From positions 250,548-314,547 of the forward strand of contig NZ_KI519517.1 of assembly GCF_000482865.1 (NCBI RefSeq): DNA of 64,000 nt, read 5' to 3'. The position numbers and the translations under genes were made by a program. A model generated the notes under the pieces. That model searched no databases, had not been told where the DNA came from, and was given only the letters and a program-made list of their open reading frames with translations. This stretch comes from Actinokineospora inagensis DSM 44258 (GTDB taxonomy: Bacteria > Actinomycetota > Actinomycetes > Mycobacteriales > Pseudonocardiaceae). Of this stretch, positions 1 through 64,000 are shown one piece after another (position 1 is the first letter of the stretch; every line of letters begins with the position of its first letter).

Positions 1-264
1 CCGGGAGGTCACCGCCGCCATCGCGGTCAGCAGGGTGATCGGCTCGAACACCTGCGCCGCCGTGTGTTCGACATCGCCCCAGACCTGCACGCCGTCGGCG
101 AGGAACACCGAGTCGAACCCGCCCGCCTCGGCGATCCGGGCCAGTTCCTGGTAGTGCCGGACATCGCCGAGCCGGGCCGGGTCGGTGCGCGGGTGCCGCC
201 ACGCCGCCTCGTGGTGACCCACCCCCATCAGGAAAGCGTTGAGGTGCAAGGGGCGTTCGGACAT
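1..264 (-). CDS. NtaA/SnaA/DszA-type flavin monooxygenase, N-terminal part
   Basis: Partial gene running off the left edge; only the first 88 residues are present, from an ATG at 264. The start (MSERPLHLNAFLMGVGHHEA), followed by an EAGGFDSVFLADG segment and an EPITLL segment, is typical of FMN-dependent monooxygenases of the nitrilotriacetate/DszA type in the bacterial luciferase superfamily. These use reduced FMN from a separate reductase to oxidise small sulfur- or nitrogen-containing or aromatic compounds. It lies 103 bp downstream of a ROK regulator on the same strand. Two further members of the family occur near 46 and 53 kb. The substrate cannot be inferred. Confidence 0.85.
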   Translation of the reverse strand, partial: MSERPLHLNAFLMGVGHHEAAWRHPRTDPARLGDVRHYQELARIAEAGGFDSVFLADGVQVWGDVEHTAAQVFEPITLLTAMAAVTSR

Positions 265-342
265 GGCTGTGCTCCAGGAATGGGCTGGGATTCGACCGGA
301 TGAGCAATTTCCGCGGCACCATCCTGTTTCAGCCGCTCACGG

Positions 343-362
343 CCGGTCAACTTTGCGACCGG
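343..362. terminator. Short inverted repeat between ROK and monooxygenase genes
   Basis: CCGGTC, 8 nt, GACCGG lies just past the ROK stop codon and upstream of the monooxygenase start. There is no T-run, so it could be a weak terminator or an operator for the downstream gene. Confidence 0.3.
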
Positions 363-367
363 TGAAA

Positions 368-1549
368 TTAATTCCTGCCCAGCCGGTGGGACGCCGCCGC
401 GACCAGCGCGCCGACCGGGTCCCGGTACACCTCGCCCAGCGCCACCCCGGCCGCCGACAGTTCGAGGATGTCCGTGGTGGGGACCCCGCTCGCGCGCACC
501 GACCGCGCGGGCTCGGCGCACACCAGCGACCGGTCCCGCACCTCGGCCCTGATCGCGTCCAGGCATTCCGGGATCGCCGCCGCGCCGAGCTCCGCCACGA
601 TCAGCACATCCGGGTTCACGATGTCGTACAACAACGCCGCCGCCCGTCCGACGACGTGTCCCCGTTCGATGAACAGGGTTCGCGCGGCTTCGTCTCCCTC
701 GGTCGCCGTCCGCAGCAGTTCCCAGAACGGTGTCGCGGCGACCCGGTGCGCCCATGCCTGATCGGATACCGTCGCCTCGAAACAACTGAAATGACCGCTC
801 GCGCAACGGATGTCCGGATCGCCGACCGGTAAATGCGCCACGACACCCGCGCCCGAACGTCGCCCCCGGTGCACTTCCCGGCCGGTTCGGACCGCCGCGT
901 CAACGACATTGCCGACGAAGAGGTACAGCACGGACTCGTCCGGATCGACGGTTCCGAACAGTTCCTCGGCGTGCATGAGCCCTCTGGTGTGGTTGTCGAC
1001 GTAAACCGGCAACGGCACCTGTCCGGCCACGACATCGCGCACCGGCACCGCCCGCCACCCCAATGACGGGTGCTCGACCAACACCCCGGCGTCCGCGTCC
1101 ACCCAGCCGCCGGTGGCGACCCCGACCGCGCGCGTGCGCTCCGGGTCCACCCATTCCGCCGCGGCTTCGGCGATCTTGCCGACCATCGAGACCGGGTCTT
1201 CTCCCTGGTAGGGCACCCGCCGTTGCCGCACCACCCGTCCACACAGGTCCACGACACCCACCGTGCCGAACTCGTGCGCCAGGTGGATCCCGATGACCTC
1301 GCACGCCTCCGGGTTCACCGCCAACGGCACGTGTGGGCGACCGACCCGCCTTTCCGGCCGGACCGCGGTTTCCCGCAGCAACCCGCTGTCCAGCAGCAGT
1401 GAACTGTGCCTGGTCACCGCGGCGCCGCTCATCCCCACCAGCCGCGCCAACGCCCGTCTGGACAGCGGTCCGTGCCGCACTGCCGCGCGCAACAACGCGG
1501 CCGTACTGGCCGCGAACCGGTCGTCACCTTCCCCCAGGACCGCCGACAC
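368..1549 (-). CDS. ROK family transcriptional regulator
   Basis: About 393 residues from a GTG at 1549. The N-terminal winged helix (HGPLSRRALARLVGMSGAAVTRH, about residues 20-60) is followed by a ROK sugar-kinase-like domain. That domain has the ROK zinc motif region (CASGHFSCFEATVSD) and DNHTRGLMHAEELFG. ROK regulators usually bind a sugar or sugar phosphate and repress neighbouring genes. The frame stays open upstream to 1954 inside the TetR gene, but homology only begins near the chosen GTG, which gives a normal spacing to the helix-turn-helix. No strong ribosome binding site is visible, so the start is uncertain. A likely target is the monooxygenase downstream. Confidence 0.8.
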   Translation of the reverse strand: MSAVLGEGDDRFAASTAALLRAAVRHGPLSRRALARLVGMSGAAVTRHSSLLLDSGLLRETAVRPERRVGRPHVPLAVNPEACEVIGIHLAHEFGTVGVVDLCGRVVRQRRVPYQGEDPVSMVGKIAEAAAEWVDPERTRAVGVATGGWVDADAGVLVEHPSLGWRAVPVRDVVAGQVPLPVYVDNHTRGLMHAEELFGTVDPDESVLYLFVGNVVDAAVRTGREVHRGRRSGAGVVAHLPVGDPDIRCASGHFSCFEATVSDQAWAHRVAATPFWELLRTATEGDEAARTLFIERGHVVGRAAALLYDIVNPDVLIVAELGAAAIPECLDAIRAEVRDRSLVCAEPARSVRASGVPTTDILELSAAGVALGEVYRDPVGALVAAASHRLGRN

Positions 1550-1665
1550 GTCTTCGATCGTCGCACGGCCGTGTCGGTTCCGGAGGTCGTTCCACAGCGC
1601 GGGAAGACTTGCGCGGGCGGGCCTACTGGTTTCCGCACCGGAGTCGAGTGTCCACAGTGGCCTGT

Positions 1666-2232
1666 TCAGTGCGTGCGCAGCCCCACGGTCACCGCGTCGA
1701 TGAGCCGTGCGGTGTTCCTCGATTCCCGGAGTGTTCGTTCGGCGACCCAGGTGATTCCGCCTGCCAACAACAGCACGTCGTCCGCGGTCAATTCTGCGCG
1801 CACCGATCCCTGTTCTTGCGCGCTTTTCAGCAATCCGGCCAGTTCGGTTCGCATTTCCGCGACCGGTCCGGGAACCGGGTCGAGCGCGCTGTCCACAATG
1901 GACGCTGACGCGCCGCGGTAGACGGCGACCCGGTCGACGAAGGTGTGCAGCCACTCGACGAGGGCGGTACCCGCGTCGGCGGACTTCGCGAGTTTCCGCG
2001 CCTGGGTGGCCAAAGTGGCGACCCGGTCGGCGAGAAGCCCGGCGACCAGGGCCTCGCGGTTCGGGAAGTGGCGGTAGAGGGTGCCCGCGCCGACCTTCGC
2101 GCGCTGGGCGATCTCGTTGAGGGAGGCACCGGTGCCGTGCTCGGCGAACGCGGCGTCGGCGACCTTCAGGATGCGCTTGTGGGTCGCGCGGGCGTCGGCG
2201 GGTTTGCGCCGTCGGGCGGCGGGATCGGCCAT
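1666..2232 (-). CDS. TetR/AcrR family transcriptional regulator
   Basis: 188 residues. The N-terminal TetR helix-turn-helix spans about residues 17-63 (ILKVADAAFAEHG through VGAGTLYRHFPNREAL). The C-terminal part looks like the SbtR-type ligand domain common in actinomycete TetR proteins. It is transcribed divergently from the gene at 2310, with a 77-bp shared promoter region containing a perfect palindrome at 2248-2260 that is a natural autoregulation site. The ligand is unknown. Confidence 0.9.
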   Translation of the reverse strand: MADPAARRRKPADARATHKRILKVADAAFAEHGTGASLNEIAQRAKVGAGTLYRHFPNREALVAGLLADRVATLATQARKLAKSADAGTALVEWLHTFVDRVAVYRGASASIVDSALDPVPGPVAEMRTELAGLLKSAQEQGSVRAELTADDVLLLAGGITWVAERTLRESRNTARLIDAVTVGLRTH

Positions 2233-2247
2233 GACCGCCAGCCTAGC

Positions 2248-2260
2248 GGAGAAGATCTCC
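2248..2260. promoter_or_regulatory. Candidate TetR operator
   Basis: GGAGAAGATCTCC is a perfect inverted repeat (5-bp arms, 3-bp centre) 15 bp upstream of the TetR ATG and 49 bp upstream of the divergent gene. Autoregulation is inferred from position and symmetry only. Confidence 0.45.
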
Positions 2261-2309
2261 TGTCGATGATCCGCCGTGGACCGTCAGTGGACCATGTTAG
2301 CTTGCCGCC

Positions 2310-2942
2310 ATGGCTGAGCTGATCCAGGACGCGGCACACGGCGCCGAGTTGACCGAGCGGGTCCTCGACGTGGTCCGCCAAGACCCGACCCGCCCGATGT
2401 TCGACTACCCGAGCGTGTCGTGGGTGGACGGGGCGCCCACCCCGATGGCGCCGGACGTGCTGGCATCCCTGCGTTTCCCGTCCGGCCGCCCGCTGACCCC
2501 CAGCCTGCGCGCCTGGCTCGCGTTCGACACCACCCTGTTCGCGCGGCACCACTGGTTCACCGACACCGGCGCCCTGGCCCCACGCCCCCTCGACGCCATC
2601 GTCACCGCGGAACTGGGCCAACCGTGGGGCGAGTGCTACGCCCCGATCGCCCTCCCGGAGTGCTTCCTACTCCCCGGCGGCTCCGACTCCCGCCGCGTCC
2701 TGGTCGTCACCGAACCCGACTCGGCCGGGGAGTACCCGATCGTGGCAATCGACGTCGACGACATGCCCTTCGTCGGAATCATGTTCCCCGGCTTCGACGT
2801 CTACGTCGCCGAGGCCGCAGGCCTGCTCACCTTCGACTTCGACACCTACACCGCCATCGAGAACAACCCCGTCTACCGCCCCCGCGTCCGCCACCACACC
2901 CACCTCTTCGCAGGCGAAACCTACGCCGAATACCCGTTCTAA
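2310..2942 (+). CDS. SUKH (SMI1/KNR4)-like protein, possible immunity protein
   Basis: 210 residues, soluble, no signal peptide. A central stretch (YPIVAIDVDDMPFVGIMFPG, FDVYVAEAAGL) and the preceding ECFLLPGGSDSRRVLVVTE resemble SUKH-fold proteins, which often act as immunity proteins against polymorphic toxins. It runs convergently with the T7SS toxin operon, and its stop (2942) overlaps the end of the candidate immunity gene on the other strand by 4 bp. The SUKH assignment is by eye and tentative; it may simply be an uncharacterised cytosolic protein. Confidence 0.6.
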   Translation: MAELIQDAAHGAELTERVLDVVRQDPTRPMFDYPSVSWVDGAPTPMAPDVLASLRFPSGRPLTPSLRAWLAFDTTLFARHHWFTDTGALAPRPLDAIVTAELGQPWGECYAPIALPECFLLPGGSDSRRVLVVTEPDSAGEYPIVAIDVDDMPFVGIMFPGFDVYVAEAAGLLTFDFDTYTAIENNPVYRPRVRHHTHLFAGETYAEYPF

Positions 2943-3199
2943 CGCAGCGAGTCGTTTGGCCACCGGGTCATGAACGCGCCGAGCGCGTTGTCAATCCGCT
3001 TGCCCATCTCGTCCGGCTCATGCCCAGGTCCGTAGTGCTCACTCAACGCATCGATGAAGGTTTCCTCCACGGTCTCCCAGTCTTCGACCGTCGGCGTGGT
3101 ACTGGCTCGGAGGGTCGCCAAAAGTGCTGGATCGCGGTGCTGCAGCACCGCGACAAAGACGGCGCGGTGCGGCTCAGGCATCTCGTCGATGACGCTCAT
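2939..3199 (-). CDS. Candidate immunity protein of the adjacent T7SS toxin
   Basis: 86 residues, acidic and helical, starting MSVIDEMPEPHRAVFVAVLQ. The ATG at 3199 overlaps the toxin stop as ATGA, so translation is probably coupled. In polymorphic toxin loci, the small gene directly after the toxin is normally its cognate immunity gene; here that role rests on position and size. I recognise no family. The frame is open to 3232, but the ATG at 3199 is preferred because of the overlap. Confidence 0.65.
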   Translation of the reverse strand: MSVIDEMPEPHRAVFVAVLQHRDPALLATLRASTTPTVEDWETVEETFIDALSEHYGPGHEPDEMGKRIDNALGAFMTRWPNDSLR

Positions 3200-4404
3200 G
3201 GGCTTCTCCATCCCGCGCTGTTGCGTGCCCACGCCGTGACCACTTGGCCTGCCTTGTTCAAGTTGACGGTGGCATTCTGGCCGACGTATCGGTAGGTGCC
3301 ACCGTACTTGTCGGGAATGTAGCGGGGCGGCTTGGTCGGGTTGGCTACGGCGTCGACCACCGCCTCGTCGTTGACGCCGTGGCCATCGCGTGACTGGATC
3401 TGTTGTTCACCGTGCTCGGTGCGGCCGGTGATCTCTTTCGGAGCCTCGAACGAGGGTTCCCCACCACCCGACCCACCGCCGTTGTCCGGCTGCACGGGTT
3501 CGACGTGATCATCGCCGCCCGCCTGGATCGCCAACGCGGCCATCGATGCGGTGGTGATGCCGATACCGGTCGCCATACCCGCCGCGGACACCGCGTTGAC
3601 CGGTATGCCGACCACCGCGCCGACACCGGTGGCGTCGAGCAGCAGGCCGCCTCCCTCGCCCACCGCGCTGATCGCCGTCAGGCCCATCCCGGCGGCTGCG
3701 GTGAACACCTCGCCGGGATGGTGGACGATGGCGTTGCCGAACGAGGCGACACCGTTGACCACGTGGGCGCTGACGTCCTTGATGCCGTGCCAGACATCAC
3801 CGGCCACGTCCTCGATGTCCGACCCCAACTCCGAGAGCCAACTGGGTTTGGGCGGGGCCTTCTCACGCACCCTGTCCACGATGTCGGCAGCGGTGTTACC
3901 GGCTTCGGCGAGTTGTTGCCGAGCATGACCCAGCATCTCGCGGGCTGTCTGTCGTCGCGCTTCGCCGGGATCGACGAACGGGACGTCAGACAGCACGGAG
4001 CCGGTGGCAGCGGCCTGCGACTGGGCTTGCCGCACCGCCCGGTCGTGGTCGGCCCGTGCCTGGTTGGTTGCGGCTTGGCCTTGGTCCCACTCGCGGATGG
4101 CCTCGGCCGCTTGGCCCTGCGCCCAGATCAGCGTGGCGACGTAGTGGTCCACCGCCGTGGCGGCCGAGTGGAAGCAATCACCGGCTTCCGTCCACTTGCC
4201 CGGCTGACCTTCGAACGCCTGTCGGAAACCATCCGCAGCCGGACCGCTCCACCCATCCGCGGTGTCGATGCGCGCCAAACCGGCACCAGCCTCGCCCAGC
4301 ATGTCCCCATAGGACATGAGCAGGTCCACCGACAAGGTGAGAGAATCCGGGTTGCCCGGGATGAGCACAGCCGGATCGTTTGTCTGACCCAGTTCGGTCA
4401 TCAA
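3196..4404 (-). CDS. T7SS-type polymorphic toxin with C-terminal toxin domain
   Basis: 402 residues. The N-terminal 200 residues are helical and WXG-like (DGWSGPAADGFRQAFEG, then coiled-coil regions), as in T7SS-secreted effectors. A glycine- and alanine-rich hydrophobic stretch at about 225-292 could insert in membranes. A Gly-rich linker (about 300-315) leads to a C-terminal domain of about 80 residues (TEHGEQQIQSRDGHGVNDEAVV, then YRYVGQNATVNLNKAG and QVVTAWARN). Its pattern of an early His, a helix and a terminal VVT strand resembles small RNase toxins of the BECR group. It overlaps the upstream EspC-like gene and the downstream immunity gene by 4 bp each. Secretion and nuclease activity are inferences. 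Confidence 0.75.
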   Translation of the reverse strand: MMTELGQTNDPAVLIPGNPDSLTLSVDLLMSYGDMLGEAGAGLARIDTADGWSGPAADGFRQAFEGQPGKWTEAGDCFHSAATAVDHYVATLIWAQGQAAEAIREWDQGQAATNQARADHDRAVRQAQSQAAATGSVLSDVPFVDPGEARRQTAREMLGHARQQLAEAGNTAADIVDRVREKAPPKPSWLSELGSDIEDVAGDVWHGIKDVSAHVVNGVASFGNAIVHHPGEVFTAAAGMGLTAISAVGEGGGLLLDATGVGAVVGIPVNAVSAAGMATGIGITTASMAALAIQAGGDDHVEPVQPDNGGGSGGGEPSFEAPKEITGRTEHGEQQIQSRDGHGVNDEAVVDAVANPTKPPRYIPDKYGGTYRYVGQNATVNLNKAGQVVTAWARNSAGWRSP

Positions 4405-4712
4405 TTCCCCGCTGGATCCGGACCAGGAGAATCGAACACTCCCGCGGTGGCGTGTTCGACCTCGACATACGCGGCGACACTGGCCCGCAGGCGATCAGCC
4501 ACCGCCCGACCGTCCTCTGCCAGGTTGCCCACACCCCGATCCCACCGATCGCAGAACTCCGCCACCGACTCGGCCAAACGCTCGTGACCCGCGACCGATG
4601 TGTCGACCTTGATGCCACCCACCCTGTTGTTGGCCACGTCGTACAACACGCCGTCAATCCCCTGGGACGCGCTCGTCAATGCGCCGAGGTCAACTCGGAA
4701 CCCGGTCACCAT
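4401..4712 (-). CDS. EspC/DUF2580-type T7SS substrate
   Basis: 103 residues from an ATG at 4712 preceded by GAGAGGTG. The all-helical pattern FRVDLGALTSASQGIDGVLY then LAESVAEFCDRWDRGVGNLAEDG then VADRLRASVAAYVEVE matches the ESX EspC/DUF2580 family, small WXG100-like proteins secreted with, or acting as partners of, T7SS toxins. Its stop overlaps the toxin start as ATGA, so the two are probably co-translated. No ESX secretion machinery lies in this window. Confidence 0.75.
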   Translation of the reverse strand: MVTGFRVDLGALTSASQGIDGVLYDVANNRVGGIKVDTSVAGHERLAESVAEFCDRWDRGVGNLAEDGRAVADRLRASVAAYVEVEHATAGVFDSPGPDPAGN

Positions 4713-5662
4713 CACCTCTCGACATCCGCGCCGGACAAAGGCCGCGCCTCGAACCGCGACACGTACCTTGTACTGCAACGGGCGTCACACACCCCCCGGA
4801 AACGGCACCACGCCACCCGATAAGCGGATCGGGAACCTGTCAAATGGGACCAAATCGCCAACCGTGTCCAGCGATACCCTCGACTTGACCGCGCTGTCGA
4901 TACACCCCGCGCGTCTCCGCCTTCATCGACGGCGACCGTCACGCCCGCATCGGCACCCGGTGGTGCACCGCTCCATCCCACGTTGCTCGATGCGGCACCA
5001 ATGTGTTCGCATCGGGCGGCGGAGGTCTGGTCCGCAGGTCCTTGGTCCAGTCATTGATCCAGCGACGGTCGTCGGTCTCGAGTCCGGTGACGTTGCGGCG
5101 CGCGGGTGGCAACTCGCCGCACCAGTGCTCCACTGGGTACTGCTGGTCGGGGGACAGCGTCCGGGTCTCGACCGAATGCGGTTCGAGCCCATCTCGTCGT
5201 CGGTGATCAGGTGCCGCCGAGGCACGTCCGAGAGTCTCCAGTCGATCGCCGACAAACCGCGACCGCCACGTCGACACGGGTATTCCGCGAGCCCCCTGAT
5301 ATCCATGGCGACCTCGCCCATCGGTCACCCAGCTCCGCCGGTCGCGGCGTCGGGTTCAGCATCGCCACGCCTGCAACCGCCAACGACTCGGCACGTCAGA
5401 ACGCCACTCGCCGCCCCACGCCCATAGCCCGAAGTTATCCACAGACCTTGCGTGACCCCACCGATTTTGCTTCAGCACCGGTAGACTGCCCTCGGGGACG
5501 CCCCCCGGGAAGGGTGGGGGCCGGGCTGCGCCCGGTGGGGTGGCGGTAAGAGGCGGTGGTTGGGGGTGGTCGACCGGGCTCCCCGCCGCAGCTGTCGGGG
5601 CGGCGAGCGCCGGAGGGCGGGGCCAGACTTTGCCAGGACCCTATGGGCGGGGCGGTAAGGGG
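4713..5662. other. 950-bp region without a confident gene
   Basis: No convincing complete gene. Minus-strand frames at 4923-5328 give a short protein-like stretch (residues such as RRWINDWTKDL) split between two frames, which may be a decayed gene. The region contains dispersed repeat copy A and its TTATCCACA motif, followed by G-rich sequence up to the MFS gene. Confidence 0.5.
5432..5526 (-). repeat. Composite dispersed repeat, copy A
   Basis: Read on the minus strand, 5526-5477 is a 50-bp GC-rich hairpin-forming unit ending in AGTCTACCGGT. It is nearly identical to 25248-25297 (about 3 mismatches) and similar to 35821-35870. 33 bp further on lies TGTGGATAACTT (5443-5432), which contains a perfect DnaA-box-like TTATCCACA on the plus strand. 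Confidence 0.8.
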
Positions 5663-6898
5663 TTACAGGGCTCCCGGCGGGACGACCTCCACCTCAGCCT
5701 CGATCGCCGCCACCACCGGCTCAACCGGACGTCGGCGGAGTCGAGGAACGACGGCGACGCAGACCAGCACCGCCGCGCAGCCGTAGGCCACCGCCATGGT
5801 CAGGCTCATCGACAGTGGGCTGGTTCCGCTCAACGACACCAGCGGCGCCACGATGGGGCCGACCGCGAACGAAGACGTTCCCAGCAGGGCCGCCGCTGTG
5901 CCCGCTCGTTCGCCGTGGTCGGCCAGGGCGAGGGCGGAGCCGTTGGACTGGGTTCCGCCGCCCACCAGCATTTGCAGGGCCAACGCGATCAGCAGGACTA
6001 CCAGTCCGGCGTGGAACAGCACCGACACGCACATCGCCACGGCGGCTGACGCGGTGATCACTGTGCCGACCGTGTACATCCGGGCAGGCCCGACCCGGCG
6101 GACCACGACGCGGTTGATTTGGGCGCCGACCACCGACATCACGGCGTTCGCGGCGAAGCAGACGCTGAACCACTGGGGGGACAGGCCGAAGCTGTCCTGC
6201 AGGACGAAGCTGATCGACGCGAGGTAGGTGAAGAAGGCGACCCCGCCGAACGCGCCGACGACGAGGAAGCTCAGGAACAGCCGGTCGCGCAGGACCGCCC
6301 GGAACTGGCCCGTGCCGCCGCCGCTGGTGTGTCGGGCTGATGGGGGCAGGCTTTCCGGCAGCGATGTCATCGCGAGCACGAACAGTCCGGCGCCGATGGC
6401 GGCGAGGACGGCGAAGATGCCGCGCCAGCCGATCACGGCGGCCAACTGGCCGCCGACGACCGGGGCCACGATCGGGGCGAGCGCCCCGACCGTGGTCAGC
6501 ATCGCCAGCAGCCGGACCAGTTCCACGCCCTCGGCCAGGTCGCGGGCCACCGCGAGGCAGATCACGATCCCGGCCGAACCGGACAGGCCCTGGAAGAACC
6601 GGGCCGCCAGCAACAGTTCGACCGACGGTGTGACCGCGCAGACCAGGGAGAGCACGGCGAACATGCCCACCCCGATCAGCAGCGGCGTGCGCCGCCCGTA
6701 CCGGTCGCTGAGCGGCCCCACCACCAGTTGACCCAGCGCCAAGCCGAGCATGCAGGCCGACATGGTCGCCTGGGCCAAGCTCTGGCTGGTGCCGAGATCG
6801 GTCGCCAGCCGGGGCAGCGCGGGCATGTACAGGTCCATCGAGATCGGGCCGAACATCTCCAGCAGGCCCAGGACGATGGCGACCCGGCGCAGGCTCAC
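5663..6898 (-). CDS. MFS transporter, Bcr/CflA-type drug exporter
   Basis: 411 residues with about 12 membrane segments and the MFS loop motif GPLSDRYGRR at residues 61-70, plus a DHA1-like first helix (MFGPISMDLYMPALPRLATDL). Bcr/CflA proteins export small drugs and metabolites by proton antiport. The GTG start at 6898 overlaps the stop of the upstream esterase gene (GTGA), making this the last gene of the dehydrogenase-reductase-esterase-esterase operon. It could export the pathway substrate or a toxic intermediate. Confidence 0.88.
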   Translation of the reverse strand: MSLRRVAIVLGLLEMFGPISMDLYMPALPRLATDLGTSQSLAQATMSACMLGLALGQLVVGPLSDRYGRRTPLLIGVGMFAVLSLVCAVTPSVELLLAARFFQGLSGSAGIVICLAVARDLAEGVELVRLLAMLTTVGALAPIVAPVVGGQLAAVIGWRGIFAVLAAIGAGLFVLAMTSLPESLPPSARHTSGGGTGQFRAVLRDRLFLSFLVVGAFGGVAFFTYLASISFVLQDSFGLSPQWFSVCFAANAVMSVVGAQINRVVVRRVGPARMYTVGTVITASAAVAMCVSVLFHAGLVVLLIALALQMLVGGGTQSNGSALALADHGERAGTAAALLGTSSFAVGPIVAPLVSLSGTSPLSMSLTMAVAYGCAAVLVCVAVVPRLRRRPVEPVVAAIEAEVEVVPPGAL

Positions 6899-7908
6899 GT
6901 GTCCGGCAGGATCCGCCGCAGCCACGACAACCGGGTGGCTTCGGCGGACCTGGACACCTCGGCGTCGGGGGAGAAGCCCGCGAAACCGTGGTAGCCGCCC
7001 GCCCAGACGTGCAGTTCGGCCTGGCCGCCGGTGGCCCAGATGCGCAGCGCGTACTCGGTCGCCTCGTCCCGGAAGATCTCCGCGGCGCCGACGTCGATGA
7101 ACGCGGGTGGCAGGTTGGACAGGTCGGTCATCCTGGCCGGGACCTGGTACGGGCCGACCTGGTCGGTGCCGCGCGACTCGCCGAGGATGGCGTCCCAGGC
7201 GCAGTCGTTGTTGTTGCGGTCCCAGGCGCCGCGCAGGTCGTACTGGCGGGTGGACACCGAGGTGTTGCGGTCGTCGAGCATCGGGCACATCAGCATCTGC
7301 CCGGCGATGTGCGGGCCGCCGCGGTCGCGGGCCAGCAGCGACACACCGGCGGACAGGCCGCCGCCCGCGCTCGCCCCGGTGACGATGATCTTCGTCGGGT
7401 CCAGGCCGAGCTCGGCGGCGTGCTCGGACATCCACACCAGACCGGCGTAGCAGTCCTCGACGGCGGCGGGCGCCGGGTGCTCCGGGGCCAGTCGGTACTC
7501 CACCGACACGCCGACCGCGTTGTACCGCAGCACGTCGCCGACCAGCCCGGCGATGCCGAAGTACCGGTTGCCCAGCACCATCCCGCCGCCGTGGATGCAG
7601 TAGAAGCCGGGGGCGTCCACCAGGTCCACGTCGCGCGGCTTGACGATGGTCAGGATGATCTCCGGGGCGCCCTCGGGGCCCGGCACGGTGCGGTCCTCGA
7701 CGGTGACCGGCAGGTCGCCGATCATCACCTCGACCGGCGGGATGATGGTGGCGAAGTGGTCCCGGTTGACCAGGATGGTGTCCTTGCGCAGCGGGATCCG
7801 CTCGACCATGTCCAGGAACCCGGCGAGCCCGGCTTCCAACTGCGGGTCGTAGGGCACCGGCGGGTACTGGCCCGCCACGTAACCCGCGGCGCGGTACGGC
7901 TCGGTCAT
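6895..7908 (-). CDS. Alpha/beta hydrolase, HSL family esterase (second paralogue)
   Basis: 337 residues. It has the oxyanion-hole HGGG at 106-109, nucleophile motif GASAG with Ser180, a downstream DEAT acid and GGYHGF His, the order expected for hormone-sensitive-lipase-type carboxylesterases. It is cytoplasmic, with no signal peptide. It overlaps the upstream paralogue and the downstream MFS gene by 4 bp each. Its closest relative in the window is the upstream gene, with long identical stretches such as VEDCYAGLVWMSEHAAEL, so the pair arose by tandem duplication. It probably hydrolyses an ester or lactone taken up or produced by the pathway. Confidence 0.88.
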   Translation of the reverse strand: MTEPYRAAGYVAGQYPPVPYDPQLEAGLAGFLDMVERIPLRKDTILVNRDHFATIIPPVEVMIGDLPVTVEDRTVPGPEGAPEIILTIVKPRDVDLVDAPGFYCIHGGGMVLGNRYFGIAGLVGDVLRYNAVGVSVEYRLAPEHPAPAAVEDCYAGLVWMSEHAAELGLDPTKIIVTGASAGGGLSAGVSLLARDRGGPHIAGQMLMCPMLDDRNTSVSTRQYDLRGAWDRNNNDCAWDAILGESRGTDQVGPYQVPARMTDLSNLPPAFIDVGAAEIFRDEATEYALRIWATGGQAELHVWAGGYHGFAGFSPDAEVSRSAEATRLSWLRRILPDT

Positions 7909-8918
7909 GCGTTCCCCAATCCGAGCACCCGGCGGAACCACGAGGTGCGGGTGGCCAGCGCGGCCTGGCTGATGTGCCACTCCGGCACGTACATGTCGAA
8001 CCCGTGGAACGCGCCGCTCCACACGTGCAGTTCGGCCTGCCCGCCGGTGGCCCAGATGCCCAGGGCGTACTGGGTGTCCTCGTCGCGGAACGGCTCGGCG
8101 CTGCCCACCTCGATGAACGCGGGCGGCAGGTTGGCCAGGTCCTTGGCCCGGGTGGGCGCGGCGTAGATGGAGACATCGTCGGTGCCGACCTTGTCGCCGA
8201 GCAGCGACCGCCAGCCCGCCAGGTTCGCCTCGCGGGTCCAGGTGCCGATGCCCGCGTACTGGTGGCTGCCGACCGTCGTGTTCGTGTCGTCGATCATCGG
8301 GCACAGCAGCAACTGCCCGGCCAGGGCGGGGCCGCCGCGGTCGCGGGCCAGCAGCGCGACCCCGGCGGACAGGCCGCCACCGGCGCTGCCGCCCATGACC
8401 ACGATCCGGCTCGGGTCCACGTTGAGCTCGGCGGCGTGCTCGGACATCCACACCAGACCGGCGTAGCAGTCCTCGACCGGCGCCGGGTCCGGGTGCTCCG
8501 GGGCGAGCCGGTACTCGACGTTGACCGCGACCACGCCCAGCTCCAGCACCAGGGCCAGCAGCCGACCGACGTCCATGTTGCGGTGGCCGACCATCATGCC
8601 GCCGCCGTGGATGTTGTACAGGCCGGGCACCGGCGCGGTCAGGCCGCGCGGGGAGATGATCGTGATCTCCAGGTCCGGCGCGCCCGCGGGACCGGGGATG
8701 CTGCGCTCGACCACGTCGACCGGCGCGTCGCCGACCTGCACGGACGCGGGCGGGAACATCGCGGCCATCGCCTGCCGGGCACCGGGGATGGTCTCGGGGG
8801 TGAACGGCGGCGCGTCCTTGGGCACCAGGTACTCGAGCGCGGGCTCGATCTCCGGGTCGAACGGCACGGGAGTGGGACGGGACACTGCGGACTCCTCGCT
8901 GGTGGGAACGGACATCAC
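7905..8918 (-). CDS. Alpha/beta hydrolase, HSL family esterase (first paralogue)
   Basis: 337 residues from a GTG at 8918 that overlaps the reductase stop; an ATG one codon later is equally possible. HGGG lies at 104-107 and GGSAG with Ser178; the acid (RDEDTQYA) and His (GAFHGFD) follow. Same family and fold as the next gene downstream, with strongly conserved lid and nucleophile regions. Two tandem HSL esterases beside an alcohol dehydrogenase and an aldo/keto reductase suggest hydrolysis of an ester followed by redox steps on the released alcohol or acid. Confidence 0.88.
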   Translation of the reverse strand: MMSVPTSEESAVSRPTPVPFDPEIEPALEYLVPKDAPPFTPETIPGARQAMAAMFPPASVQVGDAPVDVVERSIPGPAGAPDLEITIISPRGLTAPVPGLYNIHGGGMMVGHRNMDVGRLLALVLELGVVAVNVEYRLAPEHPDPAPVEDCYAGLVWMSEHAAELNVDPSRIVVMGGSAGGGLSAGVALLARDRGGPALAGQLLLCPMIDDTNTTVGSHQYAGIGTWTREANLAGWRSLLGDKVGTDDVSIYAAPTRAKDLANLPPAFIEVGSAEPFRDEDTQYALGIWATGGQAELHVWSGAFHGFDMYVPEWHISQAALATRTSWFRRVLGLGNA

Positions 8919-9871
8919 GGCCCCTCGGGGTTCACGATGCCCCGGTCGACCCAGAACGGCTCGACCAGCGCGCGCAACTCCTCGGCGCCGACCCGCTCGA
9001 CCAGGTCGACGGCGGCGAGGTTGTCCTCGAGCTGGGTCAGCCGGGTCGCGCCGAACAGGGTGGTGACGTTGGCCGGGTGGGTGAGGGTGAAGGCGACGGC
9101 GAGCCGCGCCGGGCTGGTGCCGAGCTTCGCGGCGACCTCAGCGACGCCTGCGGCGGCGGCCCGGACGGCCTCGCGCACGCCGCCGGGGTCACGGCCGAGC
9201 TCGCGGGTCTCGCCGCTGCTCCCGGCCAGGATGCCGCCCTCCAGCACGTCGGAGGACTGCATGCTGAACCCGTCGGCGAACAGCGCGGCGAACGGCTCGC
9301 CGTCCGGGATGGACCGGCGGCCGACGCTGTACTTGAGCTGGGCCAGTTGCGGGCCGGGCACACCACGCTCGGCGGCGATCTCGCGCATCCGCCGGATGTT
9401 GGCGGCCGACCAGTTGTTGACCCCGTAGGCCCGGATGCGGCCCGCAGCGGTGAGGTTGGCCAGGTCCTCGACCAGGTCTTCGAGCACGACGTCGTCGGTG
9501 CGGATGTCACCGAGGACGACCAGGTCGGCGACCTCGAAGCCGCCGCGCAGGAAGGCGTTCTCCAGTTGCGGGCCGAACCCGTGCTCGCCGAAGCCCTCCA
9601 GCCACAGCTTCGCCGAGACCAGGTACTCCTCGCGCGGGATGCCCGACGCGCGCATCACCGCGCCCCAGATGACGTCGGTGAACACCGGCGTCATGCCGGG
9701 GATGCTGTAGACCCCGACGTCGAACAGGTTGACCCCGGCGGCCACCGCCGTGCGGATCATGGTGACCGCGTCGGCGAAGTCCATCCGGTCGTAGGTGTGC
9801 CAGGAGCCGAGCGAGAGCAGCGAGACGTCCAGGTCGGACGTGCCGACCCGGCGGCGGGGCAGGGGGGACAC
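8915..9871 (-). CDS. Aldo/keto reductase
   Basis: 318 residues, TIM-barrel aldo/keto reductase. Catalytic Asp51 and Tyr55 (FDVGVYS) and Lys88 (SAKLW) are present. The usual His at the end of strand 4 is replaced by Gly (DLVVLGDI), as seen in some potassium-channel-beta-like and other divergent members. It has the NADPH-site GATRLTQLEDNL near the C-terminus. It is 19 bp downstream of the alcohol dehydrogenase and overlaps the next esterase. Probable role: NADPH-dependent carbonyl reduction in the same pathway. Confidence 0.85.
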   Translation of the reverse strand: MSPLPRRRVGTSDLDVSLLSLGSWHTYDRMDFADAVTMIRTAVAAGVNLFDVGVYSIPGMTPVFTDVIWGAVMRASGIPREEYLVSAKLWLEGFGEHGFGPQLENAFLRGGFEVADLVVLGDIRTDDVVLEDLVEDLANLTAAGRIRAYGVNNWSAANIRRMREIAAERGVPGPQLAQLKYSVGRRSIPDGEPFAALFADGFSMQSSDVLEGGILAGSSGETRELGRDPGGVREAVRAAAAGVAEVAAKLGTSPARLAVAFTLTHPANVTTLFGATRLTQLEDNLAAVDLVERVGAEELRALVEPFWVDRGIVNPEGP

Positions 9872-9890
9872 GGGGCCTCCTACAGGGGGA

Positions 9891-10997
9891 TCAGGCGAGA
9901 CGGGGGTCGATGACGGCCTTGACCTCGTCCAGGCGGTGCATCGCGGCGATCCGCTCGGAGGCGCCGGACAGGCCGACCGGGGTGCCGAACAGGTCGTCCC
10001 AGGGCATCCGGGTGCCGAAGGCGCGGAAGAACTCGATCGCCTGGTGGTAGTCGGAGATGTCGCCGTTGAGCGAGCCGGAGATGGTCAGCTCCTTGCCCAT
10101 CACCATGCCCAGCGGCAGCGGGGCGCCGACCGGGCCGGTGGAGCCGACGATGACGACCTGGCCGCGCTGGGCGGCCATGGCGACCGCCTCGGGGCCGACC
10201 GACGGCGCGCCGGCGAAGTCGAGCACCAGGTCGGCGCCGCGGCCGCCGGTGAGCTCCTGGACCCGCTCGATGATCCCCTCGGAGCCCGCCGCGATGTCCA
10301 CGGTGGCGTCCGCGCCGAACTCGCCTGCCAGGGTCAGCCGGGACTCCGGCGCCCCGACGGTGATCACCTTGGCCGCGCCGGAGATGTGCGCGACGGCGGT
10401 GGCGAAGATGCCCAGCGCGCCGGAGCCCTGCACCACGACCTGCTTGCCGGTGAGTCCACCGACGTAGGAGAACGCGCGCAGCACGGTCTTGGCCGCGCAG
10501 CCCGCCATCGCGGCCCAGGTGCTCGGTACCTCTTCGGCCAGCAGCAGCTTCGCCGCGCGGGGCACCACATAGGCGTACTCGCACAGGCCCGCGGTGGCGT
10601 ACGGGGGAACGTCGGAGCGCTGCAGGAAGCCGTAGCCGCGCTTGGAACAGGCCACCGGCTCGCGCAGCACGACGCAGCCGTAGCACTCGCCGCAGGTCGA
10701 CTCCGACCAGCCGATGCGGGCGCCGACCTGGATGTCGCGGCCCAGCGCGTCCTTGGTGCCCGCGCCGACGGCGACGACCTCGCCGACCATCTCGTGGCCG
10801 AGCACCATCGGCAGCATGCCCGGGAAGCTCATCTTCCCGGACCAGATCTCCACGTCGGTGCCGCACAGGGTGGCGGTCGAGACGTGCACCAGCGCGGCAC
10901 CGGGCTCGATCTCGGTGGGCAGCGGGAGTTCGGTCAGGTCCAGCGGCTGCCCGTGCTCGGTGAGCACCGCCGCGCGGGTGGAGGTCGGGACGGTCAT
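9891..10997 (-). CDS. Zinc-dependent alcohol dehydrogenase (MDR family)
   Basis: 368 residues. Catalytic zinc ligands Cys45 (LCGTD) and His68-Glu69 (GHE) are present, as is a structural zinc cluster Cys102, Cys105, Cys108 and Cys117. The Rossmann fold GSGALG at 191-196 binds NAD(P)H. MDR dehydrogenases of this type oxidise secondary or polyol alcohols. It is the first gene of the minus-strand operon running to 5663. A candidate TetR operator sits 42 bp upstream of its ATG at 11039-11052. Confidence 0.9.
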   Translation of the reverse strand: MTVPTSTRAAVLTEHGQPLDLTELPLPTEIEPGAALVHVSTATLCGTDVEIWSGKMSFPGMLPMVLGHEMVGEVVAVGAGTKDALGRDIQVGARIGWSESTCGECYGCVVLREPVACSKRGYGFLQRSDVPPYATAGLCEYAYVVPRAAKLLLAEEVPSTWAAMAGCAAKTVLRAFSYVGGLTGKQVVVQGSGALGIFATAVAHISGAAKVITVGAPESRLTLAGEFGADATVDIAAGSEGIIERVQELTGGRGADLVLDFAGAPSVGPEAVAMAAQRGQVVIVGSTGPVGAPLPLGMVMGKELTISGSLNGDISDYHQAIEFFRAFGTRMPWDDLFGTPVGLSGASERIAAMHRLDEVKAVIDPRLA

Positions 10998-11038
10998 CGG
11001 GGTCCTTCCGTGGCGAGCGGTGATGCGGATCTCATTAG

Positions 11039-11052
11039 TCTACGACTGTTGA
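11039..11052. promoter_or_regulatory. Candidate TetR operator, dehydrogenase operon
   Basis: TCTACGACTGTTGA: one perfect TCTACG half-site, two spacer bases, and a diverged second half. It lies 42 bp upstream of the alcohol dehydrogenase start. It matches the palindromes at 11991, 12534 and 18552. Confidence 0.55.
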
Positions 11053-11231
11053 TTTTCATCTGGACGGCGGACCGACCACAGTGGACTGGAGTGGGCCGGG
11101 CCAACCGGGTGCCGCGGGCGGGTCATCGGATGATTCTCCGCCCGACCCCGGGGTTCTGGCGAGATCGGGTGGTTCGACAGATGTCGAACCACCGCGACCC
11201 CGGTATCACAATCGGATAACCAAACCAGACC

Positions 11232-11954
11232 TCAGACCAGCAGTTGTCCGCCGTCGACGGGGAGGCTGACGCCGGTGATGTGCGTGGCCTGGTCGCTCGC
11301 CAGGAACACCACGGCGGCGGCCACCTGCTCGACCGGGGCCAACTGCCGCAACGGGATGCGGCTCGTCCAGGCTTCACGAGCGGGTGAACCTTCCGGCATG
11401 CCCATCGCCAGCATCGGCGTCAGCACCGGGCCGGGGGCCACCGCGTTGACCCGGATGCCGTGCTCGGCGAGTTCGATGGCCGACCACCTGGTCAGCGCGT
11501 CCACGGCGGCCTTGCTGCTCTCGTAGGCGCCCATGCCCGGGGTGGGCTGGCGGCCGCCGATGGAGGACAGGTTCACCACGACACCGCGGGTGCCCTGGTC
11601 GACCATCCGGCGGGTGACCTGCTGGGTCATCAGGAAGGTGCCGTTCACGTTGGTCTGCAGGATGCGCAGCATGTCCGCGGCGGGCAGGTCGAGCAGCCTG
11701 CCGTGCACGGTGAGCAGGCCCGCGTTGTTGACGAGCACATCGACCTGGCCGATGTCGTCAAGGGCCTGGTTGATCGAGCTCTCATCGGTGATGTCCAGCG
11801 TCAGCCCGCGCACGCCGAGCGCGGCGGCCGCGTCCTGTGCGCCTTGGACGTCCGTGAGGACAACGGTGTCACCCAGTTCGGTGAACGCGGTGGCGATCGC
11901 GCGGCCAATGCCGCCTGCGCCCCCGGTCACCACAACGGTGCGGGCAGAGGTCAT
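11232..11954 (-). CDS. SDR family oxidoreductase
   Basis: 240 residues from the ATG at 11954. Classical short-chain dehydrogenase: TGGAGGIG coenzyme loop at 10-17, NNAG at 76-79, catalytic Ser131, Tyr144 and Lys148 (YESSK), and a C-terminal DGGQLLV. Uses NAD(P)H to interconvert a ketone and an alcohol. The frame is open upstream to 12215, but homology starts at the chosen ATG. It is separately transcribed from the dehydrogenase operon and has its own copy of the shared palindrome 37 bp upstream. Confidence 0.9.
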   Translation of the reverse strand: MTSARTVVVTGGAGGIGRAIATAFTELGDTVVLTDVQGAQDAAAALGVRGLTLDITDESSINQALDDIGQVDVLVNNAGLLTVHGRLLDLPAADMLRILQTNVNGTFLMTQQVTRRMVDQGTRGVVVNLSSIGGRQPTPGMGAYESSKAAVDALTRWSAIELAEHGIRVNAVAPGPVLTPMLAMGMPEGSPAREAWTSRIPLRQLAPVEQVAAAVVFLASDQATHITGVSLPVDGGQLLV

Positions 11955-11990
11955 CGTCGGTTCCTCTCGACGGCCCGGGAATCGGGTCAG

Positions 11991-12004
11991 TATACAAGCG
12001 TAGA
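11991..12004. promoter_or_regulatory. Candidate TetR operator, SDR promoter
   Basis: TATACAAGCGTAGA, which on the gene strand reads TCTACG-CT-TGTATA. It lies 37 bp upstream of the SDR ATG in an unusually AT-rich stretch that probably holds the promoter. Confidence 0.55.
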
Positions 12005-12533
12005 AAATAAACCCCGGTCGCCACAAGGGGAACACCCCGGTCGAGGTGGTGCGTGGCCGGGGGCGCACTCGGCGGGGACTGGTCGGCCCACGGCGTGGTC
12101 GATGAGGGTCGCTCGGTTCCACACCTGGAGACTTGAGCAAGGAGAAGACACGGTCCGGACACGGATCGGACTCGAACCGCCGCGGGGGATCGCGTTGTCG
12201 GCCAAGGCGCGACACAGTCCCGGCGCAAGGTCGCCATGCCGCTACGGTGCTCTGCCATGGCGTACCCCACGGAGCCGGGCCCCGACCCGCCGGATGATCT
12301 TCGGTGGATCGCGGACCGGACCCATGTGACGTATTGCACGCCGCGATGTGAGCGGCGCGCTGTACCGGTCCAGGCGGTCCTGACCACTACCCTCCGCGGT
12401 TATCGGTCATCCCGCTCCCGTTCCCGGGTTAGCCCGAAAGTGGCTACCCGCGCAGGATTTTCCGACCGACAGCCGGGTGGATGGTCAGTAACTTCCGGGG
12501 AAACTGCTGGTCAGTCCCCCGTTGATTTTTTTG

Positions 12534-12547
12534 CCGACGAACGTAGA
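12534..12547. promoter_or_regulatory. Candidate TetR operator, ABC importer promoter
   Basis: CCGACGAACGTAGA: one perfect CGTAGA half-site and a left half matching at 4 of 6 positions. It is 123 bp upstream of the substrate-binding protein gene. Confidence 0.45.
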
Positions 12548-12669
12548 CTATCCCGCACCACGGTGAGCCAGGTCTCACCTCTTGATCTAGATGCTCAGGC
12601 GAGGACCAGCCCGCGACAGCGGTGCGTGACCCCCACCGGCAGTCCATCACCAGAGAGAAGAAGGACTCG

Positions 12670-14214
12670 ATGACGAGGACACGGACATCGGCACTGGTCG
12701 CGATAGCCGCAGTGGCTACCGCGCTCGCCGGATGCACCAGCGCAGGCGACAGCAGCAGCGGCGGCAGCGGAGGCTCCTCCGGCGGCAGCGACATCACCGA
12801 CCTCAAGGCAGGCGTGTTCCTGGACGTGACGTCCTGGGACCCGGCCAACGCCGACATCGGCTTCGACGGCCCGTACCTGTCCGCGGTCTACGACCCGCTG
12901 GTGTCGCTGGACAACTCCGCCAAGCCCGCCCCGGCGCTGGCGAAGTCCTGGGACTGGTCCACCGACCGGCTCACCCTGACCTTCCACCTGCGTGACGACG
13001 TCACCTTCGACGACGGCACCAAGTTCGACTCGGCCGCCGCCGTGGCGAACCTGGAGCACCTGAAGTCCGGGGTCCGCTCCAGCCAGGCTTACCTGAACGT
13101 GTCGAGCTTCGCCGCCAAGGACGCCACCACCGTCGAGGCGCACCTGTCCAAGCGGGACGACGCGCTGCTGTACTTCATGGGCCTCGGCCGCAGTTGGATG
13201 GCCTCGCCCAAGGCGATCACCGCGAACTCGCTGGCCGACGGCCCGGCCGGTTCCGGCCCGTACACCTACGACAAGGGTGCCTCGCAGCCGCAGGGCCAGT
13301 ACGTGTTCCACAAGAAGGACAAGCACTGGGACTCGGCGACCTACCCGTTCACCAACGTCACGCTGTTCCCGATCACCGACCAGACCGCGAGCTTCAACGC
13401 GATGCTGTCCGGTCAGTTGAACATGCAGTTCGGCAACGCGGCGAACAACCAGAAGGCCAAGGACAACAACTGGAACACCGCGTCCAAGGCCGCGTCCTGG
13501 GTCGGCGTGCAGTTCGCCGACCGCACCGGCGCGCAGGTCAAGGCGCTCGGTGAGCAGAAGGTCCGCCAGGCCATCGCGCTGGCCTTCGACGCAGCGGGCA
13601 TCCTCAAGGCGGTCGGCAACGGCTCCGGCACCGCGACCACCCAGTTGTGGCCGGTGGACAGCCCGGTGTACGACGCGTCGCAGAACGACAAGTACAAGAC
13701 CGACATGGCCAAGGCCAAGCAGTTGCTCGCCGACGCGGGCTACGCGAACGGCTTCTCGGTGAAGATGCCGATGTCGCCGATCTTCCAGGCCTGGCAGCCC
13801 GCCGCGAACCAGACCTTCGGCGACCTGGGCGTCAAGGTCGAGTGGGTCGACATGGCCATGCCCGACTACCAGAAGAACGCGCCGACCTACCCGATGTTCC
13901 TCGCCGTCATCGCGATGGACAGCGACGACATGGCGACGCTGACCGACCAGGTCACCTCGAAGCAGTGGTACAACCCGAACCCGGCCGTGGACGCCTTCCC
14001 CGAGGTCAAGGCCCTCGTCGACCAGGTGCAGAACGCCGAGCCGGGCCAGGCGCAGACCGACCTGCTCAAGCAGCTCAACGCGAAGCTGGTCGACCTCGCC
14101 TGGTGGGACGTCTGGTACCAGGCCGACAACACCTACTTCAGTGTCAAGGGCATCAAGGTCACGCCCATCACCGGCATGATGTTCCCGACGTTGAAGTTCA
14201 TCCAGCGCGGCTGA
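12670..14214 (+). CDS. ABC transporter substrate-binding lipoprotein (SBP family 5)
   Basis: 514 residues. Signal peptide with lipobox LAGC (Cys22) and a Gly/Ser-rich linker, then a family 5 (DppA/OppA-type) binding fold with YDPLV, LAKSW, LTLTFHLRDDVTFDDGT and an AVNRK-like AIALAF region. Anchored outside the membrane, it captures peptides or other medium-sized solutes for the permeases encoded next. The ATG at 12670 has a good AGAAGGA ribosome binding site; an in-frame upstream start at 12622 is less likely. First gene of an operon with two permeases, two ATPases and a TetR gene. Confidence 0.92.
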   Translation: MTRTRTSALVAIAAVATALAGCTSAGDSSSGGSGGSSGGSDITDLKAGVFLDVTSWDPANADIGFDGPYLSAVYDPLVSLDNSAKPAPALAKSWDWSTDRLTLTFHLRDDVTFDDGTKFDSAAAVANLEHLKSGVRSSQAYLNVSSFAAKDATTVEAHLSKRDDALLYFMGLGRSWMASPKAITANSLADGPAGSGPYTYDKGASQPQGQYVFHKKDKHWDSATYPFTNVTLFPITDQTASFNAMLSGQLNMQFGNAANNQKAKDNNWNTASKAASWVGVQFADRTGAQVKALGEQKVRQAIALAFDAAGILKAVGNGSGTATTQLWPVDSPVYDASQNDKYKTDMAKAKQLLADAGYANGFSVKMPMSPIFQAWQPAANQTFGDLGVKVEWVDMAMPDYQKNAPTYPMFLAVIAMDSDDMATLTDQVTSKQWYNPNPAVDAFPEVKALVDQVQNAEPGQAQTDLLKQLNAKLVDLAWWDVWYQADNTYFSVKGIKVTPITGMMFPTLKFIQRG

Positions 14215-14284
14215 CGCGCCCGGTGCTCCGGTGGGTCCGTCCGTCCACAGCGGACGGGCGGGCCCGCCGGTGAGGAGCGGTTAC

Positions 14285-15226
14285 ATGCTTTCCTTCATCG
14301 CCAAACGCCTGCTCTCCGGGATCGTGCTGCTCCTGGTGGTCACGAGCGGCACGTTCTTCCTGGCCCACCTGGCCATCGGCGACCCCACCCAGGGCCTGCT
14401 CGGCAACAGCGCCACCCCGGCCCAGTCGGCCGCGCTGCGCGCCAAGATCGGCTACGACGACCCGCTGCTGGTGCAGTTCTGGAACTGGCTCTCGCACGCG
14501 GCCACCGGCGACTTCGGCAAGTCCTGGCGCAGCTTCCAGCCGGTCGGTGACACACTCGCGCTGCGCATCCCGGTCACCCTTTCGGTGGTCATCGTGGCGC
14601 TGCTGCTCGCGGCCGTCTTCGGCGTGCTGATCGGCATCATCTGCGGCCTGCGCCCCGGCGGCGTCCTCGACCGCGTGCTGAAGGTCGCCTCGGTCGTGCT
14701 GTTCGCGCTGCCCGGTTTCTGGGTCAGCATCCAGTTGGTCATCCTGTTCGCGGTCAACCTGCACTGGTTCCCGGTGATCGGGTACACCTCGCCGGACAAG
14801 GACCTGGGCGGGTGGTTCCGGTCGATCACGTTGCCGTCGATCTCGCTGGCCCTCGGCGCGATCGTGCTGATCGCCGAGCAGTTGCGCAACGGCTTCATCG
14901 AGGTCGCCAACCAGGACTTCGTGCGCACCCTGCGCGCTCGCGGCCTGTCCAAGCGCCGGGTCACCATGCACGTGCTGCGCAACGCCTCGCCCGCCGCCCT
15001 CACCGTGCTGGCCCTGATGTTCGTCGGCCTGCTCGGCGGCGCGGTCGTCGTGGAGACCGTGTTCACCCTGCCCGGTATCGGCACGCTGACCCAGTCGGCG
15101 TCGCAGATCGGCGACATGCCGTCGCTGCTGGGCGTCACCGCCATCACGGTGGCGTTCGTCGTCGTCATCAACTTCCTGCTCGATCTCGTGCTCGGGTGGG
15201 TCAACCCGAAGGTGCGCGAGCGATGA
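14285..15226 (+). CDS. ABC transporter permease, DppB type
   Basis: 313 residues with about six membrane helices. It has the DppB N-terminus (MLSFIAKRLLSGIVLLLVVT), a periplasmic WLSHAATGDFGKSW segment and the EAA-loop region QDFVRTLRARGLSKRRV that contacts the ATPase. The ATG at 14285 follows GAGGAG. 70 bp after the binding-protein gene, it overlaps the next gene by 4 bp. It forms the membrane channel with the DppC half of the next protein. Confidence 0.9.
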   Translation: MLSFIAKRLLSGIVLLLVVTSGTFFLAHLAIGDPTQGLLGNSATPAQSAALRAKIGYDDPLLVQFWNWLSHAATGDFGKSWRSFQPVGDTLALRIPVTLSVVIVALLLAAVFGVLIGIICGLRPGGVLDRVLKVASVVLFALPGFWVSIQLVILFAVNLHWFPVIGYTSPDKDLGGWFRSITLPSISLALGAIVLIAEQLRNGFIEVANQDFVRTLRARGLSKRRVTMHVLRNASPAALTVLALMFVGLLGGAVVVETVFTLPGIGTLTQSASQIGDMPSLLGVTAITVAFVVVINFLLDLVLGWVNPKVRER

Positions 15227-17078
15227 CCGCAGCCCCGTTCCCGACCGCGCTCGCACCCGTCAAACGGGTGTCGCTGCTGCGGCGCTTCCTGCGCAGGCCG
15301 ATGGGCGTGATCGCCCTCTTCCTGTTCCTGATCGTGGTGTTCCTGGCCGTCTTCGCCCCGCTGCTGGCGAAGTTCGACCCGAACCACGTCGACTTCAACC
15401 TGGTCTACGCCCGGCCGGGCAACGGTCACGTCCTCGGCGGCGACAGCGCGGGCCGCGACCTCTACTCGCGGCTGCTCTACGGCGCCAAGACCACGCTGTG
15501 GGGCGCGCTGATCACCTGCGTCGCGGGCCTGGTGATCGGGGTGCCCGCGGGCGTGTCCGCCGGGTACTTCGGCGGCACCCTGGACCGGATCCTGACCTGG
15601 ATCAGCGACGCGCTGCAGTCCGTCCCGGCCATGATCGTGCTGCTGGTCGTCGCGGCGGGCTCCGGCCAGTCCTTCCCGGTCCTGATGATCGCCCTCGGCG
15701 TCTTCCTCGCCCCTGGCTACTACCGGATCAGCCGGGCGCGGGCGATGTCCGTGCGCCGCGAGCCCTACATCGACGCCGCCAGGGTCTCCGGCATGACCAA
15801 CGCGCGCATCCTGCGCACGCACATGATGCGCGCGGTCTACCCGCCGCTGGTGGTGCAGACGGCGCTGACCGCGGGCATCGCCATCGGCATGCAGGCGGGC
15901 CTGCAGTTCCTCGGCATCGGCTCGGCGAGCACGCCGAGCTGGGGCCAGATGATGAACGACGGGTTCCGCAACATCCTGAGCTACCCGATCCTGCTGCTCT
16001 GGCCGTCGATCATCCTCGGCGTCACCGTCGCCGCGCTGGCGCTGATGGGCTCGACGCTGGCCGACCTGATCAGCGTCCGCGCCGAGCAGCCGACGCCGCG
16101 GCTGCGGGCCAAGGCCAGGCAGTGGATGGCCACGCCGCCCGCCGCGTCCGACCTGCCCGCCCGCGAGCCCAGCGGCATGCACGCCCACCAGATCGAGAAC
16201 TGCGCCCTGCGGGTGGACAACCTGCGGGTCGGCTACGCCACCAAGGCGGGCCTCAAGGAGGTCGTGCGCGGGGTCTCGCTGGACGCCGCCCCGGGTGAGG
16301 TGCTCGGCATCGTCGGCGAGTCCGGCTCGGGCAAGACGCAGACCAGCTTCGCCGTGCTCGACCTGCTGCCCTCGGGCGGCACCGCGGTCGCCGACGGCAT
16401 CTGGATCGGCGGCAAGGAGGTCTCCCGGCTCTCCGCCAAGGACCGCACCGCGCTGCTCGGCCGGGAGATCGCCTACGTGCCGCAGGAGCCGCTGTCCAAC
16501 CTCGACCCGTGCTACACGGTGGAGCGGCAGCTCGTCGAGCCGCTGCGCCGGGTGCACGGCATGTCCAAGGCCGACGCCCGCAAGCGTGCCCGCGAAGTCC
16601 TGGTCCGGGTGGGCATCACCGACCCCGACCGGGTACTGCGCTCGTACCCGCACCAGATCTCCGGCGGCATGGCGCAGCGCGTGCTCATCGCGGGCGCGGT
16701 GTCCGGGCGGCCGTCGCTGCTCATCGCCGACGAGCCCACCACGGCGCTGGACGTCACCGTGCAGGCCGAGGTGCTCGAACTGCTGCGCGAGCTGCAGCGG
16801 GAGTACGGCATGGCGCTGATGATCGTGACGCACAACTTCGGCGTGGTCGCCGACATCTGCGACCGGGTCGTGGTGATGAAGGACGGCCGGATCGTCGAGA
16901 CCGGCGCGGTGGAGCGGATCTTCCGCTCGCCGGAGGACCCGTACACCGCCGAGCTGATCAGCGCGTCCCTCGACGACGCCGACGGACGGCACGAACTGGA
17001 CGAGGCGTGGGCGGCCAACGGCTCGTCCGCCGCCGAGGGCCGCAGCGCCGCGCACGCGGCCGGAGAGGACGGCGCACG

Positions 17079-17082
<4 letters not shown>
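15223..17082 (+). CDS. Fused ABC permease (DppC) and ATPase (DppD)
   Basis: 619 residues in one continuous frame. Residues 1-300 are a DppC-type permease (EAA loop YIDAARVSGMTNARILRTH at 182-200). About residues 300-325 are a linker, and 325-600 are an oligopeptide ATPase with Walker A GESGSGKT at 365-372, signature SGGMAQR and Walker B LLIADEPTTALD. In most operons these are two genes. The fusion would tie one nucleotide-binding domain to one permease subunit, the second ATPase being separate. No stop codon or restart-like gap is seen at the junction. Overlaps both neighbours by 4 bp. Confidence 0.9.
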
Positions 17083-17912
<830 letters not shown>

Positions 17913-17932
17913 TCCGGGGTCGGGGAGGCACC

Positions 17933-18523
17933 ATGCCGAAGGTCATCGATCACGACCAGCGGCGCCGGGAAATCGTCGAGGTCGCCAAGAGGCTGATCGC
18001 CGAAGGGGGTTTCGAGGCGGCGACGATGCGCAGCATCGTCACCGCCGCCGGTTTCGCCAACGGCGCGCTCAAGCACTACTTCGCGGGCAAGGACGGCATC
18101 ATCGCGGCCACCTTCGAGAGCGTCCTGGAGGAGACCGCGCAGCGGATGTCCGAACTGGACCAGGACCTCGGCCCGGTCGACTCGCTGCACGGTTTCGTCG
18201 AGGCGGCGATGCCGCTGGACGCGGAGCGGATCACCTCGGCCAGGGTGCTGCTGGTGCTGTGGGGCCATTCCGTGGCCAACGCCGACCTGGCGACCCAGTA
18301 CCGGCAGTTGCTGACGCTGTGGCGGGCCGAGCTGACCCGCCGCATCGCCGCGGCCTGGGACTGCGGTGAGGACGCCGACGGCCCCGCCGTCGGCGTGCTC
18401 GCCGACGAGATCATCTCGGTCACCATCGGGGCGAACGTGACCAGCCTGATGCACCCGGTCGGGGCACTGGTGGACCGGTACACCGCGTACATCGATGAGC
18501 TGATGGCGCGCGTTTCCGGCTGA
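17933..18523 (+). CDS. TetR/AcrR family regulator of the locus
   Basis: 196 residues. TetR helix-turn-helix at about 10-55 (REIVEVAKRLIAEGGFEAATM through GFANGALKHYFAGKDGI). The ligand domain resembles BetI-like TetR proteins. Last gene of the importer operon, 20 bp after the ATPase. Four nearby promoter regions carry a TCTACG-N2-CGTAGA-type palindrome, a typical TetR-sized operator, so it probably represses the importer, hydrolases and dehydrogenases until the substrate is present. The link is inferred from proximity and motif sharing. Confidence 0.88.
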   Translation: MPKVIDHDQRRREIVEVAKRLIAEGGFEAATMRSIVTAAGFANGALKHYFAGKDGIIAATFESVLEETAQRMSELDQDLGPVDSLHGFVEAAMPLDAERITSARVLLVLWGHSVANADLATQYRQLLTLWRAELTRRIAAAWDCGEDADGPAVGVLADEIISVTIGANVTSLMHPVGALVDRYTAYIDELMARVSG

Positions 18524-18551
18524 TCCGGGCTGGACCGGCGTCCAGGTAATG

Positions 18552-18565
18552 TCTACGCTCGTAGA
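18552..18565. promoter_or_regulatory. Candidate TetR operator, perfect palindrome
   Basis: TCTACGCTCGTAGA is the best copy of the shared motif, a perfect 6-2-6 inverted repeat directly abutting the ATG at 18566. With no Shine-Dalgarno sequence visible, the mRNA may be leaderless and the operator would cover the transcription start. Confidence 0.65.
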
Positions 18566-19288
18566 ATGAACAGCTCTCCCGCGCTGACCACCCTGACCCG
18601 GCCGGACGCCGCCGTGTCCGGCCCGCCGGTCGTGCTCATCCACGGTTTCGCCACCAGCGCCGCCATCGACTGGCCCGCCGACCGCTGGGCCGCCCCACTG
18701 GCCGCCGCGGGCCGCGAGACGATCGCCGTGCACCTGCCCGGCCACGCGGGCGCCCCCGCCGTCGCGTCGGCCGACGAGGTCACCACCACCGAGTTGCTGC
18801 GCCGCCTCGCCGAGGAGATCGGCACCGAGGAGGTCGACCTCGTTGGCTACTCGCTGGGCGCCCGGATCGCCTGGGACCTGGCCGCCACCGGCGCGCTCAA
18901 GGTCCGCAAACTGGTCCTCGGCGGCCTCAGCCCGATGGAGCCCTTCGCCGTCGTCGACCTCGCCGCCGCCCGCGCCGCCGTCCAAGGTGGACCCCCGCCC
19001 ACCGACATGATCACCGGCTTTATCGCGAACATGGTGGCAGGCCAGGACTCCGACTCGCTGCTGCGCCTGGTCGAGGGCCTCGCCCGCGAACCGTTCGACC
19101 CGGCAGGCCGCGCCCCCGAGGTCCCAACCCTGTTCCTGGCAGGCGATCAGGACCCGATGTCCCAGGGCATCGACAGCCTGGTCACCCGCGTCCCCGGCGC
19201 AGAGCTGCAACGCGTCCCCGGCGACCACGTCGGCGCCCTCGCGGGCGACGACCTGCGGTCCGCGGTGTTCGGCTTCCTGGGGGTCTGA
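18566..19288 (+). CDS. Alpha/beta hydrolase
   Basis: 240 residues. Oxyanion-region HGFATS, nucleophile elbow GYSLGAR with Ser96, Asp in LAGDQDPM and His in PGDHVGA give a complete triad of the epoxide-hydrolase/esterase-like fold. No signal peptide. It has its own promoter, with the palindrome touching its start codon, so it belongs to the same regulon as the upstream importer. Probable role: an additional hydrolytic step on the imported compound. A strong terminator follows. Confidence 0.88.
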   Translation: MNSSPALTTLTRPDAAVSGPPVVLIHGFATSAAIDWPADRWAAPLAAAGRETIAVHLPGHAGAPAVASADEVTTTELLRRLAEEIGTEEVDLVGYSLGARIAWDLAATGALKVRKLVLGGLSPMEPFAVVDLAAARAAVQGGPPPTDMITGFIANMVAGQDSDSLLRLVEGLAREPFDPAGRAPEVPTLFLAGDQDPMSQGIDSLVTRVPGAELQRVPGDHVGALAGDDLRSAVFGFLGV

Positions 19289-19302
19289 TCTTCCGGAACT
19301 CC

Positions 19303-19336
19303 AGACGGCGCGGTGCAGACCTGCACCGCGCCGTCT
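19303..19336. terminator. Strong hairpin terminator, probably bidirectional
   Basis: AGACGGCGCGGTGCAG, 2 nt, CTGCACCGCGCCGTCT: a perfect 16-bp inverted repeat, followed by TCGTCGTTTG. It lies between convergent genes ending at 19288 and 19360. Confidence 0.8.
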
Positions 19337-19359
19337 TCGTCGTTTGTGGACTGTCCTGA

Positions 19360-19791
19360 TCAGCCGATCCGTTGCCCGTAGACGTGGTCGACCGTCATGA
19401 CCATGAGGACGCGCCGGTCGGCGACCATGACCGCGCGGTACTCGTCCCAGTCCGGGTGTTCGCCCGCCGCCAGTCGGTAGTAGTCGACCAGGGCCTGCAC
19501 CTCGGGTCCGTGTGGATCGTCGCCAGGGCCGGTCAGCGTGGCCACGCCCTCGGCGGTGGCCCAGGACCGGCCGTTGGCGGCGGTGACCTCCAGGGTGGCG
19601 CGCGGGTCTCGCCGGAGGTTGGCCGTCTTGGCCCGGCCCTCGGTCATCGAGACGTAGACGAGTCCGGCTGTGGTGTCGTAGAACGGCTGCACCGGTGACA
19701 GTTGCGGTCTGCCGTCCGCCTTGATGGTGGCGAGCACGCCGAGGTTGCTTTCCGCGAGCAGCGCGCGGGGGTCGAACGTCGTTGTGGTCAT
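19360..19791 (-). CDS. PPOX-class F420/FMN-dependent oxidoreductase
   Basis: 143 residues from the ATG at 19791. Split-barrel pyridoxamine-oxidase-like fold: FDPRALLAESNLGVLATIKADGRPQLSPVQP, then RAKTANLRRDPRATLEV and a C-terminal WDEYRAVMVADRRVLMVMTVDHVYG. This matches actinobacterial F420- or flavin-binding reductases of the Rv1155/Rv2074 type. The exact cofactor and substrate are not determined by sequence alone. The open frame continues upstream through unrelated scar sequence, which is not part of the gene. Confidence 0.85.
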   Translation of the reverse strand: MTTTTFDPRALLAESNLGVLATIKADGRPQLSPVQPFYDTTAGLVYVSMTEGRAKTANLRRDPRATLEVTAANGRSWATAEGVATLTGPGDDPHGPEVQALVDYYRLAAGEHPDWDEYRAVMVADRRVLMVMTVDHVYGQRIG

Positions 19792-19900
19792 GTCGGTGCC
19801 AAGCAACCACCGGTCGTGCCTATTCCCGGTGGGAGCGTTCACCGAAACGACCCCGTCAGCCGCGAATGTTGCGGCTTGACCTGCGCGCCGTGCCCCGGAG

Positions 19901-20082
19901 ACGGGTGAACGATCACAGCCTGCGTGGTGGTGATGGCCGGGCGTTGTGGGCACACCGGATGCGCGCGACGGTGGTTCGGTAGGCCGCCGGACCCGGTCGG
20001 ATGTGTTCAAGTCCTTATCCCACAAGGAGAAATCTCGTGGATCGACAGATTCTGCGGCGTGGCTGCTCACCGTGCCCACCGT
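19901..20082 (+). repeat. Direct repeat copy 1: promoter and signal-peptide region of a papain-like protease
   Basis: Matches 20449-20631 at an offset of 548 bp, including about 65 nearly identical bases spanning the Shine-Dalgarno sequence, the GTG start and the first codons. A one-base difference after the start breaks the frame, so copy 1 is a non-functional 5' fragment. Confidence 0.85.
20037..20082 (+). pseudogene. Truncated, frameshifted 5' end of a papain-like protease gene
   Basis: GTG start and first codons (MDRQILRRG) identical to the intact gene at 20585. A single-base indel then breaks the frame and the homology ends at 20082, where unrelated phosphotransferase-like sequence begins. 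Confidence 0.7.
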
Positions 20083-20340
20083 CAAGGAGACGTCGAGGAC
20101 CGAGCGGCCCGCCACGTGGGTCATCAACAGCGATGGGTACTCGCACTGGGCGGCGGTAGGGTCGACGGCGACCAGCCCGGGGGCCAGGACGTCGGTCCCG
20201 ACGAGCAGCGTCAGGGCGTCGGCCTCCCGGTTCAGCCAGTCCTCGGCCTGCTCCGCCTGGATCGGGTTGGCGACACTGCGCAGCACGAGGTGCCGGGTGC
20301 CCCCGGCTGGCGACGACCGGCGCCAACGGTCCCGGCAGCA
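20083..20340 (-). pseudogene. Fragment of an aminoglycoside/macrolide phosphotransferase-like gene
   Basis: Minus-strand translation gives about 85 residues resembling the N-terminal lobe of APH-family kinases (LVLRSVANP, DWLNREADALTLL, YPSLLMTHVAGRSVLD). Both ends are lost: it stops at the direct repeat at 20082 and no catalytic loop (HxDxxxxN) is present. Unlikely to encode a working protein. Confidence 0.6.
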
Positions 20341-20448
20341 CGCCGCTGTGTCGAGTGTGGACGTTCACCGCTTTCCGTCGGAACCGTTCACGGCCGGGCC
20401 GTTGCCGACCGGGAACGTCCCGGGTGCGCGGTGTGATCCGCTCGGGGC

Positions 20449-20631
20449 GCTGGTGAACGATCACGGCAGGCGTGGTGGCGATGGTCAGGTGTTGTCGGGG
20501 CGGCGGTTGCGCGCGACGGTGGGCTGGTAGGCCGCCGGACCCGGTCGGATGTGTTCAAGTCCTTATCCCACAAGGAGAAATCTCGTGGATCGACAGATTC
20601 TGCGGCGCGGGGTGCTTGCCGTGCCCACCGT
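20449..20631 (+). repeat. Direct repeat copy 2, intact protease promoter and start
   Basis: Second copy of the 182-bp segment at 19901-20082; it continues into the intact papain-like protease gene. Upstream of it homology fades gradually. Confidence 0.85.
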
Positions 20632-21244
20632 GGCGTTGGCAATGGTGTGTGTGGTGAGCCCGGCGGTGGCTGACTCGTCGCTGCCGAACGGGCTGATCAA
20701 GACCGGTGACCACATCGGTGTCGTCAAGGAGATCGTGCCAACGCGCGCCGCGATGACCGCGCCGATGGTGGCGAAGAAGCTGACCTACACCCAGCAGGTG
20801 CAGCAGCAGGACAACTGGTGCTGGGCCGCGACCGGCGCCAGCATCGAGCGCTCGTTGGGCGGCACCGCCACCCAGCGGACGTTCTGCGCGGCGGGCAAAG
20901 GCGCGCAGCCGGGGTACTGCCCGAACGAGGGCGCGGAGATCCCGGAGATCGTCCGCGGGTTCCAGGGCACCGGCTTCCAGGCCCAGGACGCGGGTGGCAC
21001 CGTCAGCTACGCCACCATCGTGGGCCAGATCGACGCCGGGAGCCCCAGCCTGACCGGCATCTACTGGACCTCCGGCGGCGGGCACGCCGAGGTCATCTAC
21101 GGCTACGACCAGGCGAACAAGACGATCCTGCTCGGCGACCCGTGGCCGTCGTACCAGCGGTATCAGACCTGGGCGTACAACCGGTACCTGAGCAACGCCC
21201 AGTTCCAGTGGGGCGACACGATCGTGAACATCACCAAGGGCTGA
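20585..21244 (+). CDS. Secreted papain-like cysteine protease (C39/C70-like)
   Basis: 219 residues from a GTG at 20585 after AAGGAG. Signal peptide MDRQILRRGVLAVPTVALAM with cleavage after SPAVA. Catalytic Cys79 in QQDNWCWAAT, His in GGGHAEVIYGYD and Asp/Asn in LLGDPWPSY match papain-like peptidases of the C39_2/AvrRpt2-like group found in actinomycetes. Probably secreted by the Sec route and active outside the cell. A truncated copy of its promoter and start lies 548 bp upstream. Confidence 0.82.
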   Translation: MDRQILRRGVLAVPTVALAMVCVVSPAVADSSLPNGLIKTGDHIGVVKEIVPTRAAMTAPMVAKKLTYTQQVQQQDNWCWAATGASIERSLGGTATQRTFCAAGKGAQPGYCPNEGAEIPEIVRGFQGTGFQAQDAGGTVSYATIVGQIDAGSPSLTGIYWTSGGGHAEVIYGYDQANKTILLGDPWPSYQRYQTWAYNRYLSNAQFQWGDTIVNITKG

Positions 21245-21252
21245 GCCGCGCA

Positions 21253-21292
21253 ACGGCCGGACGTGTGCGGGGTCGCGCGCACGTCCGGCCGT
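21253..21292. terminator. Bidirectional hairpin terminator
   Basis: ACGGCCGGACGTG pairs with CACGTCCGGCCGT across a 14-nt GC-rich centre. It lies between the convergent protease genes ending at 21244 and 21324. Confidence 0.7.
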
Positions 21293-21323
21293 CGCAGTGG
21301 TCGGGCTTGTGGCCCTCAGGTGC

Positions 21324-22136
21324 CTACCTGGGCAGCGTGCAACCCGGTGCGGTCAGGGTGAACTGGTTGCCGGTGGTGATGCAGGCCGGGATGTTGTAGG
21401 TCTCCTGGGCGTAGCCGATGTTGGCGTGCACGGTGACCTGTCCGGTCTGCGATACCTCGCACGGGTTGTTCAGCGTGCAGCGCTGCCCGTCCTCGTTGAT
21501 GGTGTTGTTGATCGCCACGACCTTGCCGCTGCTGTTGTCGATGACCGGCGACCCGGAGGTGCCGCCGATGACGTTGCACGGCGCGGTGTAGCGGACCGAG
21601 TCGGTCCAGGTCCAGTTGCTCTCCTTGACCTGGTAGGCGAATCCGTCGACGTTGCAGTTGTAGATCCGCTTCCAGTACCCGGACACGACCGAGATGTTCG
21701 CACCCTGGGTCGGGTGCGTGGTGGACAGCTCCAGCGCGCGGGTCTGGTACCGCGACTGGATCTGCGCGTAGGTGCTGCCGACCTGGTAGAACGACACGTC
21801 GGTGTTCTTCATCGTGGCGTAGGCCAGCTTCGTCGCGCGCAGCGTGCCCAGCGAGTTGCCGCTGGGGCCGAGCAGGGTGAACGTCCGGCTCGACGCCTGG
21901 TTGACGATCACCTCGTTCGCGCCCATCAGCTTCACGCAGTGCCCGTTGGCCATCACCAGCGCCGGATCGCTGTCCTTGGCGGCGGGGGGACGGACCACCG
22001 AGCCGGAACAGTTGTCGAGCGCGACGATCGCCGAGAAGTTGGCGGCGGCCACGGCGGTGTCCGCGGGGGCCGGGCTGGCGGTTAACACCGCTCCGGCCAA
22101 CGCGGCGGTGAGCACGCCCACCACTCGCTTCATCAT
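21324..22136 (-). CDS. Secreted trypsin-like serine protease
   Basis: 270 residues from an ATG at 22136 (or 22133) after GGAAGGACC. Signal peptide MMKRVVGVLTAALAGAVLTA with an AxA-type site. Chymotrypsin-fold triad: His in MANGHC, Asp in NTDVSFYQV and Ser in GGTSGSPV; several Cys could form disulfides (CSG, NGHC, YNC, APC, RC, PC). No pro-domain is evident. Extracellular proteolysis is the likely role. Convergent with the papain-like protease. Confidence 0.85.
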   Translation of the reverse strand: MMKRVVGVLTAALAGAVLTASPAPADTAVAAANFSAIVALDNCSGSVVRPPAAKDSDPALVMANGHCVKLMGANEVIVNQASSRTFTLLGPSGNSLGTLRATKLAYATMKNTDVSFYQVGSTYAQIQSRYQTRALELSTTHPTQGANISVVSGYWKRIYNCNVDGFAYQVKESNWTWTDSVRYTAPCNVIGGTSGSPVIDNSSGKVVAINNTINEDGQRCTLNNPCEVSQTGQVTVHANIGYAQETYNIPACITTGNQFTLTAPGCTLPR

Positions 22137-22342
22137 CGAAAGGTCCTTCCGATAGCAGGGTTTGCCACCGGACAGACTCATCCGCGCGCCGTTCACTCAC
22201 CACCCCCGATCGGGTGGCAACGAAACCCGGCAAACCGGCTGCCCGCAGAAGAATCGGGCGCGGTCGTGACGAGGGGTGCGCGCGAAGTCCACGTTCGACC
22301 GGCCGGCTACCACCCACTGGTCCATTCGAGTGATCAAGGCCG

Positions 22343-23557
22343 GTGGCCCCGAATGTTCGCCGCCCGGCGGACGATGCCGCCAGTGTTGATCTTGCGTCGA
22401 GCCCCGGAGTGTCCACCGTGTACGAATCCCCGTCGTTGACCCCGCTCAGCTACCGCACGAAGTTCGCCGGGCCGTCGGTGGGGACCGAGCAGGAGTTCCT
22501 CGGGGTGCGGGTGGGCAAGAAGGCGAACGGCGGGTCGTTGCTCGCCGAGGTGGTCAAGGACGGCGAACTGCTGGTGCAGGTCACGACGGACATCGGCGGT
22601 GGTGGGGACGCGCCGGAGGGCTACCGCGGCTACACGCTGGAGCTCAAGACCAGTCCGACCGAGGTCTCCGACGATGGCGGGTGGTCGCGGCGCACCAACG
22701 CCGTCAAGGAGGTGCTGAACGCCATCGGCCAGTTCGTGCTGAGCAAGGACGACTGCTCGTTCACCACCGGGGACCTCGGCGAGTTCGAGGTGGTCGTCCA
22801 CAACTCCGACCACGTGGTGTACAAGGACTCGTCGTCGAGCGGTGTCACCCGCAGCAGCAAGCACGCGACCTACGGCCTGCCGTTCGCGCACCTCGGCACC
22901 GACGAGTCGGGCGCCGAACTGGTGCGGGCGGCGGGCTGGTACCGCGAGTGGTCGGTGGAGTTCGACAAGATCACCGGTGAGTGGGCCGACGAGAACCGCG
23001 CCCGCGCGGTCTTCTACTACCTGCGGTCCGTGCTGCTCAAGCTCACCGACCTGACCTCCTCGTACTCCTTGGCGGTGCACAACCTCAAGGAGCTCAAGGG
23101 TTTCACGGGCAACCTCTACGACTCGCACGTCAAGAACAAGTGGGGGGTCCTGCCGAGGACGGCGCCGTGGCGCGCGTTCGACCTGTTGTCGATCGGCGAC
23201 CAGAAGCTCCTCAAGCCCACCCTGGTGGCCCGCCCCAACGAGGTCACCGACCAGGCGATCTGGACCGCCGCCGTCTGGCACATCGTGCAGGGACTCGACC
23301 TCGCGGGCCACGCCCCGACACCGCCGGTGTTCACCGAGGTCGAACTCCCCGGCACGCTGTTCGAGTTCCGCTCCTCGATCCCGGTGACCTTCAAGCACGC
23401 CTTCGTCGTGCTGGAGGGCGAGAGCGTCGGATTCGCGGGCGACAAGCCCACCAAGGTGAACATCGACCCCTCGGACACGGTCAACATCCTCCGGGTCAGC
23501 CTGAAACCCCCGTACCAGGAGGACTCGGACTCGGACGATTCCGACTCCGACGACTGA
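22343..23557 (+). CDS. Hypothetical protein with acidic Ser-Asp tail
   Basis: 404 residues from a GTG at 22343 with AAGG just upstream; a later start is possible because the first 25 residues are low-complexity. I do not recognise the family. Features: no signal peptide or membrane segment, a GTEQEFLGV motif near residue 48, a conserved-looking core with DLLSIGDQKLLKPTLVARP, and a C-terminal EDSDSDDSDSDD tail. The EQEF segment hints at a carboxylate-amine-ligase or GCS2-like fold, but this is weak. Codon use is normal for the window, so it is a real gene. Confidence 0.7.
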   Translation: MAPNVRRPADDAASVDLASSPGVSTVYESPSLTPLSYRTKFAGPSVGTEQEFLGVRVGKKANGGSLLAEVVKDGELLVQVTTDIGGGGDAPEGYRGYTLELKTSPTEVSDDGGWSRRTNAVKEVLNAIGQFVLSKDDCSFTTGDLGEFEVVVHNSDHVVYKDSSSSGVTRSSKHATYGLPFAHLGTDESGAELVRAAGWYREWSVEFDKITGEWADENRARAVFYYLRSVLLKLTDLTSSYSLAVHNLKELKGFTGNLYDSHVKNKWGVLPRTAPWRAFDLLSIGDQKLLKPTLVARPNEVTDQAIWTAAVWHIVQGLDLAGHAPTPPVFTEVELPGTLFEFRSSIPVTFKHAFVVLEGESVGFAGDKPTKVNIDPSDTVNILRVSLKPPYQEDSDSDDSDSDD

Positions 23558-23716
23558 TCTGCCGCGCGTTCGCCCGGCCGTCAATCGGCAACATCCGCCT
23601 TTTCCCGCGCGAAGGCACCGATGATTGTCGGTTGCGGCCGTGCGCGGACTTCCCGTACAGAGGAATGGACGGCGGGGGAGAGCCGCCGCCATTCGCCGAC
23701 CACGGGGGGGTTCGCG

Positions 23717-24508
23717 ATGAACGGCCATGTGACAACGACGGTCCGGTACCTGGCACCGAGTTGGCGGGATGTGGACAAGGTGCCGATCATCGCCGGGTGG
23801 GCCGACCTGGCCGCCCACACGGTCGCGCACACGGTGGACGTGCACGACGCCCACGCGACGGACTGCGATGTGGAGACCACCGGCTTCCAGCGCGTCCCGC
23901 ACCGCACGGCCGTCACCGATTTCCGCGACCCGGCGGCCGTCACCCGCACGTATTTCCCGGAGGTCGCCGCGCTGGTTGGTGAACTCACCGGGGCCGACCA
24001 CGCGATAGTGACCCACCACTTCATCCGATGGGGTCATCCGGCAGATTTCGACGCGGGCTACGCCGGATTCCTGCACGGTGACAAACCGCTCACCGACCCC
24101 GTCGGCTATTCCTGGGACCGCGTCGACGAGCTCGACCTGCGCCTCGACCCGGCCGACGACTGGGAGTTCGCCTGGTACAACACGTGGCAGCCGGTCGACC
24201 ACCCGGCGACCCGCAACCCGCTCGCCCTCATCGACGCGCGCACCGTCGCCGCCGCCGACTACCACCCCTACAGCTACGACGGCGGCGCCACCCCGAACCT
24301 GGAGACCGTGCCGCTGCACAACCCGGCGCACCGCTTCCACTACTTCCCGGACCTCACCCCGGACGAGCTGATTGTCTTCAAACAACTGGAAACCCGCCCG
24401 GCCCGCACCCCGACCTGCCTGCACTCGGCGATCGACACCCCGGCCCCGCCGGACACCCCGCTGCGCCGCAGCATCGAGGTCCGCTGGATGTGCGCGTTCC
24501 GGCGGTGA
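23717..24508 (+). CDS. CmcJ/NvfI-family 2-oxoglutarate-type oxygenase
   Basis: 263 residues from the ATG at 23717. The motif series WNTWQP-like (YNTWQPVDHPATRNPLALIDAR), HRFHYFPDLTPDELIVFKQLE, LHSAIDTP and C-terminal RRSIEVRW is characteristic of the CmcJ/asaB/GA4-desaturase family, whose members hydroxylate or desaturate small metabolites and often occur in natural-product loci. Fe(II) ligands are presumably the conserved His and Asp residues. It stands alone here, with no obvious biosynthetic partners, so the substrate is unknown. Confidence 0.8.
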   Translation: MNGHVTTTVRYLAPSWRDVDKVPIIAGWADLAAHTVAHTVDVHDAHATDCDVETTGFQRVPHRTAVTDFRDPAAVTRTYFPEVAALVGELTGADHAIVTHHFIRWGHPADFDAGYAGFLHGDKPLTDPVGYSWDRVDELDLRLDPADDWEFAWYNTWQPVDHPATRNPLALIDARTVAAADYHPYSYDGGATPNLETVPLHNPAHRFHYFPDLTPDELIVFKQLETRPARTPTCLHSAIDTPAPPDTPLRRSIEVRWMCAFRR

Positions 24509-24598
24509 TGTCCACACGGGAGTTGGTCCGGTCGGGAACACGCGCGGCGCACAGCGCGTTGCGCTGGTTGGCCGACTGATCAAGCAGGGGAGCGTGGC

Positions 24599-25021
24599 AT
24601 GGCGGAGTTGCTGGACCTCGACAGCGAGTTCGGCGCCCGGATAGCGCGGCGGCTGGCGACGGACATCGCCGGCTGGTTGACCTCGGTCGACCAGGCCGGG
24701 ACGCCCCAACCCACCCCGGTGTGGTTCTGGTGGGACGGCGCCACCGCCCTCATCTACAGCATGCCGTCCGCCAAGCGACTGGCCCGGCTGCGGACCAACC
24801 CGAACACCGCCCTCCTCCTCGCCGACACCGTCGGCCACGACTTCGCCGTCCTCACCGGCACCCTCACCGAGGCCCCGGAAGCCCCACCCGCCGACCAACA
24901 CCCCGACTACGTCGCCAAGTACGCCGAGTCAATCGAACGCCTCTTCGGCACCCCCACCAACTTCGCCGCACGCTTCACCATCCCCCTCCACTTCACCCCA
25001 ACCCGAGCCCGCGGCGCCTGA
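24599..25021 (+). CDS. Pyridoxamine 5'-phosphate oxidase-like (PPOX) protein
   Basis: 140 residues. Split-barrel fold: DIAGWLTSVDQAGTPQPTPVWFWWDG, then SMPSAKRLARLRTNPNTALLLAD and GHDFAVLTGTLTEAPE, close to actinobacterial TIGR03667/Rv3369-type proteins that bind F420 or flavin. ATG at 24599 is preceded by GGGGAG. Role unknown; probably reduces or protects against small electrophiles. Confidence 0.82.
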   Translation: MAELLDLDSEFGARIARRLATDIAGWLTSVDQAGTPQPTPVWFWWDGATALIYSMPSAKRLARLRTNPNTALLLADTVGHDFAVLTGTLTEAPEAPPADQHPDYVAKYAESIERLFGTPTNFAARFTIPLHFTPTRARGA

Positions 25022-25767
25022 GCCCCCTCAAGAAGCACCGTGTCCGTCCCACGCCGCGCTCCACGGTCACCATCGGCGGCACCGCTCGCCCCGGCGATGG
25101 CACCGACCGCGGTTGTGCACTTGCCGAATCGGACGGCTACCACCCAGCCCTCACCGAGTCCCAGCCCTCACCACCGGCGACCGCACCCACCACAACAACA
25201 TCGACAACCACACCTACTCGAACTTCCGCTGGCACCAACCCGCCTCCGGGCGGCCCCCACCCTTCCCGGGGGGCGTCCCCGAGGCCAGTCTACCGGTTGG
25301 GCGAGATCGACAGGGGGTGGTGCTGTTGGCTGTGGGCAACCGGGAAGGTTGTGGACAACTCAAGCCCTACATCCGGGATCGGGGCGGCAGCGGTGCCGGC
25401 CAACACGCGAGCCACGTCTTCCAGATCGGACAGTCGGTCCCGAGGACGTCGCGCTGCCACTGCGGTTGGCGGGGACGGGGCGTCGAGGTCGGGAATGGTT
25501 GGCCCGCTTGGAAGTCGCACGCGGTGCCCACCAATCGCAAGGGGGCGACTTGGGCGTCGACCCCGCGAGTTCGGCAGTGCGCTCAGGGGGGCAGTCATGG
25601 GCACGGTGCTGACCGGTTCGGCGCCGCGTTGCCATCGGAGGCCAGGCACACGGTCGTACAGGTGCCGGATCGTCATCGCCGCGGTCGTCTCGGGCTGGTC
25701 CTTGTCGTGTTGCGGTCGTGGCGGGCGCGGCGTAGCCAGGGAGTGTCGACCTTGAAGGAGAACTGAC
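25022..25767. other. 746-bp region without a confident gene
   Basis: Carries dispersed repeat copy B. Open frames in all three plus-strand phases have no recognisable family and look like shadows or decayed sequence. AAGGAG at the right end belongs to the following gene. Confidence 0.5.
25248..25360 (+). repeat. Composite dispersed repeat, copy B
   Basis: 25248-25297 nearly matches (about 3 mismatches) the reverse complement of 5477-5526. It contains GGCCCCCACCCTTCCCGGGG and ends in AGTCTACCGGT; 52 bp later lies TGTGGACAACT (25350-25360), a one-base variant of the TGTGGATAACT motif of the other copies. Confidence 0.8.
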
Positions 25768-26655
25768 ATGCGCGTGTTCGTCACCGGCGCCACCGGGTGG
25801 ATTGGCTCGGCCGTCGTCGACCAGTTGCTTGACGCCGGGCACGAGGTCACCGGTCTCGCCCGCTCGGACGCCTCCGCCGCCGCGCTGCGGGCCAAGGGGG
25901 CCCGCGCCCACCCGGGAGACCTCGACGACCTGGACGGAATCCGGGCGGGCAGCGCGGCCGCTGACGCCGTCGTCCACCTGGCCAACAAGCACGACTTCGT
26001 CCACCCGGAGGTCAGCGACCGCGCCGAACGCGATGCCGTCCAGGTCATCGGCGACACGCTCGAAGGCTCCCACCGCCCGTTCGTGGTCGCCTCGGGCCTG
26101 GGGCTGCTGTCGCCCGGTGGAGTGGCAACAGAAGCGGACCGATCTCCGTTCCACGGCCCGGAATCGCCGCGCGGCGGCAGCGAGAACCTGGCCCTGGAGT
26201 ACGCCGACAAGGGTGTGAACACGATCATCGCCCGTTTCGCGCCCACCGTGCACGGGGCGGGCGACCACGGTTTCGTCGCCGTCCTGGTGGCCGCCGCCCG
26301 TTCGCGGTCGAGTTCGGGTTACGTCGGTGACGGCGCCAACCGCTGGTCCGCTGTGCACCGCACCGACGCCGCCCGACTCGTCCGCTTGGCGATCGACAAG
26401 GAAGCCCCCGCGGGCACGATCCTGCACGCGGCCGCCGAGTCCGGTGTCCCGACGCGCGCCATCGCCGAGGGGATCGGTCAGGGTTTGGGTCTGCCGGTCG
26501 TCTCCGTCGCCGAGGACGACGCCGCCGCCCACTTCGGTTGGCTCGGCCGCTTCTTCGCCCTCGACATGACCGCCACGGCCGACACGACCCGCGCCCTCCT
26601 CGGTTGGTCACCCACCGGCCCAACCCTGCTGGAAGACCTTCCGAATTACTTCTAG
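25768..26655 (+). CDS. NAD(P)-dependent epimerase/dehydratase-like (atypical SDR)
   Basis: 295 residues. N-terminal GATGWIG coenzyme motif at 7-13, LARSDASAAALRAKGARAHPGDLDD, and C-terminal WSAVHRTDAARLVRLAIDK and GWLGRFFALDMTATADTTRALLGW, typical of the extended atypical SDRs common in soil bacteria. The usual active-site YxxxK is replaced (SPRGGSENLALEYA), so it may bind rather than convert its ligand, or use other residues. ATG with AAGGAG upstream. Substrate unknown. Confidence 0.85.
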   Translation: MRVFVTGATGWIGSAVVDQLLDAGHEVTGLARSDASAAALRAKGARAHPGDLDDLDGIRAGSAAADAVVHLANKHDFVHPEVSDRAERDAVQVIGDTLEGSHRPFVVASGLGLLSPGGVATEADRSPFHGPESPRGGSENLALEYADKGVNTIIARFAPTVHGAGDHGFVAVLVAAARSRSSSGYVGDGANRWSAVHRTDAARLVRLAIDKEAPAGTILHAAAESGVPTRAIAEGIGQGLGLPVVSVAEDDAAAHFGWLGRFFALDMTATADTTRALLGWSPTGPTLLEDLPNYF

Positions 26656-26662
26656 AACGGGG

Positions 26663-27217
26663 TCAGTTGTAAGGCCGCCACATGAATTCGCCGCTGTCGT
26701 TGCACGTCCATTGGATGATCCAGGCGCCGGGGTTGGTGCGGCCACCGCCGACGGCGACGCATTTGCCGGTGTGGACGTTCTGGAACTTGTAGGCGCCGGG
26801 GAACGCGGGTGAGGTGGAGGGGATCAGGGTGAAGATCTCGTCGGCCGTGCCGTTGCAGTCGTAGATGCCGACGGGGGCGCCGTCGGAGGTGTTGCCGCTC
26901 CAGATGGACAGGCACTGGCCGTTGGCCTCGCTGACGAGTTCGTAGTTGTTGCCGCCGGTGTTCGTCGCGTACCAGTAGATGGTGGGGTCGCCGTTGGGGG
27001 AGCAGTTCTCCTGCCGGTTCGCGCCCCGCTGGTTGGGGGCCCAGGCCAGGCAGAGCCCGCTGTTGGTGTTGCCCCACCGGTAGGTGCCGTTGGGGATGAC
27101 GCCGGTGACCGTGGCGTCCGCCGGTGCCGTGGCGATGATCGTGGTCAGGCCCAGTGCCACGGCCAAAGCCGCGCCGAGCCGGGCGAGACCACGTCCACGT
27201 CGGGTCGCGATGAGCAT
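26663..27217 (-). CDS. Secreted ricin-type beta-trefoil lectin-domain protein
   Basis: 184 residues from an ATG at 27217. Signal peptide with arginines (RRGRGLARLGAALAVALGL) and an APADA cleavage region. The mature part is a single RICIN (CBM13-like) trefoil with repeats GLCLAW, GQCLSIW and GKCVAVGG, each followed by a W or F sugar-stacking residue. No catalytic domain is attached, so it is a stand-alone extracellular carbohydrate-binding protein. An imperfect inverted repeat (TTTTCCC...GGGGGAAA, 27261-27283) lies upstream and may be regulatory. Confidence 0.85.
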   Translation of the reverse strand: MLIATRRGRGLARLGAALAVALGLTTIIATAPADATVTGVIPNGTYRWGNTNSGLCLAWAPNQRGANRQENCSPNGDPTIYWYATNTGGNNYELVSEANGQCLSIWSGNTSDGAPVGIYDCNGTADEIFTLIPSTSPAFPGAYKFQNVHTGKCVAVGGGRTNPGAWIIQWTCNDSGEFMWRPYN

Positions 27218-27443
27218 TCCCACTCCTCCGCTGTCCTGTTTACCGGGACCAGGGCAGGCGTTTTCCCGCTGATATGGGGGAAACTCTTGCCGTGGGCTGA
27301 GCGTGGTCACCGCCGAGCGGAGGTCCGGTCCGTCGACGAGCCCAGTCAGAATCCTGGAGGATCCCGTTGCGTGTCAAGATCGTCACGTGGCAGGCGGGGG
27401 AATAGGTCCAATCACCGCTTTGTGCTGAGGTGGCCGGTTTTGG

Positions 27444-28415
27444 TCAGGTCGAGACGATCCGCGTGGCCGCTTGGAGCAGGTGGTCCAGCAGGTCCGGATA
27501 GGACAGCCCGGCCGCCGCGAAGATCTTGGGGAGCTGGGACGCCTCCGTCATCCCCGGCATGGTGTTGACCTCGTTGAGGATTGGGCCCGACTCGGTCAGG
27601 AAGAAATCCACCCGGGCGACGCCGCGGCAGCCGAGGGCGCGGTACACGCGAAGTGCGGCGGTTGTCAGCAGCGCCGACTCGTGGTCCGACAGCGGCGCGG
27701 GCACCACGAACTTCGCCCCGCCGCTGTACTTGGCCACCGTGTCGAACAGGCCATTGTGGACAATGATCTCCAATGGCGGCCCGGTCCGCGGCCCACCCTG
27801 GGGATCGTCGAGGACGGCGATGTCGATCTCCCGTCCGATCACCAGGTGCTCCACCAGCGCCCGGTCGTCGTGCTCCAACGCGGCCAGGATCGCGGGCCGC
27901 AGCTCCGCCTCCGACCGCACCAGTCGCACTCCGAAGCTCGACCCGGCGGCCACGGGCTTCACCACCACCGGTCGCTCGAACGCCACTTCGTCCGCCGACG
28001 TCACCAGTGTGCCCGGTGCGGTGCGAACCCCAAGCGCTTCGGCCAGCAACTTGGTGGCCCACTTGTCCATCGCCAGCGCCCCCGCACGCGGCGGCGAACC
28101 CACGTACGGCAACCCCGCCAGCTCGCACAACGCGGCGATCGCGCCGTCCTCGCCCAACGGCCCGTGCAGCAACGGAAGCACGATGTCGCATGTGGACAGT
28201 GCCTGCATCGCGCCCGCGAGGCTCCCAGCAGGCGACACCCCGAACGCCCGGCCGTCGCCGTCGCACCACACGCCGTCGCGTCCGATGGTGAACGCCACCG
28301 CCTCGTACTTCGCGGGGTCGAGCGCAGCCCGAGCCGATGCCGCCGATGCCCGGGACACGTCGTGTTCGACGTTCTGCCCGCCGCCGATCACGGCCACCCT
28401 GATCCGTTGCCTCAC
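27444..28415 (-). CDS. ddl: D-alanine--D-alanine ligase
   Basis: 323 residues from a GTG at 28415 overlapping the racemase stop (GTGA). ATP-grasp ligase joining two D-Ala for peptidoglycan. Key features: EHDVS near the N-terminus, LHGPLGEDGAIAALCELAGLPYVGS, the KPVAAGSSFGV phosphate-binding region, omega-loop AKY, CRGVARVDFFL and ILNEVNTMPGMTEAS. The omega-loop Lys-Tyr pair is kept, which favours D-Ala over D-lactate as second substrate. Third gene of an operon after a VanX-like dipeptidase and an alanine racemase, an unusual arrangement that suggests a specialised rather than housekeeping ligase. Confidence 0.92.
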   Translation of the reverse strand: MRQRIRVAVIGGGQNVEHDVSRASAASARAALDPAKYEAVAFTIGRDGVWCDGDGRAFGVSPAGSLAGAMQALSTCDIVLPLLHGPLGEDGAIAALCELAGLPYVGSPPRAGALAMDKWATKLLAEALGVRTAPGTLVTSADEVAFERPVVVKPVAAGSSFGVRLVRSEAELRPAILAALEHDDRALVEHLVIGREIDIAVLDDPQGGPRTGPPLEIIVHNGLFDTVAKYSGGAKFVVPAPLSDHESALLTTAALRVYRALGCRGVARVDFFLTESGPILNEVNTMPGMTEASQLPKIFAAAGLSYPDLLDHLLQAATRIVST

Positions 28416-29527
28416 CGCACGCTCCGCCGCACCCGGTGACCGATGCCGGTCACGATCTCGTGTGGGATGGTCCCCGCCCACACCGCCCACTCTTCGACCG
28501 TCGGCTCATCAACCGCAGGCTGGCCGCCGGGGCCGAACACCACCGCCTCGTCACCCGGTTCGACCGGGAGGTCACCCACGTCCACCACGGTCTGGTCCAT
28601 CGAGATCACGCCGACGACCGGGCACCGCCTGCCCGCGACCAGCACCTGCGCCCGGCCCGACGCCGCGCGCGGCAGTCCGTCGGCGTACCCGAGGGGGAGC
28701 AGGGCGAGTGTGGTCGGACGGCCGGTCACGCTGGTGTGCCCGTACCCGACGCCGACACCAGCGCCGACCCGCCGGACCTGGGCGACCGGTGCGGTGAGCC
28801 GCAATGCCCGCCGCAACCGGGTGCTGCCGGACGGGTCGATGCCCACCAGACCCGCGCCGATCCGGACCATGTCCAGGTGCGCGCCGGGGTCGGTGAGCGT
28901 CGCGGCGGTCGCGGCCAGGTGCCGCAGCGACGGACGCAACCCGGCTCGTTCGGCCATCGCGACCCCGCGTAACAGCGCCTGTTTGCCGTGCTCGTCGGCC
29001 GAGTGACCCGGGTATGCGGACATCGCCAGGTGGCCCATGATCCCCACGACCTCCACCTGCCCGGCGAGCTCCGCCTGCCGCGCGGCGGCCATCAGGTCGG
29101 GCCACTCGTCGGGTGCGGCGCCGTCGCGGGCCAGGCCGGTGTCGAGTTGCAGGTGGACGCGGACCCGACCGCCCGCCCCGGCGATGGCCGCGAGGTGCCG
29201 GGTGCTCGGCACGGCCAGGTCGATCCGGTGCCGGACCGCGGTCGCCACGTCGACGTCCACCGGGTTCAGCCAGCTCAGCACCGGCTCGGTCAGCCCGGCC
29301 GCGCGGACGGCGACGCCCTCGGTGATCGACGTGACCCCCAGCCACGTCGCGCCGTTGGCCACCGCCGTCCTGGCCACGTCGGCGAGGCCGTGGCCGAACC
29401 CGTCGGCCTTCACCACCGCGAGGACGTCGGGCGGTCCGACCCGCACGAAGTGGCGGGTGTTCTCGGCGATGGCGGCGAGGTCGACGGTCAGGGTGGCGCA
29501 GGTGCGGGTGGCGGTCGGCGCGCTCAC
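28412..29527 (-). CDS. alr: Alanine racemase
   Basis: 371 residues from a GTG at 29527 overlapping the dipeptidase stop. PLP enzyme interconverting L- and D-Ala. PLP-binding Lys in VVKADGFGHG (usual Tyr of DAYGHG is Phe), catalytic Tyr in VGYGHTSVT, and GYADGLPR and GVISMDQTVVDVGD motifs. Could supply D-Ala to the ligase encoded next; a serine-racemase function, as in VanT, cannot be excluded from sequence alone. The frame extends upstream but overlaps the dipeptidase gene. Confidence 0.92.
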   Translation of the reverse strand: MSAPTATRTCATLTVDLAAIAENTRHFVRVGPPDVLAVVKADGFGHGLADVARTAVANGATWLGVTSITEGVAVRAAGLTEPVLSWLNPVDVDVATAVRHRIDLAVPSTRHLAAIAGAGGRVRVHLQLDTGLARDGAAPDEWPDLMAAARQAELAGQVEVVGIMGHLAMSAYPGHSADEHGKQALLRGVAMAERAGLRPSLRHLAATAATLTDPGAHLDMVRIGAGLVGIDPSGSTRLRRALRLTAPVAQVRRVGAGVGVGYGHTSVTGRPTTLALLPLGYADGLPRAASGRAQVLVAGRRCPVVGVISMDQTVVDVGDLPVEPGDEAVVFGPGGQPAVDEPTVEEWAVWAGTIPHEIVTGIGHRVRRSVR

Positions 29528-30135
29528 ACCGCCACCGGGGCCCGGACCGGACCGTAGAGCGCGTGCCGCGCGCCGGTCATCAGCGCCCAGTAGCGGTCGC
29601 CGTACGACCAGTGCCACCACTCGGTCGGGTAGTTGACCAGGCCCGCCTCGCCGAGCACGCGGGCGAGCAGCGTCCGGTTGCGCCGGGCCTCGTCGTCCAC
29701 GTCGGCGTGGAAGAAGCACGCGCCGCCGCTGCGCTCCGGGGTGTCGTCGATCTTGGTGCCCAGCCACAGGTCCACGCCGTCCGCGTCGACCAGGGTCAGG
29801 TCGACGGCCGCCCCCGCGACGTGCGGCGCGACCGCCATCGGCGCGACGAACCGGCTGTAGAGGCGGGTCAGCTCCACCTCGTCGGCGTCCGGGTGCAGCG
29901 ACCGCAGCTCGCCCCGGTACTCGTTGATGATCGCCTGCTGGTCCGCCGCGGACCGGTACCCCTCGACGACCCGCAGGTCCACCCCGGCGGGCAGCGCGGA
30001 CCGGGCCAGCGTCAGCCGCGCCGCCAGTCCCGTTCGGACGGACACGTGTGCCGCGAAGGGCAGCGGTACCAACGGATCGCCGTTGTCGAGCAGCCGAACG
30101 GCGTGCACCAGCGGGTCGGAGAGCAAGATTGCCAT
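29524..30135 (-). CDS. VanX-like D-Ala-D-Ala dipeptidase (M15D)
   Basis: 203 residues from an ATG at 30135. Zinc motif HVAGAAVDLT (HxxGxAxD) and the C-terminal EWWHW giving the catalytic Glu and third zinc ligand His, plus EGYRSAADQQ, as in VanX/DdpX/M15D peptidases that cleave D-Ala-D-Ala. No signal peptide, so cytoplasmic, like VanX. In glycopeptide resistance VanX removes D-Ala-D-Ala precursors; here it heads an operon with racemase and ligase but no VanH dehydrogenase or VanS/R genes. DdpX-like recycling of D-Ala-D-Ala is another possibility. Confidence 0.85.
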   Translation of the reverse strand: MAILLSDPLVHAVRLLDNGDPLVPLPFAAHVSVRTGLAARLTLARSALPAGVDLRVVEGYRSAADQQAIINEYRGELRSLHPDADEVELTRLYSRFVAPMAVAPHVAGAAVDLTLVDADGVDLWLGTKIDDTPERSGGACFFHADVDDEARRNRTLLARVLGEAGLVNYPTEWWHWSYGDRYWALMTGARHALYGPVRAPVAV

Positions 30136-30250
30136 GGCGCCAAATGCTAGGAACGGCGCCCCGACTCCCGGGTCAGCCGGAAGGACTCCCTCGGTAACCG
30201 AACGGCCGATTCGCCGTCCCCACCCATCGGCCGATCGGCCGAGCGCCCCC

Positions 30251-30294
30251 TTGACGCGGGGCGAGCCGGTACCTATAGTCAACACATCGGTTGA
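30251..30294 (+). promoter_or_regulatory. Promoter with overlapping ArsR operator
   Basis: TTGACG (30251-30256) and TATAGT (30274-30279) are separated by exactly 17 bp, a near-consensus housekeeping promoter. It is immediately overlapped by TCAAC-N6-GTTGA (30279-30294), an inverted repeat placed over the -10 and start site, the usual position for ArsR autorepression. Confidence 0.7.
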
Positions 30295-30315
30295 TAAAGA
30301 ATCGAGTTGAGCAAC

Positions 30316-30654
30316 ATGGCTGTTGATGAGGAGCGGCTGGACCGCGCGTTCGCCGCGTTGGGCGACCCGGTGCGGCGGGCGATGATCGCGCGCCTGTCGC
30401 TGGGGGACGCGACGGTGAACGAGTTGGCCGAGCCGTTCGCCATCACGAAACAGGCGGTGTCGCGGCACATCCACGTGTTGGAGGTGGCCGGACTGATCAC
30501 CCGCAGTCGGGACGCCCAGCGGCGGCCGTGTCACCTGGACGCGGCCGCGTTGGAGGAGTTGACCAGTTGGATCGACCGCTACCGGCTGGCCGCCGAGCAG
30601 CGCCACCGCAGGCTCGACGCGGTGCTGGAGAACATGGAGGAGCAGGAGAAATGA
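30316..30654 (+). CDS. ArsR-family transcriptional regulator
   Basis: 112 residues from the ATG at 30316; a TTG at 30307 is an alternative. Winged helix: RAFAALGDPVRRAMIARLSLGDATVNELAEPFAITKQAVSRHIHVLEVAGLI. No metal-binding Cys pair is visible, as in the ArsR-SRPBCC type (SdpR-like) rather than metal sensors. First gene of an operon with SRPBCC and dihydrofolate-reductase-like genes; overlaps the next gene by 4 bp. Probably represses its own operon through the palindrome at 30279-30294. Confidence 0.9.
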   Translation: MAVDEERLDRAFAALGDPVRRAMIARLSLGDATVNELAEPFAITKQAVSRHIHVLEVAGLITRSRDAQRRPCHLDAAALEELTSWIDRYRLAAEQRHRRLDAVLENMEEQEK

Positions 30655-31115
30655 ACGAGACGACGATCACCGCCCCACCTGGGACGCCGTTCATCGACAT
30701 CGTCCGGGAGTTCGACGCGTCCCCGGCGCGGGTGTTCCGCGCGTGGACCGACCCGGAGATCGTCCCGGACTGGCTGGGACCCGCCGGGATGACGATGGAC
30801 CTGGTTGAGTACAACGCGACACCAGGTGGCAGATACCGGTACTTCCACCGCGACGGTTCGGGGGAGCACGGCTTCCGGGGCGTCTTCCACGCCGTGGTCG
30901 CCAACGAGCGGATCGTGCAGACCTTCCAGTACGACGGTTGGCCAACCGAGGTCAGCCTGGAAACCGTGACCTTCGAAGACCTCGGCGGCCGCACCCGCGT
31001 CCACACCCACGCGGTGTACCCGTCGGTCGAGAGCCGGGACGCGATGATCGCCAGCGGCATGGAACGCGGCGTGCTGGACTCGATGTCGCGTTTGGACGGA
31101 GTGTTGACCCGATGA
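30651..31115 (+). CDS. SRPBCC (AHSA1-type) protein
   Basis: 154 residues. START/Bet v1-like fold: FIDIVREFDASPARVFRAWTDPEIVPDWLGP, GGRYRYFHRDG, HGFRGVFHAVVANERIVQTFQY, and a C-terminal helix GMERGVLDSMSRLD. ArsR-SRPBCC pairs are common in actinomycetes; the SRPBCC protein has a hydrophobic pocket but its ligand is generally unknown. ATGA overlap upstream and downstream. Confidence 0.88.
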   Translation: MNETTITAPPGTPFIDIVREFDASPARVFRAWTDPEIVPDWLGPAGMTMDLVEYNATPGGRYRYFHRDGSGEHGFRGVFHAVVANERIVQTFQYDGWPTEVSLETVTFEDLGGRTRVHTHAVYPSVESRDAMIASGMERGVLDSMSRLDGVLTR

Positions 31116-31699
31116 GCAAGGTCCTGTGTTCAATGGCCGCCTCCGTCGACGGTTTCGTCACCGGCCGGAACTCCGTCCCCGGCCGTGGTCTCGGCGACGG
31201 GGGTGTGCTGCACGACTGGTACTGGAACGGCGACACCCCGAGCACCGTGGTCCCGCAGTTCCGCCTCTCCGAGGTCACCCGCCGCTTCGTCGACCCCTTC
31301 GCCGCCAGCGTCGGCGCGGTCGTCGCCGGCCGCACCAGCTACGACGACACCAACGGTTGGGGTGGCGGCAGCCCACACCTCAACGCCCCGCTCATCGTCG
31401 TCAGCCACCGCCCCGCGCCGCCCGACGCGCCTCAACAATTCGTCACCACCATCGAGGAGGCGGTCGCGGCGGGCCGCGCCGCCGCCGGTGACCTCAATGT
31501 GGCGTTGATGGGCGGCGGGGTGCTCACCTCGGCCCTCATCGCGGGGCTGGTCGACGAGATCGTCATCCACCAGGTCCCCATCCTCCTCGGCGCGGGCCGT
31601 CGACTCTTCCAGGACCTGCCTGCCCACGTGCCCCTCACCCTCGTCCAGGTCGTACCCGCCCCCGGGGTCACCCACCTCCACTACCGAGTGGAGCGATGA
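31112..31699 (+). CDS. Dihydrofolate-reductase-family protein (RibD C-terminal type)
   Basis: 195 residues. SMAASVDGFVTGRN, VVAGRTSYDDTNGW, and MGGGVLTSALIAGLVDEIVIHQVPILLGAGRRLF match the RibD_C/YyaP branch of NADPH-dependent reductases. These are not true folate enzymes; the substrate is unknown. Third gene of the ArsR-SRPBCC operon, all overlapping by 4 bp. Confidence 0.88.
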   Translation: MSKVLCSMAASVDGFVTGRNSVPGRGLGDGGVLHDWYWNGDTPSTVVPQFRLSEVTRRFVDPFAASVGAVVAGRTSYDDTNGWGGGSPHLNAPLIVVSHRPAPPDAPQQFVTTIEEAVAAGRAAAGDLNVALMGGGVLTSALIAGLVDEIVIHQVPILLGAGRRLFQDLPAHVPLTLVQVVPAPGVTHLHYRVER

Positions 31700-31768
31700 C
31701 CGTGCGCGCATGACGGACAACTCGCGCGGGCAGCCGGGACAATGGTGGGGACGGGGAGGAGACCACCG

Positions 31769-32848
31769 GTGGATCTGGCGGAGTTCCTGAGCGCGGGCGA
31801 GGAATTGTTGGCCATCCGGTCGACGGCCGATCGGGGCCCGGAGTTGCTGCGGGCGCTGGAGTTCGTGCTGGACTGGGTGGGGCCAGGGTTCACCGTGGAG
31901 CGGTTCGAGTCCGGCGGCAAGCCCAGCGCGCTGTTGTACTCCGGGGTCCGGCCCGCACGATTCCGGGTGGTGCTCAACGGGCACCTCGATGTGGTTCCCG
32001 GCGCGGACGGGCAGTTCCGACCGCGCCGGGAAGGTGACCGGTTGTACGCGCGTGGGGCCCAGGACATGAAGCTGTCCGCGTTGGTGCAGGCCACGGTGTT
32101 CCGCGAGGTCGGGGCCCACCTGCCGGTCGCGCTGCAACTGGTGACCGATGAGGAGGTCGGCGGTCACCACGGCACCGGCCACCAACTGGCCCACGGCGTG
32201 ACGTCGGACTTCACGGTCATCGGGGAGCACAGCGGCCTGCGGCTCGTGATCGAGTCCAAGGGACTGCTGACCGCGCGCGTACGGGCCCACGGCGCCGGCG
32301 CCCACGGTGCGTATCCCTGGTTGGGTGACAACGCCGTGCTCACCCTGATGCGCGCGGTGGACGGGATCTTGTCCAAGTATCCGGTGGGGGAGCGGGAGGT
32401 CTGGCGCACGACCGTGAACGTCGCCCGGGTCGAGACCGGGGACAACGCGGTCAACCAGGTACCCGCCGCCGCGACGGCGTGGCTGGACATCCGCTACCCG
32501 CCGGACGACCGCGACTTCGCCGACCGCACACCCGCCGAGGTCGCCGACCACCTCAGCGGCCTGTGCCCGCCGAAGGTGACCGTCGAGGTCGACCGGGTCG
32601 AGCCGCCACACCACGCCGCACCGGACCACCCCGACGTCACCGCGCTCCAGCGGGCCGCCCATGCCCAGGGCTTCACCGGCGACTTCCTGCGCAAACACGG
32701 CGCGGCCGACGCGCGCTTCTACCACCAGCGCGGCATGACGGCGGTGATCTTCGGCATCGCCGGGGACGGCCAGCACGGCCCGAACGAATACGCCGACCTG
32801 ACCACCATCGAGCCGTACTACCGAGCGCTGCGCGCATTCCTCTCCTGA
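31769..32848 (+). CDS. M20-family peptidase
   Basis: 359 residues from a GTG at 31769 after GGGAGGAGA. Metal-binding NGHLDVVPG, the RGAQDMK aspartate, DEEVGGHHGT with catalytic Glu, and a dimerisation domain with ESKGLLTARVRAHGAGAHGAYPWLGDNA are typical of ArgE/DapE/CPG2-type zinc aminoacylases or carboxypeptidases. Cytoplasmic. It may cleave N-acyl amino acids or peptides; nothing in the context fixes the substrate. Confidence 0.88.
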   Translation: MDLAEFLSAGEELLAIRSTADRGPELLRALEFVLDWVGPGFTVERFESGGKPSALLYSGVRPARFRVVLNGHLDVVPGADGQFRPRREGDRLYARGAQDMKLSALVQATVFREVGAHLPVALQLVTDEEVGGHHGTGHQLAHGVTSDFTVIGEHSGLRLVIESKGLLTARVRAHGAGAHGAYPWLGDNAVLTLMRAVDGILSKYPVGEREVWRTTVNVARVETGDNAVNQVPAAATAWLDIRYPPDDRDFADRTPAEVADHLSGLCPPKVTVEVDRVEPPHHAAPDHPDVTALQRAAHAQGFTGDFLRKHGAADARFYHQRGMTAVIFGIAGDGQHGPNEYADLTTIEPYYRALRAFLS

Positions 32849-32934
32849 GCTCCACCGCTCCGGCTGGTGGGAACGGTCGACAAACGATCACCGTGGTTCG
32901 ACAATTCCTGACGCGGCTATGTGGAGGAGGCGGG

Positions 32935-34158
32935 ATGGATCGGCGGTCGTTCCTGGTGGTTGCCGGGTTGTTGGGGGTCGCGGCCTGCGGGTCGAACACG
33001 GGGCGCGGGGAGGGCGGTGGCGCGCTCAAGCACTGGTACCACGCCTACGGCGAGGACGGGGTGCAGGACGCCGTGCGCCGTTACGCGGCGGCGTACCCGG
33101 GCGCGAAGGTCGAGGTGCAGTGGAACCCGGGGGACTACGACTCGAAGATCGTGACCGCTCTGCAGAACAGCGCGGTGCCGGACGTGTTCGAGGCGCAGGT
33201 CAAGGCGGACTGGGTGCGGCAGAAGCAGGTGGTGCCGCTGGACGACCTGCTCGGCGACACGCGCGACGACTTCGTCCGCGCCCTGCTGGACTCGCAGACC
33301 GTGGACGGCAAGCTCTACGGCATCCCGCAGGCCATCGACACCCAGGTCCTCTATTACCGGCCGAGCCTGCTGGCCAAGGCGGGTGTCGCCCCGCCCCGGA
33401 CGGTCGACGAGCTGGTCGACGCCGCGAAACGTCTCACCACCGGGTCCCTGCACGGACTTTTCGCGGGCAACGACGGGGGCGTCGGCGTGTTCACGGGGCC
33501 GCTGCTGTGGTCCGCCGGTCTGGACTTCCTCACCAAGGACGGCAAAGCCCCCGGCTTCGACGACCCGCGCGCGGCGACGGTGTTCGGGAAGCTCCGCGAC
33601 CTGAACCAAGGTCTGCTGCTGGGCGCACCGACCGACTGGTCCGATCCGGGTGCGTTCGTGGACGGGCGGGTGGCGATGCAGTGGACCGGGCTGTGGAACC
33701 TGCCGAAGATCACCGCCGCCCACGGCACCGACGTCGGTGTGCTCCCGTTCCCACGGTTGGACGACAGCGGCGCGGAATCGGTGCCGGTCGGTGCCTACAG
33801 CGCGATGGTGAACGCGCGCAGCACGAACATCGACGCCGCCAAGGCATACCTGAAATGGCTGTGGGTCGAGAAGACCGACTACCAAACGGAGTTCGCGACC
33901 GCGTTCGGCGCGCACCTGCCCGCCCGGCAGAGCCTGGCCGCCAGGGCTCAATCGCTCCACAGTGGACCTGGTAAGGATGCCGTCGGGTTCGTGACCGGCG
34001 GCGGTCGGATCGCCAGTCCGGCCCGCTGGCCCGCGCGCGCCAACACCGCCCTGTCCGATGCGGTGTCCCGCGTCGCCCGCCAGGGAGCCGATCCGGTTGG
34101 CGAGCTGCGTTCCGCCGTGGACATCGCCAGGACCGAGATCGCGCGGCTCGACCGGTGA
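32935..34158 (+). CDS. Sugar-type ABC substrate-binding lipoprotein (SBP family 1)
   Basis: 407 residues, ATG after GGAGGAGG. Twin-Arg-like start MDRRSFLVV with lipobox VAAC (Cys19), then a family 1 (MalE/UgpB-like) binding fold: KHWYHAYGEDGVQDAVRRYAAAYPGAKVEVQW, IVTALQNSAVPDVFEAQV, YGIPQAIDTQVLYYRPSLLAKAG and FVDGRVAMQWTGLWNL. It feeds the two permeases encoded directly after it. Likely ligands are sugars or sugar conjugates. Confidence 0.9.
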   Translation: MDRRSFLVVAGLLGVAACGSNTGRGEGGGALKHWYHAYGEDGVQDAVRRYAAAYPGAKVEVQWNPGDYDSKIVTALQNSAVPDVFEAQVKADWVRQKQVVPLDDLLGDTRDDFVRALLDSQTVDGKLYGIPQAIDTQVLYYRPSLLAKAGVAPPRTVDELVDAAKRLTTGSLHGLFAGNDGGVGVFTGPLLWSAGLDFLTKDGKAPGFDDPRAATVFGKLRDLNQGLLLGAPTDWSDPGAFVDGRVAMQWTGLWNLPKITAAHGTDVGVLPFPRLDDSGAESVPVGAYSAMVNARSTNIDAAKAYLKWLWVEKTDYQTEFATAFGAHLPARQSLAARAQSLHSGPGKDAVGFVTGGGRIASPARWPARANTALSDAVSRVARQGADPVGELRSAVDIARTEIARLDR

Positions 34159-35042
34159 CCCGCGGGGCCACGCGTACGTTCTGGCTGTTCGTCGGTCCAT
34201 TCGCGGCGGGGTTGCTGCTGTTCACCTACCTGCCGATCGGCTGGAGCGCGTACCTCAGCCTGTTCGACGCCCGCAACACCGTCACCCCAACGGATTTCAC
34301 CGGGTTCGACAACTACCGGGACATCCTCACCGACCGGGCCTTCCTCGACAGCATCGGCACGTTCACCCTGTTCGCCGTGTTCATCATCCCGACCACGGTG
34401 GTGCTGGCTCTCGTACTCGCGTTGCTGGTCAACCAAATCCGGTTCGCGCGCGCGTTCTTCCAGTCGGTCTTCTTCCTCCCGTTCGCCTGTTCCTATGTGG
34501 TCGCTTCGCTGGTCTGGAAGATGTCCCTGTTCTCCGGTGTGGACAGTGGTGTGGTCAACACGGTCCTCGGCTGGTTCGGCGGTTCACCGCGGGCGTGGAT
34601 CGGCACGGTCGACCCGCCGCTGTACTGGGTCGTGCTCGTCACCGCTCGGCTCTGGCTGCAACTCGGCTTCTACATGATCCTGCTCATCGCCGCCCTGCGG
34701 CGGATTCCCCGGTACCACTACGAAGCCGCCGCCATCGATGGCGCGACCCCGTGGCAGTCGTTCCGCCACGTCACCCTGCCCGGCCTGCGCGGAGCCCTGA
34801 TCGCCGTCCTCACGCTGAACCTCATCAACGCCTACCAGGCTTTCGACGAGTTCTACAACATCCTCGGCGACTCCCGCGGCTACCCACCGTTCGCCCGCCC
34901 GCCGCTGGTCTACCTGTACTACACGTCCCTCGGCTCGGGCGGTCAAGACCTGGGCCGGGGGAGCGCGGGCGCGGTGATCCTCGCGCTGGTCATCGCCCTC
35001 GCCACCCTCCTGTCCGGCCGCGTCTTCCGCCGGGCACGCTGA
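34155..35042 (+). CDS. ABC sugar permease, MalF/UgpA type
   Basis: 295 residues from a GTG overlapping the binding-protein stop. About six membrane helices; EAA loop YYEAAAIDGATPWQSFRHVTLPGL contacts the ATPase. No ATPase gene follows, so the importer probably uses a shared MsiK-type ATPase encoded elsewhere, as in Streptomyces. Confidence 0.9.
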   Translation: MTRGATRTFWLFVGPFAAGLLLFTYLPIGWSAYLSLFDARNTVTPTDFTGFDNYRDILTDRAFLDSIGTFTLFAVFIIPTTVVLALVLALLVNQIRFARAFFQSVFFLPFACSYVVASLVWKMSLFSGVDSGVVNTVLGWFGGSPRAWIGTVDPPLYWVVLVTARLWLQLGFYMILLIAALRRIPRYHYEAAAIDGATPWQSFRHVTLPGLRGALIAVLTLNLINAYQAFDEFYNILGDSRGYPPFARPPLVYLYYTSLGSGGQDLGRGSAGAVILALVIALATLLSGRVFRRAR

Positions 35043-35899
35043 TGCGGTCCACCCTGCGCTGGATCGCGCTGATCATCGCCGCTGTCGTCTTCCTCGTGCC
35101 GTTCTTCGTGCTGGTCCGAGACGGCGTTGCCACTGGATGGTCCACAGTGGAGGAAGTGTTCACCGATTCGGACCTTTCCTTCGCGCGCAGCCTGCTCAAC
35201 TCGACCATCGTCGCTGTTCTGCAGACGGTGGGGCAGATCGTCCTGTGCTCGCTTGCCGGATACGGCCTCGCTCGCATCCCTTATCGGCACGCGCCCGTGG
35301 TGTTGTATGCCATTGTGGCCACCCTCATGGTTCCGACGGCGGTCACGTTCGTACCCAGCTTTGTTGTCGTCTCATCGCTTGGGTGGCTGTCCGACTTCCG
35401 CGGCCTGGTTGTCCCCGGGCTGTTCAGCGCGCTCAACGTTTTCCTCTTCCGCCAGTACTTCCTGGACTTCCCGGTCGCCCTGGAGGAAGCAGGCCGACTC
35501 GACGGACTCAGCGCCTGGGGCACCTATTGGCGGATCGTCATCCCCAATTCGACCGGTTTCCTCGCCGCCATCGCGGTCATCGACTTCATCGGCAGTTGGA
35601 ACCAGTTCTTGTGGCCACTGCTGATCGCACAGGACTCATCGACCTGGACGGTCCAAGTCGCCCTGTCCAACCTGCTCACCGCACAAAACCCCCAACCAAC
35701 CCTGCTGTTCGCCGCCGCCGCGGTCTCACTCCTACCCATAGTCCTGCTGTTCATCATCGCCCAGCGCTACCTCGTCCGCGGCGTGACCGACATGGACAAC
35801 TCAGCACCCCTGACTGGTCCGGGCGGCCCCCACCCCATCCCGGGGGGCGGCCCCGGTGCCAGTCTACCCGCTGGCGGGCGCGGTGAGGGTGTCGTGTGA
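35042..35899 (+). CDS. ABC sugar permease, MalG/UgpE type, with repeat-encoded tail
   Basis: 285 residues. Six membrane helices and EAA loop LEEAGRLDGLSAWGTYWRIVIPNS. Homology should end near RYLVRGVTDM (about residue 250). The last roughly 27 residues (GPGGPHPIPGGGPGASLP and following) are encoded by copy C of the dispersed repeat, which also supplies the stop codon. The repeat seems to have moved into, or arisen at, the 3' end of the gene and replaced its natural terminus without destroying the membrane part. Confidence 0.88.
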   Translation: MRSTLRWIALIIAAVVFLVPFFVLVRDGVATGWSTVEEVFTDSDLSFARSLLNSTIVAVLQTVGQIVLCSLAGYGLARIPYRHAPVVLYAIVATLMVPTAVTFVPSFVVVSSLGWLSDFRGLVVPGLFSALNVFLFRQYFLDFPVALEEAGRLDGLSAWGTYWRIVIPNSTGFLAAIAVIDFIGSWNQFLWPLLIAQDSSTWTVQVALSNLLTAQNPQPTLLFAAAAVSLLPIVLLFIIAQRYLVRGVTDMDNSAPLTGPGGPHPIPGGGPGASLPAGGRGEGVV

Positions 35900-35934
35900 A
35901 TGCTGGGGATGCCAGGGGCTGGTGTGGATAACTT
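35821..35934 (+). repeat. Composite dispersed repeat, copy C
   Basis: 35821-35870 closely resembles copies A and B (GGCCCCCACCCC, CGGGGGGCG, AGTCTACCC); 53 bp later TGTGGATAACTT lies at 35923-35934. It overlaps the 3' end of the permease gene. A weaker fragment (GGGGCCGGTCTAGCGGCTGGCG, about 35975-35996) follows at the end of the convergent MFS gene. Confidence 0.75.
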
Positions 35935-35984
35935 GGCGCCACCGAGGGGTCCAGGCAGCCTCGACGAGTTCCCCCGGGGCCGGT

Positions 35985-37142
35985 CTAGCGGCTGGCGAGT
36001 TCCGTGGGCGAGACCGGACTCGCCGGGGAGTAGCGGGCAGTGAGGAGCGCGGCGACCAGGCCCAGTGCCGCGAAACCGGTGAGCGTGAGTGGGATGCGCG
36101 AGGGCGTGTCGGGGTCCGCCAACACCCCGACGACGGCGGGTTGGACGGCGTTGGCGAGCATGCATCCCATCACCACCACCGAGTTCGCCAACTGCGCCCG
36201 CGGGGTGTGCGGTGCCATCCACGCGAGCGTGGTGGGGAACACCGGGGCGAGCGCGAACCCGGCGAGCGCGTAGCCGACGACGGCGAGGTCCGGGTTCATG
36301 GCCGTGGCGAGCGCGGCCGTGGCACCGGCGAGTCCCCCGCACACCAACGCGGACGGACGCAATCGGTGCAGGGCTGCCGGGATCACCACCCGCCCGACCG
36401 CCAACCCCGTCCAGAACAGTGCGGTCAACCGGGCCGCGTCGCCCGCCGCGGTGCCCGTCCAGGTCAGGTGTGTGCTTTCCCAGGCACCGACCGAGGTTTC
36501 CAGACCGGCGTAGAGGAAGCCGATGACCGCGAACGGAAGTGCCGCCGTCAAATCCGAGCGCGTGGGGTGCGTCGTCGGCTCGCCCGGCGCGGTGAGGCGA
36601 GTCGCGGGCACCGCCACCACCGCGAAAACGACCCCGAGCGCCAACGGCAGCCGGACGCCGAGACCACCGACAGCCGAGGTGAGTAACGGACCGATCACGG
36701 CGCCAACTCCGAACGCGGCGTTCAGCAGGTTGACCATGAGCACGCCCCGCGCCCCGAACCCCCGGGCGAAAACCGTGTTGAGGTGCACGACCAGACCACC
36801 GAACCCGGCCCCACCGACGACGGCGGCCCCGAGCACCACCGCCCAACCCGGCGCGAGCACCATCCCGGCGCACCCCACCCCGAACGCGACCAGCGGACCG
36901 ACCGCCGCCACCCCGCGCGGCACGAACCGCCCGAGCACCGCGTTACCCAGGACCGCCGCCAACGCGCCAAGGTTGTACGCACTGATCACCGACCCGCCGC
37001 CCGCCGGACCCAGCCCGTACCGCGCCCGCAGAAACGGCAACCCGGCCCCCAACGACGCGGACACCATCCCGACCGCCACGAAAACCAGGAACCCGGCCAC
37101 AACCCGCACCCGCGTCGGCCGTTCGGGGTCCACAGAGTCCAC
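35985..37142 (-). CDS. MFS transporter
   Basis: 385 residues from a GTG at 37142, about 12 membrane segments. First helix VAGFLVFVAVGMVSASLGAGLPFLRARYGLG and the domain-linker pattern resemble FucP/YfkF-like MFS permeases. Substrate cannot be predicted. Convergent with the sugar permease, separated by the repeat region. GC-rich codons with Thr/Pro/Arg-rich shadows on the other strand confirm this as the real frame. Confidence 0.85.
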   Translation of the reverse strand: MDSVDPERPTRVRVVAGFLVFVAVGMVSASLGAGLPFLRARYGLGPAGGGSVISAYNLGALAAVLGNAVLGRFVPRGVAAVGPLVAFGVGCAGMVLAPGWAVVLGAAVVGGAGFGGLVVHLNTVFARGFGARGVLMVNLLNAAFGVGAVIGPLLTSAVGGLGVRLPLALGVVFAVVAVPATRLTAPGEPTTHPTRSDLTAALPFAVIGFLYAGLETSVGAWESTHLTWTGTAAGDAARLTALFWTGLAVGRVVIPAALHRLRPSALVCGGLAGATAALATAMNPDLAVVGYALAGFALAPVFPTTLAWMAPHTPRAQLANSVVVMGCMLANAVQPAVVGVLADPDTPSRIPLTLTGFAALGLVAALLTARYSPASPVSPTELASR

Positions 37143-37268
37143 AGTGGTCTCTCGACTCCCTCCGGATCGGCTCCCGTCCCACCGTATGTGACGCCAACCC
37201 GGTTGGAAAGCCCCGCCCGCGAGCCGCCGATATCATGACCCGCGCCCACCACCCGGGAGGAGACCACC

Positions 37269-37961
37269 GTGCCCACCGCCGACGCCGTCCTGTTCGACAT
37301 GGACGGGGTCATCGTCGACTCCCGCGCCGCCATCGAAGCCGCGTGGGCGACCGCACTCGCCCACCACACCGGCCGAACCCTGACCGACACCGACATCCAC
37401 GAGCACGTCCACGGCCGCACCGGCGCCCACACCGTCGCCGCCCTCTTCCCCGACCACAGTGCCGCCCAACACCGCGAGATCTGGGCCCACGTGGACCGCT
37501 TGGAGGAAACGGCGCCGTACCGGATGATCCCCGGGGTCCGGCAGTTCCTGGCCGCGTTGAACAGTGCCGGTGTCGTGGTCGGGCTGGTGACGAGCGGGTG
37601 GACCGCGAAGATCGACCACGTGGTCGGCCTGCTCGACCTCCCCGACCCGTTCGCGGTCGTCATCAGCCGCGATGACGTCGCCAACGGCAAACCCCACCCG
37701 GAGCCCTACCTGACCGGATGCGCGGCCATCGACGTGCCACCGGAACGCACCCTCGTGTTCGAGGACTCACTCAGCGGCGTGCGATCAGCCGTCGCGGCGG
37801 GCACCACCTGCGTCGCGATCGGCGACCCCGCCCTCACTGCGGCAGGCGCGATCGCCTCGGTCGAGGACTTCACCGGGCTGTCGCTGGAACGGTCCGTCCC
37901 CGGGGAGTTCCGGCTAAACGGGGTTGCCGCGCCAATCGCCATCCGGGCCACCGCGCGTTGA
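37269..37961 (+). CDS. HAD-superfamily phosphatase (beta-phosphoglucomutase-like)
   Basis: 230 residues from a GTG after GGGAGGAGA. Motif I FDMDGVIVDS (nucleophile Asp10, acid Asp12), motif II VTSGW, motif III Lys in NGKPHPEPYL and motif IV VFEDSLSGVRSAVAAGTTCVAIG. A subclass I cap domain is present (about 17-85). Hydrolyses or isomerises a sugar phosphate; neighbours include sugar ABC permeases, so a sugar-phosphate role is reasonable. Confidence 0.9.
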   Translation: MPTADAVLFDMDGVIVDSRAAIEAAWATALAHHTGRTLTDTDIHEHVHGRTGAHTVAALFPDHSAAQHREIWAHVDRLEETAPYRMIPGVRQFLAALNSAGVVVGLVTSGWTAKIDHVVGLLDLPDPFAVVISRDDVANGKPHPEPYLTGCAAIDVPPERTLVFEDSLSGVRSAVAAGTTCVAIGDPALTAAGAIASVEDFTGLSLERSVPGEFRLNGVAAPIAIRATAR

Positions 37962-38229
37962 TTGGCCTCCGCCCCTATTGGACCTGAACGGGTTTCACCG
38001 CCGGGAAATTGGCCGATAATCGTCGGCGTGTTCAGTGTCGGGTTTTCTGTCTGTGAAAAACCGCGATAGCGGTGGGCCTTGTCTGCGCCACGGGACAGGT
38101 AGGAGAGTGCTTTTCCAGCGGTCCGGTGTCCCCCCGGTCGCTCCGGGGATTGGTGGACTGGGAATGCGCGGCAACGTTATTCCCATAACTCCTGCGTGCA
38201 TCGAACCCGGTTGGAGAAAGCGTGGATTC

Positions 38230-39438
38230 ATGGCTATCACCCTGAGGAAGGGCCTGATCGCGGGTATCGCGGCGAGCGCGGTGCTCCCGGTGGCGATCTT
38301 CGCGGGCGGGGCGTCGGCGACGGCGGCGCAGCAGGCACCGAGGTACCAGCCGGAGATGGTGGCCGCGTTGGCCAAGACGCTCGGTGTGGACGAGAAGGCC
38401 GCGGTCGCACGGCTGGATCACGAGGCCGACCAGCAGCAGAAGCTGGACGGGCTCACCCGCGGCGGGCTGCACGCGGATGGCACTTTCGTCGACTCGAACG
38501 GCAATCTCACCGTCAACGCGGTGGACGCCGCGTCGGCGGACAAGGCCAGGTCGGCGGGGCTGTCGGTGCGTACGGCGGCGCGTGGCGAGGCGGCGCTGGA
38601 CCGGATCCAGGCGCAGCTCGACCAGGTCGCCGCCCGGCAGGTGCCCGCGGGCGTGGCGTCGTGGAGCGTGGACGTGGCCGCCGACGTGGTCGAGGTCGAG
38701 GTCGCGGACGGGTCGAAGCCCGCCGCCAAGGCGTTCCTGGCGGACGCCGCGAAATACGGTTCGGCCGTGCGCGTGGTCACCGGGCAGGAGCTGCAGACGC
38801 AGGCCACGGTGTACCCGGGCAGCAAGATGACCATCAACGGCGGTAGCGGCTACTGCTCGGTCGGGTTCGGCGCGCGCAACTCGTCCGGCACGCAGTACCT
38901 GGTCAGCGCGGGTCACTGCATCGCGGGCCTGCCGAGCCTGTACTACAACAACTCGATCTTCGCCCGCGGCACCGCGACCCGGTTCAAGGTGGGCACCAGC
39001 AGTGTGGACATGGGCGTGGCGGCGGTGACCTCGGGCAACTCGATCGCCACCCAGGTCGGCACCTGGGGTGCCCAGGGCACCATCGCGGTGAAGGGCGGCA
39101 GCCGCGCGGCCGTCGGCGCCTCGATCTGCAAGTCCGGCGCCACCAGCGGTTGGACCTGCGGCAGCGTCAAGGCCTATAACGTCACGGTCACCTACACCGA
39201 CCAGAACGGCGGCCCGGACACCGTGGTCAAGGGCCTGGGCAGCTCCACCGTCTGCACCGCCCCCGGCGACAGCGGCGGCGCCTACATCTCCGGCAACCAG
39301 GCCCAGGGCATGACCTCCGGCGGCCCGACCGGCCAGACCTGCACGTTCAACGGCGGCAACCAGAGCGGGAAGTCCTCGTACTTCCAGCCGCTGAGCGACG
39401 CCCTGTCCTACTACGGCCTGACCCTCAACGTCGGCTGA
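38230..39438 (+). CDS. Secreted alpha-lytic/streptogrisin-type serine protease with pro-domain
   Basis: 402 residues from the ATG at 38230. Signal peptide (residues 1-33, LIAGIAASAVLPVAIFAGGASATA). The long N-terminal part with an alpha-lytic-protease-type pro-domain (about 100-165, ARQVPAGVASWSVDVAADVVEVEV) acts as a folding chaperone. Mature S1E protease has His in SAGHC, Asp in VDMGV and Ser in APGDSGG, with paired Cys (CSVGF and HC, CKSG and CGS, CTAPGD and CTF). Followed by a strong terminator. Extracellular protein degradation is the expected role. Confidence 0.92.
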   Translation: MAITLRKGLIAGIAASAVLPVAIFAGGASATAAQQAPRYQPEMVAALAKTLGVDEKAAVARLDHEADQQQKLDGLTRGGLHADGTFVDSNGNLTVNAVDAASADKARSAGLSVRTAARGEAALDRIQAQLDQVAARQVPAGVASWSVDVAADVVEVEVADGSKPAAKAFLADAAKYGSAVRVVTGQELQTQATVYPGSKMTINGGSGYCSVGFGARNSSGTQYLVSAGHCIAGLPSLYYNNSIFARGTATRFKVGTSSVDMGVAAVTSGNSIATQVGTWGAQGTIAVKGGSRAAVGASICKSGATSGWTCGSVKAYNVTVTYTDQNGGPDTVVKGLGSSTVCTAPGDSGGAYISGNQAQGMTSGGPTGQTCTFNGGNQSGKSSYFQPLSDALSYYGLTLNVG

Positions 39439-39445
39439 TCCCCGG

Positions 39446-39483
39446 CACTGTCGCCGTCACCCGTCGGGGTGGCGGCGACAGTG
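39446..39483 (+). terminator. Strong hairpin terminator after the protease
   Basis: CACTGTCGCCGTCACCC pairs with GGGTGGCGGCGACAGTG across a 4-nt loop: 17 bp with one G-T pair, 7 bp after the stop codon. Confidence 0.8.
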
Positions 39484-39534
39484 TTGTGCGGGTGATACTC
39501 GCTCCCCCCGGCCGCCGAGAGAAGGGAGCGCTCC

Positions 39535-40455
39535 GTGACCGCGTTCCCCCAAGACCAGGACGAAGTGCTGCGCAAGGAGACCTTCAGCGAGGCGCTACGG
39601 GCCGCGATCCACCGCCGGGACCTGACCCTGGACCGGATCCGCAGCCGACTCGCCGCGCGCGGGGTGGACGTCAGCCTCGCCACCCTCAGTTACTGGCAGC
39701 AGGGCCGCAGCCGCCCCGAACGGGCGAAGTCACTGCGCGCGCTGCGCGAGTTGGAGGCCATCCTCAACCTCCCGTCGAACGCCCTGTTCGACCTGCTGGA
39801 CCCGCCGAAACCACGCGGCCGCCTGGTGGGCCTGGCCAACGGCGTCACCGGCGCCCGCCTCTACGGCGACAACTCCCCGATCCGGGGCGTCCTGGGCGGC
39901 TCCTTCGAACACTTCAACGACGGCATCCAGCCGATGAGCCTCGCCGAGACCTGCGAGGTCGACGCGAGCCGGTCCCTGCGCCGCATCACCACCGTCCACG
40001 TCCTGCGCGCCATCCACCCCGACCAGGACCGCTTCCTCGTCGTCCACGGTGTGGATGAAGGCGACGCCATGCCCACCGACATCCGCGTCCACACCGGCCA
40101 CCTCGGCGACACCCGCATCGACACCGCCAACGGCTTCTTCGCCGCCGACATCCACTTCGGCCGGGTGCTGGCCAAAAACGAAACCACCATCGTCGAATAC
40201 GAAACCGTACTCGGCGAGAGCCCCACCCCCTCCCGCTTCCACGAACACCGCTTCCGCACCCCCGTACACAGCGTCCTCCTCCGCGCCCGCTTCGCCCCAG
40301 ACGCTTTACCAGCCCGCTGCTACGCCTATTACCGAGACTCGGTACCGTCATCCGCCAAACAACGCCGCCGCTTGGCGATTGACGGTTCCCATACGGTGCA
40401 TTCATTCTTGCCGAGGTGTGCGCCCGGGGTGCACGGGTTTTCCTGGCAGTGGTAA
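39535..40455 (+). CDS. XRE-like helix-turn-helix regulator
   Basis: 306 residues from a GTG after GAAGGGAGCG. N-terminal helix-turn-helix (about 16-78: FSEALRAAIHRRDLTLDRIRSRLAARGVDVSLATLSYWQQGRSRPERAKS) is followed by a long beta-rich domain of unknown function (LRRITTVHVLRAIHPDQDRFLVVHGVDEG, ADIHFGRVLAKNETTIVEYE, and C-terminal GVHGFSWQW). This architecture recurs in actinomycete genomes, but the ligand is unknown. Ends 28 bp before the IS element and appears complete. Confidence 0.82.
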   Translation: MTAFPQDQDEVLRKETFSEALRAAIHRRDLTLDRIRSRLAARGVDVSLATLSYWQQGRSRPERAKSLRALRELEAILNLPSNALFDLLDPPKPRGRLVGLANGVTGARLYGDNSPIRGVLGGSFEHFNDGIQPMSLAETCEVDASRSLRRITTVHVLRAIHPDQDRFLVVHGVDEGDAMPTDIRVHTGHLGDTRIDTANGFFAADIHFGRVLAKNETTIVEYETVLGESPTPSRFHEHRFRTPVHSVLLRARFAPDALPARCYAYYRDSVPSSAKQRRRLAIDGSHTVHSFLPRCAPGVHGFSWQW

Positions 40456-40483
40456 CCGGGCATCACCGGATTTGCGTTACACA

Positions 40484-41375
40484 GAGGGTTATTCAGGTGG
40501 ATTCTGGTCACGCCCCTGTGATCATCAATGTGGGGGCGGTTGATAGGGACAGCGGCCGGTTTGGGAGAGTTCGGTTATCACGCCAGAGACTCTCAACGAA
40601 CGGACCGCCTGACATGTGTCATGCCACCGGCCTGGCGCGGGTCTCCATCGAGAACGTGTGTGCCGCGATTCACCACGGAACCGGCGGGCCGACTCGACGG
40701 TGGCCGCCGGTGTCGGGGTTGTTCACCTCGGTGGTGGTCACCTTGGCCTATCTGCGCCGTGATCGCGTTCAGGCGGAGTTGGCGGAGGCGTTCGGTGTGT
40801 CGCGGTCGACGATCAGCCGCGCGATCACGGCATTGACTCCCGTGCTGGGTGAGATTCTCCATGACTGCATCCCCACGGCCGACGACGTGGACGACGAGGT
40901 CCGGCCCATCGTGGATGGGACTCTGTTGCCGTGCCGGTCGTGGGCGTCGCGGCCCGGCCTGTACTCGAAGCGGCATCGTCGGACCCGGGGTCGACGTGCA
41001 GGTCGCGTGTACCGTGGGTGGTCGGATCGCGTGGGTGTCGGATCCGATCGACGGCCGCCATCACGGCATGCACCGCATCAGACGGTCGGGAGTCTTGGAC
41101 GGTCGGGACACCAGGACATGGCTCGGCGACAAAGGCCACATCGGCAGTGACATGATCACTCCCTTCCGCAAGCCACGCGAACGTGAGCAACCGCGGTGGC
41201 GGAAAGACGTCAACTTCCACCACAACAAGATCCGTGTGGCCGTCGAACGAGTCATCGCCCACCTGAAGACCTGGCGCGTCCTCCACACCGACTACCGGAG
41301 ACCACCCAACACGTTCCCGGCCACCATCACGGCAGTCATCGGACTCTACTTCTACGCACGCTCTGAATAACCCTC
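40484..41375 (+). mobile_element. IS5-family insertion sequence
   Basis: 892 bp bounded by perfect 13-bp inverted repeats GAGGGTTATTCAG (40484-40496) and CTGAATAACCCTC (41363-41375). The flanks ACA and ATA do not form a clear target duplication. It encodes one transposase in two overlapping frames and sits between the XRE-like gene and the cupin gene without interrupting either. Confidence 0.9.
40614..41370 (+). CDS. IS5-family transposase, split by a +1 frame change
   Basis: First part (frame of the ATG at 40614) carries the helix-turn-helix (LAEAFGVSRSTISRAITAL) and the first catalytic Asp (RPIVDGTLLPC); homology continues in the +1 frame from about 40970-41000 (VDVQVACTVGGRIAWVSDPIDGRHHG, then WLGDKGHIGSDMITPFRK and the RVAVERVIAHLK Glu region), ending at 41370. 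The DDE residues are thus divided over two frames. ACCCGGGGTC at the junction could support programmed frameshifting, otherwise the element is inactive. True start may be upstream of 40614. Confidence 0.75.
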
Positions 41376-41430
41376 ATAGTGCGCCAAGGTCCGAAGGGGA
41401 GCAGTTCACGGGCGTGTGCGGCGGCCGCTG

Positions 41431-41880
41431 CTAATCGAGGGGGAGTTCGACCGGGGCCCAGAGGCTGGGGAGGTTGACCACGACCCCCTCCTGGCTGCTT
41501 CGCGCGATGATGACCACGGCGGGTTCGTCGCCGGGGTTTTCTTCGCGGTGGGGGACGTAAGGGGGGACGAAGACGTAGTCGCCGGGGCCGGTTTCCAGGC
41601 GGACTTCCTGGTCGCCGTCGGCGAAGACGAAGACGGGGTGGCCGGATTTGATGTAGATGGCGGTTTCGGCTTCGCCGTGGTGGTGGTCGCCGGAGTTGGT
41701 GGCGGGGGCGACGTGGGTTTCGCCCATCCAGACTTTGGTGGAGCCGACGGTTTTGCCGGAGACGGCTTCCAGTCGGCGCATGCCGGTGGTCTGGTTGGTG
41801 TCGCCGGTGAGGTCGGTGGCACGGATGTGGCGGAGGGGGCGGTGCCAGTGTTCGGTGCCCGCCACTCGGTCGTCGGTCAT
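41431..41880 (-). CDS. Cupin-domain protein
   Basis: 149 residues from the ATG at 41880 after AGGAG. Double-stranded beta-helix with metal motif GDHHHGEAETAIYIKSG and second motif GDYVFVPPYVPHREENPG, the two cupin motifs with His/Glu ligands. Could bind a metal and a small ligand, either as an enzyme or a sensor. Lies just after the long monooxygenase operon (gap 20 bp), so it may be its last gene. Confidence 0.85.
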   Translation of the reverse strand: MTDDRVAGTEHWHRPLRHIRATDLTGDTNQTTGMRRLEAVSGKTVGSTKVWMGETHVAPATNSGDHHHGEAETAIYIKSGHPVFVFADGDQEVRLETGPGDYVFVPPYVPHREENPGDEPAVVIIARSSQEGVVVNLPSLWAPVELPLD

Positions 41881-41900
41881 GGTGTTGCTCCTGTCTGGGG

Positions 41901-42608
41901 TCACCAACTGCTGGACTCGACCGTGATCACCGGGACGAGCCCGTTGCCGAGGGTTTCCAGGAAACTCACGACCTCCGCGGCGACCGAGCGGTGTTGTCGG
42001 TCGTTGAGCACGTCGTGGTGTGCGCCGCGCACGACCGACAGCCGGGCTCTCGGCAATCCTGCCACCGCCTCGGCCAGGGCGGCGCGGTCGGCGAGGGGGT
42101 CTTCGTCACCGATGAGGACGAGGACCGGGAGGTCGGTGGACACGCTGGTCAGGGTGTCGGGGAGCGTCGAGCGGAGTGCGCCCCGTGCGACGCCGGGGTC
42201 CCCGGTCAGCACCTCGCGGTGGACGGGGCACGACGTGCGGACGTCGAGTTCGTCGGTCCAGTCCTCGACGGTGGCCGCGTGGCCGGGCAGTCCGGCGAGT
42301 ACGAGGGCGTCGGCCGTCCACGGCACGTCCGCCAGACCCGCCAGCATGGCCGCGCCGCTGTCGGCGCCGACCAGGACCAAGGGGCGGACGACGTCGTCGA
42401 CCGACTCGCCCAGCCCGGCCGCGAACCGCTGCGAGGCGTCCTCGTCGAGCTGGGGCGGGTCGACGACCCGGACCTGGTACGCGTCGGCCGCGAGCCGGGT
42501 GGCGAACCGGACGTAGGTCGCCCTGGTCTCACCCCGCCCCGGTACGACGACGACGGTGCCGCGAACGCGCAGCCCGGTCGGGACGGGGAACTCGGTGTGC
42601 GGGCTCAC
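41901..42608 (-). CDS. Alpha/beta hydrolase
   Basis: 235 residues from a GTG overlapping the upstream LLM stop. Strand-turn VVVVPGRGETRATYVRF, nucleophile region LVGADSGAAM (Ser), acid in LIGDEDPLADR and His in RGAHHDVLND. Cytoplasmic; probably hydrolyses a C-C, ester or thioester bond made available by the oxygenases of this operon. Confidence 0.85.
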   Translation of the reverse strand: MSPHTEFPVPTGLRVRGTVVVVPGRGETRATYVRFATRLAADAYQVRVVDPPQLDEDASQRFAAGLGESVDDVVRPLVLVGADSGAAMLAGLADVPWTADALVLAGLPGHAATVEDWTDELDVRTSCPVHREVLTGDPGVARGALRSTLPDTLTSVSTDLPVLVLIGDEDPLADRAALAEAVAGLPRARLSVVRGAHHDVLNDRQHRSVAAEVVSFLETLGNGLVPVITVESSSW

Positions 42609-43609
42609 CGCGGGCTCCTTTCCGCGGCCGGGTGCCACCCGAGGGCGGGGGCGACCTCGGTCGCGATGAGTTCGAGTGCCCGGATCGCGACATCCTGATC
42701 CGGTACGGCGGGGTTGAACTGGGTGATCAAATCGGTGGCGACGGGCAGCACCCGTTCGCGGGACAACGCCTCGACGATCTCGTCCGGGTGCCCGTAGAAC
42801 GAGTGGAACCGCCGCAGGGCCTCGTCGACGTCCAGGGCCGCCGGGAAGCCGCTGAACCGCTGGGCGGCCTGGTGCACGTCCGCGGCGATGTGGGCCAGCG
42901 CGGTCCGCCGGTCCTTGGCGGGGAAGACGAACCTGGACAGGCCGATGCGCGGCGGTCGGGGCTGAGTCCACGCGGCGAGGTACGCGTCGGCCCACGGTCG
43001 CTGTACGTCGTCGGTGGGTTCGTCGTAGCCGTAGGCGGCTCGGTTCAACAGCAGGTTCGAGCCCGCGGCGGCGGCGTACTCCGCGCCCGCCGCGCTGAAC
43101 ACGCCCTGCCAGATCCGGTCGTCGAACCCGCTCGCCGGTGGCTGGATCGTGAAGCCAGTCGACCCCACCTCCTCGTTCGCCAGCGCCCGGCGCAGCACCG
43201 CGAGACCCTCGGTGGTCAGCTCCCGTTTGCGCGCGATGTCCCGCCCGAACGCCGCGTACTCCGCCGGACTGCCGCCGCTGCCCACCCCGACCTCGACCCG
43301 TCCGCCGCTGAGCAGGTCGACGACCGAGATGTCCTCGGCCAGCCGGACCGGGTCTTCCAGCGGCAGCACGGTGATCGCCGTCCCCAAGCGGATGCGGCTG
43401 GTCCGGGCGGCGGCGTGCGCCAGGAAGGTCCACGGTGAGGACAGGCCGCCGCCACCGAGCGGGACGTGGTGCTGCGCCACCCACCCGATGTCGAACCCCA
43501 GTTCGTCCGCGACCACGAACAGTTCTTGGGCGTTGCGGTAGGTCTGGGCCACGTCGTCGCCGCGACCTTGCACGTGGGTCAGGAATCCGAGGCGGAACCG
43601 GGTCGTCAT
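42605..43609 (-). CDS. LLM-class flavin-dependent oxidoreductase
   Basis: 334 residues. Luciferase-like TIM barrel: FRLGFLTHVQGRGDD, ADELGFDIGWVAQHHVPLGGGG, RIRLGTAITVLPLEDPVRLAEDISVVDLLSGGRVEVGVGSGG. Binds FMN or F420. Part of the operon with two NtaA-type monooxygenases and an FAD monooxygenase, overlapping both neighbours by 4 bp. Substrate unknown. Confidence 0.88.
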   Translation of the reverse strand: MTTRFRLGFLTHVQGRGDDVAQTYRNAQELFVVADELGFDIGWVAQHHVPLGGGGLSSPWTFLAHAAARTSRIRLGTAITVLPLEDPVRLAEDISVVDLLSGGRVEVGVGSGGSPAEYAAFGRDIARKRELTTEGLAVLRRALANEEVGSTGFTIQPPASGFDDRIWQGVFSAAGAEYAAAAGSNLLLNRAAYGYDEPTDDVQRPWADAYLAAWTQPRPPRIGLSRFVFPAKDRRTALAHIAADVHQAAQRFSGFPAALDVDEALRRFHSFYGHPDEIVEALSRERVLPVATDLITQFNPAVPDQDVAIRALELIATEVAPALGWHPAAERSPR

Positions 43610-45273
43610 GCCTCTGCTCCCGTGGCGCCGACGAGTTCCGCCGCCCGGTCCAGTGTGCCGCCGAGGACACGGTCGAACACCGCCGCCGCGCCACCGGCGG
43701 GGAGTGTGGTCCCGCGCCAGGCGACGTGCTGGTCGGGGCGGATGAGGACATCGCCGTCCCCGTACAGTTCCCGCGCCGCCGGCTCGGTCAGGTGGACGAC
43801 GGTGAACGGCAGCGACCGCGTGGAAGCCTCGACGATGAAGGCGTGTTCGGTATCGCGGTTCTCGGTCAGCGACAACAGGGCGAACTTGTCGCCGATCCGG
43901 TCGTACAACGTGCCGCCGTACGGGTCGACCAGGCCGTTGGGGGCGCGGTGGCCGGGACGCGGGTCGTCGGCGTACACATCCGCGCGCCACGGCTGCTCGA
44001 CCTGGTCGTCCTCGTACCAGATCACCGGGGACCGGTCGTAGCGCTCGTCGAAGGTCACGCCGTCAGAACCCAGCCGGTTGGCCCGGATGAGGTCGCCGAT
44101 CGCGGCTCGGCGGTCGTTGGCGTCCTGGCTGACGTCGTCGTCGGCGGGGACGCCGAGGGCGCGGATCTCGGCGAGGGTGGCCTGGTTGCGACGAGACCGG
44201 TCGAGTGCGTAGTCGGCCACCCGCCAGTTGTGCGGGCGGCGCTCGCTGTCGTACGAGTCGAGCAGCGCGTCGGCGGCGTACCCGGCGAGGACGGCGGCCA
44301 GTTTCCAGCCCAGGTTGACCACGTCGCCGAAGCCCTCGCCGAGGTTGCCGCCCGGGGTCCGCACGTGCGCGGCGTCGCCCGCCAGCAGGACCCGGCCCGC
44401 GCGGAAGGTCTCCGCGACCCGGGTGGCGTGGTAGAAGGTGGTGGCGGAAGCCAGTTCCAGGTCCAGGTCGAACCCGAAGGACGCCCGAGCGGTCGCCAGA
44501 AGGTCCTCTGTGGACGGTTGGTGGTCGAGCGGGAACGGTCCGGCGTACACCCGCCATTCGCGGGGGGAGATCGCCGCGAGGAAGCCGTCCGCGTGCTGGT
44601 TGAACACGATGTTGGTGCCGCTGGGCGCCGGGCCGACGCGGTCGGAGATGTCCCCGGTGCGCACGACCAGCCGCAGCCGCTTCTCCGGCGCGTGCTCGCC
44701 CTGCCGGGTGATGCCCGCGAGCGCCCGGACGGTGCTGCTCCCGCCGTCCGCGCCGATGACGTACCGCGCCCGCACCACCTTCTCCCCGAACACCGCGTCG
44801 ACACCGGTGGCGTCCTCGTGCAACTCCGTCAACCGCCATCCGCCGGACACGCTGACCCCGCGCGCGGCCAGGTGCCGCAGGAATACTTGCTGCAGAGCGG
44901 TTTGCGGCCGACGGATGGCCTCCTCTGTGGACACCCCGCCGCCGAACGACGGCCTGCGGTTGGGTACCAGCTCGTGTCCCACCAGTGAGGTGACCAGGCG
45001 GATGCCCTGGTTCCACTCGGGCGGGAACGTCCACTCGTCGCGGATCGACTGCAGCACACCCCACCGGCGGAAGTGCTCGACCACCCGCTGGGTGTGCCCC
45101 ATCGCCCCCGCGCGGACCAAGGTCGCCCCCGCCGCCCGGTCGACGACGGCGACGTCCACCCCCCGACCGCTCAGTTCCAGCGCCGCCGCCAGCCCGACCG
45201 GACCCGCGCCGACGACCAGCACATCCACGTCGGCGGGCGGTGTCGACACCGGGAACAGCACGTCGCCGGGCAT
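43606..45273 (-). CDS. FAD-dependent aromatic monooxygenase (MhpA/PHBH type)
   Basis: 555 residues. Rossmann GAGPVGLAAALELSGRGVDVAVVDR at about 22-46, DG-like motif ARYVIGADGGSSTVRALAG, and GD motif VLLAGDAAHVRTPGGNLGEGFGDVVNLGWKLA, the hallmarks of group A flavoprotein hydroxylases acting on phenols (for example 3-hydroxyphenylpropionate). C-terminal thioredoxin-like extension as in MhpA relatives. The ATG at 45273 overlaps the upstream monooxygenase stop (TGATG). Presence suggests the operon substrate is aromatic or becomes phenolic. Confidence 0.9.
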   Translation of the reverse strand: MPGDVLFPVSTPPADVDVLVVGAGPVGLAAALELSGRGVDVAVVDRAAGATLVRAGAMGHTQRVVEHFRRWGVLQSIRDEWTFPPEWNQGIRLVTSLVGHELVPNRRPSFGGGVSTEEAIRRPQTALQQVFLRHLAARGVSVSGGWRLTELHEDATGVDAVFGEKVVRARYVIGADGGSSTVRALAGITRQGEHAPEKRLRLVVRTGDISDRVGPAPSGTNIVFNQHADGFLAAISPREWRVYAGPFPLDHQPSTEDLLATARASFGFDLDLELASATTFYHATRVAETFRAGRVLLAGDAAHVRTPGGNLGEGFGDVVNLGWKLAAVLAGYAADALLDSYDSERRPHNWRVADYALDRSRRNQATLAEIRALGVPADDDVSQDANDRRAAIGDLIRANRLGSDGVTFDERYDRSPVIWYEDDQVEQPWRADVYADDPRPGHRAPNGLVDPYGGTLYDRIGDKFALLSLTENRDTEHAFIVEASTRSLPFTVVHLTEPAARELYGDGDVLIRPDQHVAWRGTTLPAGGAAAVFDRVLGGTLDRAAELVGATGAEA

Positions 45274-46601
45274 CAGGCGGTCACCAGGGTGTGCCGGTTG
45301 GCCGGGATCGGCAGGCCGAGGTTGCCGCGCAGCGTGTCCGCCTCGTACTCGGTGCGGTACAGGCCGCGCTCCTGCAGCAGCGGGATCACGCCGTCCACGA
45401 AGAGGGACAGGTCCTCGTCGTTGCGGAACGCGAGGTTGATCCCGTCGAACGTGCCCGCCGCGAACCACTGCTCGATGGTGTCGGCGACCGTCTTCGGCGA
45501 ACCCACGAACGGCGACTTCTTGCGCTCGTTGAAGGTGGCCACGACCTGGCGCAGCGTCAGACCCTCGGTCTTGGCGCGCTCGATGATCCGCGCCGCCCCG
45601 GTCCGGCCGCCGCGCTCGGCCAGGTGCGCCACGTCCGGGAACGGGGCGTCCAGGTCGTACTGGCTGAAGTCGTGCGCGCCGAACGCCCGCCCGAGCAGGC
45701 CGACGTTGCGGTCGAAGTCGTCGTCCTCGGCGAAGATGTCCGCTTCCCGGCGCTGCGCGGCGGCGTCGGTGCCGCGCACGACCGGTCCACCGTGGATGAA
45801 GATCTTGATGTGGTCGGGGTCGCGGCCGGTGAGGGCCGTGCGCCGCTTGATGTCCGTATAGTACGCATGTGCGTCCTCAATGGACCCACCGGGCGCGTAG
45901 ATGCCCTCCGCCACCTGGGCGGCGAGGTTGCGGCCCTCCTCGGAGACGCCGGCCTGGAAGATCACCGGTTGGCCCTGCGGCGACCGGGACAGGTTCAGCG
46001 GGCCGTCCACCCGGAAGTGCTCGCCCGCGTGGTTGAGCGCGTGCAGCTTCGACGGGTCGAGGAACACGCCGTGCTCGACGTCGGCGGGGAAGGCGTCGTC
46101 CTCATAGGAATCCCACAGGCCGCGCACGACCTGGACCGACTCCAGGGCGCGGCCGTACCGGGTCGCGTAGTCGAGGTGCTCCTCCAGGCCGTAGTTGCGG
46201 CTGGTGCCGGTGTCGAAGCTGGTCACCACGTTCCACCCGGCGCGGCCGCCGCTGATGTGGTCGAGCGAGGCGAACCGGCGGGCCAGGTTGAACGGCGAGT
46301 TGTAGGTGGAGCTGGCGGTGGCGACGAGTCCGATGTGCTTGGTGTGCGTGGCGACCGCGGACAGCAGTGTCAGCGGTTCGAGCCGGTTCAGGTAGTGCGC
46401 CGGGTAGGTGGCGTTGATGAACTGGCTGTCCACGATGAACAGCGCGTCGAACAGGGCGTGCTCGGCCGCCTTGGCCTGCGCGATGTAGTAGTTGATGTCG
46501 ATGCTGGCGTTCTTGGCGACGCCGGGGTCCTTCCACAGGCCGTGTTGGCCGGGGCCGCCGACGCCGTACGGGTGCAGGGCCAGGTGGAGCTTGCGGGTCA
46601 T
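45273..46601 (-). CDS. NtaA/SnaA/DszA-type flavin monooxygenase
   Basis: 442 residues. Start KLHLALHPYGVGGPGQHGLWKDP, LDHISGGRAGWNVVTSFD, SPQGQPVIFQAGVSEEGRNLAA and C-terminal TLRGNLGLPIPANRH are the family signatures. Uses free FMNH2 and O2 to break C-S or C-N bonds or to N-hydroxylate. It overlaps the upstream ATPase gene by 4 bp. About 7 kb away in the same operon lies a clear paralogue (52008-53396). Confidence 0.92.
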   Translation of the reverse strand: MTRKLHLALHPYGVGGPGQHGLWKDPGVAKNASIDINYYIAQAKAAEHALFDALFIVDSQFINATYPAHYLNRLEPLTLLSAVATHTKHIGLVATASSTYNSPFNLARRFASLDHISGGRAGWNVVTSFDTGTSRNYGLEEHLDYATRYGRALESVQVVRGLWDSYEDDAFPADVEHGVFLDPSKLHALNHAGEHFRVDGPLNLSRSPQGQPVIFQAGVSEEGRNLAAQVAEGIYAPGGSIEDAHAYYTDIKRRTALTGRDPDHIKIFIHGGPVVRGTDAAAQRREADIFAEDDDFDRNVGLLGRAFGAHDFSQYDLDAPFPDVAHLAERGGRTGAARIIERAKTEGLTLRQVVATFNERKKSPFVGSPKTVADTIEQWFAAGTFDGINLAFRNDEDLSLFVDGVIPLLQERGLYRTEYEADTLRGNLGLPIPANRHTLVTA

Positions 46602-47434
46602 CGGGGAGTTCCCTTTCCGGAGTGCAGGAGTTCACGCAGCGCCGCGCGTTCGGCGCGACCGGCCGCGGCGGTGCGCAGCGTCGGCGCCGAGCCGATCAGC
46701 AGGCGGGTGTAGGGGTGGCTTGGCTTGGTGACGACCTCGCGCGCGGTGCCGACCTCGACCACCTCGCCGCGGTAGAGCACCGCGACCCGGTCGGCGATCC
46801 CGGCCACCGAGCCGAGGTCGTGCGAGATGAACAGCAGCGCGATGCCCGCGGTCCGCAGGTCCTTGAGGATCTCCAGGACCTGCACCCTGGTGGCCGCGTC
46901 CAGCGCGCTGACCGGCTCGTCCAGGATGATCAGCCGCGGCTCGGTGATCAGCGCCCTGGCGACCGCCACCCGCTGCCGCTGCCCGCCGGAGAGCTGCTCG
47001 GGCAGCCGGGTCAGCAACTCGTCGTCCAGGCGCACCCTGCCCAGGTAGGCCCGTGCCCGGTCGACGGCCTCGCGGCGCGGCACCCCCTTGAGCAGCAACG
47101 GTTCCATCAGCGAGTCGCCGATGGTGAGGTCGGGGTCGAGGCTGCGCAACGGGTCCTGGAACACGTACTGGACCACGCCCCGCCGCCGCACCGCCCGCCA
47201 CTGCCGTTCGCGGTGACCGGTGACGTCCTCGCCGTCGATCACGATCCGGCCCGCCGACGGGCGCACCAGCCCGAGCGCGGCGCGCGCGAACGTCGACTTG
47301 CCCGAGCCGGTCTCGCCGATCAGGCCGACGATCTCCCCCGCGTCGATGCTCAGCGACGCGCCCGCCAGTGCCCGCCGCCGCTGCCTCCGGTGTCCATAGT
47401 GGACTTCGAGGTCGCGCACATCGAGAACCGTCAC
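46598..47434 (-). CDS. ABC transporter ATPase, DppF type
   Basis: 278 residues from a GTG overlapping the preceding gene (GTGA). Walker A GETGSGKST, Q-loop VFQDPLRSLDPD, signature SGGQRQR, Walker B LIILDEPVSALD, ISHDLG. Second ATPase of the operon's peptide-type importer. Confidence 0.92.
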   Translation of the reverse strand: MTVLDVRDLEVHYGHRRQRRRALAGASLSIDAGEIVGLIGETGSGKSTFARAALGLVRPSAGRIVIDGEDVTGHRERQWRAVRRRGVVQYVFQDPLRSLDPDLTIGDSLMEPLLLKGVPRREAVDRARAYLGRVRLDDELLTRLPEQLSGGQRQRVAVARALITEPRLIILDEPVSALDAATRVQVLEILKDLRTAGIALLFISHDLGSVAGIADRVAVLYRGEVVEVGTAREVVTKPSHPYTRLLIGSAPTLRTAAAGRAERAALRELLHSGKGTPR

Positions 47435-48276
47435 GACTCCTCCAGGAACCGGTCGAGTCCGTACTGCTCGTGCTCGGCGACGAGCAGCCGGGTGTAGTCG
47501 TGCCGCGGGTTGTGCAACACCTGCTCGGTCGGACCCTGCTCGACGACCTCGCCCTCGCGCATGACCAGCACCTCGTCGCACAACTGGGCGACCACGGCCA
47601 GGTCGTGCGAGACCAGGACGATGGCGAGGCCGGTGCTGTCCCGCAGGTCCGCCAGCAGGTCGAGGATCTCGGCTTGGACGGTCACGTCGAGCGCCGTCGT
47701 CGCCTCGTCCGCGATGAGCACCCGCGGCTCGGCGGCGATCGCGGCCGCGATGAGCACCCGCTGCAGCATCCCGCCGGAAAGCTCGTGCGGGTACTGGGTG
47801 TAGACCAGTTCCGGGTCGCGCAGGTGGACCGCGGCGAGCAGTTCCGTCGCCCGTCGCCGCGCCTCCCGCCGCTTGGCGCCCTTCTTCACCCGGATGACCT
47901 CGGCGACCTGCGGGCCGACCGGGATCGACGGGTTCAGGTAGGACGCGGGGTCCTGGAACACGGCGCTGATCGTCGACCCGCGCAGCTCGGTCAGCTCCGC
48001 CCGGCTCAGCGCGGCGACGTCCTTGCCCGCCACGTGGATGGCGCCCGCCGCCACCTCGAACAGCGGCGGCAGGATGCCCAGCACCGCCCGGCAGGTCAGC
48101 GTCTTCCCGCTGCCGGACTCGCCGACGATGCCGACCACCCGACCCGGCGCGAGCTCGAAGCCCACCCCCTTGACGACCTCCCGACCGTCCACTTGGTGTC
48201 TGATGTGGACGCTGTCGACCGTGAGGACCAGACCGTCCACCGCGGTCTCCACCGGGCTCTCGCTCAGTGCTGTCAT
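47431..48276 (-). CDS. ABC transporter ATPase, DppD type
   Basis: 281 residues. Walker A GESGSGKT, Q-loop AVFQDPASYLNPSIPVG, signature SGGMLQR, Walker B VLIADEATTALD (usual Pro after Glu is Ala), VSHDLA. Overlaps permease and partner ATPase genes by 4 bp. Powers uptake of the operon substrate. Confidence 0.92.
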   Translation of the reverse strand: MTALSESPVETAVDGLVLTVDSVHIRHQVDGREVVKGVGFELAPGRVVGIVGESGSGKTLTCRAVLGILPPLFEVAAGAIHVAGKDVAALSRAELTELRGSTISAVFQDPASYLNPSIPVGPQVAEVIRVKKGAKRREARRRATELLAAVHLRDPELVYTQYPHELSGGMLQRVLIAAAIAAEPRVLIADEATTALDVTVQAEILDLLADLRDSTGLAIVLVSHDLAVVAQLCDEVLVMREGEVVEQGPTEQVLHNPRHDYTRLLVAEHEQYGLDRFLEES

Positions 48277-49133
48277 GCCCTACCCCCAACCAGAGCGGCC
48301 TTGCGGGAATCGGCCAGCGCCCGCCCCGCCCCACCGGACACGTCGCGGATCGCGTCGGCCAGCACGTTGCCCGCCCACACCGTCACCATGATCAGCAGCG
48401 CGGGCGCGAACGGCGCCCACGGCTGGTAGCTGAGGTAGCCGAGGTCGGCGGCGAGCAGACCGCCCCAGGTCGGCGCCGGGGGCTGCACCCCGATCCCGAG
48501 GAACGACAGGCTGGACACGATGATGAACCCGACGCCCAGGGTCTGCGCCAACGCCACCGCGATGGGCGGCAGCACCTTCCCCCACACGTGCCGCCGGATG
48601 ATCCAGCCGAGCGAGGCACCGGAGATGAGCGCGGCCTCGACGTACTGCGACCTGGCCACCGCGAGCGTCGCCGCCCGCCCGACCCGGTAGAACAGCGGCG
48701 AGACCAGCGCCCCGGTCACGAACATCGCCTGCGTGATCCCGTTGCCCAGCAGCGCCGTCACGGCCACCGCGAACAGCAGGAACGGCAACGCGACCAACGT
48801 GTCCGCCACCCGCAAGGTGATCCACTCGAACACCCGCCCCAGGTACACCGACAGGATTCCCGGGATGGCACCGACCACCAGTGCCATCACGGTCACCTCC
48901 AGCGCCCCGACCACGCTGACCCTGGACCCGTCGAGCAGCCTGCTGAACACGTCCCGACCCAGGTAGTCGGTGCCCAGCCAGTGCCCGCCGGACGGCCCGA
49001 CGAGGGTGTCCGGGCTGGTGGCCAGCGGGTCGTGCGGGGCCAACAGCGGCCCGAACACGGCGAGCAAACCAACCCCGACCAACACGACGACCGCGATCCG
49101 ACCGGAGGCGAGGGAGAACACGCGCCGAACCAC
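48273..49133 (-). CDS. ABC transporter permease, DppC type
   Basis: 286 residues from a GTG at 49133. DppC features: LGTDYLGRDVFSRLLDGSRVS, EAA loop YVEAALISGASLGWIIRRHVWGKVLPP, FLGIGVQPPAPTWGGLL. Start lies 3 bp after the stop of a small ORF that occupies the space between this gene and the DppB permease. Confidence 0.9.
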   Translation of the reverse strand: MVRRVFSLASGRIAVVVLVGVGLLAVFGPLLAPHDPLATSPDTLVGPSGGHWLGTDYLGRDVFSRLLDGSRVSVVGALEVTVMALVVGAIPGILSVYLGRVFEWITLRVADTLVALPFLLFAVAVTALLGNGITQAMFVTGALVSPLFYRVGRAATLAVARSQYVEAALISGASLGWIIRRHVWGKVLPPIAVALAQTLGVGFIIVSSLSFLGIGVQPPAPTWGGLLAADLGYLSYQPWAPFAPALLIMVTVWAGNVLADAIRDVSGGAGRALADSRKAALVGGRA

Positions 49134-49150
49134 CGCTCACACCCCCCGCT
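49127..49150. repeat. 24-bp direct repeat, copy 1
   Basis: GAACCACCGCTCACACCCCC plus GCT, covering the start codon of the DppC gene and the preceding stop codon. Identical to 49478-49501, 351 bp away. Confidence 0.85.
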
Positions 49151-49484
49151 CGACGAGCACTGCGCGGCCCATGGCCACGGTGACCTGTGGGTGGGTGTTG
49201 GACCGCCTGACCACTGCGAGGTGGTGCGGACCTGATCCAACTGCCCGTTGGGCGGTGGGCGCCACGGAGCCCGGGACCACGGTGATCCCGTTCGGCACGG
49301 CATCCGCGATGTGGCCGTGACGCGACACCGGCCCGACCGTCCGCCAACCTGTGGGGACCTGCCTGCCCGGGTGGTCCGGCCAGTTCGTGCTGGACGGCCT
49401 GCTGGACGGTGTGGTGGTCGGCGGTGCCGACCGCGTCCCGACTGCGCTACGGCTTGCCACGAAGGACAACACTGGGCGAACCAC
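49137..49484 (-). CDS. Small ORF inserted between the two permease genes
   Basis: 115 residues from a GTG at 49484, 3 bp after the DppB stop, ending 3 bp before the DppC start. No recognised family and no membrane segments; the first residues (VVRPVLSFVASRSAVG) look like a distorted copy of the DppC start (VVRRVFSLASGRIAVV), and the last (VERGV) like the DppB end (QRGV). It may be a real small gene, an insertion flanked by duplicated junctions, or non-coding spacer. High GC3 in its second half favours translation, weakly. Confidence 0.35.
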   Translation of the reverse strand: MVRPVLSFVASRSAVGTRSAPPTTTPSSRPSSTNWPDHPGRQVPTGWRTVGPVSRHGHIADAVPNGITVVPGSVAPTAQRAVGSGPHHLAVVRRSNTHPQVTVAMGRAVLVERGV

Positions 49485-49501
49485 CGCTCACACCCCCCGC
49501 T
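49478..49501. repeat. 24-bp direct repeat, copy 2
   Basis: Identical to 49127-49150; covers the DppB stop codon and the GTG of the small ORF. Confidence 0.85.
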
Positions 49502-50471
49502 GGGCGGCGGGCGCCACCCGACCGAGGATGATGTTGATCAGCAGGTTGAACACCACCACCAACACCACCGACACGACGAGCACCCCCTGCACCGCGGGGA
49601 CGTCACCGGCCTGCGCCGAGTCGTTGGCGAACCGGCCGAAGCCCTGTAGGCCGAAGATCCACTCGGTCACCACGGACGCGCCGACCAGTGACGGGAACTT
49701 GATGCCGAGGGTGGCCAGGGCCGGCCCCACCGCGTTGCGCAGCACGTGGCGGAAGAAGATCCGCCGCGGGCCGAGGCCGCGCACGACGGCCCCGACCACG
49801 TAGTTCTCCCGGTAGGCCGACACGAGCCCGGTGCGCAGTTGCCGCGCCACGTCGGCCACCACGTCGAAGCTCAGCGCCAGCGCGGGCAGGATGACGTGCG
49901 CCAGCCACGGCCCGATCCCCTCGGTCGCCGGGATGTAGCCGCCGGAGGGCAGCAGGCCCAGTCCGACCGCGAAGATCTCGACGAGCACGATGCCGACCAC
50001 GAACGGGGGCATCACCGACACGACCGTGACGAACCCGGTGATCGCCCGGTCCAGCCAGGTGCCCTGCCGTGCCGCGGCCACCGTGCCCAAGCCGAGGCCG
50101 AGCACGGTGCCGATCACCAGCGCGAGCACCGCCACCGACAGGCTCACGCCGAGACCGAGCCCGATCAGGGTGGACACGTCGGCGCCGTTGACCCAACTGA
50201 CGCCGAACTGGCCGTGCAGCACCCCGCTGAGCCAGTGCCAGTACTGCACCAGGAACGGCTGGTCCAAGCCCCACAGGCTCTCGATGTTGTGGATGGCCTC
50301 GGGGGTCGCCTCCTCGCCCAGTTGCAGCCGGGCGGGGGACAGGCCGCTCATCGCGCGCAGCGCGAACGTCACGAAGGTCGCCACGAAGAACACCGGGACA
50401 AAGATGGCGACCGAGCGGGCGACCGTGGCCAGGAACCGGGTGCCCGCCCGGACCGCCCGGTCAGCCTGCAC
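49488..50471 (-). CDS. ABC transporter permease, DppB type
   Basis: 327 residues, six membrane helices. VARSVAIFVPVFFVATFVTFALRAMSGLSPA, FLVQYWHWLSGVLHGQFGVSWVNG, and EAA loop ENYVVGAVVRGLGPRRIFFRHVLRNAV identify it. Overlaps the end of the binding-protein gene by 11 bp. Confidence 0.9.
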   Translation of the reverse strand: MQADRAVRAGTRFLATVARSVAIFVPVFFVATFVTFALRAMSGLSPARLQLGEEATPEAIHNIESLWGLDQPFLVQYWHWLSGVLHGQFGVSWVNGADVSTLIGLGLGVSLSVAVLALVIGTVLGLGLGTVAAARQGTWLDRAITGFVTVVSVMPPFVVGIVLVEIFAVGLGLLPSGGYIPATEGIGPWLAHVILPALALSFDVVADVARQLRTGLVSAYRENYVVGAVVRGLGPRRIFFRHVLRNAVGPALATLGIKFPSLVGASVVTEWIFGLQGFGRFANDSAQAGDVPAVQGVLVVSVVLVVVFNLLINIILGRVAPAAQRGV

Positions 50472-51984
50472 TGATGGTCACCCCGGTCCAGTCGAGGTGC
50501 GCCGGGTTCTTCGGCAGCGCCGAGATGGACTTGCTCTTGGCGACCAGGTTCGGCGGGGCGTAGGTGAACACCAGCGCCTTACTCGCCAACCCGGCCCGGG
50601 TGGCCGCCTGCAGCGCGGCGGGGTAGTCGGGCGAGTCGAGCGGGGTCTGCCGCACCTTCGCCACCGCCTCCTCGAACCCGGCGGGCTCGTAGGGCGTGCT
50701 CAGGTTCAGCGGGCCGTTCGGTCCGAAGTGGGCGGTCAGGGTCTGCACCGCGGAGTCCCGGCCGGTGGTGCCGTACAACGAAAGCGTCAACTGCTTGGCG
50801 AAGAACGGCTTCGACCAGTTCTTGTCCACTTTGATCGTGATCGTGATGCCGACCGCGGCGAGCTGCGACTGGACGATCTCGGCGGCGGGCTGCGCCTCCG
50901 GGATCACCAGGTCCAGCTTGATGTCACCCGGGTGGAAACCGGCCTCGGTGAGCAGTTGCTTCGCCTTCTCCGGGTCGTAACCGTACTTGCCCTTCGACTG
51001 CGGGTCGTAGGCGATGTAGCCCTCGGGGAACGGCTGGTCGGTCGGCTCGCCATAGCCGAAGGACAACTTGTCGACGAACTCCTTGCGGTTAACCGCGTAC
51101 CGGACCGCGTCGACCACCTTGTCGTTGGTGAACGGCGGCTTGTTGACGTTCAGGCTGATGTTGGACGCGTTGAAACCGGGCTGGGTGAACACGTCGAGAC
51201 CGGCCTTCTTCGCCGCGTCCGCCTGGCTCGGCGCGATGTCGGCGAAGTTGTAGACACCGGTCTGCAGCCCGGAGACCACAGTGGACGCGTCCGGCGCCGA
51301 GGTCAGCTCCACGTTGTCGATGTGGATGTTCGCCGCGTCCCAGTAGTCCGGGTTCTTCTTCAGCACCGCCTTGGTGCCGGGCACCAGTTGCGTGACGACG
51401 AAGGGGCCCGCGCCGACCGGGTTCTGGTCCAGCTTCGTCGGGTCCCCGGCGGCCTTCGGGCTGGCCACCTGCAGCACCCGCTCGCCGAGCAGTTGCGGGA
51501 TCTGGTGGTCCACCTGGGTCAGGTGCACCACCACGTCCAGATCGGTCGCGGTGACCGAGCCGATGGACGTGAGGTCGCCGAACAGCGCGGAGTTCTTCTG
51601 CGTCTTCGCCCGCTCGATGGCCGCCTTGACCGCGGCGGCGTCCACCGGGGCGCCGTCGGAGAACTTCAGGTTGGGGCGCAGGTGGAAGGTCACCTCGTCG
51701 CCCTTGGCGTTGTACTCCCAGCTCTTGGCGAGGTCGGGCACCGCCTTGCCGGTCTCGTCGGTCTTGGTGAGCGACGCGTAGACGAGGGCGAGCTCGCGGA
51801 ACTGGGCGCCGCTGCCACCGACCACCGGGTCCCAGTGGGTGGGGAAGTAGGTGGAGGTCCACTTGAGCGTGGCGGGGCCGCCGGAGGACGTGGTCGCCCC
51901 GCTGCTGCCGCACGCGGTGAGCGCGGAGACGAGGACCGCGGCGGACGCGATTCCCAGGGCGGCGCGGCGAACGGTGCTGGACAT
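50461..51984 (-). CDS. ABC substrate-binding lipoprotein (SBP family 5)
   Basis: 507 residues from the ATG at 51984 after GAAGGAAAG; an ATG at 52011 overlapping the upstream stop is an alternative but would place charged residues before the signal peptide. Lipobox LTAC (Cys near residue 25), then family 5 binding fold (LAKSWEYNAKGDEVTFHLRPNLKFSDG, VRYAVNRKEFV, YDPEKAKQLLTEAGF). Presents the operon substrate to the permeases. Confidence 0.92.
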   Translation of the reverse strand: MSSTVRRAALGIASAAVLVSALTACGSSGATTSSGGPATLKWTSTYFPTHWDPVVGGSGAQFRELALVYASLTKTDETGKAVPDLAKSWEYNAKGDEVTFHLRPNLKFSDGAPVDAAAVKAAIERAKTQKNSALFGDLTSIGSVTATDLDVVVHLTQVDHQIPQLLGERVLQVASPKAAGDPTKLDQNPVGAGPFVVTQLVPGTKAVLKKNPDYWDAANIHIDNVELTSAPDASTVVSGLQTGVYNFADIAPSQADAAKKAGLDVFTQPGFNASNISLNVNKPPFTNDKVVDAVRYAVNRKEFVDKLSFGYGEPTDQPFPEGYIAYDPQSKGKYGYDPEKAKQLLTEAGFHPGDIKLDLVIPEAQPAAEIVQSQLAAVGITITIKVDKNWSKPFFAKQLTLSLYGTTGRDSAVQTLTAHFGPNGPLNLSTPYEPAGFEEAVAKVRQTPLDSPDYPAALQAATRAGLASKALVFTYAPPNLVAKSKSISALPKNPAHLDWTGVTISAG

Positions 51985-52007
51985 GAGGCGTCTTTCCTTC
52001 GGTGCGG

Positions 52008-53396
52008 TCATCGGGCGATCAGGGCCGGGCTGATGGGGTCTGGGGTGGGGGAGTCTGGGGTGGTGGCGGCGGTTCGGGCGGCGGTGTGCCGGTTCTCCGG
52101 GACGGGCAGGCCGAGGTTGCCGCGCAACGTGGTCGACTCGTACTCGTCGCGCACCACGCCGCGCTCGCGCAGGATCGGCAGCACCCGGTCGGTGAACAGG
52201 GCGAACTCGCTGGGCGCGTTGACGGTGACGTTGATCCCGTCGAACCCGCCGCCCTCGAACCAGCGCTGGATCGTGTCGGCGACCGTCGTCGGCGACCCGA
52301 CGAACGGCGACCGCGCCTGCGCGCTGAGGTGTTCGACGACCTGCCGGAGGCTGAACCCGTTGTCCGCGGCCAACTTCGTGATCGCGTTGGCCTGTGTGCG
52401 GAAGCTGCGCTCACCGAGGTGCGCGACGTCCGGGAAGGGCGCGTCCAGGTCGTACCGGGTGAAGTCGTGCCAGCCGAACGGCCGCCCGAGTTCCTTGAGC
52501 GCGCGGTCGAAGCTGCGGCCACCCAACCGGGCCTCTTCCTTGGCCAGCGCTTCCTCGTCGGTGTCGGCGATGACCAGCGAGATCCCGGGCAGGGTGAGCA
52601 GGGTGTCCGGGTCGCGGCCCTTGGCGGCGGCCCGGTCGCGCAGCTCGGTGCGGAAGGCCCGCGCCTGCTCCAGCGTCCTGGCGTGCGTGAAGATCACCTC
52701 GGCGACGGCGGCGCCGAGGTCGCGGCCCTCCTCGGAGTCACCGGCCTGGAAGATCACCGGCTGCGCCTGCGGGGACCGCTCCAGGTTCAGCGGGCCGACC
52801 ACGGAGAAGTACTCGCCCTTGTGGTTGAGCGCGTGCTGTTTGGTCGGGTCGAGGAAGGTGCCCGCGGCGCGGTCCCGGGGGAACGCGTCGGCCTCGTAGG
52901 AGTCCCACAGACCCTGGGCGACCTGGACGTGTTCGAGCGCGCGGCCGTAGCGGGTGGCGTAGTCGAAGTGCTCGTCGCGGCTGTAGTTGCCCGCGGTGCC
53001 TGCGTCGCCGCTGGTCACCACGTTCCAGCCTGCGCGGCCGCCGCTGATGTGGTCGAGCGAGTACAGCCTGCGGGCCAGGTTGAACGGCTCGTTGTAGGAC
53101 GTGGTGAAGGTGCCGACCAACCCGATGTGTCTGGTGTGGACGGCGATCGCGGACAGCAGCGTCACCGGCTCCAACCGGCTCAGGTAGTGGTTGGGGGAGT
53201 TCTCGGTGATGAACTGGCTGTCCACAATGAACACGAGGTCGAACTTCGCCGCCTCGGCGGCCTTGGCGCGGTCGATGTACCAGTTGACGTCGACGCTGGC
53301 GTTGGCGGGGATCTCGGGGTCGAGCCAGGTGGCGTGCTGGCCCGGCCCACCCACCCCGAGGAGGACGGCGCCCAGTTTGAGGGTGCGTCGGGACAT
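52008..53396 (-). CDS. NtaA/SnaA/DszA-type flavin monooxygenase, first gene of operon
   Basis: 462 residues. LKLGAVLLGVGGPGQHATWLDPE, FDLVFIVDSQF, LDHISGGRAGWNVVTSGD, AQPVIFQAGDSEEGRDLG and STTLRGNLGLPVPENRH are diagnostic. Paralogue of the enzyme at 45273. First gene of a run of co-directional, mostly overlapping genes down to 41901, divergent from a LysR gene. Two such oxygenases may act on successive intermediates or form a heteromer. Confidence 0.92.
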   Translation of the reverse strand: MSRRTLKLGAVLLGVGGPGQHATWLDPEIPANASVDVNWYIDRAKAAEAAKFDLVFIVDSQFITENSPNHYLSRLEPVTLLSAIAVHTRHIGLVGTFTTSYNEPFNLARRLYSLDHISGGRAGWNVVTSGDAGTAGNYSRDEHFDYATRYGRALEHVQVAQGLWDSYEADAFPRDRAAGTFLDPTKQHALNHKGEYFSVVGPLNLERSPQAQPVIFQAGDSEEGRDLGAAVAEVIFTHARTLEQARAFRTELRDRAAAKGRDPDTLLTLPGISLVIADTDEEALAKEEARLGGRSFDRALKELGRPFGWHDFTRYDLDAPFPDVAHLGERSFRTQANAITKLAADNGFSLRQVVEHLSAQARSPFVGSPTTVADTIQRWFEGGGFDGINVTVNAPSEFALFTDRVLPILRERGVVRDEYESTTLRGNLGLPVPENRHTAARTAATTPDSPTPDPISPALIAR

Positions 53397-53696
53397 GGCG
53401 ATCCAATCTCACGTTTCGGGCAGGCGGACGCACCCCGACGAACGTCCGGTATTGGCGGACACCGCCCACTGGGGGACGATGCCGGGTGGGGACGAGGGGG
53501 CGGGTGGCGGGAGAAATTAGATACAGATCGCGGCGCCGCACCGGGCGTGGTCGACCCAGCGACGGCACGTGAGCATCACGGCGGCTGGTCGGTTCATGAC
53601 ACCGAGGATGACCTGTGTGGCAAGCAGGTGTCCAACGATGTTTCATGATGCGGATGCATCATGATTCGTGATGGTTGCTCCGGTAGCTTCCGGTGC
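53397..53696. promoter_or_regulatory. Divergent promoter region, monooxygenase operon and LysR gene
   Basis: 300 bp without a gene. Contains a perfect palindrome near the LysR start and an AT-rich patch (ATTAGATACAG, about 53517-53527) that could be the -10 region of the long operon, about 120 bp from its first start codon. Confidence 0.5.
53644..53663. promoter_or_regulatory. Candidate LysR operator
   Basis: CATGATGC-GGAT-GCATCATG, a perfect 8-bp inverted repeat, 33 bp upstream of the LysR ATG; further CATGAT/GTGATG-like half-sites follow. Typical position for LysR autoregulation and activation of the divergent operon. Confidence 0.6.
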
Positions 53697-54566
53697 ATGG
53701 AGAAGGTTCTGGACATCGTCCCGCTGCGCAGCTTCGTCGCGGTCGCCGACCGCGGCGGGTTCCAGCGGGCCGCCACGCACCTGCACCTGAGCCAGGCCGC
53801 GGTCAGCCAGCACGTGCGCAGGCTGGAAGCCGCCACCGGTCGCCGCTTGGTCGAGCGGGACGGCAGGCGCTCCCGGTTCACCCCCGACGGCGACCAGCTC
53901 CTCGGCTACGCCCGCCGCATCCTCGCCCTGCACGACGAGTCCCTGCGCAGCTTCGACGTCGAGGACGAGGCGACGGTCGTCATCGGCTCAACCGAACACG
54001 CCGCCGCCCAACTGCTCCCCCTGCTCACCGCCGCCCTGGAGCGCTTCCTCCCCGACCACCGCGTCCGCTACCGCCTCGACCGCGGCACCGCTCTCCGCGC
54101 GGACCTCGGCGCGGGCCGCCTCGACCTCGCTCTCCTCCTCGGCCCCGCCGACGACCCCCTCGCGTCCCACGTCGGCGACCTCGACCTCACCTGGTACTCG
54201 GCCCCCGGCTGGACCCGCCCCACCGGCCCCATCCCGATCGTCGCCTTCGACAACCCCTGCGCCCTGCGCACCCGCGCCCTGGAAACCCTCGCCGACCACC
54301 GCATCACCGCCGAGATCGGCGCCGAGGCCAACCAGTTGGCAGGCGTCCACGCCGCCACGGCGGCGGGCCTCGGCGTCGCCGTCCTGGCCACCTTCGGCAC
54401 CACCCCCCAGGGCCTCACCCCCCGCCCCGACCTCCCACCCCTCACCCCCCTTCCCCTCGCCGTCTGGCGCCGCCAGGCCCTCGACCCGGCCGTCTTCTGG
54501 CACACCACCTCCGCCCTGCGCCACCTGCTGGCGGCCGCCACCACCCCCATCGCCCAGGGCGCCTGA
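53697..54566 (+). CDS. LysR-family transcriptional regulator
   Basis: 289 residues from the ATG at 53697. Winged helix DIVPLRSFVAVADRGGFQRAATHLHLSQAAVSQHVRRLEAATGRRLVERDGRRSRFTPDG, then a periplasmic-binding-protein-like effector domain (ATVVIGSTEHAAAQLLPLLTAALERF). Divergent from the monooxygenase operon, which it probably activates when the substrate or an intermediate binds. Confidence 0.92.
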   Translation: MEKVLDIVPLRSFVAVADRGGFQRAATHLHLSQAAVSQHVRRLEAATGRRLVERDGRRSRFTPDGDQLLGYARRILALHDESLRSFDVEDEATVVIGSTEHAAAQLLPLLTAALERFLPDHRVRYRLDRGTALRADLGAGRLDLALLLGPADDPLASHVGDLDLTWYSAPGWTRPTGPIPIVAFDNPCALRTRALETLADHRITAEIGAEANQLAGVHAATAAGLGVAVLATFGTTPQGLTPRPDLPPLTPLPLAVWRRQALDPAVFWHTTSALRHLLAAATTPIAQGA

Positions 54567-54574
54567 CCCCCTGG

Positions 54575-54985
54575 TCACCTCGCGCCCACTGCCTGCCAGC
54601 GCAACCACTGCAGTACCCAGTCGCCGGTCTTGTCGTCGTCGGTCCCGTAAAGCCTGCTGGGCTCCAGCGGCGCGTACACCGTGATCGGCGTGCCGTCCGG
54701 CAGTTCCGCGTAGGCCTGTGCCTGCGGATCGTCATCGCTGTAATGCAGGATCAACGACGCGGGGCCGAGGGTGTCGAGCCAGGCCAGCAACCGAACACAA
54801 CTCGCGGGCTGCTCCACCGCCGACACGTAGATCTCCACCCTGGCCGGCCGATCCCTGCCCGCCAGCACTCCCACCGCGCCAACCGACAAGTCCGGATGGT
54901 GGGCCAGGTGCTCCCGCACAGCCGACGTCGCACGATCGAGCGATGCCCAGGCGGCCACCTCGGCCGCCCCCGGAGCGGTGGTCAT
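54575..54985 (-). CDS. Hypothetical protein
   Basis: 136 residues from the ATG at 54985 after GGAGGAAA. No recognised family, signal peptide or membrane segment. Mixed alpha/beta composition with ARVEIYVSAVEQPASCVRLLAWLDTLG and LPDGTPITVYAPLEP. Real gene by codon use and ribosome binding site. Lies tail-to-tail with the LysR gene; upstream shares a promoter region with the XRE gene. Confidence 0.65.
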   Translation of the reverse strand: MTTAPGAAEVAAWASLDRATSAVREHLAHHPDLSVGAVGVLAGRDRPARVEIYVSAVEQPASCVRLLAWLDTLGPASLILHYSDDDPQAQAYAELPDGTPITVYAPLEPSRLYGTDDDKTGDWVLQWLRWQAVGAR

Positions 54986-55148
54986 GCTGATTTCCTCCAC
55001 GGAGACACAAAAGTGACGGGTTGCGTGCTGGATAATTTCGATCCCCGGTCATCCCGGGGCCTTACCTCGGGAGTAGCGTGTCGGTCGCGGGGTGTGATCG
55101 GAAGGTTTCCGGCGTTCACAGCAGTTCACAAGCAGAGGAGCGATCCGC

Positions 55149-56300
55149 GTGCACGAGACCGGGCGGGTGCTCAGAGCAGCGCGGGAAAACGCCGGACTCA
55201 GCCTGGCAACGTTCGCCGCCCGCGTTCACTACGGCAAGTCGACCCTGAGCATGGTGGAGACTGGGCAACGAACAGCCACCCCGGAGTTGGTAGCCGCATA
55301 CGAGCGAACGCTCGGCGTTCAAGGGTTGGGTGACGACGTGAATCGACGAGAACTCCTCGCGGCGACAGCCGCGCTGCTGGCCGGAACGGCGATCTCGGAC
55401 CCCGCCGCCCGACTCCTGGACGGGCTGTCCAGTGCCGGGCACACAGGTCAAGTCGGCCGCTCGGAGGTGGAGGCCATCCGACATGCGGCCGCCGTCTACA
55501 CCGCGATGGACCTCAAGTATGGCGGCGCGGTCACCGCCGATCTGTCCCACAGCGCTCTGAGGTGGGCTGTTGGGCTCTTGGACGCGCCGATGAGGGACGA
55601 CATACGGGTCGAACTCCACGCTGCGGTGGGTTCGCTCGCGGATCGGACGGCCTGGATGCATTTCGACGCGGGGCGGGGCCACTCCGCACGTACGCTCTCG
55701 ACTCTTGCGCTGCGCACGGCTGACGGAGGCGCTGACCCGGACTTGCGTGCCCACGTCTTGCTCGACATCGCCATGCAGGTCGGTGAAGTCTTCCCCGGAG
55801 AAGCTGCCAAACTGATTGACTCGGCTCTCGCGGACCGCCGGGTGTGCTCATTGGAACGCGCGAACCTGCACGCGGAGATGGGCCGACACTCGGCGAAGGC
55901 AGGTGACAAGCAGAAGGCGCTGCAGCACATCCGCCGGGCCGAGCTGTTGGCCTCGTCCGGTGGCGATGCCCCGATGTGGGCCGGATTCCTCACGGTGAAT
56001 CACCTCGATGCCGTCATCACGCGTTCGCTGGCCGCCGCGGGTGAGCACGCGGAGGCAATCCGGCGGTTCGAGAACCTGTTGCCCCGGGTAGGTGACGATC
56101 GGCTCCGTGGTCGCGCTGGGTGGATGATCGATCTTGCCGATGTGTACACCGATACCGGAGAGCTGGAGCGGGCGGCCACCCTGGCTCGGCAGGCGGACGG
56201 CGCGCTCCAGGAGGTTCGATCAACGCGGAAGGCGGCCAAGCTGGCCGCACTGAAATCACGCGTGACGCAAGCAAGGCACGGACAGTCACGGCAGAGTTGA
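55149..56300 (+). CDS. XRE-family regulator with TPR-like C-terminal domain
   Basis: 383 residues from a GTG after GAGGAG. Helix-turn-helix at about 5-57 (LRAARENAGLSLATFAARVHYGKSTLSMVETGQRTATPEL), then repeated helical hairpins (LSTLALRTADGGADPDLRAHVLLDIAMQVGE, SLERANLHAEMGRHSAKAGDKQKALQHIRRAE, EHAEAIRRFENLLPRVGDDRLRGRAGWMIDLADVY) like TPR units. Such proteins are abundant in Streptomyces and Pseudonocardiaceae, often near conflict or signalling genes. Ligand and targets unknown. Its region from 55323 on is duplicated immediately downstream. Confidence 0.85.
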   Translation: MHETGRVLRAARENAGLSLATFAARVHYGKSTLSMVETGQRTATPELVAAYERTLGVQGLGDDVNRRELLAATAALLAGTAISDPAARLLDGLSSAGHTGQVGRSEVEAIRHAAAVYTAMDLKYGGAVTADLSHSALRWAVGLLDAPMRDDIRVELHAAVGSLADRTAWMHFDAGRGHSARTLSTLALRTADGGADPDLRAHVLLDIAMQVGEVFPGEAAKLIDSALADRRVCSLERANLHAEMGRHSAKAGDKQKALQHIRRAELLASSGGDAPMWAGFLTVNHLDAVITRSLAAAGEHAEAIRRFENLLPRVGDDRLRGRAGWMIDLADVYTDTGELERAATLARQADGALQEVRSTRKAAKLAALKSRVTQARHGQSRQS

Positions 56301-56319
56301 CAGCCGCTCACGCGTTGAC

Positions 56320-57262
56320 GGGTTGGGTGATGACGTGAACCGACGGGAACTGCTCGCGGTGACGGCCTCGCTGCTGGCCGGACCAGCGATGTCAGACCCA
56401 GCCGCTCGTCTGTTGGACGGGCTCTCGACCACCGGACACACGGGTCAAGTCGGCCGGACCGAGCTGGAAGCCGTCCAGCAGACCACGGCCGTCTACACGG
56501 CCATGGACCTCAAGTTCGGCGGCGTGGTCACCGCCGATCTTTCCCGCAGCGCTCTCAACTGGGCCGTTGGACTCCTGGACGCCCCCATGCGGGACGACAC
56601 ACGGGCGGCACTGCACTCGGCGGTGGGGGCACTCGCGGATCGGACCGCGTGGACGCACCTTGACGCGGGCAAGACCCACTCCGCGCGCAAGCTCTCGACC
56701 CTGGCCCTGAAGACCGCCGACAGTGGCGCTGATCCGGACATCCGTGCCCACGTGCTGTTGAACATCGCCACGCAGGTTGGTGAGACTTTTCCGCGTGGTG
56801 CGGTGAATCTGGTCGGCTCTGCCTTGTCCGATCGCCGGGTGTGTTCGCTGGAACGCGCGAACCTGCACGCGGCGATGGGTCGGCACCTCGCGAAGTCGGG
56901 TGACAGGCAGCAGGCCCTGCACCACATCCGCAAGGCGGAGGCGTTGGCCGCGACCGGCGGGGAGACACCCGAGTGGGCCGGGTTCCTCACGCAGAACCAC
57001 CTGAACTCGATCATCGCGCAGTCGCTGGCCACCGCGGGTGAGCACACGGAGGCGATCCGGCGGTTTGAGGACCTCCTGCCGCGAATCGGCGATGACCGCA
57101 GGCGCGGCCGCGCTGGGCGGATGATCGACCTCGCCGAGTTGTACGCGACCACGGGCGACCTGGACCGGGCGAAGTTCCTCACGCAGCGGGCGGGCGGGGC
57201 CTTGCGTGAGGTGGGGTCGGCGCGGACCACGGCCAGATTGGCCGCGCTGAGGTCGCGTGTGG
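56320..57262 (+). repeat. Tandem duplicate of 55323-56265
   Basis: About 940 bp copied with an offset of 997 bp; the boundary GGGTTGGGTGA is shared. Divergence is moderate, so the event is not very recent. Confidence 0.85.
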
Positions 57263-57270
57263 AGGCGTGA
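56323..57270 (+). CDS. TPR-like protein, duplicate of the XRE regulator lacking the DNA-binding domain
   Basis: 315 residues from a TTG at 56323 (or a GTG at 56335). Aligns end to end with residues 59-377 of the preceding protein but has no helix-turn-helix. The frame is intact across the entire length and codon use is normal, so selection has probably maintained it. It could form heterodimers with, or titrate, its full-length neighbour. Starts 22 bp after the stop of the first copy, probably co-transcribed. Confidence 0.75.
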   Translation: MGDDVNRRELLAVTASLLAGPAMSDPAARLLDGLSTTGHTGQVGRTELEAVQQTTAVYTAMDLKFGGVVTADLSRSALNWAVGLLDAPMRDDTRAALHSAVGALADRTAWTHLDAGKTHSARKLSTLALKTADSGADPDIRAHVLLNIATQVGETFPRGAVNLVGSALSDRRVCSLERANLHAAMGRHLAKSGDRQQALHHIRKAEALAATGGETPEWAGFLTQNHLNSIIAQSLATAGEHTEAIRRFEDLLPRIGDDRRRGRAGRMIDLAELYATTGDLDRAKFLTQRAGGALREVGSARTTARLAALRSRVEA

Positions 57271-57337
57271 TCCAGACATCTGGGGCGTGTCCCGGCCAAG
57301 CCGCCCGTTCCTGGCCGGGACAGGTCGGGTCAGAGGG

Positions 57338-57823
57338 TCAGTGGGTCAGTTCGGCGAGCATGCCGGGGTGGTAGGTGCCTGCCGGGTTGCGGACGATGAT
57401 GTTCATCCGGTTGGCGGCGTTGATCAGGCCGAGGAGGCAGACCAGGGCGGCGACCTGGTCGTCGTCGTAGTGTTCGCGGACGCGGGACCAGGTTTCGTCG
57501 GTGACGCCCTGGTGGGCGTCGGCGAGGCGGGTGCCTTCCTCGGCGAGGGCGAGGGCGGCGCGTTCGGCGTCGGTGAACTCGGTGGCCTCGCGCCAGGCGG
57601 CGACGAGGTTGAGGCGGGTTTGGGTCTCGCCCGCGGCGGTGGCGTCCTTGGTGTGCATGTCGACGCAGAAGGCGCAGCCGTTGATCTGGCTGGCGCGCAG
57701 GGAAACCAGTTCCTGGGTCGACTTCGGCAGCGGTGAATCGGCGATCACCAGGGCCGCGGCTGTGAACCGCTTGACGAACTTGACGGCGACGGCGTTGTCG
57801 AGCATGGCGAAACGGGGGATCAT
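57338..57823 (-). CDS. Carboxymuconolactone decarboxylase-family (AhpD-like) protein
   Basis: 161 residues. Redox motif CAFCVDMH (CxxC plus His) in an all-helical fold (ELVSLRASQINGCAFCVDMHTKDATAAGE, FTDAERAALALAEEGTRL). AhpD-like proteins act in peroxide defence or small-molecule redox. Divergent from an ECF41 sigma factor; the COE (carboxymuconolactone decarboxylase, oxidoreductase, epimerase) partner is a known hallmark of ECF41 loci, and an ECF41-type promoter motif lies in front. Confidence 0.9.
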   Translation of the reverse strand: MIPRFAMLDNAVAVKFVKRFTAAALVIADSPLPKSTQELVSLRASQINGCAFCVDMHTKDATAAGETQTRLNLVAAWREATEFTDAERAALALAEEGTRLADAHQGVTDETWSRVREHYDDDQVAALVCLLGLINAANRMNIIVRNPAGTYHPGMLAELTH

Positions 57824-57862
57824 GGTCCCGTCCTCCCTGTGGTGCTTGTCGAGTGCCCACCA

Positions 57863-57890
57863 GACGCCGGTGGCCCCGAGCCGTGTGACA
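57863..57890 (-). promoter_or_regulatory. ECF41-type promoter for the decarboxylase gene
   Basis: On the minus strand TGTCACA (57890-57884), 17 bp, CGTC (57866-57863). The published ECF41 consensus is TGTCACA-N16-CGTC. Located 40-67 bp upstream of the ATG at 57823. Confidence 0.7.
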
Positions 57891-57914
57891 GCGTGGCGGC
57901 GTGAGCTGGAACAC

Positions 57915-57941
57915 CGTCACAAACCGGCGCGGCCGGGTGTC
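57915..57941 (+). promoter_or_regulatory. Possible ECF41-type promoter for the sigma-factor gene
   Basis: CGTCACA, 16 bp, TGTC, one base off the ECF41 consensus in each element and with the canonical spacing. 24 bp upstream of the sigma gene ATG; would give autoregulation. Confidence 0.5.
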
Positions 57942-57965
57942 TGATGCGGACGGAGAGGAGCACCG

Positions 57966-58847
57966 ATGACCCAGGACCCCGCGACCCAGGACTTCATCAC
58001 CCACCGCAACCTGCTGTTCACGGTCGCCTACGAGATGCTCGGCTCGGCGGCCGACGCCGAGGACGTGCTGCAGGAGACCTGGCTGCGCTGGACGACCGTC
58101 GACCTGGACACCGTGCGGGACCGCCGCGCGTACCTGGTCCAGATCACCACCCGCCAGGCGCTCACCCGGCTGCGCACCCTCGGTCGCCGCAAGGAGTCCT
58201 ACGTCGGCTCGTGGTTGCCCGAGCCGCTGCTCACCTCCCCGGACGTCGCCGAGGACGTCGAACTCGCCGACAGCGTGTCGATGGCGATGCTGCTGGTGCT
58301 GGAAACGCTCACCCCGACCGAACGGGCGGTGTTCGTCTTGCGCGAGGTGTTCGACCTCGGGTACGACGAAATCGCCGCCGCCGTCGACAAGAGCGCCGCC
58401 GCGGTGCGGCAAATCGCCCATCGCGCCCGTGCGCACGTCGCCGAACGCCGCCCACGCGGCAGCACGTCCCCCGCCGAAACCCGCGACGCCCTGCGCGCGT
58501 TCCAGGGCGCCGTCGAAACCGGGGACCTGCGAAGCCTCCTCGACATCCTGGCCCCCGACGTCACCTTCGTCGGCGACGGCGGCGGAATCCGCCAAGCCAT
58601 CCCGAACCCGGTCGTCGGCGCGGCCAAGGTCGCCAGGCTACTGGCCGGTGGACTGTCCAAAGTCGACGGCTTCACCCTGCGGCAGGCCGAGGTCAACGGT
58701 CACCCCGCCCTCACCTTCCTGCTCAACGGCGAAGTCGACACGGTAGTGGCGATCCGCATTGACGACGGACTTGTCACCGGCCTCTACGCGGTGCGGAACC
58801 CGGACAAGCTCTCGCACATGGACCGGGAGACCACCCTGCACCGGTGA
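57966..58847 (+). CDS. ECF41-family RNA polymerase sigma factor
   Basis: 293 residues. Sigma2 (about 10-75, TVAYEMLGSAADAEDVLQETWLRW), linker with WLPEPL at 83-88, sigma4 (about 110-160, LTPTERAVFVLREVFDLGYDEIAAAV), then a SnoaL-like C-terminal domain with DGGG at 204-207 and NPDKL at 278-282. The WLPEP, DGGG and NPDKL motifs define ECF41, where the C-terminal extension replaces an anti-sigma factor and tunes activity. Divergent from its predicted target, the carboxymuconolactone decarboxylase gene. Confidence 0.95.
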   Translation: MTQDPATQDFITHRNLLFTVAYEMLGSAADAEDVLQETWLRWTTVDLDTVRDRRAYLVQITTRQALTRLRTLGRRKESYVGSWLPEPLLTSPDVAEDVELADSVSMAMLLVLETLTPTERAVFVLREVFDLGYDEIAAAVDKSAAAVRQIAHRARAHVAERRPRGSTSPAETRDALRAFQGAVETGDLRSLLDILAPDVTFVGDGGGIRQAIPNPVVGAAKVARLLAGGLSKVDGFTLRQAEVNGHPALTFLLNGEVDTVVAIRIDDGLVTGLYAVRNPDKLSHMDRETTLHR

Positions 58848-58852
58848 GCAGA

Positions 58853-59785
58853 TCACGGGAGGGTGGTGGTGACATCGGTGACGGGACGGCGGGGCGTGGG
58901 GACGCCGGGGTGGCCGTACCCGATTCGCAGGACCAGGTGGGTTGTGGCGCCGACCAGGGTGTTGAGGGCGGACAGGGTTGAGGGCACTTCGATCGGTTGT
59001 GACAGTGGTGACACGGCCAGTCCTGCCGCGCAGGCTTCCAGCAGGACTCGTTGCAGGGCTTGGCCTGCGACCAAGTCGTAGGTGGGTGTGCTGCCGATTG
59101 TGGTGAGGGCGGCCAGTAGCGGACGGCGTTCGAAGGCAACCGATCCAGCGGTGGAGCCCAGGTCTCGTAACACCAAAAGGGAGTCTGGTGTGGACGGTCG
59201 TCCGGCTGCGAGAGGTGGGATGCCGTCGGGGCCCAGCCAGGCCGATACTTCCGCTACGTGGTCGGGGTTTTGGCCGAGTACGTGGTCGGCGCGGCGGATG
59301 AGGTCGGTGATGGTGCCCAGGGGCGCCGGGTGGTCGATCAGGTGGAGGTCGGCGCCTTCCTGCGTGGCGGCGCGGGCCATGGCGGTGCGGGCGGGGGTGG
59401 GGACGGGCCAGTCGAGGAAGGGGCGGCGGTTGGTGTGGCGGCGCCAGACGGCGTCGAAAAGGGTGTGGTGGTGGGTGGAGGGGTGGTGTTTGCCGTCGAG
59501 GGTCGCGGTGGCGAGCAGGTCCGGGGTGGCGCGGTCGGGCAGGATCGCGACGGTCGTGTGGTGACCGGCGATGGCCAGCGCGAGCCGCAGGGTGAACAGG
59601 GCGGCGCCGCAGGCGATGCGGGCCTCGTGCGCGTCCGGGTCGGTGATCGGTAACACCCGGGTGCGGTCGAGCCACAGGTCGACGGCGTCCGGGCGGATCG
59701 TGAACCGCCAGGGTTGGGTGTTGTAGGGCGACGGGGCGCGGACGGCGGCGGCGACCGCGGCGCGGATGACCGAGACGGTGGTCAT
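58853..59785 (-). CDS. Acg-type nitroreductase-family protein
   Basis: 310 residues from an ATG overlapping the universal-stress-protein stop (ATGA). Nitroreductase fold with AAVRAPSPYNTQPWRFTIRPDAVDLWLDR at the N-terminus, RRHTNRRPFLDWPVP in the middle and VGATTHLVLRIGYG at the C-terminus, matching mycobacterial Acg/Rv3131-type proteins of the dormancy regulon. These bind FMN but often lack reductase activity and may store flavin. Co-transcribed with the USP gene behind a DosR-like box. Confidence 0.88.
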   Translation of the reverse strand: MTTVSVIRAAVAAAVRAPSPYNTQPWRFTIRPDAVDLWLDRTRVLPITDPDAHEARIACGAALFTLRLALAIAGHHTTVAILPDRATPDLLATATLDGKHHPSTHHHTLFDAVWRRHTNRRPFLDWPVPTPARTAMARAATQEGADLHLIDHPAPLGTITDLIRRADHVLGQNPDHVAEVSAWLGPDGIPPLAAGRPSTPDSLLVLRDLGSTAGSVAFERRPLLAALTTIGSTPTYDLVAGQALQRVLLEACAAGLAVSPLSQPIEVPSTLSALNTLVGATTHLVLRIGYGHPGVPTPRRPVTDVTTTLP

Positions 59786-60630
59786 GGGCGGACGACGGCA
59801 ACGGGGCACTGGCCGTAGTGCAGTACCGCTCGCGCGGTCGAGCCCATCCCCAGCCCGGTCAGTGCGTGCCTGCCGTGTTTGCCGACCACCAGCAGCGACG
59901 CCCCGGCGCTCCGCTCGACCAGCACAGCGGCGGGTTGACCGCGGGTGACCACACGCTCGACCAGCACGTCCGGGTACTTCTCGCCCAGCCCGGCCAGGAG
60001 TTCGGCCAGTTCGAGATCTGCGCTGGTGGCCAACGCCTCCCAGTCGACGACCTCGGGCAACGGCACCCACGCGCCAGCGAACGACGCATCGTGCCAGGTG
60101 TGGACGGCGGTCAGCGGCACCCGCCTGCGGGACGCCTCGGCGAACGCGAACTCGGCCGTGGCCAGGCTGGACTCCGACCCGTCCACCCCGATGACCACCG
60201 GTCCGCCCTCGGTCGCCGCCGCGCGCAGCACGACCACGGGGCACTGGGCGTGCGCGCTGACCGAGTCCGACACCGACCCGAGCAGCAGCCCCTCGAACCC
60301 ACCGACGCCGCGGTGGCCGGTGACCAGCAGCGCGGCCTCCCGGGACGCCTCGATCAACTGTTCCACCGGCCACCCCGCGCGCAGGTCTTCGTGCACCTCA
60401 ACACCGGGGTCGACCTCGGCGGCGGCGTCTGTCAGCAGGGTCCGGCCGTGTTCGACGACGCTGTCGGTAACCTCCACCGGGTACTGGGCTGACGGCGGTA
60501 GATAGACGTGCACCAGCCGCAGTGGCAGCCCGCGCAACCCGGCCTCGGCGGCGGCCCACACCACCGCCTCGGCGCTCGACGGTGAACCGTCCACGGCGAC
60601 GACGACCGGGGGACGAGTGGTACTGGTCAC
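59782..60630 (-). CDS. Universal stress protein, tandem USP domains
   Basis: 282 residues from a GTG at 60630. Two USP domains (about 8-138 and 147-281), each with an ATP-binding signature (GHRGVGGFEGLLLGS and GKHGRHALTGLGMGS). Tandem USPs of this type are controlled by DosR in mycobacteria and respond to hypoxia and nitric oxide. First gene of a two-gene operon with the nitroreductase; a DosR-like palindrome lies 84 bp upstream. Confidence 0.9.
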   Translation of the reverse strand: MTSTTRPPVVVAVDGSPSSAEAVVWAAAEAGLRGLPLRLVHVYLPPSAQYPVEVTDSVVEHGRTLLTDAAAEVDPGVEVHEDLRAGWPVEQLIEASREAALLVTGHRGVGGFEGLLLGSVSDSVSAHAQCPVVVLRAAATEGGPVVIGVDGSESSLATAEFAFAEASRRRVPLTAVHTWHDASFAGAWVPLPEVVDWEALATSADLELAELLAGLGEKYPDVLVERVVTRGQPAAVLVERSAGASLLVVGKHGRHALTGLGMGSTARAVLHYGQCPVAVVRP

Positions 60631-60713
60631 CGGACGCTCCTCTCTCTCCTCGGAGTACACCTCCAGATTCCCCGCGCGGGGCCGGTTCGACGCACTTTCG
60701 GAGGCCACCGGTC

Positions 60714-60733
60714 GACGGGACCTTGGTCCCGAG
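60714..60733. promoter_or_regulatory. DosR/DevR-like operator
   Basis: GACGGGACCTTGGTCCCGAG matches 15 of 20 positions of the mycobacterial DosR box TTSGGGACTWWWGTCCCSAA, including both GGGAC and GTCCC cores. 84-103 bp upstream of the USP start. The adjoining genes (USP and Acg-type nitroreductase) are classic DosR targets. Confidence 0.7.
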
Positions 60734-60784
60734 AAACCAAATGGGATCTTCCACCGATAGCACCGGTGTCGGGAGGAGTGGCGG

Positions 60785-61081
60785 ATGAGGATGGACCTGG
60801 TCGAGCTGGTCGGGCACCTGCGCGAACAGTTGGCCGACGCGGTCGAGGCGGGGGCCGGGGCGGACCTGAGGTTCGAGGTCGGCGCGGTCGAGGTCGAGGT
60901 GTCGGTCGTGGTCGAGCGCGAGGCCAAGGCGGGCGGCAAGGCGAAGTTCTGGGTGGTCGAGGCGGGGACCGACGCGAAGCTCGCGCACCACCACACCCAG
61001 CGGATCAAGCTGTCGTTGACGCCGACCCGCGGCCAGGAGTCGGTCGCGATCGCGGGTGTCGAGGCCGGTGCCGAACGCTGA
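60785..61081 (+). CDS. Trypsin-co-occurring domain 2 (trypco2) protein
   Basis: 98 residues. N-terminal helix MDLVELVGHLREQLADAVEAG then a strand-rich part (DLRFEVGAVEVEVSVVVERE, KAKFWVV, RIKLSLTP), the trypco2 layout. Such small proteins are encoded beside trypsin-like-protease-fused NTPases in actinobacterial conflict systems, probably as regulators or adaptors of the protease. Overlaps the trypsin-STAND gene by 14 bp, so translation is likely coupled. Divergent from the USP operon. Confidence 0.8.
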   Translation: MRMDLVELVGHLREQLADAVEAGAGADLRFEVGAVEVEVSVVVEREAKAGGKAKFWVVEAGTDAKLAHHHTQRIKLSLTPTRGQESVAIAGVEAGAER

Positions 61082-64000
61082 CCGGGCGCGGGTCGCCGAG
61101 CTGATCGTCACCGGACCCACCGGCGCGTGGCGTGGTTCCGGCTACCGGGTCACGACCGGGTCCGTGCTGACCGCCGCGCACGTCGTGCGGGGCGCGACGA
61201 GGGTCGAGGTCCGGTTCCTGCCCGACCTGCCCGGCTCGTGGTCGGTCCGCGCGCGGGTGGCGTGGACGCACGATGGGACCGACCTCGCGGTCCTCGCCAT
61301 CGATGCTCCGGACACCGTCCCGAACGTGGAGTTCGGCGTGGTCGACTGGCGGCGGGCCGCCGTCCTCGCCGCGCACGCCGTGGGGTTCCCCCGGTGGAAA
61401 CTGCGCACCGACGACGACGGCAGCAAGTTCCGCGATGCCCACCAGGCCACCGGCACCGTGGCCACCCTGTCCCACTGGCGAAGCGACACCCTGGAGTTCA
61501 CCGTCCCCGTTCCGCCGGAGGCCGTGGCGGTGGGGTCACCGTGGGAGGGTATGTCCGGCGCCGCCGTGTGGGTGGACGGCGCGATCGTCGGTGTGCTCGC
61601 CAGGCACCACCACAGCGACGGCCCGGGTCGACTCACCGCGAGCAGGGTGAACTACCTGGGTGGCGCCCAATCTTTGGTCGGCTACCCGGACGTGCCGCGC
61701 GACGTGGTCCCGCAGGAGCCCGCGCAGGTGGTGAGCGCCGCTTATCGCGACGAGTTGAAGACGATCGCGCCCGTTCAACTGTTCGACCGCGTGGACGAAC
61801 TCGACGAGTTGGTCCGGTTCTGCGCGGGACCCGACCCGTACCAGTGGTGGCAGGCGGGACCGTGGGCGGGCAAGTCCGCGCTGCTGTCCTGGTTCGCGCT
61901 CAACCCACCCGCGGGCGTGGACGTCGTGTCGTTCTTCATCACCAGCCGCTACGTGGGCCAGTCCGACAGCGACGCCTTCCTCGACGCCGTGCTGGAGCAG
62001 TTGGCGGCCCTCGTCGGTGAGTCCCCGAGCGCGGTGCTGCACGCGCGCGCCGGACAACTGCGCCGGTTGATCGAGGCCGCCGCCGCCCGCGCCGAGTCGA
62101 CCGGTCGACGGTTGGTGCTGGTCGTGGACGGTCTGGACGAGGACACCAGCGGCGCCGCGCGCAAACCCAGCATCGCCGGTCTTCTCCCCGAGTCTCCGCC
62201 GCCTGGCCTGCGGGTGTTGGTCGCCAGCCGTCCTTACCCGAGTCTCCCCAAAGACGTCCGTGCGAGCCACCCGCTGCACGCGCTGGTCCCGATCCAACTG
62301 TCGGTCGCCGAGGCCGCCGACGACCTCGCCCGCGCCGCCAACGACGAACTGGACACCCTGTTCGAGGGCCCCAACCGCGATGTCCTGGGTCTCATCACCG
62401 CATCCGGCGGTGGCCTCACCCTGGATGACCTGCACGAACTCACCCACCTGCTCCCGTACGACCTGGAGCGCCTGTTCACCGGCCTGTTCGGCCGCAGCAT
62501 CCGCGGCCGGGTGTCCAGCCTGGGGCAGGCCCCCGTCCACGTGTACCTGTTCGCCCACGAAACCCTCCGGGTCACCGCGGAGGCCCTGTTCGGCCCGGTG
62601 GTCGCCGACTTCCGCGCCCAACTCCACGACTGGGCGGACGGTTACCGCGCCCGGGGCTGGCCCGCCGAGACCCCGGTCTACCTCCTGCGCGGCTACTCCC
62701 GCATGCTCGCCGCCGCGAACGACCGCTCCCGCTTGCTCGCCCTGGTCACCGACGCGCGCCGCCGCGACCGCATGCTCGACCACTCCGGCGGCGACGCCCT
62801 CACCACCGCCGAACTCACCACTGCCGCCACCCGCTTCGCCGACCCGCCCGACCTGGCCGCCCTGCTCGTCATCGCCTACGCCAAGAACACCGTGGTGTAC
62901 CGGAACATCTGGGTCCCCGACCACCTGCCCGCCGTCTGGGAGTCACTGGGCGAACGGGACCGGGCGGTCGCGCTGGCCGAGGGCACCGGCCGGATCGACG
63001 CCTACATCGAGATGATCCGGTCCGCGACGGACGAGGACCGGGCCACCGCGCTGTTCCAGCACGCCCTCGCCATCAGCGCCGGGTTCGACCAGGGCGCTAG
63101 TCAGGCCACCCGCTTGCTGGAAGCCCTGAGCGTGGCGCTGAACGCCGGTGTGCGGCTATCGATGTCCGAAGTGGACAATCTGCTCGACCGGGCCGAACGG
63201 TTGGTCGAGAACGATCGGGACCCAGCTCAGGTCGCTTGTGGACTGGCCCGGCTCGCCCGCGACGCCGCACGGCTGGGCTGGACTGCGAGGGTCCGACCGC
63301 TGATCGAACGCTTGGACCACAGTAGACTCCGGACCCGGGAATTCCTCTATCTGGCTGAGGCTCTATGGCGTGCCGGACATCAAGACGCCGCCCGCGTTTG
63401 GGCCGACCAGGCGCGCGACGAGGTGGAGTTGGTCCCGCTGCTCGACACCGCGACGGTGATGGGGGACGCCGCCGACGCGATCATCGCTCGCATCATGGGC
63501 AAGGCCGCGGAGGACCCAGCGGAGTACGTCGAGTTGTGTGAGGCCTTGATCCGGGCGGGCCGACCCGAACTGACCGCCCGAATGCGGATCAGGGTCGGGT
63601 CGTTGGAGCGCGAGATACCGACCATCAACCTCACCCTCCGCGCCATGGTCGAGTCCAGCCCGCAACGTGCCCGCGAACTCGCCACCCAGGCCGAGCAAGC
63701 GGCCCGCTCCACCACTGACCCCAAGACCAGGATCAACCTGCTCATCACCGTCGGTCGTCTCGTCACCGCGCCTGAACTCGCTTTCCGCCTTGCCGATTCC
63801 GCATCACGGATGCTGAGCCAGGTTGATGTGTACGCGTACGACCGCATCACCATCCTCGCCCAACTCTCGACGCTCTTGACCAAAGCGGGCCGAGACGGCA
63901 CCGCGTTCGCGGAAGAAGCCTGCCAGGGCCTGCGGGACGACGATTACCACAACGCTTTACGGCTGGCAGGCGCATTCCAAGCGGGGGGCGATCTGGCCCG
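61068..64000 (+). CDS. Trypsin-STAND NTPase with TPR-like repeats, C-terminus outside window
   Basis: At least 977 residues in one open frame, cut by the right edge. Starts at GTG 61068 (GTG 61056 possible). Trypsin-like domain (about 10-205) with His38 (TAAHVV), Asp72 (GTDLAVLAI) and Ser163 (GMSGAAVW); STAND/NACHT-like NTPase with Walker A GPWAGKSAL (264-272) and Walker B LVLVVDGLDED (349-359), ASRPYP sensor region, then winged-helix-like and long helical repeats from about residue 600. Together with trypco2 this is the architecture of NTP-dependent conflict systems where ligand sensing by repeats triggers proteolysis. Cytoplasmic. Confidence 0.9.
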   Translation, partial: MPNADRARVAELIVTGPTGAWRGSGYRVTTGSVLTAAHVVRGATRVEVRFLPDLPGSWSVRARVAWTHDGTDLAVLAIDAPDTVPNVEFGVVDWRRAAVLAAHAVGFPRWKLRTDDDGSKFRDAHQATGTVATLSHWRSDTLEFTVPVPPEAVAVGSPWEGMSGAAVWVDGAIVGVLARHHHSDGPGRLTASRVNYLGGAQSLVGYPDVPRDVVPQEPAQVVSAAYRDELKTIAPVQLFDRVDELDELVRFCAGPDPYQWWQAGPWAGKSALLSWFALNPPAGVDVVSFFITSRYVGQSDSDAFLDAVLEQLAALVGESPSAVLHARAGQLRRLIEAAAARAESTGRRLVLVVDGLDEDTSGAARKPSIAGLLPESPPPGLRVLVASRPYPSLPKDVRASHPLHALVPIQLSVAEAADDLARAANDELDTLFEGPNRDVLGLITASGGGLTLDDLHELTHLLPYDLERLFTGLFGRSIRGRVSSLGQAPVHVYLFAHETLRVTAEALFGPVVADFRAQLHDWADGYRARGWPAETPVYLLRGYSRMLAAANDRSRLLALVTDARRRDRMLDHSGGDALTTAELTTAATRFADPPDLAALLVIAYAKNTVVYRNIWVPDHLPAVWESLGERDRAVALAEGTGRIDAYIEMIRSATDEDRATALFQHALAISAGFDQGASQATRLLEALSVALNAGVRLSMSEVDNLLDRAERLVENDRDPAQVACGLARLARDAARLGWTARVRPLIERLDHSRLRTREFLYLAEALWRAGHQDAARVWADQARDEVELVPLLDTATVMGDAADAIIARIMGKAAEDPAEYVELCEALIRAGRPELTARMRIRVGSLEREIPTINLTLRAMVESSPQRARELATQAEQAARSTTDPKTRINLLITVGRLVTAPELAFRLADSASRMLSQVDVYAYDRITILAQLSTLLTKAGRDGTAFAEEACQGLRDDDYHNALRLAGAFQAGGDLA

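What the first reader, a model, noticed from the sequence alone, without database searches (positions are those of the whole stretch)
60785..64000. Trypco2 plus trypsin-STAND NTPase: a probable anti-phage or cell-suicide system
The two genes overlap by 14 bp. The large protein has a full trypsin triad (His38, Asp72, Ser163), an intact P-loop NTPase (264-272, Walker B 349-359) and long helical repeats that could sense an invader. Trypco domains are known to mark trypsin-based, NTP-controlled conflict systems in multicellular bacteria, but their targets, triggers and the role of trypco2 are largely uncharacterised. It lies next to stress genes (USP, nitroreductase). This is the best candidate in the window for an undescribed immune mechanism.
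Basis: partly seen in the sequence, partly recalled or inferred. Interest (0 to 1): 0.72.

Follow-up and report, generated by a model that had tools for sequence, protein, structure and literature searches.

The report
Protease-armed NLR-like sensor with Trypco2
An actinomycete carries a two-gene unit in which a protein-cutting enzyme is fused to an ATP-driven sensor resembling animal and plant immune receptors, next to a small partner protein; it is probably a self-destruct alarm against invading phages or plasmids, built from known parts in a little-studied combination.

Summary
A Trypco2 gene (60785-61081) overlaps by 14 bp a gene for a 1229-aa protein that leaves the window but ends cleanly at window-equivalent 64757. 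It has a trypsin domain with His38/Asp72/Ser163, a disordered linker, a NACHT/NPHP3-type NTPase with Walker A and B, and a long alpha solenoid (AlphaFold2 mean pLDDT 80.5). The triad is kept in 30 of 30 aligned proteins, window included. The same pair sits on four actinomycete plasmids. Most likely it is a mobile NLR-like, protease-armed immune or suicide system. New here: in a class-wide sample Trypco2 is followed by a trypsin gene in 24 of 29 loci, but that trypsin is joined to very different switches; Trypco2 and trypsin distances co-vary; the solenoid half diverges to chance level while protease and NTPase stay 38-66% identical. Trypco2-trypsin thus looks like a portable effector cassette, an analogue of the published MBL-nuclease/trypsin module. 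Anti-invader activity, target and the role of Trypco2 are inferred. The neighbouring contractile injection cluster is not a conserved partner. New variant of a known kind.

The parts
60785..61081 (+). Trypco2 gene (98 aa), small alpha+beta partner protein
   Evidence: PF19631 E 2.1e-26; AF2 model: helix 5-22, strands 29-43 and 68-82, low confidence at 47-66
61068..61081 (+). 14-bp overlap of Trypco2 and the protease gene (translational coupling is an inference)
   Evidence: annotated overlaps of 26 bp in L159 and 17 bp in L160, but gaps of 10 and 46 bp in L161 and L169
61068..64000 (+). trypsin-NACHT-solenoid gene, first 977 of 1229 codons; continues to window-equivalent 64757
61092..61646 (+). 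trypsin-like protease domain, aa 9-193, with His38 (61179-61181), Asp72 (61281-61283), Ser163 (61554-61556)
   Evidence: Trypsin_2; triad 30 of 30; strands in the model
61647..61718 (+). disordered linker between protease and NTPase, aa 194-217
   Evidence: pLDDT below 50 at aa 196-221
61719..62552 (+). NACHT/NPHP3_N-type NTPase and following short beta pair, aa 218-495; Walker A aa 263-270 (61854-61877), Walker B region aa 350-359 (62115-62144)
   Evidence: PADLOC STAND_TPR model E 1.9e-93 over aa 229-641
62559..64000 (+). alpha-helical solenoid (presumed sensor), aa 498 onward, ending outside the window
   Evidence: all-helical; aa 641-1229 at shuffle-level identity in six relatives

Best explanation
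It is a two-gene, mobile, NLR-like conflict system. SHOWN by sequence or model: a protein with an intact trypsin-like triad at the front, an intact NACHT-type P-loop and Walker B in the middle and a fast-diverging helical solenoid at the back, encoded in a two-gene operon whose first gene is Trypco2 (opposite-strand genes bound it on both sides). INFERRED: the solenoid holds the switch off until it meets a product or activity of an invader (phage or plasmid); ATP-driven oligomerisation then clusters the trypsin domains on flexible linkers and switches them on; proteolysis of cell proteins stops or kills the cell before the invader spreads. Trypco2 is a dedicated partner of the trypsin domain more than of the switch. 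I think it most likely docks on the protease as a restraining or targeting cofactor, made first and in step with it (about 0.5); next likeliest is that it is the protease's substrate or pro-effector, as the MBL nuclease is in the published trypsin pairs (about 0.3).
For: Domains and motifs; model of aa 1-1200, mean pLDDT 80.5. The NTPase part matches a PADLOC defence-candidate model, STAND_TPR, E 1.9e-93. Best 19-residue Kyte-Doolittle mean is 1.27, so a membrane helix is unlikely. The pair lies on four plasmids, three of Streptomyces and one of Rhodococcus, with unlike neighbours. Trypco2 is followed by trypsin in 24 of 29 loci of a class-wide sample, window included. Trypco2 and trypsin distances co-vary over 28 pairs, Mantel r 0.57, p 1e-4; partial correlation 0.51 given the switch, against 0.24 for Trypco2-switch given trypsin. 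The NTPase platform carries other front ends in relatives, TIR-like or HTH-like by eye (HTH_31 in L054 at E 1.4e-4, below cut-off). Trypsin and NTPase segments are 38-66% identical to six relatives, aa 461-640 29-50%, aa 641-1229 21-33%, against about 30% for shuffled sequence in the two relatives so controlled. Sister species G011 keeps only a relic on another contig: fast turnover.
Against: No phage, plasmid or cell-death data exist for it here. The large protein has no match in 50,697 phage records. The two copies in G040 keep the triad but have no Trypco2 beside them, so adjacent Trypco2 is not obligatory; in the relatives search other trypsin matches too lie in genomes without any Trypco2 (G001, G016, G025). 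G040 has one orphan Trypco2 elsewhere, but a similar orphan in G239 sits in a genome without a trypsin match to the window's, so orphans do not prove action in trans. On the Trypco2 tree the partners of the window's trypsin group do not form one clade (4 changes). The Mantel tests do not remove shared ancestry or joint transfer, and the switch also correlates (raw r 0.63). The overlap is not general: two of four plasmid pairs have a gap instead. The Trypco2 model is of modest confidence, 67.8.
Confidence: 0.55

Rival explanations
1. Trypco2 is the substrate: a pro-effector or gate that the trypsin domain cuts when the NTPase fires, as with the MBL nuclease upstream of trypsin in Hachiman and AVAST. 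(A branch of the best explanation, differing in the role of Trypco2.)
For: Same gene order, small upstream gene then trypsin fused to varied switches (compare PMC12799240 passages). Co-variation with trypsin. A poorly predicted middle stretch, aa 47-66.
Against: Trypco2 has no recognisable effector domain by Pfam and no PDB sequence match. Two G040 proteins keep the protease triad without adjacent Trypco2.
Confidence: 0.3
2. A selfish exclusion system: plasmids and islands carry it to shut out rival plasmids or phages. (Overlaps the best explanation; differs in who benefits.)
For: Four plasmid copies, one between a mobF relaxase gene and IS elements, one beside integrase genes.
Against: Also found on a 352-kb chromosomal-type contig in the window genome and on large contigs in G040 and G404; whether those lie in mobile elements was not tested.
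Confidence: 0.25
3. It is a regulatory or developmental protease switch (differentiation, programmed cell death), not an anti-invader system.
For: A published link of a contractile injection system to developmental cell death in Streptomyces (PMC10020575, title and start of abstract in a listing); an eCIS cluster is the next-door neighbour.
Against: Patchy: 14 of 61 genomes match, own included; among the 13 others the trypsin and NTPase parts are joined in one gene only in G040 and in the G011 relic. G004 and G014 of the same genus have Trypco2 with other trypsin proteins. Plasmid carriage; sensor half not conserved.
Confidence: 0.15
4. It is an accessory of the neighbouring eCIS cluster, for example its control or suicide arm.
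For: Tail-to-tail overlap with the end of an eCIS cluster with sheath, tube, baseplate, AAA and Pvc16_N genes.
Against: 0 of 7 genomes of the genus with the orthologous eCIS end and 8-9 kb of flank have the pair there (an eighth ends too near its contig edge to tell). The G011 relic lies on another contig than its orthologous eCIS. The plasmid neighbourhoods shown list no eCIS genes.
Confidence: 0.03

Closest known systems
Trypco2-trypsin genes of VMAP/MoxR-vWA ternary conflict systems (Kaur et al. 2020, PMC7159879; outline and passages seen)
   Same: Trypco2 as a neighbour gene of a trypsin-like protease in multicellular bacteria
   Different: No MoxR, vWA or VMAP gene in this operon; the trypsin is fused to a NACHT-type switch with a helical solenoid. 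In the passages seen Trypco is discussed only with VMAPs; the source data were not seen.
Trypsin-fronted STAND NTPases of multicellular bacteria (Kaur et al. 2021, PMC8195603; passages seen)
   Same: Trypsin listed among the front-end domains of NACHT or other STAND proteins, with swapping of fronts
   Different: Those described there have FGS or similar sensors; Trypco2 is not mentioned in the passages seen
MBL nuclease-trypsin module of AVAST (Avs1a), Hachiman, Lamassu, DRT (Tuck et al. 2025, PMC12799240; passages seen)
   Same: Upstream partner gene followed by trypsin fused to the front of unrelated defence switches; modular reuse
   Different: The upstream partner is Trypco2, not an MBL nuclease
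CARD-NLR / LypABC systems (Banks et al. 2026, PMC13236601; passages seen)
   Same: Trypsin-like peptidase plus NLR-like ATPase, lethal when over-produced
   Different: There the protease and the NLR-like ATPase are separate proteins with a CARD, plus a second peptidase; here one protein, no CARD, and Trypco2
bNACHT proteins (Kibby et al. 2023; paper not held; recalled)
   Same: NACHT-type ATPase with a C-terminal sensor and a front-end effector
   Different: Pfam NACHT is below cut-off, NPHP3_N above it; whether a Trypco2-trypsin member was included there is not known to me
PADLOC STAND_TPR (PDLC01173)
   Same: The NTPase region aa 229-641 matches at E 1.9e-93
   Different: That model is described with an Xre-HTH front and TPRs; here trypsin is the front end

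Membership tests
Trypco2-trypsin pair | PF19631 protein encoded directly upstream of a trypsin-like protease | tested here: met
Trypco2-trypsin pair | Protease catalytic triad intact | tested here: met
   H38, D72, S163; 30 of 30 aligned proteins, window included
STAND / NLR-like receptor | Walker A and B of a NACHT-type NTPase followed by a superstructure-forming repeat region | tested here: met
STAND / NLR-like receptor | Ligand-triggered oligomerisation | not testable with these tools
   needs biochemistry
AVAST type 1 (Avs1) / MBL-trypsin module | MBL-fold nuclease gene directly upstream of the trypsin fusion | tested here: not met
   the gene directly upstream is Trypco2, and before it lies a divergent USP gene
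AVAST type 1 (Avs1) / MBL-trypsin module | Avs1 STAND region | tested here: not met
   PADLOC Avs1b's best stretch is only aa 22-177, the trypsin part, E 2.9e-6
VMAP/MoxR-vWA ternary system | MoxR ATPase, vWA protein and VMAP encoded together | tested here: not met
   two-gene operon bounded by opposite-strand genes on both sides: Usp and a zinc-ribbon gene of the eCIS end
CARD-NLR | CARD domain on the protease and a separate NLR-like partner | tested here: not met
   no helical bundle before the trypsin strands, which start at aa 9; the NTPase is in the same protein
Anti-phage defence system | Demonstrated protection against phage | not testable with these tools
   bench test needed

The most novel reading that the evidence does not exclude
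Trypco2-trypsin is a portable proteolytic effector cassette of its own, joined in different actinomycetes to unrelated switches (NACHT, NPHP3-type, NB-ARC, CHAT-AAA-TPR, vWA and nSTAND5-like), in parallel with the MBL-trypsin module, and Trypco2 is the trypsin domain's dedicated partner that sets its activity or target, possibly even in trans. It would be a second, uncharacterised class of immune protease unit in bacteria.
Probability: 0.5. Interest if true: 0.7.

Novelty: new variant of a known kind. Interest (0 to 1): 0.52.

Why it matters
If true, actinomycetes reuse one Trypco2-protease cassette under many NTP-driven sensors, much as animals reuse caspases. What Trypco2 does has been unstated since it was named in 2020, as far as the held library shows, and would become directly testable: join one cassette to different switches and ask whether Trypco2 is the protease's restraint, guide or victim. 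The two-gene plasmid copies are small enough to move into a laboratory strain.

Tried and rejected
eCIS partnership: rejected by synteny, 0 of 7 testable genus members. MBL-nuclease partner: not upstream. Kin in genome contigs by back-translated peptides: 17 stretches matched a pattern, none encoded a relative. Phage records: no match for the large protein. PDB by sequence: none for the Trypco2 profile at E up to 1 or for the large protein at 0.001. Fold comparison never ran because the machine stayed busy, so the fold of Trypco2 is unidentified. Idea that Trypco2 must be adjacent: rejected by G040. Idea that an orphan Trypco2 always has a matching trypsin in trans: one of the two orphans near the window's Trypco2 fits (G040), one does not (G239). 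A phylum-wide draw of 296 genomes with aa 1-640 matched 2, the own genome and G050, the latter only in the NTPase part. Literature: 'Trypco2' is in two papers of the held library; 'trypco' adds only an unrelated trypanosome paper; some searches gave the other papers cited. PADLOC was run on the two proteins only, not on neighbours. My first Trypco2 search of plasmids missed the Trypco2 of NZ_CP114282 at E 0.001; its annotation shows it. Limits of the switch census: Pfam at E up to 0.01; 8 of the 10 nSTAND5 matches are below Pfam's cut-off, as are CHAT in L141 and NPHP3_N in L151. On the tree I labelled L159, L161 and L073 'NPHP3' from their similarity to the window's NTPase; L159 and L161 were not scanned by Pfam, and L073 gave no NPHP3_N match at 0.001.
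Full report
WHAT IS THERE. The window is G000:C2:250548-314547 of a 7.28 Mb genome in 97 contigs, by its relatives an actinomycete (inference). The finding is real. Trypco2 (60785-61081, 98 aa) matches PF19631 at E 2.1e-26. A GTG start at 61068 gives the stated 14-bp overlap with the next gene. That gene is cut only by the window edge; in the genome it ends at window-equivalent 64757 and encodes 1229 aa. Trypsin_2 and NPHP3_N are above Pfam cut-offs, NACHT is below its own. PADLOC's STAND_TPR model covers aa 229-641 at E 1.9e-93.

ANATOMY. AlphaFold2 on aa 1-1200 with an alignment of 28 sequences gave mean pLDDT 80.5, pTM 0.57: a strand-rich trypsin domain (aa 9-193), a disordered linker, an alpha/beta NTPase (218 to about 475), a short beta pair (478-495) and then only helices to the end. 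No stretch looks like a membrane helix (best 19-residue mean 1.27). Trypco2 alone was modelled as one helix and two long strands with an uncertain middle, pLDDT 67.8.

IS THE PROTEASE ALIVE IN RELATIVES? In an alignment of 30 trypsin regions (28 with Trypco2 beside them, window included, and 2 without) all 30 have His, Asp and Ser; three plasmid relatives do too. Kaur et al. [quoted passage not shown] these are not of that sort.

TRYPCO2 FOLLOWS THE TRYPSIN MORE THAN THE SWITCH. A family search over 296 genomes drawn from the class found Trypco2 in 24 genomes, 29 loci, window included. I read all 29. The next gene starts with a trypsin-like domain in 24 of 29; Pfam sees trypsin at E up to 0.01 in 22 of those 24. 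In a 25th, L133, trypsin is there but out of frame and beside unread bases. Four lack it: L137, L147, L150 and L158, whose Trypco2 is truncated next to what looks like a transposase. Behind the 24 trypsins Pfam shows nSTAND5 in 10 (8 below cut-off), NACHT 4, NB-ARC 2, NPHP3_N 2 (window; L151 below cut-off, with WD40), CHAT-AAA-TPR 1, weak CHAT 1, vWA 1, and no NTPase in 3: L153 (371 aa), L155 (cut by the contig edge), L156 (633 aa). Trypco2 and trypsin distances correlate over 28 pairs, these 24 plus 4 found through the trypsin or NTPase (Mantel r 0.57, p 1e-4; 0.43, p 1e-4 after dropping two near copies). With one local-alignment measure the raw correlations are 0.72 Trypco2-trypsin, 0.63 Trypco2-switch, 0.71 trypsin-switch; partial 0.51 against 0.24. 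So the switch carries signal too; the tie to trypsin is stronger, not exclusive.

TREES. On a trypsin tree of 34 rows, the window, three plasmid copies, both G040 copies, two NACHT fusions (L142, L146) and one CHAT-AAA-TPR fusion (L044) form one set with support 99/97. Over 30 labelled rows the eight switch labels need 10 changes where 7 is the minimum; shuffled labels need 15.6, none of 200 as few. Labels are thus clustered, with some exchange. The G040 copies, without adjacent Trypco2, nest among Trypco2-bearing rows, so loss of adjacency is likely. G040 has one Trypco2 elsewhere, not followed by trypsin. On a Trypco2 tree of 36 rows the seven partners of the window's trypsin set need 4 changes, so they are not one clade; they lie together with the G040 orphan, L150 and L155, and a tree holding the seven with the G040 orphan is not rejected (p-AU 0.354).

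FRONT KEPT, SENSOR FREE. Against six full relatives, trypsin (aa 8-200) is 38-60% and the NTPase (225-460) 41-66% identical, aa 461-640 29-50%, but aa 641-940 and 941-1229 fall to 21-33%; shuffled sequence gives about 30% in the two relatives so tested. Relatives of the NTPase carry other fronts: TIR-like or HTH-like sequence, or little (by eye, except HTH_31 in L054 below cut-off). Both are what one expects of interchangeable receptors.

MOBILITY AND CONTEXT. Among 22 plasmid records matching aa 1-640, four have trypsin and NTPase in one match, and all four have a trypco2 gene just upstream: Streptomyces sp. NBC_01724 and NBC_00989, S. aurantiacus and Rhodococcus pyridinivorans. The Rhodococcus pair sits between mobF and IS elements, the S. 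aurantiacus pair beside integrase genes. The PLSDB gene tables are incomplete, so I claim no more than that no common third gene is listed. In the window genome the pair abuts a contractile injection cluster (sheath, tube, baseplate J, gp25, Pvc16_N), but 0 of 7 genus members with that cluster end and enough flank have the pair there. Sister genome G011 holds a relic on another contig: 322 bp of the window, from within Trypco2 to trypsin aa 86, are replaced by 45 bp, His38 and Asp72 are gone, and the reading frame changes in Trypco2 and in the NTPase. The combination is rare: of 61 genomes (own included) 14 match, and trypsin and NTPase are joined only in the own genome, G040 and the relic. 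Of 394 class genomes 16 match at E 1e-60, own included and with two candidates scored per genome; besides the window only G404's match spans the trypsin part, while G403's begins at aa 154 but its gene has no trypsin-like front.

HOW IT PROBABLY WORKS. See Best explanation. The NLR-like logic follows established knowledge of STAND proteins and the published trypsin-armed systems (passages). The target is unknown. I favour Trypco2 as cofactor or restraint over substrate because it has no recognised effector domain, is encoded first, and can be missing beside proteases with intact triads; this is a lean, not a result.

NOVELTY. Each part is known. In the held library Trypco2 is in two papers; in the passages seen it is tied to VMAP and DGR loci. 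Trypsin fronts on STAND proteins are in print as well. The breadth of switches behind one Trypco2-trypsin unit I did not see described there, but source data and papers not held were not read. Hence new variant of a known kind.

Noticed in passing
right of window 64000 (L009:6302-14351, L059): A contractile injection system (eCIS) cluster, minus strand, tail to tail with the finding; a second related baseplate J gene lies at G000:C1:25433-27556, and 15 of 16 genus genomes match this baseplate protein at E 1e-40.
   Followed up: partly
window 55149-57270: Tandem relatives: an HTH/TPR regulator-like protein (383 aa) and beside it a similar protein lacking the HTH (315 aa).
   Followed up: no
L048 about 6000-8571 (G001:C7): Two divergent trypsin genes back to back, at least one with an nSTAND5-like NTPase (just below cut-off), with no Trypco2 match in that genome.
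   Followed up: no
G040:C1:3172937-3173170 (L166) and G239:C1:2696076-2696309 (L150): Orphan Trypco2 genes close to the window's type without a trypsin next door; in G040 the following frame looks like a secreted NlpC/P60-type protein (by eye).
   Followed up: partly
G000:C11:140879 (L054) and C12:56996 (L055): Two more genes with the same NTPase platform in the window's own genome, with an HTH-like front (L054) or almost no front (L055).
   Followed up: partly
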